Positions 1 through 27,126 of a stretch of DNA of 27,126 bases are shown here, in pieces. This DNA comes from a virus. Under the pieces are notes generated by a model that was not told the DNA's origin, did not search any database, and was given only the letters and a program-made list of their open reading frames with translations. Within the stretch, counting starts at the first letter, position 1, and every line of letters starts with the position of its first letter. Made by a program: the position numbers and the translations under genes. Location: positions 1-27,126 of IMG/VR virus record IMGVR_UViG_3300046011_012714; one strand, 5' to 3'.

Positions 1-915
1 CATTTGGTCAAACTGAGTGCTAAACTTATCGGTAATCATTTGCTTTTGTGCCGATGCGCCCGAGAAGATAAAGCTGAGGTTATTAAAAAAGTCGGCAGCA
101 CCTTGTACTATGCCGCTTTTAAACAGCAAACCACCCCAAGCCTCTTGCAGGTCTTCAACCGCCTTTTTTTGGCGGTGCAATGCACCTGCCATACTATCGG
201 CAGCAGCAGCGCCCGAGCCACCGTATTGCTCTTCAATATTATCAAGTATAAGCTTTTGCGCACCAAAAAGGTCGTTTTGCTTAACAAGGTTTTCTATAAT
301 TTTGCGCTGGTCTTCGGTAAAGCCAACACCCACACGGCGCAGGGCTGTTAAGCCTTGTATCGGGTCGTTAAGGGCTTTGCCCAACATAATGGCGCTGCCC
401 TGCAAATCGCCACCAAGGCGGGTTGCCAAATCAATAGCAGCCTGCTCGGTACGTTTAAAGTTGGTGCCGGTAATGTTGGTAAATGTTAAAAGCTGCGCTT
501 GCAGCTTCATTACTATCTCATCGTCGCCAAAAAGGCTTTGGTTGCTCAACCTATCTGCATCAGCCAATAAGCTATCAACCGTTTGCCCGCTAACGCCCCG
601 GGTAGAGCGTAGGCCCGCCTCTATTTGTTTGGTTGCATTATCAGCATCGGCAGCAGCTTGCATAGCCCCGCTTGTAAATGTTGTTAGTGCATTAGTTGCA
701 AAGCCTGCCACAAAACCACCTACGCCGGCTAACACGTTGCCGCTTATACCAAAGCTACTTTTGATTTTATCGCCAAAGCTCATGGTTTTTTTATCCAACC
801 CATCCATGCTGCGCTCGGCTTGGTCGGCATGGCGTTTAATGCCAGCCAGCGGGGTACTAACCTTGTCGGATAGTATCATGTTCCACTGTGTATTTAACTG
901 GTCTGTTAAAGCCAT
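1..915 (-). CDS. Tail tape measure protein, N-terminal part (runs off left edge)
   Basis: An open frame on the minus strand starts at ATG 915-913 and stays open for 305 codons to the window edge, so only the N-terminus is present. The protein starts MALTDQLNTQWNMILSDKVS. It has a Gly/Ala-rich hydrophobic stretch (about residues 45-65, GISGNVLAGVGGFVAGFATN) followed by a long Ala/Gln/Lys-rich helical region with text typical of tape measures (LLTFTNITGTNFKRTEQAA, ALNDPIQGLTALRRVGVGFT). Tape measure proteins set tail length and thread through the tail tube. Position supports the call: it starts 1 base after the stop of the frameshifted chaperone product, as in most long-tailed phages. The plus-strand open frames across this stretch are shadows. 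Confidence 0.85.
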   Translation of the reverse strand, partial: MALTDQLNTQWNMILSDKVSTPLAGIKRHADQAERSMDGLDKKTMSFGDKIKSSFGISGNVLAGVGGFVAGFATNALTTFTSGAMQAAADADNATKQIEAGLRSTRGVSGQTVDSLLADADRLSNQSLFGDDEIVMKLQAQLLTFTNITGTNFKRTEQAAIDLATRLGGDLQGSAIMLGKALNDPIQGLTALRRVGVGFTEDQRKIIENLVKQNDLFGAQKLILDNIEEQYGGSGAAAADSMAGALHRQKKAVEDLQEAWGGLLFKSGIVQGAADFFNNLSFIFSGASAQKQMITDKFSTQFDQM

Positions 916-916
916 T

Positions 917-1482
917 TTATTTGCGGTTTACCATCAGCGCAGCCATTACACTATCGGCTACTGCATTGGCTATTGCTTTTGCATTTCTATCTTCAATATA
1001 CCGTGCCTTATCAACGTACAAAGCCCACTCCTTTGCAGGAAGGGCTTTGCAACTTACCCCTGAAAAGTAATGCTCAATAAGAGCGTTACCCTGCTGGATT
1101 TTACTAAGACTGTTGGCACCTGTGCCAGCCTTAGCTATAAGTTTTTTATGTCGCCCTCCAGGTCGTCTAAAACCTCGTTAAGCTTTTGCCCTGCTTTGTT
1201 GCACCATTTTTGGCCTACGGCTGTTTCGCTTTCAAAAACCTTATCTGCCGCTACTTTGGTAGTGTTGAAAAGGGCTATAAACGCGCTGTAGCTGTTTTTG
1301 CCTACTTTGGATAGGAACATATCCATAGCATCCATGTCGGGCGTTTTGTGCAGGCTTTGGTAGGTTTCGCCTGTTTTGTTGCTTTTTAGGGTAACAAGGT
1401 GCAAATCGCCATGCTTGGCTTTTAGCTGGTTATACTCTAACTCGCTCAACCCACAGGGTTGTTTTTTGTCTTCAGTAGTCAT
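917..1482 (-). CDS. Tail assembly chaperone, -1 frameshift fusion (gpGT-like)
   Basis: The zero frame runs from ATG 1482 to the AAC codon at 1143-1141. A -1 slip on A_AAA_AAC (1147-1141) then continues at CTT 1141 and stays open for 74 more codons to TAA 919-917. This gives 114 + 74 = 188 residues. The extension begins LIAKAGTGANSLSKIQQGNA and ends VMAALMVNRK. It reads like real protein throughout, has no start codon that could express it alone at useful length, and ends 1 base before the tape measure ATG. Tail chaperones of lambda, P2 and Mu types are known to make such fusions by programmed frameshifting; here the slip is inferred from the sequence. Confidence 0.8.
1135..1482 (-). CDS. Tail assembly chaperone, short (gpG-like) product
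   Basis: A 115-residue protein beginning MTTEDKKQPCGLSELEYNQL, located between the tail tube gene and the tape measure. This is the conserved slot for tail assembly chaperones, which coat the tape measure during tail assembly. It is mostly helical and acidic at the C-terminus (EVLDDLEGDIKNL). Its last codons hold the heptamer A_AAA_AAC, immediately before TTA and the TAG stop, so this zero-frame protein is expected to be the major product and a longer fusion the minor one. I do not recognise the family from sequence alone; the call rests on position and the frameshift design. Confidence 0.75.
   Translation of the reverse strand: MTTEDKKQPCGLSELEYNQLKAKHGDLHLVTLKSNKTGETYQSLHKTPDMDAMDMFLSKVGKNSYSAFIALFNTTKVAADKVFESETAVGQKWCNKAGQKLNEVLDDLEGDIKNL
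1141..1147 (-). promoter_or_regulatory. -1 ribosomal frameshift slippery site A_AAA_AAC
   Basis: On the minus strand the chaperone codons read ATA AAA AAC TTA TAG, so the heptamer A_AAA_AAC sits in the exact phase needed for a tandem -1 slip, two codons before the zero-frame stop. The -1 frame is open for 74 codons and abuts the tape measure. I did not establish a clear downstream pseudoknot by eye. Confidence 0.8.
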
Positions 1483-1513
1483 TTATCAGGGGGGTAATAG
1501 GGTTTACTTAGGG

Positions 1514-1942
1514 TTACAACTGCGCGCCGTATTTAATGTGGCCCGGTAGTATGTTTAGGGTAATAACCTCGTTTAGGTTATCAACCTGGTTGTCTTGCGG
1601 CTGGTCTGTAAACTCGCAAAAGCTTAGTATGTCAGTTACATTTTCAACGCCCGCGTTTTTGGTTACGGTAATAACAAACGGGGGTATGTTGGTAATGTCG
1701 CCACCGGCGGCATCAACAATGCGGCGGTACTCCTTCAGCTCTAAAGTAATGCTGGCGGTATGCTCTTTTTTGCCACGGCTGCGGCTAACAGGCAACGTGC
1801 CTGCGCCGTAGTTGTTTTGCTTAGCCTGGGTAGTGTTATAAGCAATAGAGCGGATGCCCTCTATAGTTACACCCAGTAGTTTTACTTTTATGCCTACCCA
1901 ATCGTAAGCGCGGCCATTTACCTGTGGTACTATGCTGCTCAT
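1514..1942 (-). CDS. Tail tube protein (Mu gpM-like)
   Basis: A 142-residue protein (MSSIVPQVNGRAYDWVGIKV...). It lies directly after the sheath gene (1-base gap) and before the tail chaperone, the slot of the tail tube gene in Mu and other contractile-tailed phages. The length (about 140 residues) and the beta-rich pattern fit a tube protein, with strands such as VKLLGVTIEGIRSIAYN and KEHTASITLELKEYRRIVDA and a C-terminal NEVITLNILPGHIKYG. The tube forms the inner channel that carries DNA. It is inferred from context plus fold-like features, not from a catalytic motif. Confidence 0.7.
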   Translation of the reverse strand: MSSIVPQVNGRAYDWVGIKVKLLGVTIEGIRSIAYNTTQAKQNNYGAGTLPVSRSRGKKEHTASITLELKEYRRIVDAAGGDITNIPPFVITVTKNAGVENVTDILSFCEFTDQPQDNQVDNLNEVITLNILPGHIKYGAQL

Positions 1943-1943
1943 A

Positions 1944-3179
1944 TTAAGCGTTTATAAGGCCGTAGCCAATGTTTATAGTTAGGTTGCGGGTTGTGCCAAC
2001 GGGTGTAATGCCAATTTCAATATCAACTTCACCTGTGGCATTAACATCTTGTGCAGGGTCTATGTAGGCGTTGCAGTTGCTTATTTCTGTAGCCTCTTTC
2101 ATAGGTTGCAAAGCATTTTCGCCAGCGGCTTCAAGGTCGCCAAGCTCTTGTGTTTGCAGAGTGCCATCGTCGTTAATTAAACGGTCGGCGTTTACTTCGG
2201 TAGCGTACACGGCATCAACCAAGCGTACAGCTTTATTCATGGTGCGGCTGTACTCTAAAAAGTTAAAGTCAGATGTAACAAGTGTACAACTTGGGCTGCC
2301 TGCTAAGTAGTAACCCGGTAAGTTGCTTACATGGGTTGGCACAATAAAGCCTTTATCGTACAACACGCCTAAGTTGGTAAAATCAACACTCTCTACCGTT
2401 GCGCCGCTGCTTAGGCAGGCTTGGGTAAAGGTATCGTCTGAAGCATCTTGCAACTGGCAAACGGGCAGTTTACGGTTGCCCAGGCTTTGGCTAACTTTTA
2501 CTTTGGCCATAATGCCAAGGGTATCGCCTACGGCTGCATAATCTGCAAAAGCGGCATCAGCATCGGCAACCGCTTTATCTTGGGCAATGGTAACACCTAC
2601 GTATGGGGCATTTTTGGCGCGCAGGTCTAATACAGAGCCAATAGCCCCGTTAAGCTCGCGGCCTTCTATAATAACCACTAGCGGGCGTTTATCGGCTAAA
2701 GCCTCAACAGCAAGTGCTTGCGCCTTTGGTATGGCGGCAATAACGTCGGCATCTATACCCGTGGTAAGGGTTGGGCTGTAGCTGCCCATGTCTGGGTTAA
2801 GCACAACACCCAGTTGTTTTATTTTGCCCTGCGCCTGGGTAATAAGTGACTTGGCGTAGGTTAGCGTTTTATCGCACATTTGTGCAAGGGTAGTGCCTTG
2901 GGTAACGCCTAACACATATAACGTGCCACCAGGGCAACGTTTAAAAAAGCGGGCTATGTGGTGGTGTACCAATATACCTTCGGCAAGGTCGTAGGCGGCG
3001 GTTAAGCCAATATCTTCGGCATCCTTAAGGCTGTTAAACTCATATACGGTGCCAACATCAAAGTTGCCCGAGCCGCTAACATCAACAGCGCCCAATACAA
3101 GGCCCGATATGTGGTCGGTACCAGGTGCGCGGCGGCCATTGCCGTTGGTTACATTTATGGTTACTTGTGGTAAGCTCAT
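1944..3179 (-). CDS. Tail sheath protein (DUF2586-like)
   Basis: A 411-residue protein starting MSLPQVTINVTNGNGRRAPG. The N-terminus, with a beta strand, an NGNG/GRR turn and then a hydrophobic segment (HISGLVLGAV), resembles the DUF2586 sheath family common in Bacteroidota prophages. The sheath is the outer contractile cylinder of the tail, so this gene assigns the phage to the myovirus morphotype. The C-terminus (GEVDIEIGITPVGTTRNLTI) looks like the beta-rich end that sheath proteins use to interlock. It is followed after 1 base by the tube gene, the usual sheath-tube order. The family call is from memory of the family pattern. Confidence 0.75.
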   Translation of the reverse strand: MSLPQVTINVTNGNGRRAPGTDHISGLVLGAVDVSGSGNFDVGTVYEFNSLKDAEDIGLTAAYDLAEGILVHHHIARFFKRCPGGTLYVLGVTQGTTLAQMCDKTLTYAKSLITQAQGKIKQLGVVLNPDMGSYSPTLTTGIDADVIAAIPKAQALAVEALADKRPLVVIIEGRELNGAIGSVLDLRAKNAPYVGVTIAQDKAVADADAAFADYAAVGDTLGIMAKVKVSQSLGNRKLPVCQLQDASDDTFTQACLSSGATVESVDFTNLGVLYDKGFIVPTHVSNLPGYYLAGSPSCTLVTSDFNFLEYSRTMNKAVRLVDAVYATEVNADRLINDDGTLQTQELGDLEAAGENALQPMKEATEISNCNAYIDPAQDVNATGEVDIEIGITPVGTTRNLTINIGYGLINA

Positions 3180-3204
3180 TTAGGTTATAGGTGTTAAGTG
3201 CTAA

Positions 3205-3747
3205 TTAAAAGGGCAATACCTTAAATTTGCGCAATACTTTAATAGTGTAATACAGTGCAAGTGCTATGTTTAAGCCCACCAGCCAATACACCCAACGGGG
3301 TACGTAAGGCACAGGGGTGGTTTTAAAGAGGCTGTCTTTATGCTCTTTGTATAGTTTGGTGTACCTGCTTATATACTGGTCTTTGGCATACACCAGTTGC
3401 TCCAGCTCGTTACAATTGGCTTTGGCTTTTAGCACCCCATCAACAAGGCTTATACTTATTGATGCGTTGCGGTGGCCTATGGCTTTTGTTTGTGGTATTT
3501 CTACCGGCTGCACGTAGTAGGTATCGCGCTCTACAATAACGGGCGGGCAATGCACCAGCGACATTATATAGGCGCTATCGGCAGGTACAACAACGGGTAT
3601 AGCCCTAACCACCTCGCGCACTATGGTATGGGTACTATCGTGCTTTATTTCTGATGTGTTTTGCTGTACCTTAGTTTTACACGCCGTTGCCATGGCTGCT
3701 ATAAGCAACCCTAACAATAACGCGTATCTAACATGGAACTTTAACAC
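3205..3747 (-). CDS. Probable unimolecular spanin (u-spanin)
   Basis: A 180-residue protein with two anchors. An N-terminal signal peptide (residues 1-22, hydrophobic 9-20) leads to Cys23 in the context MATAC, consistent with a lipoprotein signal. A C-terminal membrane helix lies at about residues 152-169 (WVYWLVGLNIALALYY), followed by a short basic tail. Between them is a polar domain with a helical Lys/Tyr-rich stretch at about 113-140 (ELEQLVYAKDQYISRYTKLY). An outer-membrane lipid anchor plus an inner-membrane helix in one chain is the architecture of u-spanins (as in phage T1), which fuse the two membranes in the last step of lysis. The endolysin gene is two genes upstream in the same operon, which supports a lysis role. 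The lipobox is not canonical at -3, so an ordinary lipoprotein remains possible. Confidence 0.6.
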   Translation of the reverse strand: MLKFHVRYALLLGLLIAAMATACKTKVQQNTSEIKHDSTHTIVREVVRAIPVVVPADSAYIMSLVHCPPVIVERDTYYVQPVEIPQTKAIGHRNASISISLVDGVLKAKANCNELEQLVYAKDQYISRYTKLYKEHKDSLFKTTPVPYVPRWVYWLVGLNIALALYYTIKVLRKFKVLPF

Positions 3748-3762
3748 AGCAGCAGAATGGGT

Positions 3763-4104
3763 TTAGTCTAGTTGAACTACAGCGCCAACAGCCTCAAAAA
3801 TGGCTTTGGTTTTGTTAAATACAAACGCCTGGCATTTGGTTTTACCGTTGGCGTTGGTAATTACCGGGGCGTTAATGCCTGTACCAAAGGTTAAGGTTTC
3901 GGTACCTGCACCAAGGCTGCTAACGTGTAACTCTGCGCCATCTTCAAGCTCAGGGTCAATAGTTAGGTTAAGGGTAGCGTTGCCGGTAATGGCAAGGTTT
4001 AAAATGGTTTTGTTGTTTTTTGGCGTATAGGCAATAGAGCCTGTTACTGTGCTAATGGTTGGGCTATCTGCGGCAGCAAAAGGCCACTTGTATACTTCAG
4101 ACAT
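3763..4104 (-). CDS. Hypothetical protein between endolysin and spanin genes
   Basis: A 113-residue protein (MSEVYKWPFAAADSPTISTV...). It has no signal peptide or membrane segment and is rich in Thr, Asn and Ala, with alternating beta-strand pattern (TGSIAYTP, TILNLAITGNATLNLTI, ETLTFGTGIN, KAIFEAVGAVVQLD). That pattern suggests a small beta-sandwich, which could be a virion decoration or a small tail or head protein, but no family is recognised. It lies in the minus-strand late operon, 15 bases before the spanin-like gene and 30 bases after the endolysin gene. Confidence 0.65.
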   Translation of the reverse strand: MSEVYKWPFAAADSPTISTVTGSIAYTPKNNKTILNLAITGNATLNLTIDPELEDGAELHVSSLGAGTETLTFGTGINAPVITNANGKTKCQAFVFNKTKAIFEAVGAVVQLD

Positions 4105-4134
4105 ATTATAGTCGGTTTAATTTTGGTTTAAATG

Positions 4135-4710
4135 TTAATTAAAGAGGTTGTATTTTGGGTAACCAGGTACGCCTTTTGTTTTTTTCATTACAATGCCGCG
4201 TTGGTTGCCCTGTAAATCGTAGCTAATGTGTACCCATTGTGGGTTTTCGGGTGTGCCATGCTCCAGTATCAACTGGTCAAACTTTAAAGTACCCTCATCA
4301 TGCATAAGCTTTATGGCTGCCACTAACAAGTCGTTACGCTCTACGCCATCAACAAACAAATCAATATCGGCGGCTTCGCCTTTAATGTGTTGGCTTGTAG
4401 GCTTGCTACCTACCGCGGTGTTAACTGCGGGGCTGCGGTAACCGCTGCGCACCTTTATGTAGCTATCGCTACCGTACAGTTGGTCGCACTTATTGGCAAT
4501 TGGCTGTAGGGTATTTTTGCAAAGCTGGGTAAGGGCATCAACTATAATATCCGATGGTTGGTACTGGGCTTTGTATTTAGCCAACATGTCGGCTTTAATA
4601 TTGGCACCTGTGCCTTCCTTTTCAGCAACCTTTTTATACCCTTCGGCGGTGGCGCTAAAAAGCATCTCGCCCAGGGTAAAATTATCGGTTAGCTTATCGG
4701 TAAGTTGCAT
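4135..4710 (-). CDS. Endolysin, peptidase M15 family
   Basis: A 191-residue protein of the M15 (D-Ala-D-Ala carboxypeptidase/endopeptidase) family, expected to cut peptidoglycan stem peptides at lysis. Visible signatures are the Arg-containing RSGYRSPAVN at residues 88-97, the zinc motif SQHIKGEAADID with His108 and Asp115, and the third zinc ligand in QWVHIS (His161), with a Glu at 150 (LILEHG). There is no signal peptide, so release should depend on a holin. The N-terminus (NFTLGEMLFSATAE) is the usual lead-in for phage M15A endolysins in this phylum. It begins 2 bases after the stop of the upstream Lys/Glu-rich gene and is followed by the spanin candidate, giving a lysis cluster inside the structural genes. 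Confidence 0.85.
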   Translation of the reverse strand: MQLTDKLTDNFTLGEMLFSATAEGYKKVAEKEGTGANIKADMLAKYKAQYQPSDIIVDALTQLCKNTLQPIANKCDQLYGSDSYIKVRSGYRSPAVNTAVGSKPTSQHIKGEAADIDLFVDGVERNDLLVAAIKLMHDEGTLKFDQLILEHGTPENPQWVHISYDLQGNQRGIVMKKTKGVPGYPKYNLFN

Positions 4711-4712
4711 GG

Positions 4713-5081
4713 TTATGCTTTATCTTCGGGTTTTTCGTCTTTTTTAGGCTCTACTGCTTTATCAGCTTTGGCAGGCTTTTCGGCTTTGGCTGGCTTTTCA
4801 ACCTTAGCCTCTTCTTTTTTAGCAGGCTCAGCAGCCGGCTCTTCGCCAAGTATCTCGGCAATTTCGGCAGCGCAATCTTCGCGAGATACTAAAAGGGCTT
4901 CGCCTTTTTGTTTCTTTTTAGCCATGTAGCGCTCAGCTTCGGCCTTGCCAATAAAAGCCTGGCCATTTACGGTTACACCGCAGCTTTGCATTTCGGGGTT
5001 TGCAGCCAATACTGCGGCGGCAACCAGTAAAATGTTTTTATCAATTTTTGACATAACTGCCAGGGGTTTTGGTTTTAACAT
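4713..5081 (-). CDS. Hypothetical protein with Lys/Ala/Glu/Pro-rich tail
   Basis: Starting at ATG 5081 the protein has 122 residues (MLKPKPLAVMSKIDKN...). A second possible start is ATG 5054 (MSKIDKNILLV), and a GTG at 5090 lies inside a hairpin and is unlikely. The N-terminal 75 residues look folded (VTVNGQAFIGKAEAERYMA). The C-terminal third is low complexity, with repeated KPAKAEKPAKADK-like units, probably disordered. Its place right after the major capsid gene matches the Mu gp35 position, so a head-tail joining or head accessory role is a guess from position only. Its stop is 2 bases before the endolysin start. Confidence 0.65.
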   Translation of the reverse strand: MLKPKPLAVMSKIDKNILLVAAAVLAANPEMQSCGVTVNGQAFIGKAEAERYMAKKKQKGEALLVSREDCAAEIAEILGEEPAAEPAKKEEAKVEKPAKAEKPAKADKAVEPKKDEKPEDKA

Positions 5082-5105
5082 ATCCCCCACCCGTAAGCGG
5101 GGGAT
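5082..5105 (-). terminator. Hairpin after the capsid gene (attenuator or partial terminator)
   Basis: Perfect 7-bp inverted repeat ATCCCCC (5082-5088) and GGGGGAT (5099-5105) with a 10-base loop, in the gap between the capsid stop and the next start codon. On the minus strand no U-run follows it, so it is more likely an mRNA-stabilising or attenuating hairpin than a full terminator; it could keep capsid expression above that of downstream genes. Confidence 0.4.
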
Positions 5106-5140
5106 TGTTTATATACTAATGGATAGCTTGGATAGGCTTA

Positions 5141-6280
5141 TTAAACTACTGTTTCAACAATTGGCACAACACCCTCTGCACGCAGCGTAATACCGCCACA
5201 ACGTACTGATGTGCTGGCAATATCGGCTTGGAATAGTGGGTCGTTTGCTACAGCAAACACTTCTACCTGCCCTAAAGCGCGGGCCACTTGGTCTTGCTGC
5301 CAGCAAATACCTGCGCTGTTATCGGTAGTGGCTGTTGCAAAGCTGCTTTCAGTATAGTCTTTTTGTACAGGTGTGGCGGTGTTATCGTATACGCCTACTT
5401 TAGAGCGTTTCATAATGGTAAAACCAGCTAAGAATGGCAACTGGCCTGTTTCCATATTTACAAGGCGGTTGTAGTCGGGTGCAGCTACAGCGCTGTCTTC
5501 TTGTAAGTCTAAAATCATACGCGGGGTAAGCAATGCGTAACGGCCCTCTTCAGGTATATCGGCATTGTCCATTATCTCTTGTACAGAGCGTAAATCAGCA
5601 AGGGTAAGTTTTTTACGGTTACCTGATGCGCCTGCGGCAGATGCTGTGCGGGTTGCACCTGTAGTACGCACCGGGGCAGCGTATGCACCATCTAACCACT
5701 CGTTTATAACAATCTCGGCAGATGCTTTCTCTTGTGTGTTGCGGTGGTTTTTCAATACTGCATCAAGGTGGTCGTAGTTAAGCTCGTTAAAGTCTTTTAC
5801 GGTAATAACCTCGGGCTTGGTAGCGCTGTAATGTAAAGTATAGCTAAGGTCTGTAGCTTCGCGATGCTCTACACTTAGTGGGAACACGCTAGGGTTTTTA
5901 ACAGACGATGCCGAGTTGGTAAACTTTGGTATGTGTACGGTAGAGCCGCCTGTTACCTCGCTGGTATGGTCAACCGACTTCATTAAGAAGCTATTGTTAG
6001 GCCATAGTTTTTCAATAAGGCGGGTAATAAACAAATCAACCGTGTAGGTGGTGTATGCTAAACCGCTACGGGCATTAAAGTTTACGCGGGCGCTTGGTTT
6101 TACTGCACAAATTGCCAATATAATAGCCACATAAGCAGCATACAACATTAAAGCAACAGATGCACCTTTGGTAGGCTCGGCACCAATTAAATTGGCAGTA
6201 ACCATGCCACTAAATGCCATTAAAAGCAAGGTGGCAATTAGCCGGGTTATTAGTTCAAAAAACGATGTTATGTGTTTCAT
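5141..6280 (-). CDS. Major capsid protein with N-terminal membrane-spanning extension
   Basis: A 379-residue protein. From about residue 70 on it reads like an HK97-fold major capsid protein of Bacteroidota phages: RSGLAYTTYTVDLFITRLIE, then a GGSTVHIPKF strand, a long helix-loop region and a C-terminus with PLFQADIASTSVRCGGITLR. It sits after the protease/scaffold gene, the Mu gpT position. The N-terminal 60 residues are unexpected: two hydrophobic helices at about 11-30 (ITRLIATLLLMAFSGMVTAN) and 38-60 (ASVALMLYAAYVAIILAICA) are in frame with the capsid domain. No in-frame ATG, GTG or TTG that I can see lies between the second helix and the capsid domain; the last available start (Met45) still includes most of helix 2. 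Removal by the prohead protease is possible. Confidence 0.8.
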   Translation of the reverse strand: MKHITSFFELITRLIATLLLMAFSGMVTANLIGAEPTKGASVALMLYAAYVAIILAICAVKPSARVNFNARSGLAYTTYTVDLFITRLIEKLWPNNSFLMKSVDHTSEVTGGSTVHIPKFTNSASSVKNPSVFPLSVEHREATDLSYTLHYSATKPEVITVKDFNELNYDHLDAVLKNHRNTQEKASAEIVINEWLDGAYAAPVRTTGATRTASAAGASGNRKKLTLADLRSVQEIMDNADIPEEGRYALLTPRMILDLQEDSAVAAPDYNRLVNMETGQLPFLAGFTIMKRSKVGVYDNTATPVQKDYTESSFATATTDNSAGICWQQDQVARALGQVEVFAVANDPLFQADIASTSVRCGGITLRAEGVVPIVETVV

Positions 6281-6306
6281 CTTTTTAATTATTCGGGTTT
6301 AGTTAT

Positions 6307-6528
6307 TTACTTTTTTGTTTTTCGGTTTAGGTACCAGTCTTTAATGCGTTTGTAACTCTCGTTAACTATTAAGCCGCCTATGGCTGCAACGCCGCCTGTT
6401 GCCAGTGTACTTAGTAGTCCGTGGCCCTCTATTACCACTGTGCCAATTACAACCCCTTTTATAAGGCCCGTACTTTTGGCTACTAAGCCTGCTGCGCCAC
6501 TAAGGGCTGTGGCTTGTAAGTCTGTCAC
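6307..6528 (-). CDS. Small membrane protein, holin candidate
   Basis: A 73-residue protein (MTDLQATALSGAAGLVAKST...) with one or two glycine-rich hydrophobic segments at about 19-33 (TGLIKGVVIGTVVIE) and 38-55 (LLSTLATGGVAAIGGLIV), and a strongly basic C-terminus (NRKTKK). Size, hydrophobic pattern and charged tail fit a small holin, which would release the cytoplasmic M15 endolysin. It lies between the protease/scaffold and capsid genes, 6 bases after the former. No holin family motif is recognised, so the function is inferred from shape only. Confidence 0.5.
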   Translation of the reverse strand: MTDLQATALSGAAGLVAKSTGLIKGVVIGTVVIEGHGLLSTLATGGVAAIGGLIVNESYKRIKDWYLNRKTKK

Positions 6529-6534
6529 GGTTTA

Positions 6535-7008
6535 CTAGCCTTTGTATTCGCCGTAAAACTTGCCGTGCTTTTCTTTGTACTTAGCCTGGAAGGTTGGCTC
6601 GTCCAACTCTTTCAAGGTCATAAGCTTGTTAGCGGCTGCCAAATCTTCGTAAGACATTGCCGCAAGGGTTTCTAACTCGCCAGCACCGGTGCTGCCGCCA
6701 CCTGCTTTAATTTGTTGGGTTAGCGATACATGCTTTTGCATGTTGGCTACCATTGTTTTAACAGCGGCCAAAGGCATGTCTTTTACAATGGCTTTCATTT
6801 CGGCTGTTTTGCCAGGCAACAGTTTACCTTCAACAGCAGCAGTATCAATCAAGCTTTCCTTTTCAGCAGCTTCGGCGGTGGCTTGAGCAACTTTCATCTC
6901 AGCCAATTGGCTAATAGCTGTTTGACCTTCGGCTACCTTTGCAAGCACTTGCTCGTCGGTAGCGTTTTCATCAAGGTTTAAAGTCTTTTTAAATTCAGTT
7001 GTGAACAT
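6535..7008 (-). CDS. Nested scaffold protein from internal start (Mu gpZ-like)
   Basis: In Mu the scaffold is also made alone from an in-frame start inside gene I. Here an internal ATG at 7008-7006 (residue 229 of the protease frame) begins MFTTEFKKTLNLDENATDEQ, exactly at the boundary between a Pro/Thr-rich linker (LSPKPTETNEP) and the helical scaffold domain, and would give 157 residues. The domain boundary and Met position are visible; separate expression is inferred from the Mu precedent. Confidence 0.4.
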   Translation of the reverse strand: MFTTEFKKTLNLDENATDEQVLAKVAEGQTAISQLAEMKVAQATAEAAEKESLIDTAAVEGKLLPGKTAEMKAIVKDMPLAAVKTMVANMQKHVSLTQQIKAGGGSTGAGELETLAAMSYEDLAAANKLMTLKELDEPTFQAKYKEKHGKFYGEYKG

Positions 7009-7692
7009 AGGTTCGTTGGTTTCGGTTGGTTTTGGGGAAAGCATTACCTTGTTAAGGGCAGTTGCAAGCATTTCGGGCGTTTCGCCGTCTTCAATTTCTA
7101 TAGCTGATGCGCTGGCGGGTACCGCAGGGCTTTCAATAATCTCGGTAATAATGCCATGTGCCAGGCAATACTCAGCGCCAAAAAAATGGTCGCTGCCATC
7201 AAACCAATTGGTTTTAACAAACTCTACGGTTTGGCCAGTACGCTCGGCGTAAATGTTAATAATTGACTCTTCTAAAGATGCAAGGCCGGCAGCCTCGCTT
7301 TTAATATCGTCGGCATTGCCAACAACTCCAATTTTAGGGCGGTGTACATGGAACTGGCTAAGCCTGTCCATTTTGCGCTTTTCGCCTGCCAAAAACAGCA
7401 TACCCGACATGCTGCCAGCTAAACCTTCTATAATAGTAATGGGCTTAGCGGCTAAAATGGCGTTGTAGGCTGGAATGCCCTCGTATATAGAACCGCCATA
7501 AGTAGTGCGGAATATTATTGCCGGGTTACTTTCAGTAAGGGCCAGTTGCTCTACGCGCTGGGTTAAGGCATCAGCCTCGTTACCCTCTGCACCAATATTG
7601 CCCGTTACCACCATAGCCATAAGAGCCATTTTGGCAGACAATTTTTTGTATTTAGCGACTGTTGACAAATGCCTTTTGTAAAAGTATGCCAC
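6535..7692 (-). CDS. Prohead protease (ClpP-like) with C-terminal scaffold domain (Mu gpI-like)
   Basis: A 385-residue protein in two parts. Residues about 27-190 form a ClpP-type serine protease: a first strand VVTGNIG, TTYGGSIYEGIPAYNAI, a nucleophile loop GLAGSMSGMLFLAG with Ser96 the likely catalytic Ser, and a His in QFHVHRP (His115 or His117). Residues about 229-385 are helical and charged, as expected for a head scaffold. This matches Mu gene I, whose C-terminal half is the scaffold. The protease trims scaffold and capsid during head maturation. The longest frame begins at GTG 7692, but ATG codons at 7629 and 7620 (residues 22 and 25), just before the first strand, are at least as likely as starts. 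It is the first gene of the leftward late unit. Confidence 0.8.
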   Translation of the reverse strand: MAYFYKRHLSTVAKYKKLSAKMALMAMVVTGNIGAEGNEADALTQRVEQLALTESNPAIIFRTTYGGSIYEGIPAYNAILAAKPITIIEGLAGSMSGMLFLAGEKRKMDRLSQFHVHRPKIGVVGNADDIKSEAAGLASLEESIINIYAERTGQTVEFVKTNWFDGSDHFFGAEYCLAHGIITEIIESPAVPASASAIEIEDGETPEMLATALNKVMLSPKPTETNEPMFTTEFKKTLNLDENATDEQVLAKVAEGQTAISQLAEMKVAQATAEAAEKESLIDTAAVEGKLLPGKTAEMKAIVKDMPLAAVKTMVANMQKHVSLTQQIKAGGGSTGAGELETLAAMSYEDLAAANKLMTLKELDEPTFQAKYKEKHGKFYGEYKG

Positions 7693-7726
7693 AAAATTGC
7701 GCCTATAATTAGGGGTAAAAAAATGT

Positions 7727-7790
7727 TTGTCATACTAAATGCCATTTTGTCATATTGCAAATACTGCCATAATGGCATTTGCAAAGACAA
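7727..7790. promoter_or_regulatory. Dyad and iterated sites in the divergent late promoter region
   Basis: Between the two divergent late operons, TTGTC-N5-AAATGCCAT occurs at 7727-7745 and, inverted, at 7772-7790 (19-bp arms with 14 fixed bases identical). A third degenerate copy, TTGTC-N7-AAAT-ACT-GCCAT, lies at 7747-7770 in the first orientation, 20 bp from copy one. The inner part also holds the palindrome TGCCATAATGGCA (7765-7777). This is a plausible binding platform for a late activator, with Mor/C of Mu as the functional precedent. Confidence 0.6.
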
Positions 7791-7794
7791 GTTC

Positions 7795-7825
7795 TTTTAT
7801 AAGGTAAAAGGGTGGGTTAATTTTG
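7795..7825 (+). promoter_or_regulatory. Candidate rightward late promoter
   Basis: TAATTTTG at 7818-7825 fits the Bacteroidota -7 consensus TAnnTTTG. TTTT at 7795-7798 is a poor -33, 19 bp upstream. Transcription would begin at about the ATG at 7830, giving an almost leaderless mRNA. The poor -33 would fit a promoter that needs an activator bound at the dyad just upstream. Confidence 0.3.
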
Positions 7826-7829
7826 GGCT

Positions 7830-8360
7830 ATGGTTAGAAACAAAACAACCACAGTAAAAGCCGCCAAGGCAAAACCTACCCCTGTTGAGGGTAAAAAAAA
7901 GGGGCGCAAAGCCAAGGCCGACATTGAGCGCCTTAAGCCCGCCGCCATGCAGCTTTATTTGCTGGGTAAAACCTTTAAAGAGATAGGGCCGCTTGTTGGT
8001 GTTGACGAAAAGTACATTAGCAAATGGGCCGATGCCGAAGGCTGGAGCGCACACCGCGCCGTTATAACTACCAGCAAACCACAGCTACTTAAAAGCCTGT
8101 ATGGCCAGTGCAAGGCAATGACAGATGCTATTGATGCCAAGCCCGAGAACGAGCGCTATGCCGATAGCAAACAAGCCGACAGCCTTATTAAGCTTACCGG
8201 CGCAATTAAAAACTTAGAGGGCGAGGCTAACATTAGCCAGGTTATAGAGGTTGGGATATCCATCGGCGATTATTGCGCCAACTTTAAACCCGAGCATACG
8301 CAGGTAGTGGTTGATGTTTTTCAAGCATTTTTAACACACAGGCTTAGTGGCAACAATTAG
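7830..8360 (+). CDS. Terminase small subunit / packaging DNA-binding protein
   Basis: A 176-residue protein with a very basic N-terminus (about residues 1-30, KKKGRKAKAD) followed by a helix-turn-helix at about 35-65 (MQLYLLGKTFKEIGPLVGVD, then KYISKWADAEGW), the design of small terminase subunits that recognise DNA and feed it to the large subunit. It is the first gene of the rightward packaging block and overlaps the large terminase start by 14 bases, implying translational coupling. Mu-like phages carry a similar small gene before gp28. Confidence 0.7.
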   Translation: MVRNKTTTVKAAKAKPTPVEGKKKGRKAKADIERLKPAAMQLYLLGKTFKEIGPLVGVDEKYISKWADAEGWSAHRAVITTSKPQLLKSLYGQCKAMTDAIDAKPENERYADSKQADSLIKLTGAIKNLEGEANISQVIEVGISIGDYCANFKPEHTQVVVDVFQAFLTHRLSGNN

Positions 8361-9966
8361 CAGAGAAGATAGCAACGCACTTAAGCGGTGGGATAATTAC
8401 CGTAAGCAGGTAATTAACTCTACCACTATAGACCTGCGCGAAACCGAAGCGGAAAAGCAAGCTCGCATAGCCCGCCTGTTAAAAAAAGGTAACGAGGTAG
8501 AGGCTTTTAAATATTACTTTCCTAACTACGCAACTGCCGAGTTTGGCGAGTTTCATAAACGCTACATCAAAAAAGTTACATCTAACAACATAGGCATTTT
8601 TGTTGCTGTGTGGAGTAGGGCCTTGGCTAAAAGCGCTGTGGTAATGATGCTAACATGGTTAGAGCAACAGCGAGGCAACGTACACTGTACCATTTACGCC
8701 AGCTACAACCAAAAAACAGCCATAAACCTACTGCGCCCGCTTAAAATAAACCTAGAGAGCAACCGCCGCATTATAAACGACTTTGGCGTACAAAAGGGCG
8801 CTACCTGGAGCGACGACGAGTTTATAACAGCAGGCGGCGTAGCCTTTTATGCTTTTGGCGGCGGGCAAAGCCCCCGCGGTATACGTAACGAGGCTTACCG
8901 CCCCGATTGGATTGTGCTTGACGATATGGACGAGAGCGAACAAAGCCGCAACCCAAAACGCGTTACCGATGCTGCCGACTGGGTGTTTAAAGACCTTATA
9001 CCAACCTTTGGCCCCAAGGGCGGCAGGGTGCTTTGTGTAGGCAACCGCTTTGCTAAAGATATGGTGCTTAACAAGGTTGCCGAAAAGGCCGACTATATTG
9101 AGCAGGTTGATATACTTACCCAAACCAAAGAGATTGACAACGCCGAGATTAAACGCCTGGGCAAGTTACTTGATACCGCCAAGGGCAACGAGCGCAGCCT
9201 TATTGAAGAGGCTATACGTTATTTAGCTGATGGCTACCAACCCAGTTGGCCCGAGCATTACACCATGCTTGATGTAATGTGGAAGATTGACAAAAGCGCC
9301 AGCATGCGCGCAGCCCAGGCCGAGTATTTTAACAACCCTATTGTTGATGGCACAGTGTTTACCAACGAGATGTTGCAAGACAAGGCCATGCCTAAGCTTA
9401 AAGACTATAGCTACATAGTTGACTACCTAGACCCTAGCTGGAAAAAAACCAGCACCGCCGACACCAAAGCTTGGATAAGGGTTGGCTTATACAAAGGCGA
9501 GTTTCATATTATAAAAGCCTTTTGCGGGCTTGCCAGTATGGACGAGATGTTTAACTGGGGCTACCAGCTATACAAAGAGGCGTTAGACGCTGGCGTGCAA
9601 ACCAAAATGTACATGGAAGATGTATTTGCCCAGGGCATTATACTTGATAACATGACAGCTTTTGGCAAGGCTAAAGGTTTTATACTGCCCGTTATGGCCG
9701 ATAAGCGCAAAAAGCCCGACAAAGACCAGCGTATAGAAAGCATTAGCGGCTACTTTGAACGGGGCAACGTGTTTTTTAATGCTGCCGAAAGCAACAACCA
9801 CCACATGAAACGCTTGAAAGAGCAACTACTCGCTTTTCAGCCAGGTGTTAAAAGCCCCAAAGACGGCCCCGATGCTTTAGAGGGTGCTATGTTTTTGCTG
9901 ATACAAAACAACATTACTGCGGATAACTGGATTGTTGGCCGCGCAACCGATAACAACCGACTGTAA
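8347..9966 (+). CDS. Terminase large subunit (Mu gp28-like)
   Basis: A 539-residue packaging ATPase/nuclease. The ATPase part shows a terminase-style Walker A variant at residues 90-96 (SRALAKS, like the RGxxKS loops of large terminases), Walker B with acidic pair at 188-193 (WIVLDD) and a GGQSPRG segment at about 172-178. The C-terminal nuclease domain begins around VDYLDPSW (about residue 357). Length is normal for the family. The start is GTG 8347; no earlier in-frame ATG fits and the first internal Met comes too late. It cuts and pumps phage DNA, with flanking host DNA in Mu-type headful packaging, through the portal encoded two genes downstream. Confidence 0.85.
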   Translation: MATISREDSNALKRWDNYRKQVINSTTIDLRETEAEKQARIARLLKKGNEVEAFKYYFPNYATAEFGEFHKRYIKKVTSNNIGIFVAVWSRALAKSAVVMMLTWLEQQRGNVHCTIYASYNQKTAINLLRPLKINLESNRRIINDFGVQKGATWSDDEFITAGGVAFYAFGGGQSPRGIRNEAYRPDWIVLDDMDESEQSRNPKRVTDAADWVFKDLIPTFGPKGGRVLCVGNRFAKDMVLNKVAEKADYIEQVDILTQTKEIDNAEIKRLGKLLDTAKGNERSLIEEAIRYLADGYQPSWPEHYTMLDVMWKIDKSASMRAAQAEYFNNPIVDGTVFTNEMLQDKAMPKLKDYSYIVDYLDPSWKKTSTADTKAWIRVGLYKGEFHIIKAFCGLASMDEMFNWGYQLYKEALDAGVQTKMYMEDVFAQGIILDNMTAFGKAKGFILPVMADKRKKPDKDQRIESISGYFERGNVFFNAAESNNHHMKRLKEQLLAFQPGVKSPKDGPDALEGAMFLLIQNNITADNWIVGRATDNNRL

Positions 9967-9968
9967 CT

Positions 9969-10412
9969 ATGGCCTACATAGAAAAAACCGACCTTAACCG
10001 TGTCTTTGTTAGCGAAAGCCGCATAGACCTTATTACTGCTGATGACAACGGCGACCCGCAAGACTACATTTGGGAAGAGGCCGTTAACACCGCCATTGCC
10101 TATATGCGCGGCAGCTTAGCAGGCCGTTACGATGTAGCCAACATATTTAACCAAACAGGCAGCAACCGCAACAACGGCGACGGGGCCATTGTATTAGCCA
10201 ACACCCTTACGGTAGCCATGTGGCACATCTACAAAAAAGTAAGCCCCGACAAGGTACCCGAGGCAATTATGCAAGAGTTTGAAAGCATACGCCTATGGCT
10301 TAAAGGCATTAATGAGTTTAAAATAAACCCCGACCTGCCCGTTAAAACACTACCCCAGCAAGACCAAATACTGTTTGGTGGCGATACCAAACGCAACAAC
10401 CCAAGCCTATAA
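9969..10412 (+). CDS. Mu gp36-like head-tail connector protein (DUF1320)
   Basis: A 147-residue protein. The N-terminus MAYIEKTDLNRVFVSESRID, the middle helix WEEAVNTAIAYMRGSLAGRY and the MWHIYKKVSPDKVPEAIMQE segment match the DUF1320 (Mu gp36) pattern of a small helical protein placed between portal and tail-end proteins. It starts 2 bases after the terminase stop and ends directly at the portal start. In Mu, gp36 sits after the capsid gene; here it has moved next to the terminase. Confidence 0.75.
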   Translation: MAYIEKTDLNRVFVSESRIDLITADDNGDPQDYIWEEAVNTAIAYMRGSLAGRYDVANIFNQTGSNRNNGDGAIVLANTLTVAMWHIYKKVSPDKVPEAIMQEFESIRLWLKGINEFKINPDLPVKTLPQQDQILFGGDTKRNNPSL

Positions 10413-12581
10413 ATGAGCATCAAAGCAACCATAAAAAAGGGCGATGCAATGCCCGAGCGCAGCAGCAACAACACCGCGTATGTTGCCAACAAATACCCAA
10501 GCACGCGCATTTTTACCGATTTGTACGTTGTTAACGCGCCGTACCGCAGTCAGGATATTGCCCGGTGGAAACGTGCCTTAGATGCCGCACGCAACAAATA
10601 CAACCCAAGGCGCGACTCGTTACAAGATTTGTATAACGATATTGCGCTTGATACCCAAATAATTACCGTTATAAACAAACGCACCATTGGCGTTACCAAC
10701 AAACGGTGGAAGTATGTGTTGCCCGATGGTACTGAAGATACCCAAATAGCCAGCATGGTAATTAACAAAGGCTGGTTTAGGGATATTTTAAAAGAGCATC
10801 AAAACGCCTTGTTCTTTGGGCCTAGCGTTATGGAGTTTCTGCTAGAGGGTAGCGAAATAAAACAGGTTGAAACACTGCCCCGCGAACATGTGGTACCCGA
10901 AATGGGCGTTGTGCTTAAACAAACGGGCGACAGTGTTGGCTACAGCTACGTAAACGACCCCACCATTATACCTTACACCATGCCTATTGGCGAGGCTGAA
11001 GACCTTGGCATGCTACTATCTATGGCCGTGTGGGTTATATACAAACGCGGCGGCATGAACGCCCTAACCAAGTTTTGCGAGCTGTACGGCTTACCTATGC
11101 GCGTGGGCTATTACAATGGCTACGACGATAAGCAACGCCAAAAAATGGCATCGGCTTTTGAAAACCAAGGCGCTAACAGCTATTTGGTATTGCCCGATGG
11201 TAGCAAGGTAGAGTTTATACAGCCACAAGGCAGCCAAAGCGGCGATGCCTTTAAGCTTAATATGGATATTTGCGATGCCCAAATAAGCAAGGCAGCACTT
11301 GGCGGCACCATGACAACCGACAACGGCAGCAGCAAAAGCCAGGGCGAAGTACACGAGCGTGGCGAAGACGATATACTACTATCAGACATACGCAATATTG
11401 AGGTGTTGCTAAACGAGGTGCTGGTAGAAAAACTCAAAGGCTTTGGCTACCCGTTAAAAGAGGGTGGCCGCTTTGTTTGCGACCTTACCCAAGAGCTTAA
11501 CCTTGCTGCCCTTGGCGATTTTTTAAGCAAAACAGTACCGCTGGGCTTTAAGGTGCCAATGTCGTACATATACCAAAAAGGCGGCATACCTGCCCCTAAA
11601 GATGGCGAAGAGGTGCTAGAGGCAATTGCCCCGCTTATTAGCCTGCCCGCCAACCCGGGGGCCGACAACCCGCCTAACAACAAGCCACCGGCTACCCCGC
11701 CAAAAAAGACTAACGCTGCTATGGCTGCCGCCAAGCTTAGCAGCAAAACCATGCAGGCGGTAGATAAATTTTACAGCGCAGGCAACTGTTGCACGCCCAC
11801 TATGGCTGCCGAAGAGCCACCAATATCTAACTACGATAAGATACTGGCAGCCCTGGCAAAACGCATACACAACGGCGACGATATATTGGTTGACAAAGCC
11901 CTGCTGGAGCAAACCGCAAAAGACCTTTTAAACGCACTTACAAACGGGTTTAATAATGGTTTAAACGATGTGTTGACTGATAGCGACCAGGCGATACTAG
12001 ACCAGCTAACCAACAACATTTACCAGTTTAGCGGTGCCAAAACCGTTGCTCAGGTTGACGATATAAAAAACCTACTCTCTGATGCCAACGGCAACGTGCG
12101 CAGCTTTACCGATTTTAAGCAGGCGGTATTAACACAAATTAACCCCAAATACAACCAAGCCTACCTTGCCACAGAGTATAACACCACCCTTGCCACAGCC
12201 ACCGAGGCCGCCCGCTGGCAAAACATACAGCGCGATAAGGATGCCCTACCCTACCTACGTTTTGATGCTATACTGGACGAGCGTACAAGACCCGAGCATG
12301 CCGCGCTCAACGGTACGGTTAAGCCTGCTGACGACCCGTTTTGGGACACCTACTACCCACCGCTCGACTGGAACTGCCGCTGCACCACCCAAAGCATTGA
12401 TGCCGACGAGGCCGATAGCGCAACCCCTACCGACCCTGCTATGTACCCCGAGGTAAAAGACTTGTTTAAAAACAACGCAGGCAAAAGCGGCGAGGTGTTT
12501 ACCGATAAGCACCCTTACTTTGATACCGTTACCAAAGCCGACCAAAGGGCTATTGACAACACCATTGGCGATATTGAATAG
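10413..12581 (+). CDS. Portal protein fused to Mu gpF-like minor head protein
   Basis: A 722-residue two-domain protein. Residues about 40-405 are a Mu gp29-type portal (DUF935): IITVINKRTIGVTNKRWKYV, KEHQNALFFGPSVMEFLLEG, a helix MAVWVIYKRGGMNALTKFCE and GEVHERGEDDILLSDIRNIE. Residues about 410-435 are a Pro/Asn-rich linker. Residues about 470-705 are a gpF/SPP1 gp7-type head morphogenesis domain, with the signature LDERTRPEHAALNG (621-634) and WDTYYPPLDWNCRC (644-657). The portal is the DNA channel at the head vertex; gpF-like proteins are injected or internal head proteins. In Mu these are separate genes (29 and 30). The reading frame is continuous through the linker, so the fusion looks genuine. 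Confidence 0.85.
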   Translation: MSIKATIKKGDAMPERSSNNTAYVANKYPSTRIFTDLYVVNAPYRSQDIARWKRALDAARNKYNPRRDSLQDLYNDIALDTQIITVINKRTIGVTNKRWKYVLPDGTEDTQIASMVINKGWFRDILKEHQNALFFGPSVMEFLLEGSEIKQVETLPREHVVPEMGVVLKQTGDSVGYSYVNDPTIIPYTMPIGEAEDLGMLLSMAVWVIYKRGGMNALTKFCELYGLPMRVGYYNGYDDKQRQKMASAFENQGANSYLVLPDGSKVEFIQPQGSQSGDAFKLNMDICDAQISKAALGGTMTTDNGSSKSQGEVHERGEDDILLSDIRNIEVLLNEVLVEKLKGFGYPLKEGGRFVCDLTQELNLAALGDFLSKTVPLGFKVPMSYIYQKGGIPAPKDGEEVLEAIAPLISLPANPGADNPPNNKPPATPPKKTNAAMAAAKLSSKTMQAVDKFYSAGNCCTPTMAAEEPPISNYDKILAALAKRIHNGDDILVDKALLEQTAKDLLNALTNGFNNGLNDVLTDSDQAILDQLTNNIYQFSGAKTVAQVDDIKNLLSDANGNVRSFTDFKQAVLTQINPKYNQAYLATEYNTTLATATEAARWQNIQRDKDALPYLRFDAILDERTRPEHAALNGTVKPADDPFWDTYYPPLDWNCRCTTQSIDADEADSATPTDPAMYPEVKDLFKNNAGKSGEVFTDKHPYFDTVTKADQRAIDNTIGDIE

Positions 12582-12583
12582 TA

Positions 12584-13165
12584 ATGAAAAAGCAAACAGG
12601 CCCTACACTACCCGTATTGCAAAAACGGTTTAATGCCTTTAAAAAAGCATTACCCGCCAAGGTGGCAAACAAGGCACGCAACTTTTTTGTTGATAGCTTT
12701 AGGCGGCAGGGCTTTTTAGGTAGCAGCGGTTTAGAAAGATGGCCCGCCCGCAAAGCTGCCGACAAGGGCAAAAGCCGCAGCATACTGGTGCAAACAGGCG
12801 CACTACGCCGCAGCATGATGGCTACGCACACCATAAACACCGCCAAGGTAGCCGTAGTAGGCCCAGCCAAAAGGTATGCAGGCATACACAACAACGGCGG
12901 CGAGGTTAAAAACAAAGGCGGCCAACCCTATATGGTGCTACCCGCCAACAAGGTAAGTACCGGCATAAGGCGGCGCTTTCCACGTAAGGGCGATAAGGTA
13001 ATTGTGTTTTTAAAGAAACGCCCCAGCTATGGCAAAAATGTACGCTTTACCAAACCCTTTACCTTTACCATGCCCAAGCGCCAGTTTATAGGCAACAGCA
13101 CCGTGCTAGACCGCCAACTGCTGGTTATGGCTAATAAAGACTTACGTAAAATAATAAACCCCTAA
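12584..13165 (+). CDS. Virion morphogenesis protein (Mu gpG-like)
   Basis: A 193-residue basic protein of the phage virion morphogenesis family. Visible signatures are a WPARKAADKGKSRSILVQTG segment leading to GALRRSM (about residues 72-78), YAGIHNNGGEV (98-108) and a C-terminal RQFIGNS motif (the P-R-x-F-[IL]-G pattern of this family). Proteins of this group complete the head-tail joint or tail end. It begins 2 bases after the portal-gpF stop, matching the gpF-gpG order in Mu. Confidence 0.8.
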   Translation: MKKQTGPTLPVLQKRFNAFKKALPAKVANKARNFFVDSFRRQGFLGSSGLERWPARKAADKGKSRSILVQTGALRRSMMATHTINTAKVAVVGPAKRYAGIHNNGGEVKNKGGQPYMVLPANKVSTGIRRRFPRKGDKVIVFLKKRPSYGKNVRFTKPFTFTMPKRQFIGNSTVLDRQLLVMANKDLRKIINP

Positions 13166-13175
13166 CACCTACACT

Positions 13176-13724
13176 ATGCAAGGCGATTTTTATTTATCCA
13201 TACGCGACCGTTTACGTACCGAGGTACCCGGCATAAAGTTTTTTGACATTTACCGCCAGCAGTTTGAGGCGGGCGACGATGGCAATGCACTACCTGCGCA
13301 CCGCCCCTGTGTACTTATGGAGTTTGGCGAAGACGAGATAATAACCGTAGGCAACAGGGTAATGCGCATTAACCAGCCCTTTGCCCTGTATGTGGTTACC
13401 GATACCGTAAAAGAATGGAGCGCCGAGCAAAGCGATGTACTGCCCGCTATAGAAATAGATGCGCACAAAGCCATTTGCAATGCCATTAAAAAAGCATTGA
13501 TTGGATATAGAGGGCCTGATGGTAACAATATGTACCATAGCGGCATATTGCAACGCAGCGGGGGCAAACCCCTAACCATACGCGGCCCGCATATTTTTAC
13601 CACTATGCTGTTTTATTGCCAACTAACCGACGACTCTGCCAACACCGCAGGCAGCGCTAACACCAAAACCATAACCGGCATAAACACCATTGTTGATTAT
13701 GGCGTACCACCGTTTAGCTCATAA
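13176..13724 (+). CDS. Mu gp37-like tail terminator-type protein
   Basis: A 182-residue protein (MQGDFYLSIRDRLRTEVPGI...). The pattern is an N-terminal helix, a strand with the aspartate FFDIYRQQFE, RPCVLMEFGEDEII, a central FALYVVTDTVKEW strand, then a helix with HKAICNAIKKALIG. This is the pattern of the DUF1834/gp37 and tail terminator-like proteins that cap the tail tube. It follows gpG as the last gene of the rightward block and is closed by a terminator at 13,727-13,750. The family call rests on pattern and position. Confidence 0.6.
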   Translation: MQGDFYLSIRDRLRTEVPGIKFFDIYRQQFEAGDDGNALPAHRPCVLMEFGEDEIITVGNRVMRINQPFALYVVTDTVKEWSAEQSDVLPAIEIDAHKAICNAIKKALIGYRGPDGNNMYHSGILQRSGGKPLTIRGPHIFTTMLFYCQLTDDSANTAGSANTKTITGINTIVDYGVPPFSS

Positions 13725-13726
13725 AA

Positions 13727-13750
13727 AAAGCCCCTGGTTAAAGGGGCTTT
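13727..13750. terminator. Bidirectional rho-independent terminator between convergent operons
   Basis: Perfect 8-bp stem AAAGCCCC (13727-13734) / GGGGCTTT (13743-13750) with an 8-base loop. For leftward transcripts (the early operon) it ends in seven U residues, a strong terminator. For rightward transcripts (the packaging block) the U-tract is short (UUUGCU), so termination is weaker. Confidence 0.85.
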
Positions 13751-13755
13751 GCTAT

Positions 13756-13899
13756 TTAAAACAGTTGTAAATATAGGTAACGTATAATATTGGCGGCTAT
13801 CGCTATGGCCATAAACCATAAAAAAAGGGAACCAACAATGCCGTAGCGCTTGCGCCAGTTGTAGTTATAATCGCCTTTGCGGTAGTTTTTACGGGGCAT
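13756..13899 (-). CDS. 47-residue single-pass membrane peptide
   Basis: A small open frame from ATG 13899 to TAA 13756. It starts 2 bases after the methyltransferase stop (TAA CC ATG), as expected for a coupled last gene of the early operon. The N-terminal 20 residues are very basic and aromatic (MPRKNYRKGDYNYNWRKRYG), followed by one hydrophobic helix (about 21-38, IVGSLFLWFMAIAIAANI). This predicts a membrane protein with a positively charged cytoplasmic tail. No family is recognised. Candidate roles are superinfection exclusion or lysis control, which are guesses. Confidence 0.5.
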   Translation of the reverse strand: MPRKNYRKGDYNYNWRKRYGIVGSLFLWFMAIAIAANIIRYLYLQLF

Positions 13900-13901
13900 G
13901 G

Positions 13902-15611
13902 TTATGCTGCTAAGTTAGTAAGATAAAATACTTCAGCCATGCGTTGGGGTATTATTGGCGTAACGCTGTTGCCTATAAACTTGTTTTTGTCGGCTTGGTT
14001 GCCTACCATTTTATAGGTATCAGGGAAGCCCTGTATGCGTAGTTTTTCTTCAATGGTAAGCATGCGCATTTTAATGTCTACTATACCGTAAGCGGCCATA
14101 AACTCTTTAATCAGGCGCATGTACTTATCGTCGGTATCGTTTACCAAAATACCAATCTGCCCTTGCTCCACTTCTACCAGGTGCGGAGGTGCTTTATCCA
14201 TGCGGGCTATTAACGTAAAACAAGGCTTTTCAATATCGCCTTTGCCCTCAACACCCCACTGCGGGTTTAACAAGTAGTAATACCTGCGGCTACTTACCAA
14301 TGTTGGTGCGGGGCTATCAACACCATTGCCATTATTGTTAAATTGAAAGTTAGACAACCAAGGCTCTGCAACAACTAACTCCTTTTCTTTTTTAGCTAAC
14401 AGGGTTGGCGCAGGCTCTTCAATTGTATGGTTGTGTGTTTCGGGGTTGAACTGGCGGTTTTGTATCCATGCTGCACCCTCGGGTTGCACTATACTCATTT
14501 TAGAAACGGCTGTTAAACTACCACCGGGTTTATCTATGCTTTGTGCAAAGCCGCTGTTGCTAAAGTCGCGGTAGATAAAAGGGGTAATTAAACTCTTTGC
14601 ATCCTTAGTACGCAAGGTTGTAATTGGCTCGTCTAACCCTGTTGTATAGCCGTTGCCATAGTAATTATCTACAAACTGTGTGCTTACAACCATTGGCTGG
14701 TGCGATACTGTTAATGTTGGGCAAGGGCCATCAACGCTTTGGGTACAATTAACCATGCTGCCATCAGTGCGGGTACTCATATACTTAAGCATAAACGCCT
14801 CGTGCTGCTTTTTGCCGCCGCCAACAAACTTAACAAGGCCGTGGTATATGCGCTCGTGTGTTTTGTCGCTTAAGGGTTTCTTGCGGTCAAAAATAGAGTT
14901 GCCAACTATATCAAGGTCTAACACCTCGCGTACCGGTTTCCACTTTTGCAGGTTGGTAAACATGCCGCCTTTGTGCGGGTTTTTAGCGTGCGATGCTTCG
15001 GGCCATACAATACTTAAACCCTGCTTTACAAACTGCCCAAACAAACGGTTGCGGCTGGTGTGGCCACCAAGGTCGGCGGTGTTAATTTCGCGCCACTCCA
15101 TGCTGTAGCCATAGCTTTGTATGTGGTTGCACCAACGTATAAAGTCGCTGCCACTGCGTTTGCTAATTGGCTTGCCATTTTCGCACAGCGGCCCCCAACT
15201 CATAAACTCAACCACATTTTCAATCCACAACATATCAGGGTTTAATGCTTCTATGTAACGGTATAAATGCTCTGCCAATGTACGGCTATCCGCATCGCGT
15301 GGTTGGCCACCTTTGGCACGGCTAAAGTTGGTACACTCTAAACTGGCCCACAAACATATTTTAGTGTCCGGCTCGGTAGCACGTATGTGCTGCACTTTTG
15401 CTTTAAGGTCTGAAAGGTCTAGCACCCGTATGTCTTCAATATAATGCAATGCGCTTGGGTGGTTAGCCTCGTGGCTTTCTATGGCTTTCGGGTCGTGGTT
15501 AACGCATGCAATAACCTCGGCAATTTTATGGCCGTTGATGCGGGCATTTTCTATGCCGGTAGTGGTGCCGCCAAAGCCGCAAAACAAATCAATTACTTTA
15601 ATCTTACTCAT
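13902..15611 (-). CDS. DNA (cytosine-5) methyltransferase with repeat-rich target domain
   Basis: A 569-residue C5-methyltransferase. Motif I is VIDLFCGFGG (6-15), motif IV region WASLECTNFSRAKGG with Cys93, motif VI IENVVEF (130-136), motif VIII-like NTADLGGHTSRNRLFG (177-192), and C-terminal motifs QGFP (527-530) and GNSVTP (547-552). It would transfer a methyl group from S-adenosylmethionine to cytosine in phage DNA, probably to resist host restriction. Two oddities: the catalytic Cys is preceded by Glu92 instead of the usual Pro, and the region 290-470 contains six copies of a [VIL]-[DE]-x-P-x-x-[TS]-L unit about 33 residues apart. No restriction enzyme gene is adjacent, so it is an orphan methyltransferase. 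Confidence 0.85.
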   Translation of the reverse strand: MSKIKVIDLFCGFGGTTTGIENARINGHKIAEVIACVNHDPKAIESHEANHPSALHYIEDIRVLDLSDLKAKVQHIRATEPDTKICLWASLECTNFSRAKGGQPRDADSRTLAEHLYRYIEALNPDMLWIENVVEFMSWGPLCENGKPISKRSGSDFIRWCNHIQSYGYSMEWREINTADLGGHTSRNRLFGQFVKQGLSIVWPEASHAKNPHKGGMFTNLQKWKPVREVLDLDIVGNSIFDRKKPLSDKTHERIYHGLVKFVGGGKKQHEAFMLKYMSTRTDGSMVNCTQSVDGPCPTLTVSHQPMVVSTQFVDNYYGNGYTTGLDEPITTLRTKDAKSLITPFIYRDFSNSGFAQSIDKPGGSLTAVSKMSIVQPEGAAWIQNRQFNPETHNHTIEEPAPTLLAKKEKELVVAEPWLSNFQFNNNGNGVDSPAPTLVSSRRYYYLLNPQWGVEGKGDIEKPCFTLIARMDKAPPHLVEVEQGQIGILVNDTDDKYMRLIKEFMAAYGIVDIKMRMLTIEEKLRIQGFPDTYKMVGNQADKNKFIGNSVTPIIPQRMAEVFYLTNLAA

Positions 15612-15628
15612 ATCTGCTGTGTATATTA

Positions 15629-15913
15629 TTAATCTTTATTTTTAAACCATTTGCACCTGATGCGTTGGTAGCCTTCGAGCTTGCAGGCTTTTAGGTTGTA
15701 TTTACCGGGGTACAGTGGGTTGTGCTGGTTGGTTACGGTTTTATCGTGCTGTGCCTGGTACAGGGCATCGGTAACATGCTGGGCGCTGTACTCTTTGTAG
15801 CCTACGCGGGTGGGGTGCTTTGCGCCAAAGCTGGTGTAAAACCATACCACGCCCCAGTTGGCGGGGGTAATGTAAAATGGCCACAGCCACAATAGGGGTT
15901 TTAGTAGTTTCAT
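15629..15913 (-). CDS. Hypothetical protein, 94 residues
   Basis: The protein begins MKLLKPLLWLWPFYITPANW, an aromatic hydrophobic N-terminus without a clear signal cleavage site. The rest is polar and basic, rich in His, Tyr and Lys (YKEYSAQHVTDALYQAQHDK), ending in a KCKWFKNKD-like basic tail. It starts directly after the ASCH-like gene stop and lies 17 bases before the methyltransferase in the early operon. No family recognised. Confidence 0.55.
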   Translation of the reverse strand: MKLLKPLLWLWPFYITPANWGVVWFYTSFGAKHPTRVGYKEYSAQHVTDALYQAQHDKTVTNQHNPLYPGKYNLKACKLEGYQRIRCKWFKNKD

Positions 15914-16612
15914 TTAGTTAAAGTTTTCAGGTTTATCAATGCGTTTAAATTCTATACGCCATACGTATGGGTTAGCTTGCCACGATGCGGCACCGTTAAT
16001 TCTTTGCCATAGTGTTTTAAAACTATGCGTAGCATTATCGGCAATAACATCCCAACCACAAACCTCGTCTATAGGCAGGGCTTTGCCTGTGCGCTCGTCT
16101 TTGCCATGCATGTAGTTTTTGTAGCAATGCTCTTTAACATCAGTCATGGCGTATATGTCTTCCACGCCTTCAGCAATTGCATCAGCCTCGCTTATATCGA
16201 TTAGTGGTTCTATACCTATGCTGGTTATCTGTAAAAACAACCTGGCAGCTTCTTTAGGCATGTGTATGGATGGTTTCCACTTAATATCACCATCGATACC
16301 AACATATAACCAAGGGTCTGCCTTGTAAATAAATTCCCAATCGGTACCTCTATCATTAAGCACTCGCGCCCAAGTTTCTCTTACCCAAATAACATCGCCA
16401 ACATTACCGTATGGGCATTTAACAAATGGGTTGTTGTCGCCTTGGTTATAATTGTACACCACGCCAAGCTCACCACCTCGGTGTTCTACATAGGCAATCA
16501 TATAAGCTTCAGGGTCGGGCTGTGGTTTTACCGTCCTGCGGGTTTGGGTTTTAGCGCCAGCTAGTATGGCCTGCACCATTGGAGTGCTAAATAATATTGG
16601 TATATATTTCAT
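15914..16612 (-). CDS. ASCH/PUA-like domain phage protein
   Basis: Start chosen at ATG 16612 (MKYIPILFSTPMVQAILAGA), placed right after the upstream stop (TAA T ATG); a longer start at 16651 would overlap that gene. The protein has 232 residues. The opening PILFSTPMVQAILAGAKTQT followed by RR, a VGDVIWVRETWA strand, the ISEADAIAEGV motif and the C-terminal NPYVWRIEFKRI match the ASCH-like phage proteins (PUA superfamily) often found in phage early regions. ASCH domains bind RNA or modified nucleobases. Next to the methyltransferase, a role in handling or reading modified bases is possible, but this is inference. Confidence 0.7.
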   Translation of the reverse strand: MKYIPILFSTPMVQAILAGAKTQTRRTVKPQPDPEAYMIAYVEHRGGELGVVYNYNQGDNNPFVKCPYGNVGDVIWVRETWARVLNDRGTDWEFIYKADPWLYVGIDGDIKWKPSIHMPKEAARLFLQITSIGIEPLIDISEADAIAEGVEDIYAMTDVKEHCYKNYMHGKDERTGKALPIDEVCGWDVIADNATHSFKTLWQRINGAASWQANPYVWRIEFKRIDKPENFN

Positions 16613-16613
16613 A

Positions 16614-16838
16614 TTAATCAAGTTGTTTTTTAAGTACGTTCCATACGGCATCTTCGGTGTCGTAGTAAAATTTTTTCATCATATAGGGTATTAGCCTATC
16701 GTCGGGGTGTTTGCGCACCTTTTTTTTGCGGTAGAGTACATCAGGTATATACTCGGCGCTTTTTTCTTTGTAATATGCCTGCATGTCTTTCCACTTGCGA
16801 AGCTCTGCGGGGCTGGTTCCGGGTTTTCTGCCTGCCAT
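16614..16838 (-). CDS. Small basic hypothetical protein
   Basis: A 74-residue, strongly basic protein (MAGRKPGTSPAELRKWKDMQ...), mostly helical with a KKKVRKHPDDR stretch and a C-terminal helix (EDAVWNVLKKQLD). It has no signal or membrane segment. The basic charge and N-terminal GRKPGTSP suggest nucleic acid binding, but no family is recognised. It starts 2 bases after the preceding gene and its stop is 1 base before the ASCH-like start. Confidence 0.55.
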   Translation of the reverse strand: MAGRKPGTSPAELRKWKDMQAYYKEKSAEYIPDVLYRKKKVRKHPDDRLIPYMMKKFYYDTEDAVWNVLKKQLD

Positions 16839-16840
16839 GT

Positions 16841-17188
16841 TTATGGGTTTATAAGTGAGTAGTAGCTTGTTTGGTCTTTGTGTATAGCGGCGGCTATACG
16901 GTTATTAAATGTGCGGTTGTAAGGGCTAAGCATATTGTTAGGGTAAAATGTTCGCTCAAAATCGGTAAGCATTAGTGCCAGGGCAGTAGCCTCGTGTGCG
17001 CGCAACTGTAGGCTAAACTTTTGTACACCTTTAAGGCTATGCTCTGCCAGCTTAATAAGCAGGTAACGCGCCAGCATATCTTCGGCACTGGGTTCTATTT
17101 GGGTAAAGCGTTGGCACACCAGCGCAAGGGCATCGCACTCGCTTTGGTTGGCCAGCTTAAGCTTGTATTTTGGGGGTGGTATCAACAT
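16841..17188 (-). CDS. Hypothetical early protein, 115 residues
   Basis: An all-helical looking protein (MLIPPPKYKLKLANQSECDA...), with a Leu/Ala-rich middle (MLARYLLIKLAEHSLKGVQK, AHEATALALMLTDFERTFY). It overlaps the upstream 81-residue gene by 32 bases in another frame; there is no useful later start before Met38, so the overlap is probably real and points to coupled translation. No function recognised. Confidence 0.55.
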   Translation of the reverse strand: MLIPPPKYKLKLANQSECDALALVCQRFTQIEPSAEDMLARYLLIKLAEHSLKGVQKFSLQLRAHEATALALMLTDFERTFYPNNMLSPYNRTFNNRIAAAIHKDQTSYYSLINP

Positions 17189-17402
17189 CGGTTATAGTTT
17201 GTTGTATTTGTAGGCCGTGTTGCAGGTAGCTGTTGGCCTCTTGTATATAGTAAAACTGCGTAAACTCGTTAAAAGGGTGTACCACGCGCAAGCCATCGGG
17301 CGCAAAGCTTTCTATGCCATCGGTTTTTACAGCTACCGCCAGGGCAATCATTTGTGCCGACAGGGCAAACCAATACTCAGGCTGTTGGGGTGTGTAGTTC
17401 AT
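17157..17402 (-). CDS. Hypothetical early protein, 81 residues
   Basis: A small soluble protein (MNYTPQQPEYWFALSAQMIA...), with one amphipathic helix (ALSAQMIALAVAVKT) and an aromatic-rich centre (HPFNEFTQFYYIQEANSYL). The start codon ATG overlaps the stop of the upstream gene by one base (17402), and its own end overlaps the downstream gene by 32 bases, the compressed layout typical of phage early operons. No family recognised. Confidence 0.55.
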   Translation of the reverse strand: MNYTPQQPEYWFALSAQMIALAVAVKTDGIESFAPDGLRVVHPFNEFTQFYYIQEANSYLQHGLQIQQTITDVDTTPKIQA

Positions 17403-17830
17403 TATTTTTTATCGTTCCAGCGTTTTTTACTTAGGTAGGTTGATGGGTATAGCTTTGCCACGGTACCCTTGCGCAAATCGTTATCGTACACCTTTATATA
17501 GTTGTAGGCATCAATACGCTCTTTTGGGCTTAGGCTGCCCCACCGCCTTGCCGATGTTTCTTTGTCAACCTTATTGTCGTAGGCATCCCAAAACATATCA
17601 AACGTTACCTCGGCTTTTATTTGGGTTATGGTTATGCCTTTGCTTTTTATCAGGTGAAAGTTGTTTACATGCAGCGGCAAAATATCTAACAGCGTATGGT
17701 GGCGCTGTGGCTCTAAATCGGCATCAATGCTAAGGGTACGCAGGTAGCCGGTAGCAACATCGTAGCCAAGGGTAACCTCGCCTACAAAACTTGCGCTGGT
17801 TAGCACGTATTTATTTGTTAGCGGTTGCAT
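17402..17830 (-). CDS. Protein with replisome-organiser-type C-terminal domain
   Basis: A 142-residue protein. The N-terminal half (about 1-75) is beta-rich and unrecognised (LTSASFVGEVTLGYDVATGY). The C-terminal half carries FDMFWDAYDNKVDKETSARR followed by WGSLSPKERIDAY and LYPSTYLSKKRWND. This resembles the FWxxYPxKxxKxxA...W...P..YL...RW module found at the C-terminus of many phage and bacterial replication-initiation (DnaT/primosome-type) proteins. It may help bring host replication proteins to the phage, as Mu must do during replicative transposition. It overlaps the GemA-like gene by 20 bases. Confidence 0.5.
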   Translation of the reverse strand: MQPLTNKYVLTSASFVGEVTLGYDVATGYLRTLSIDADLEPQRHHTLLDILPLHVNNFHLIKSKGITITQIKAEVTFDMFWDAYDNKVDKETSARRWGSLSPKERIDAYNYIKVYDNDLRKGTVAKLYPSTYLSKKRWNDKK

Positions 17831-18266
17831 TTTGTATAGCTTTATCGGTTGATGCTTTCATATTCTCAGCCGCTACAATTACCTTGCTTAGCTGTTGGGT
17901 TGAAAGCTCGTTTAAATGGGCATTAAAGTTGGTTGCAACCCAGTTGTTTATCCGGGGCATATCGGCAACTAGCTTATCGCCTTTTAGAACTTCCCAACCT
18001 ATACTGCGGCACAGGGCTATAATGCGTTTGCGCTTGCGGTCTTCGGCATTGTAAATTTTGGTTGGTGTTTGCTGTAGGTTGTATAGGTAGGTATTAAGCT
18101 CTACCGCCTCAGCAAAGCTTAACTCGCCAATATGGGTGGTGCGGTTGTTGGTAAACTGCTTTACCATATCGTCTTTACTGCTACACATGTTTTTAAGGGC
18201 AGCCAGCACAGGCTTGCTAAACATCTTTTTACGGATGCTTTCTTTTTGCGATGGGGTGATATTCAT
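17811..18266 (-). CDS. Mu gp16/GemA-like regulatory protein (DUF1018-like)
   Basis: A 151-residue protein. The part KRKRIIALCRSIGWEV (about 80-95) and MPRINNWVATNF...LNELSTQQLSKVIVAAENMK (about 103-136) matches the pattern of the DUF1018/GemA family of Mu-like phages. That pattern is a short 'I-x-x-L-x-x-x-x-G-W' helix, then a pair of helices ending in 'L-x-x-L-x-x-v'. GemA of Mu influences host gene expression; its exact role here is unknown. Location in the early region fits. Sequence similarity is at the pattern level only. Confidence 0.5.
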   Translation of the reverse strand: MNITPSQKESIRKKMFSKPVLAALKNMCSSKDDMVKQFTNNRTTHIGELSFAEAVELNTYLYNLQQTPTKIYNAEDRKRKRIIALCRSIGWEVLKGDKLVADMPRINNWVATNFNAHLNELSTQQLSKVIVAAENMKASTDKAIQNATANK

Positions 18267-18285
18267 AGCTTCTAGGGGCTAGGTG

Positions 18286-18522
18286 TTAGAATGGTAAATC
18301 GTCGGTTGAATATTTAGCGGCAATAACAACGCGCTCTTCTTTACGGGTTACCGGCACTTCTACATCGTCAATAGTAGCAACAACCTCCAGCACATCAACC
18401 CTTACTTTTACTAAAGCCTTTCGTAGCCTTTTAGCCTCTGTAAGGGCGCTTTGAAAGCTTAAGTGTGCAACGCGAGGCGGTGTAGCACTATCGGCTACCA
18501 TTACATAAAATGTACTTTTCAT
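18286..18522 (-). CDS. Small protein with SSB-like C-terminal tip (DDLPF)
   Basis: A 78-residue protein (MKSTFYVMVADSATPPRVAH...), with strand-helix-strand pattern (FYVMVAD; SFQSALTEAKRLRKALV; RVDVLEVVATIDDV). It ends in STDDLPF. The last residues DDLPF match the conserved acidic tip of bacterial SSB proteins, which recruits replication and repair partners. The body is too short and differs from the usual OB-fold SSB (about 110 residues before the tail). It could be a phage protein that borrows the SSB tip to bind host SSB partners, or a reduced SSB. The tail is visible; the role is inferred. Confidence 0.6.
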   Translation of the reverse strand: MKSTFYVMVADSATPPRVAHLSFQSALTEAKRLRKALVKVRVDVLEVVATIDDVEVPVTRKEERVVIAAKYSTDDLPF

Positions 18523-18543
18523 TTTTCTGCTGTGTTAGGGGGT

Positions 18544-18645
18544 TTAACAATATGGGGTTACATCGTCTTTGTTGTTATCGTCGCCATTATCGTGTGTCGT
18601 AATGGCTATTAGCAACACGAGTATTGTCATTAGTAACAAAATCAT
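18544..18645 (-). CDS. 33-residue membrane peptide
   Basis: Open frame from ATG 18645 to TAA 18544, starting 3 bases after the stop of the upstream DUF4406 gene. The N-terminal half is purely hydrophobic (MILLLMTILVLLIAITT) and the rest acidic and polar (HDNGDDNNKDDVTPYC). It fills what would otherwise be a gap in a tightly packed operon. The composition (one helix plus acidic tail) suggests a real tiny membrane peptide, but it could be non-coding. Confidence 0.4.
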   Translation of the reverse strand: MILLLMTILVLLIAITTHDNGDDNNKDDVTPYC

Positions 18646-18648
18646 ATC

Positions 18649-18996
18649 TTACTGCTGATTAATTGCTTTGGCGTGGCTGCCGCGCTCAAAAACGGCTTGC
18701 ATTATTACAGGTATGCCAAGGGTGTGGGCGCGTTGCATTTCTATTTTAGCGCCTTTGCTGCCACCAGCACAGGGCATGGCCATTAGGGCTTGGCACCCAT
18801 CAAGCGCGGGCAGGCATACGTCCATATAGTCTTGCCAGGTAACGCAGTGGGCGTTATCAAGCTTGCAGGGGTTTACGGGTTCGTAGCCGCAGGCGCGTAG
18901 TAGCCTCTCGGCACGCTCAAACTTAGCCTTGTAGTTGGGCAGTAGCTTACCCGTAGCTTGGTCGGTTATGTGGCCGGATATGTAGACTTTTATCAT
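18649..18996 (-). CDS. DUF4406 family, nucleoside 2-deoxyribosyltransferase-like protein
   Basis: A 115-residue protein with the family pattern VYISGHITD at the N-terminus, ERAERLLRACGYEPVNPCKL, CVTWQDYMDVCLPALDGCQA and an AGGSKGAKIEMQRAHTLGIP stretch followed by VIM. DUF4406 proteins resemble nucleoside 2-deoxyribosyltransferases in fold and are common in phages. A typical family catalytic Glu may be the one in KIEMQ. Together with the MazG-like protein it suggests nucleotide-pool work in the early region. Substrate unknown. Confidence 0.75.
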   Translation of the reverse strand: MIKVYISGHITDQATGKLLPNYKAKFERAERLLRACGYEPVNPCKLDNAHCVTWQDYMDVCLPALDGCQALMAMPCAGGSKGAKIEMQRAHTLGIPVIMQAVFERGSHAKAINQQ

Positions 18997-19005
18997 GGGT
19001 GCTAA

Positions 19006-19635
19006 TTAGGGCCACATGCAGTCGCATATAGCAGGGTTGTTTTTATCGTTACAATCGGTACAAATAGGCGGGTTAGGGTTAACAGCGCCTACGTTTAATA
19101 TTTTTGTTTTAGTGTTTTTACTGCCGCAGGCTTTGCATTTTTTGCTACCAGTATCGGGGTTGGTGCGGCAGCATTGCTCACACACTATAAAACTGGCGGG
19201 TGTGTAGACTATGTTTTGGCTTAGTACACCATCACACTTGCCACAATCAGCATCGGCATCGCAACCAGGGCAAGGTTGTTTGGTGTTGGTTGGCGTGTTG
19301 TTAGTGGCGTTTACACACTCACATACAGTAACAAAACAGCCATTAAACACATACATACCTCCATCTTCTCCGCAGGGGTCAGGTACTGAATGGTAAACTA
19401 AGCCCTCGGTACCAGATAGTATGCCTTTGCATTTTTTACAAAACGGCTCTTTATATATACCGCTGGCAAATGGCTGTGTTTTGCCATCTTTAGGCTGAGG
19501 GTATTCGCCCATAAGCTCGCTAAGGGCCACGTAGTCTTTTAATGGGGTGTTATCTTGCATACAACAGGGATTTTGTTTACATAGCGGCGACTCGCTTACA
19601 CAGCCGCCGCATGGGGTTTTACCTATATTACACAC
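19006..19635 (-). CDS. Cysteine-rich protein with many CxxC pairs
   Basis: A 209-residue protein with 25 cysteines (12%). CxxC or similar pairs occur at residues 9/12, 66/69, 122/125, 131/134, 152/155, 167/170 and 192/195, plus the clusters CC at 24-25, 105/107 and 204/206. Several look like zinc-ribbon halves (FCKKCKG, CPGCDADADCGKCDG, KKCKACGSK). There is no signal peptide, so metal binding in the cytoplasm is more likely than disulfides. The C-terminus is CDCMWP. It overlaps the upstream DUF3164 gene by 8 bases. No family is recognised; multiple zinc sites are inferred from spacing. Confidence 0.65.
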   Translation of the reverse strand: MCNIGKTPCGGCVSESPLCKQNPCCMQDNTPLKDYVALSELMGEYPQPKDGKTQPFASGIYKEPFCKKCKGILSGTEGLVYHSVPDPCGEDGGMYVFNGCFVTVCECVNATNNTPTNTKQPCPGCDADADCGKCDGVLSQNIVYTPASFIVCEQCCRTNPDTGSKKCKACGSKNTKTKILNVGAVNPNPPICTDCNDKNNPAICDCMWP

Positions 19636-20278
19636 TGGCTAAATCAAGTTTTAAATACTCGTAGCTGCCATCAACTTTTCTTACACTAAAGCGGATGTAC
19701 TTTTTACCGGGTGCGCGGCTAATGCTTTTTTCTATCAACGCTACACCATTGTGCAACAGGACATACTTAGCGCCAGGGTATTTTTTAATTTTACCTACAA
19801 GGCTCAGCACGCGGGCGGTATCTAGCTTGCCTTTGTTTTGGCTAAAGGCAGATGTTACAAACTCGGCTATAAGGCTCTCTTCCACATTCTTTTTTATCCA
19901 CTCGTCAAACAAGTCTTTAGCTTCGGCAATCATTAAATCGTCAAACACAATAGCCTCGTTAATATCAACCTCTATGCGCATGCTGCGGTTGTAGTTGTAC
20001 CAGCGGTAGTTGCCTTTGCCACGGCCACGCACTTTTACATCAAGGGCTTGGTTTTCGGCCTTTACTTTGGCAATAATCTCGTCGCAGGCACAATCGGCAA
20101 ACTCTTTAAGGCTTTGCAGGGCAGTGGTAGCAGCCAAGGCTAGGTTATATATTTTAGCGGCGTGTTTCTCTTTTAACTTATCGCTAGGGTATAGTTTAGA
20201 AAATGGGGTAAACTCTTCATTTACATCGGCCCAACGCTGGTCTTTACTGGTGTGGAATGTTGGTGTTATTTCTGACAT
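19628..20278 (-). CDS. DUF3164 family early protein
   Basis: A 216-residue protein. The region about residues 82-130, VKVRGRGKGNYRWYNYNRSM followed by IEVDINEAIVFDDLM and AKDLFDEWI, and the following NKGKLDTARVLSLVGKIKKY fit the DUF3164 pattern, a family found almost only in Mu-like phage early regions near MuA/MuB. The function is not established. N-terminal part helical (KIYNLALAATTALQSLKEFA). The C-terminus is beta-rich. Its presence strengthens the assignment as a Mu-like element. Confidence 0.7.
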   Translation of the reverse strand: MSEITPTFHTSKDQRWADVNEEFTPFSKLYPSDKLKEKHAAKIYNLALAATTALQSLKEFADCACDEIIAKVKAENQALDVKVRGRGKGNYRWYNYNRSMRIEVDINEAIVFDDLMIAEAKDLFDEWIKKNVEESLIAEFVTSAFSQNKGKLDTARVLSLVGKIKKYPGAKYVLLHNGVALIEKSISRAPGKKYIRFSVRKVDGSYEYLKLDLASV

Positions 20279-20298
20279 TTTTAAATTGATTTTAAAGG

Positions 20299-20541
20299 TT
20301 AATTAACTATTGATACTTTGTTGTTGTAGTTGGTTGGTATGCTGTACTCTTCGGCCATAATTGGCTTGTGGTACATGGCTGCAATGGCTTCGGCTTGCTC
20401 TTCGCGGTATATGCGTATATTTAGCTGGTGGTACTTGCCTATCAGGTGTTCAAACTCGGCCATACTCTCGGCAAACTCAGCCTCTACCAGCAGGTCTTTA
20501 CGCTCGGCACGCCACTGTTTTAGGTTATTAAATACAGCCAT
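20299..20541 (-). CDS. Hypothetical early protein with coiled-coil helix
   Basis: An 80-residue protein with a long charged helix (LKQWRAERKDLLVEAEFAES and on to about residue 55), followed by a short polar tail. No signal, membrane segment or known motif. Its ATG overlaps the last base of the upstream gene (20541), so it is co-translated with it. No function recognised. Confidence 0.5.
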   Translation of the reverse strand: MAVFNNLKQWRAERKDLLVEAEFAESMAEFEHLIGKYHQLNIRIYREEQAEAIAAMYHKPIMAEEYSIPTNYNNKVSIVN

Positions 20542-20987
20542 TACTTATCGTTTTTCATTTTTCGTTTATCATTAGCCACCGGCGCAAGGCTGTCTATGTA
20601 CTCGCCTATAAAGTTGGCGTAGGCGTGTTGCAGTATGTGGCCGTGGCGCAGCTCGTTGTTTATCCATGCTTTGTAAGCCTGTGGCAACACTTGCTTGGCA
20701 CTTTGGCTGCCCAGTTGGTACTGCTGCACCAAATCAACCTGCATTTGCAAAAAGCGTGTATCTATTAGCTTGCATTGGTACATAAACCAACGCCAAAATA
20801 TGGGGCTTGCCTCTAGCTCTCGGGCAAAGGCATCGGTATGGCCGTTAGCAGTGCATTGGCGACTTAAAAACATAAGTCCGCGCTCGTACTGGTAGCCCTC
20901 AAAGGTGGCAGAGTCTACCCCATATATACCGGCTAATAAAGCGGTGTTTTGGGCTTGCTGCTCAATGGTTTTTTGGGTGGTATTCAT
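20541..20987 (-). CDS. Hypothetical early protein, 148 residues
   Basis: A helical soluble protein (MNTTQKTIEQQAQNTALLAG...), rich in Gln and aromatic residues. Notable segments are PIFWRWFMYQCKLIDTRFLQ and QAYKAWINNELRHGHILQHA. It ends in a basic stretch (NDKRKMKNDK). Lies 26 bases downstream of the RecA-like ATPase gene. No family recognised. Confidence 0.5.
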   Translation of the reverse strand: MNTTQKTIEQQAQNTALLAGIYGVDSATFEGYQYERGLMFLSRQCTANGHTDAFARELEASPIFWRWFMYQCKLIDTRFLQMQVDLVQQYQLGSQSAKQVLPQAYKAWINNELRHGHILQHAYANFIGEYIDSLAPVANDKRKMKNDK

Positions 20988-21013
20988 TTTTGTATTGTTT
21001 CAGGGGTTTTTAG

Positions 21014-21706
21014 TTAGTTTGCTTTTGCCATATCCCAATACTCGGCGGCTTTCTCGGGCCATACATCGTAGGGTGCGCCACCGCCTGCGCGGCTGCCTTT
21101 AACAAATACGCGGTAGCCTTCTACCCTAAGCTTTACCTGACTAAGGCGCACTACTGTTTGGGCGGTGCGGCCATCTAAACGGCCTTTATCTTCATGCACC
21201 AGGCATATAAACAGCACATCGGGGAAGTCTTTAAGCATCTTTACAAAGTCGCGGCTGTCAATAAGCTTATCGCCGCTGGGGTCTTTGTGAAAAAAGGTAA
21301 CCGAGTCTATTACCACAATTTTAGGGGCGTGTTTGCGTTTTAGGCGCTCGGTAAGCTCTTGCATGCTTTCGGCCTTTAGTGCCAGTACGTTGTGGCGGCA
21401 GTTGTTAAGGTTGTAAAAGCTGTAGCGGTTTTTAAAGCTTAGGCTGGCTTGCTCCTCGAGGCTGTTGTATAGCACCGGCCCAAAGTTGTTGGCCAAATAC
21501 TCTACCAGTTGAAAGGCGGCGTGGGTTTTGCCCTGGGAGCTGTCGCCTTGCAGGCTTATGCTGCCTGTCCACTCGGGGCTGCCGATGGTATCTAGCCAAG
21601 GGCCATCAAACTGCATAACCTTATGCTTTTTGCGTAGCAACTGGCTGCCGGTAATGGCGTTGTTGTTGCGTTTTTTAGGTTTTATATCTGTAGCTACTGC
21701 TGACAT
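21014..21706 (-). CDS. RecA-like P-loop ATPase
   Basis: A 230-residue protein with an intact Walker A loop GDSSQGKT at 54-61 and Walker B KIVVIDSV at 129-136 (Asp134). The central order of strands (PVLYNSLEE after Walker A, then a Walker B strand, then DVLFICLVHEDKG at about 163-175) is that of RecA/RadA-type ATPases. It would bind ATP and probably DNA, although no DNA-binding loop can be assigned. A second ATPase beside MuB is not part of the standard Mu early region. It lies 48 bases downstream of the MazG-like gene. Possible roles are helicase loading, recombination or repair. Confidence 0.75.
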   Translation of the reverse strand: MSAVATDIKPKKRNNNAITGSQLLRKKHKVMQFDGPWLDTIGSPEWTGSISLQGDSSQGKTHAAFQLVEYLANNFGPVLYNSLEEQASLSFKNRYSFYNLNNCRHNVLALKAESMQELTERLKRKHAPKIVVIDSVTFFHKDPSGDKLIDSRDFVKMLKDFPDVLFICLVHEDKGRLDGRTAQTVVRLSQVKLRVEGYRVFVKGSRAGGGAPYDVWPEKAAEYWDMAKAN

Positions 21707-21754
21707 ATACTTATTGCGGGTTTAAATCTTATTTAATTAGTGTTTCAAGGGTTT

Positions 21755-22069
21755 TTACTTATTCAGTCTATCGGCTAGGCGAGCCAGCTTTTTGTTTTTA
21801 GCGGTAAACACCTGGTTGTCAATTTTTAGGTGTGTCTTAATTTGGCTTAGCACTATCTCAACATCGGCAACCTCGTCGGTAAAGTCTTCAATAGCACAAA
21901 TCACATCCATACCATCTTTAGCGCGTTTAACCTTGTTTACCGCCTGTATTAACTCTGCGCACTCTTCGGTAATCATATCAAACTGGGCATCAAAACCCCA
22001 CTTGTCTATCGCCTTTTTGCCAAGTTCTTTTAACTGGCGCTTTTGGTCGTTCTCTTGTATGGTACACAT
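21755..22069 (-). CDS. MazG-like nucleotide pyrophosphohydrolase
   Basis: A 104-residue helical protein with the two halves of the MazG-type metal site: ExxE in ITEECAELIQAVNK (Glu36, Glu39) and ExxD in FTDEVADVEIVL (Glu66, Asp69), 26 residues apart. This is the standard all-alpha NTP-PPase layout and size. Such enzymes hydrolyse NTPs or dNTPs to monophosphates; phage versions are thought to lower ppGpp-type stress signals or clean nucleotide pools. It starts 2 bases after the MuB-like gene stop, so it is made with the transposition proteins. Confidence 0.8.
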   Translation of the reverse strand: MCTIQENDQKRQLKELGKKAIDKWGFDAQFDMITEECAELIQAVNKVKRAKDGMDVICAIEDFTDEVADVEIVLSQIKTHLKIDNQVFTAKNKKLARLADRLNK

Positions 22070-22071
22070 GG

Positions 22072-22992
22072 CTACTGTAGGTTTAGTTTTTCTACCTCAA
22101 TGCGGAGGCGGCGCTTGCTGTAGTTAGCTTTGGTAATTAGCTTTTGCATAGTTTTACCATCGGCACCGCGCAGGTTGGCTTGTATTATAAGCCCAGCCTC
22201 TATGGTAAACAGGTACTCGCGGTCGGTAAGCTTGTTGTTGGCGGGCTTGTCGCGCAGTATATCTTTCAGTTGCTCGTCGCTAACGGCGCGGGTAAACTTG
22301 CGGCCCACACGGTCAAATATTTCGGCGTAGCCTACCTTACGGCCTGTAAGGCGTTTCTCTATCAGGGCGCGCACACCATCGGCACCCATTGGTATAATGG
22401 CGCTGGTACCTTCGGCGGCGTTCATCAGGGCTTTAATTTCTAAAAAGCCGGGGGTGTCAAGGTCGCCAGCCTCGTCTAAAAACACTATGCAGCGCACGGT
22501 GCCAAGTTTTTCAAAAAGGGCAAGCCTTACCTTGTTAAAGCCACCTTTGTTGGGTATGCCTAAGCCTTTGGCGGCTTGGGTAATCATGTCGCGGCGGTTT
22601 TTGTACTTGCTGCAATCAACATACACAGCGTACTTGTTGTGGCGGGCGTACCATTTGGCGCTCTCTGTTTTTTCGTTACCGGCATCGTCTACCACAATTT
22701 CGTGGTAACCGTATTGCTGCGCGTATTTAAAGGTTTCGGTAAGGTTTACAAAGCTTGGGGTTTTGGCTGTTACCCAGGGCTGAAACATTAACCCGTAACG
22801 CTTGCTTAGGGTGCGCCATTTGCTATCAGATAGTAAATCTATCTCGCCAGCATTAATAAGCCTGCTGTAGTAGCTTTCGCTAATACCAAGGGCGGTTGCA
22901 TGGTCGCGGTCGTTATCGTACTTAAGCAGCCGCTCTTTTTTTACCTCGGCTATGGTAATCTCTTTTTGTTCTGATGATAGGTTAAACTCCAT
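22072..22992 (-). CDS. MuB-like transposition target protein with degraded P-loop
   Basis: A 306-residue protein in the MuB position just after MuA. Residues about 28-55 form a helix-turn-helix (DHATALGISESYYSRLINAG), as in MuB. The AAA+ core shows Walker B IVFLDEAGD (169-177), an AMNAAEGTS-like sensor strand and MGADGVRALIE (202-212), then DRVGRKFTRAV. MuB binds DNA, chooses the target and activates MuA. The P-loop is abnormal: VDDAGNEKTES at 101-111 has Asp102 and Glu107 where the consensus GxxxxGK[ST] has Gly, although Lys108-Thr109 remain. ATP binding may be weak or lost, while the acidic Walker B residues are kept. Confidence 0.8.
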   Translation of the reverse strand: MEFNLSSEQKEITIAEVKKERLLKYDNDRDHATALGISESYYSRLINAGEIDLLSDSKWRTLSKRYGLMFQPWVTAKTPSFVNLTETFKYAQQYGYHEIVVDDAGNEKTESAKWYARHNKYAVYVDCSKYKNRRDMITQAAKGLGIPNKGGFNKVRLALFEKLGTVRCIVFLDEAGDLDTPGFLEIKALMNAAEGTSAIIPMGADGVRALIEKRLTGRKVGYAEIFDRVGRKFTRAVSDEQLKDILRDKPANNKLTDREYLFTIEAGLIIQANLRGADGKTMQKLITKANYSKRRLRIEVEKLNLQ

Positions 22993-23023
22993 GTTGTGGG
23001 GGTTTTATGCTGTGTTAGATGGT

Positions 23024-25030
23024 TTACTCTCCTTTTCTGCTTAGTTGTTTAATGCGGTCTTCGTTAAAGCTTAACAGGCTTAAGTCAAACTCGTCGCTCT
23101 CGGGCGCTGCTGCCATTACCTGCACCTCTTCGGCAGGCATAACAGTGGCGGCGGTAGTGTGTACCTCTACAATGGGGTGCAGTTGCTCGGCACGGGTTTT
23201 TACAAAGCCATCAAAAGCGGCGCGGCGTTTGTTTTGGTCGCCAAAGGCTTTCCAATCGGCAGGGGTGCGCTCTGCAAGAGCCTCGTTGTAGGTGTCAATA
23301 CGGTTGGCGGTAGTAATAAAGGTGTCGCCCTGGTATATGTATAGTTGGGGTATGGTACCATCGGCATTACGCAGGTAGTAGGCATCAACCTTGTTATTAT
23401 TGGGCTTAAGCTTACGCAACAGCTCGGGCGCGGGCAGGGCGTATTGGGCATACTGCACCTGTAGCTTGTGGTTGCGTTGCAGGCTTGTTTGGGTAACCTC
23501 GCCCAGGTTGCGGGCTATTAGTTGCCAGCTAATAGGTGGGCAGTCGGGGTTTTGGTTTTGCAGTAGTACATCCCACCGGCTAAGGTTAGGGTGTTTGGGG
23601 TGCGGCATGTTGTTGTACATGCGTATAGCATGCAGAGCATCGGCAACCAAACGGTCGTAGGTATATGTTTTCTCTACAAACTCGTTGTTTACAAGGTCGC
23701 GGTCAAACTGATAAAACTCGTGCTTGGCATAAAAGCGGCCCACCTGTGCGCCATGCAACGGGCGCTCTATGCAATACTTTAAAATGCGGTTAAAATGCTC
23801 GGCACGTTTTTGTTGCGAGTTGCCCGGGGCGCACTCTGATACAATGGTACCTAAGTTGCGTATTTTTTGAAAGTATTGGCTGGCAATATGTTGCTCCATT
23901 TCAAACTCCATAGGCAAGCCCAGGTTAAACTTGTCGAGCATGGTAAACATGTTGCGCAGGGTAGCCTCAAACAGGGCGGCATCTTTCTTTTTGCTGTGGG
24001 CAAAACCAACAATGGCCCCGCTGGCAACATCGTAAGCAAGGTATTGCACTACGCGGGCGGTGCGGCCCTCGCTGTTAATGTATGGGCGCGATAGTTCCCT
24101 GTCGTCTAAACTAATTTTGCTAAGGCTAAACTGTGGGGCGTGGCGATGGTTGTGCAAACGGTGTACGCCATTATAACGGTGGCCGCCCATGCGTTTTTTA
24201 TCAACCACAGCACGGTTGTCGTGTTTGTTTATCCAGTTCCAAACGGTGGTATCGCTAATGGTAATAGGCTGGCCGTTTTTGGTATAGTCGGCAGGGTTAA
24301 GCAGCTCGCCCGTTTTAGGGTTGGCAATTTCTTGGCGGCCCGATAAAAATAATGTTATAAGGTTGTGGGTGCTTAAGGTTGATGGTTTGTTTTTCATCGT
24401 ATAAGCACACATCAACAGCAACTCTATGCGCTCGTCTACCTTAAGGGCGTACTGGTTACCAAAGCGGGCGCTAATCAAACTCTCAAAACCAACCTCAACA
24501 TAAAGCTTGTAAGCCTCTTGCAGCTTGCGCTCGTTTTTGGGCAAGTCGTGGGGCAGGTTGTTAATGTCGTATACCGATTTTACAGCCTCGGCCATGTTTA
24601 CCCAGCTAAACTTGTTGCGCTTGCCGCTTTTAGCCCAGGCATCGCGCGTTTTGGTAAACGATGTGTGTATAGCAGCCAGCACATTGGCACTTGCTATGTA
24701 GGTGTTTATCTTAGCATCGTACAGTTTGTTGCCCACCAGCGGGTGGTTAGTAAAAAACTGCACAGCGGCAGGGTCTACCCCAATGGCGCTTTTAAAGCCG
24801 GTATACTTTGGGGCCTCTTCGGGCTTGCCAAATTTTAAAATAACGGCCTCTTTAATTTTTTGGGGGATAGACGACACCTTAACCAGTGCGGGGCTGCCAA
24901 GGCAAGCCTTTTTAACAACCTCTAAATGGCCGCGCTTGCAATAGCTGCTGTAGGTGTTTATCCCAAAACCGCCAGCCTCCATTATTGCCGATGCTGGTAT
25001 GCACAATATGCTGTTGTGGTGTATATACAT
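23024..25030 (-). CDS. MuA-like transposase (DDE recombinase)
   Basis: A 668-residue transposase, about the size of MuA (663). An N-terminal part with a DNA-binding look (GGFGINTYSSYCKRGHLEVV) is followed by helical end-binding regions, including TVWNWINKHDNR at about 262-273. The catalytic core begins near SLDDRELSRP (Asp309/310). The third acidic residue is Glu411 in SQQKRAEHFNR. The second is not a clear Asp: the segment MEFEMEQHIASQ offers Glu375, 377 or 379. The C-terminal tail (about 610-668, acidic, FDLSLLSFNEDRI) would contact MuB. It carries out integration and replicative transposition. It is followed by the MuB-like gene 31 bases downstream. Confidence 0.85.
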   Translation of the reverse strand: MYIHHNSILCIPASAIMEAGGFGINTYSSYCKRGHLEVVKKACLGSPALVKVSSIPQKIKEAVILKFGKPEEAPKYTGFKSAIGVDPAAVQFFTNHPLVGNKLYDAKINTYIASANVLAAIHTSFTKTRDAWAKSGKRNKFSWVNMAEAVKSVYDINNLPHDLPKNERKLQEAYKLYVEVGFESLISARFGNQYALKVDERIELLLMCAYTMKNKPSTLSTHNLITLFLSGRQEIANPKTGELLNPADYTKNGQPITISDTTVWNWINKHDNRAVVDKKRMGGHRYNGVHRLHNHRHAPQFSLSKISLDDRELSRPYINSEGRTARVVQYLAYDVASGAIVGFAHSKKKDAALFEATLRNMFTMLDKFNLGLPMEFEMEQHIASQYFQKIRNLGTIVSECAPGNSQQKRAEHFNRILKYCIERPLHGAQVGRFYAKHEFYQFDRDLVNNEFVEKTYTYDRLVADALHAIRMYNNMPHPKHPNLSRWDVLLQNQNPDCPPISWQLIARNLGEVTQTSLQRNHKLQVQYAQYALPAPELLRKLKPNNNKVDAYYLRNADGTIPQLYIYQGDTFITTANRIDTYNEALAERTPADWKAFGDQNKRRAAFDGFVKTRAEQLHPIVEVHTTAATVMPAEEVQVMAAAPESDEFDLSLLSFNEDRIKQLSRKGE

Positions 25031-25032
25031 AG

Positions 25033-25269
25033 TTATGCTAATGTTGTTTGCGCCTCGTCTTCAATAAGCAGGTGGTTATCTACCAGTGCTACCTTTTCTA
25101 TTTGGCGCATTTCTTTAATAAAATTTACTAGCGTATCTAACATGCCTGTGTTGTTTCGGCGACCTTTAGATACTTCCCTTAAATAATCTTTATCATATTT
25201 ATAGGCTATAGCACAGCGCGTTAAATCGCCATGCCTACTATTTTTTGCTATCCATTCAATCTTATTCAT
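25033..25269 (-). CDS. Small early regulator (Ner/Cro-like position)
   Basis: Start taken at ATG 25269 (MNKIEWIAKNSRHGDLTRCA), giving 78 residues. The longer ATG at 25299 lies inside the -7 element of the early promoter and is therefore unlikely. The middle (DLTRCAIAYKYDKDYLREVS then KGRRNNTGMLDTLVNFI) looks like a small helix-turn-helix with a recognition helix followed by basic residues. As first gene of the early operon, divergent from the repressor and before MuA, it holds the place of Mu ner, which shuts down early and repressor transcription. No catalytic motif; family not certain. Confidence 0.6.
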   Translation of the reverse strand: MNKIEWIAKNSRHGDLTRCAIAYKYDKDYLREVSKGRRNNTGMLDTLVNFIKEMRQIEKVALVDNHLLIEDEAQTTLA

Positions 25270-25292
25270 TACTTTGCTGCGGTTTTGTTTGG

Positions 25293-25324
25293 CAAACATA
25301 CAAACATATTAGACAAACAACAAA
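25293..25324 (-). promoter_or_regulatory. Leftward early promoter (Bacteroidota consensus)
   Basis: Read on the minus strand: TTTG at 25324-25321 (-33), a 20-bp spacer, then TATGTTTG at 25300-25293 (-7, TAnnTTTG). Transcription should begin at about 25,286, leaving a short leader before ATG 25269. A second TATGTTTG lies just upstream at 25308-25301. The spacer contains one of the TTAGACAAA operator sites. Confidence 0.65.
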
Positions 25325-25381
25325 GAAATTAGTCAATATTTTATTAACATATCTTATTTCTTAGACAAATAGGCAAACAAC
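25309..25381. promoter_or_regulatory. Repressor/Ner operator sites (TTAGnCAA repeats)
   Basis: TTAGACAAA at 25309-25317, TTAGTCAAT at 25329-25337 and TTAGACAAA at 25361-25369, all in the same orientation. In addition AGACAAACAAC (25311-25321) and AGGCAAACAAC (25371-25381) form direct repeats 60 bp apart. They sit in the 125-bp gap between the divergent repressor and early genes and overlap the early promoter, as expected for the lysis-lysogeny switch. Confidence 0.6.
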
Positions 25382-25394
25382 TTAGTTATTAACA

Positions 25395-26105
25395 ATGGAG
25401 ACATTAAGTTTTAGGCAACGATTAGAGATTGCAATGGCAGATAACGGCCTGCGCAATGGGGGTGCATTGGCTAAAGCAATGAAACTGGAGCGCACAGAGG
25501 TTGTATACAGATTGTTAAGGAGCGACGATAATAAACCGTCTTACGATTTTATAGAAATGCTGTACGACGCCCTGCCAAATACCAATATGGATTGGCTTAT
25601 TAAAGGAAAGGGCGAAAAATTGTCTGATAAGTTAGACTACACCAATACAAATATCAAACAAAGTAGTCAGCAGGTTAATGAGGGTGTTGCCACCTACCTT
25701 AAACCAAGCCTTGGCATACCGCTGGTTAATTTTGATGCAATAGCCGGGCTAGGCAATGCTAACTTTAGTATAGATAAGGTTAATATACAAGACCGATACA
25801 TAATACCCGATTTTGAAAAGATTGATTTTATGATTAAGGTACGCAACAACAGTATGTACCCGCGCTACAACAGCGGCGATGTGGTTGCTTGCCGTATAAT
25901 TAAAAGCGATAACTTTATACAATGGAACCGTGCGCATATTGTAGGCGCTGGCGACCAAGGCTTGCTGCTAAAACGCATTATGCCAGGCGACACTCCCGAA
26001 ACCGTACAACTTATTAGCGACAACAAAGACTACCCGCCTATTATATTAAACCGTAAAGACATACACGGCCTTGCCCTGATTGTTGGCACCATACGCTTAG
26101 AATAA
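25395..26105 (+). CDS. Phage repressor, HTH plus S24 (LexA-like) peptidase domain
   Basis: A 236-residue protein. The N-terminal domain (about 1-72) is an HTH: FRQRLEIAMADNGLRNGGAL, KAMKLERTEVVYRLLRSDD and the ending NMDWLIKGKGE typical of these repressors. After a polar linker (75-100) comes the S24 domain with the Ser of NNSMYPRYNSGD (Ser153) and the Lys of LLLKRIMPG (Lys193), the catalytic dyad of LexA/CI-type self-cleavage. IPLVNFDAIAGLGN contains an Ala-Gly pair at 117-118 that could be the cleavage site. It should keep the phage silent and respond to DNA damage. Mu's own repressor differs, so this is a lambda-type switch on a Mu-type phage. Confidence 0.85.
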   Translation: METLSFRQRLEIAMADNGLRNGGALAKAMKLERTEVVYRLLRSDDNKPSYDFIEMLYDALPNTNMDWLIKGKGEKLSDKLDYTNTNIKQSSQQVNEGVATYLKPSLGIPLVNFDAIAGLGNANFSIDKVNIQDRYIIPDFEKIDFMIKVRNNSMYPRYNSGDVVACRIIKSDNFIQWNRAHIVGAGDQGLLLKRIMPGDTPETVQLISDNKDYPPIILNRKDIHGLALIVGTIRLE

Positions 26106-26121
26106 CCTAAACACACAAACC

Positions 26122-26565
26122 ATGAACACAAAATTACTGCTATTTGCCTCTGCTTTACTGCTGCTAACTTCAGCTTGCAATACAGACGGCCCAAAATCAA
26201 AACACAACACAACCCAATACAATAACGATGGCAGCATTAAGGCTATTTGGGATGTGCCAGCATTATTAAATGGCTCTATAGAAGATGCAACCAGCAAGCT
26301 TGGCACTGGCACAGAGGTTGAGTACCCAAACCTTGCAATAAACACGAAAACTTGGCACAACGGCGACTATTATATAACACTAGACTACAAAACAAGCTCT
26401 AGGCGGGTTACAAGTGCATTTATAGGCAAAAACCGCCCGCTAAGCGACTGGCAAGCCCTATTGTACATAGGCAGCCTAATCGGCAAGCAAGGTTACAACA
26501 CAAAACCCGTAGCATCATTGCAAAACCCATCAAAATATACCGGCTTAGAGGTAGCCAAGCGTTAA
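26122..26565 (+). CDS. Lipoprotein of unknown function (lysogenic moron candidate)
   Basis: A 147-residue protein with a type II signal peptide: MNTKLLLFASALLLLTSAC, with Cys19 as the lipidated residue, followed by polar NTDGPKSK. The mature part is small and soluble, with an AIWDVPALLNGSIEDATSKL segment and an YYITLDYKTSSRRVTSAFIG hairpin. It starts 16 bases after the repressor and faces the phage end, so it is probably co-transcribed with the repressor in lysogens. Genes in this slot often change the host surface (superinfection exclusion or fitness), but no family is recognised. Confidence 0.75.
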   Translation: MNTKLLLFASALLLLTSACNTDGPKSKHNTTQYNNDGSIKAIWDVPALLNGSIEDATSKLGTGTEVEYPNLAINTKTWHNGDYYITLDYKTSSRRVTSAFIGKNRPLSDWQALLYIGSLIGKQGYNTKPVASLQNPSKYTGLEVAKR

Positions 26566-26589
26566 AAATACATGTTTAACAGCGCTTTT
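26558..26589 (+). terminator. Possible terminator after the lipoprotein gene
   Basis: AGCG-TTAAA (26558-26566) pairs with TTTAA-CAGCGCT (26575-26585), with a small bulge, around the loop AATACATG, and is followed by TTTT. It overlaps the lipoprotein stop codon. The stem is A/T-rich and imperfect, so support is modest. Confidence 0.3.
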
Positions 26590-26660
26590 GTTGCGTAAAC
26601 ACTATGTCAAAAACCCACAAAAAGCAACATTCGCGGGCGTTTGCGCGTGCCTACATGTCA

Positions 26661-26741
26661 AAACACACCATATTTTCTACCCCTTATTAATGCTGTTTAT
26701 ATGCCAAATAACGCCTTTTTGGGCTGTTTAATGGTGTGTTT
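26661..26741. repeat. 11-bp inverted repeat AAACACACCAT / ATGGTGTGTTT
   Basis: Perfect arms at 26661-26671 and 26731-26741, 59 bp apart. The left arm is preceded by ATGTC (26655-26659), which also occurs at 26604 in ATGTCAAAAACCCAC. These are candidate transposase end-binding sites. Confidence 0.5.
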
Positions 26742-26753
26742 CTGTCGTTTTAT

Positions 26754-26786
26754 GCACCACCAACTGCACCACCAACTGCACCACCA
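26754..26786. repeat. Tandem 12-bp repeat GCACCACCAACT, 2.75 copies
   Basis: GCACCACCAACT at 26754-26765 and 26766-26777, then GCACCACCA at 26778-26786. Copies are identical. It lies in the non-coding phage end region. Confidence 0.85.
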
Positions 26787-26945
26787 TTGTGTATTTTTAG
26801 TGTTTTAGGGTGGGGCTTGGGGGTGCGTGCGCGGGGTAGTTTTGAAGCCGTTTTGGCAGGCGCATTGTAAGCGCCTATGCCGCATTATTGCTATAAAAGG
26901 TGTGTATTTATAAGCTAATGGGTATTACCTGCACGTATTGGTACT

Positions 26946-26968
26946 AAAAAAGCCCCGCAGGAGGCTTT
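26946..26968 (-). terminator. Leftward rho-independent terminator near the phage-host junction
   Basis: On the minus strand: stem AAAGCCTC / GGGGCTTT with a 4-base loop (26949-26968), followed by six U residues. It would stop transcripts coming from the right, probably those of the host gene whose end appears at 27,081. Confidence 0.75.
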
Positions 26969-27080
26969 AAAGGTGTATTAAATGTACTTTTAGTTTACAG
27001 GCCACTACACAGGCAAAAAACGGGCTTTTTTACTATTATCGGGCGTTTTAAGGCTTTTTTGCTTATACTCTATTTGTACT

Positions 27081-27125
27081 TTATGTTTTTACCCCCATAT
27101 TGGCATCTTCCAGTGCTTTTTCTAT
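27081..27125 (-). CDS. Possible C-terminal end of a flanking host gene (14 codons)
   Basis: The minus-strand frame ending in TAA 27083-27081 reads IEKALEDANMGVKT back to the window edge, protein-like and in the right direction for the terminator at 26,946-26,968. The stretch is too short to identify or to be sure it is coding. Confidence 0.3.
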   Translation of the reverse strand: MEKALEDANMGVKT

Positions 27126-27126
27126 T

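Follow-up and report, generated by a model that had tools for sequence, protein, structure and literature searches.

A predicted membrane hairpin ahead of the HK97-fold shell domain in capsid proteins of Bacteroidota phages

Introduction

HK97-type shell proteins are textbook soluble proteins. In the virus record analyzed here over its whole length of 27,126 bases (the window), the gene of the major capsid protein (MCP) opens with two hydrophobic segments in frame with the shell domain. This raises the question of whether such an extension is really part of the capsid protein and what it could do during head formation. The initial annotation of the locus proposed that the capsid is made on a membrane anchor that a ClpP-like protease later cuts off, or that a holin-like module is fused to the capsid gene. 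It suggested predicting the structure and comparing the N-termini of homologous capsids.

Two kinds of head assembly are relevant to this question. The HK97 MCP carries an N-terminal scaffold domain, and mcpN forms coiled-coil towers (PMC10275583). T4 heads begin on the cytoplasmic face of the inner membrane and their proteolytic maturation includes release of the prohead; proheads of SPN3US remain attached to the membrane when proteolysis is blocked (PMC9026906). In the open-access literature, we found no earlier report of membrane segments in tailed-phage capsid proteins. The extension is easily missed because capsids are recognized by their shell domain alone.

Architecture of the window capsid protein

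The gene, which sits between the protease and the tail genes in a window that also contains a Mu-type portal, encodes an HK97-fold major capsid protein (Table 1). Residues 97-374 match Phage_capsid_2 with 34.3 bits (cut-off 25), and the protein matches PHROG 267, "major head protein", with an E-value of 4.8e-22. An AlphaFold2 model computed from a 31-row alignment (mean pLDDT 81.9) has an HK97-type shell. Among solved capsids, LME-1 gives the highest score (Z 16.7, 248 residues, rmsd 4.0), and HK97 itself (1ohg) reaches a Z of 14.4. The HK97-fold core aligns with these capsids from about residue 74 or 94 to residue 379, and the N-arm helix spans residues 76-90. Hence, the capsid domain does lie in frame behind the helices, as initially annotated, but it starts nearer residue 76 than the proposed residue 70.

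Table 1. Features of the MCP locus of the window (positions in the window)
Feature	Positions	Strand	Evidence or remarks
Major capsid protein (MCP) gene	5141..6280	-	379 aa, N-terminal two-helix hydrophobic extension
A-rich leader	6281..6300	-	60% A, A at -3 and -6; precedes ATG 6278-6280
Hydrophobic helix 1, residues 2-32	6185..6277	-	AlphaFold2, hydropathy
Hydrophobic helix 2, residues 36-60	6101..6175	-	AlphaFold2, hydropathy
Basic disordered linker, residues 61-77	6050..6100	-	pLDDT <50; 3' end is the junction, start point of extension-free relatives
HK97-fold shell domain and N-arm helix, residues 76-379	5144..6055	-	AlphaFold2, structural alignment
TTG, codon 83	6032..6034	-	Only possible start codon (ATG/GTG/TTG) between helix 2 and the shell body; context unfavorable for initiation
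Small hydrophobic protein	6307..6528	-	73 aa, GTG start, basic C-terminus; between protease and MCP; no family match
ClpP-type head maturation protease (likely), Mu gpI-like C-terminal part	6535..7692	-	CLP_protease E 1.1e-19; Mu-like_Pro E 5.9e-6

The two membrane-type helices of the initial annotation are recovered both in the model, which places them ahead of a poorly ordered linker, and in the hydropathy profile. In the Kyte-Doolittle 19-residue average, two blocks exceed 1.6, with peaks of 2.01 and 2.64 in the stretches that begin at residues 14 and 42, respectively; when the whole protein was shuffled 2000 times, the latter maximum was reached 5 times. Whole-model structure searches with the window MCP and with a relative (L071) aligned mostly the shell domain, and a known fold for the helices is neither established nor excluded by them.

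Occurrence of the extension among related capsids

Used as a single query, the window MCP retrieved no relative from genome or virus contigs. Alignment-based scans of both kinds of contigs yielded 160 loci, and 166 MCPs were classed: these loci, the window and five phage records. If translation starts at the first ATG of each open frame (set by hand for L008), an assumption with which the leader data described below agree, 64 of the MCPs have a hydrophobic extension of 35-90 residues, mostly 46-61, and 102 have none. Reduction at 85% identity leaves 119 MCPs, of which 51 are extended and 68 short, so that about four in ten of the sampled related Bacteroidota phage capsids carry the extension. 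The short MCPs begin at the point that corresponds to the end of the extension, mostly with MA[IVL]Q. The initial annotation held that homologues starting at about residue 65-75 would speak against the extension; the 68 short MCPs fit this description, yet they do not refute it since the other 51 share the extension.

The extension is present in the Flavobacterium phages lotta8 and FPSV-S1 and in the Winogradskyella phage Peternella, and the MCP of pippi8-1 matches over the same length as the extended Flavobacterium MCPs. Phage pippi8-1 is infectious, with plaques and 63-nm heads. As independent relatives have the same architecture and cultured infectious flavophages (pippi8/lotta8, FPSV-S1, Peternella) are among them, a sequencing error is ruled out as the cause. 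The label "structural protein" in pippi8 and lotta8 derives from sequence similarity, and in the consulted passages of the Peternella paper no capsid proteomics was seen. The hankyphage paper includes mass spectrometry; the hankyphage capsid is not linked here to the MCP family.

The Winoviridae (pippi8, lotta8, FPSV-S1 and Peternella) resemble the window in having an extended MCP, a ClpP-type protease and a DUF2586 sheath. A quickly computed tree of the shell domain places the window MCP, on a long branch, together with those of lotta8 and FPSV-S1 (96% SH-aLRT). However, it is only about 26-29% identical to them and has a longer extension, which includes a basic linker of 17 residues. Phages of Porphyromonas gingivalis and the Elizabethkingia phage TCUEAP3 share the MCP family and the head gene order with the window, but their MCPs start with MAI[QE]KEIW and are devoid of the hydrophobic extension. 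On the same quick tree, the distribution of the extension needs 18 changes, at least 14 of them forced by well supported branches. The extension was therefore gained or lost many times.

Two extended MCPs have an overlong C-terminus (L110:5995-7482, about 496 residues; L055:5848-7119, about 424 residues), possibly containing C-terminal fusion domains. The Dysgonomonas genome of L110 contains a second, more distant MCP (L177:1317-2442), which, like that of Peternella, has a hydrophobic N-terminus of its own (MKQLFKIFACLVFLVACVVAMFGEP...). Hydrophobic N-termini of MCPs thus reach beyond the aligned family.

Charge pattern and predicted topology

A Kyte-Doolittle average of at least 1.63 is found in all 51 extended MCPs, and 9% of long control ORFs have such a peak in their first 75 residues. 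The extensions are almost free of charge, with means of 2.9 K+R and 0.45 D+E. Their positive residues are unevenly distributed, with a mean of 2.06 on the N-terminal side of helix 1, 0.04 in the intervening loop and 0.71 behind helix 2. Before helix 1, the mean D+E is 0.02, versus 0.69 in residues 2-8 of control N-termini, a slightly different stretch. This pattern fits an N-in/C-in hairpin with both ends predicted to be cytoplasmic, even if A-rich start codons may exaggerate the positive charge of the N-terminus. The extensions thus combine two hydrophobic helices with positive-inside charges, as is the case for membrane-anchored hairpins. An Asn in helix 1 is conserved in 33 of the 51, and the main type of extension, an FN motif module, has one invariant Gly.

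Translation of the extension

In Flavobacterium, initiation relies on A at positions -3, -6, -12, and -13 together with little secondary structure (PMC6847099). The leader of the first ATG contains 52.5% A in extended genes (n = 51) and 52.6% in extension-free genes (n = 60). At the internal Met of extended genes (n = 43), the value is 17% (Mann-Whitney p 2.5e-14 versus the first ATG), and it is 27% at control in-frame ATGs. An A occupies position -6 in 51% of the first ATGs, 70% of the extension-free starts, 7% of the internal Met codons, and 32% of the controls; at -3, the internal Met codons have 21% and the controls 33%. The mean MFE is -1.2 for first ATGs and for extension-free starts, -10.5 for the internal Met and -6.9 for the controls. 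With a leader low in A and strongly folded, the internal Met is thus unlike a start codon.

The first-ATG leader of the window resembles the starts of the 50 other extended and of the 60 extension-free MCP genes. The initial annotation saw no start codon between helix 2 and the capsid domain. There is indeed no ATG or GTG, but a TTG, unmentioned there, occurs at codon 83; it lies inside the N-arm helix, and its leader is 30% A and carries a G both at -3 and at -6. Given the A-rich leader of the first ATG and the poor leaders of the internal Met and TTG codons, the extension is very probably translated from the first ATG. The internal Met is nonetheless kept in 43 of the 51 extended MCPs and is missing at the junction in eight. 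Its retention would be explained either as a relic of gain and loss or by a constraint on a cleavage site.

Selection and kinship of the extension

In the closest pairs (L044-L055, L023-L078, L027-L072, and L089-L096), dN/dS of the extension is about 0.1-0.2, a value that rests on few pairs because dS is saturated in most others. For instance, the extension has a dS of 0.86 and a dN of 0.112 in L044-L055, and a dS of 1.19 and a dN of 0.115 in L023-L078. In many pairs, dN is higher in the extension than in the shell domain. Judging from these ratios, the extension is under purifying selection in its close pairs.

A leave-one-out HMM of the main type gives 17-59 bits for 42 of the 51 extensions, and a maximum of 8.8 bits on 831 other membrane-type N-termini. 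The extension of the window scores 5.1 bits, within this control range, and those of L042, L020, L029, L041, and L116 also score at background level. In position, number of helices and charge pattern, the window extension is like the main type; by sequence comparison, it is not demonstrably homologous to it. It is possible that hairpins were taken up convergently. As a separate gene, the module turned up neither in the loci nor in 395 Bacteroidota genomes; the same search did recover it on MCPs in two genomes known to hold it. Within this sample, the extension is found only on MCPs.

The junction and the head protease

Extended MCPs share a motif at the junction, with G at -4 in 36 of 51, L at -2 in 27, M at 0 in 43, A at +1 in 44 and Q at +3 in 41. 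In the model of L071, the junction (residues 45-52) is the least ordered part. In structural alignment, its counterpart is residue 170 in T5 prohead II and lies close to residue 119 in HK97 prohead II. Both of these are cleaved prohead shells, and the extension thus occupies the position of the Delta domain, the cleavable scaffold domain of HK97 and T5. As expected of MCPs with a cleaved Delta domain, an extra part is present on the N-terminal side of the N-arm. The window MCP thus fits an HK97-fold capsid protein with a membrane-type hairpin at the Delta-domain position. The likeness to the MCPs of HK97 and T5 includes the fold, the place of this part before the N-arm and an adjoining head protease gene. 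However, their Delta domains are soluble and helical, whereas the part found here is a hydrophobic two-helix hairpin, presumed to be cleaved, in which the character of a soluble helical or coiled-coil scaffold is absent.

The initial annotation gave the ClpP-type protease, which is likely the maturation enzyme, a special role in removing the anchor. Among the 50 non-redundant extended MCPs whose neighboring protease could be typed as ClpP or S78, 38 adjoin an S78-type and 12 a ClpP-type enzyme. Presence of the extension is not associated with the type of protease (Fisher p = 0.30). The junction motif is alike beside both types, with G at -4 in nine of the 12 ClpP cases and in 27 of the 38 S78 cases. 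A coupling of the extension to the ClpP-type protease was therefore rejected. The rest of the proposal agrees better with the data, as a membrane-type N-terminus placed in this way fits an anchor that is later removed.

A possible assembly route and its alternatives

According to the computations, the extension is a translated, hydrophobic part of capsids alone, under constraint in relatives and located at the Delta-domain position. From this we infer that it inserts into the membrane, that heads assemble there and that the anchor is cleaved off. This is the most economical reading, since it unites an N-terminal scaffold-like part as in HK97 with head assembly on the membrane as in T4. The MCP precursor would begin with a two-helix membrane hairpin, and its N-terminus, linker and shell domain would all be on the cytoplasmic side of the inner membrane. 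Standing in for the cleavable scaffold domain, the anchor would gather subunits on the membrane and let head assembly begin at this site. A cut in the flexible linker would follow, at or near the old capsid start (in relatives, where G-x-[LF]-x precedes M-A-[IV]-Q; in the window, around residues 72-78). It would probably be made by the head maturation protease of the phage itself and free a normal HK97-type head. We give this anchored precursor, with head assembly at the membrane and removal of the anchor at maturation, a probability of about one half. The broader proposal, that a large part of the Bacteroidota tailed phages build their heads on the host inner membrane from subunits anchored by a hairpin that replaces the Delta domain, and which may be of more than one origin, is put forward tentatively.

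Removal of the extension would leave the capsid of the extension-free relatives, which fits anchoring followed by removal. On the other hand, the same junction motif stands beside two unrelated types of protease and may thus be a structural linker rather than a cleavage signal. Moreover, 68 of the 119 MCPs do without the extension, often beside the same type of protease, which speaks against this route. In HK97-type heads, the N-terminus of the MCP faces the interior of the prohead. A fully anchored shell is therefore hard to picture, and anchoring would have to last only briefly, involve the first subunits alone or end with early cleavage. As proposed, the route resembles those of T4 and SPN3US in that assembly occurs on the cytoplasmic face of the inner membrane with release by proteolysis (PMC9026906), but in T4 the portal protein gp20 meets the membrane through YidC, whereas here the shell protein itself would bear the membrane segment. 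If true, a hairpin that is selected and repeatedly gained or lost would give membranes a part in shell formation that goes well beyond the contact made by the T4 portal. Phages pippi8-1 and Peternella would then be cultured systems for studying why the membrane is needed by some close relatives but not by others.

The extension could also be a Delta-like scaffold that packs inside the prohead, never enters a membrane and is then degraded. Its position agrees with this idea, the mcpN scaffold of HK97 is helical and internal (PMC10275583), and the Asn of helix 1 and the invariant Gly of the main type suggest specific packing. However, a soluble scaffold with so little charge would be expected to aggregate, and the charge pattern is that of an N-in/C-in hairpin. 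In addition, the adjoining gene already provides a protease whose C-terminal part resembles Mu gpI, and in Mu this part of gpI is the scaffold part. We regard an internal scaffold as unlikely, though to be taken seriously. Retention of the extension on the mature MCP, where it would line the head interior and, for example, bind lipids or act in DNA delivery, is quite improbable: the end of the extension coincides with the start of extension-free relatives, the models show a disordered junction, and several hundred hydrophobic hairpins are hard to fit in a DNA-filled head. It draws on cleavage being so far a step that we infer, and on the eight extended MCPs without a Met at the junction.

One gene could also make two proteins if translation from the first ATG gave a membrane-bound product and translation from the internal Met a soluble shell protein. 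Internal initiation in a head gene has a precedent in T4 gp21 (PMC9026906), and the old-start Met is mostly kept, although this could be due to the repeated gain and loss of the extension. The context of the internal ATG, worse than that of control in-frame ATGs at -6, at -3 and in folding, contradicts the Flavobacterium determinants (PMC6847099), and the window has only its TTG in a poor context. Such a dual start appears distinctly improbable. Fusion of a holin or another lysis gene to the capsid gene, the second reading of the initial annotation, is very improbable. Two-helix hairpins do look like small holins, and the window extension weakly matches Phage_holin_3_5 (PF16085; E 0.012). This match remains below the cut-off of 27 bits (16.2 bits for the extension, 11.2 for the whole protein), no match to a holin family exceeds its cut-off, and one of nine other extensions matches a holin family, with an E-value of 0.16. 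Besides, the module was never seen free-standing in the loci or genomes searched, and the window has a separate small membrane gene (6307-6528). Finally, it is scarcely credible that a wrong start or a sequence error joined unrelated hydrophobic codons to the capsid frame. The later start of the short relatives would agree with such an artefact, but it is already contradicted by the 51 non-redundant extended MCPs, the purifying selection indicated by dN/dS, the A-rich leaders of the early ATGs, and the cultured phages.

Neighboring genes

The product of the small membrane gene between protease and MCP is possibly a holin or an assembly partner. Similar-looking small membrane ORFs occupy this place in L008, L020, L042, and L166, whose MCPs are all extended, with extensions weakly related or unrelated to the main type.

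Elsewhere in the window, positions 3763-4104 (minus strand) encode a 113-residue protein (TGNATLNLTI...GAELHVS...LTFGTGI). Small proteins similar to it by eye lie between the protease and the MCP in L053, L056, L065, L071, L073, L081, L121, and L124; the family possibly comprises head decoration or fibre proteins that change place. The 180-residue protein encoded at 3205-3747 (minus strand) is spanin-like: its N-terminus is hydrophobic and, with its Cys (MATAC), lipoprotein-like, and its C-terminal helix is hydrophobic too. It neighbors an M15 peptidase endolysin (4135-4710).
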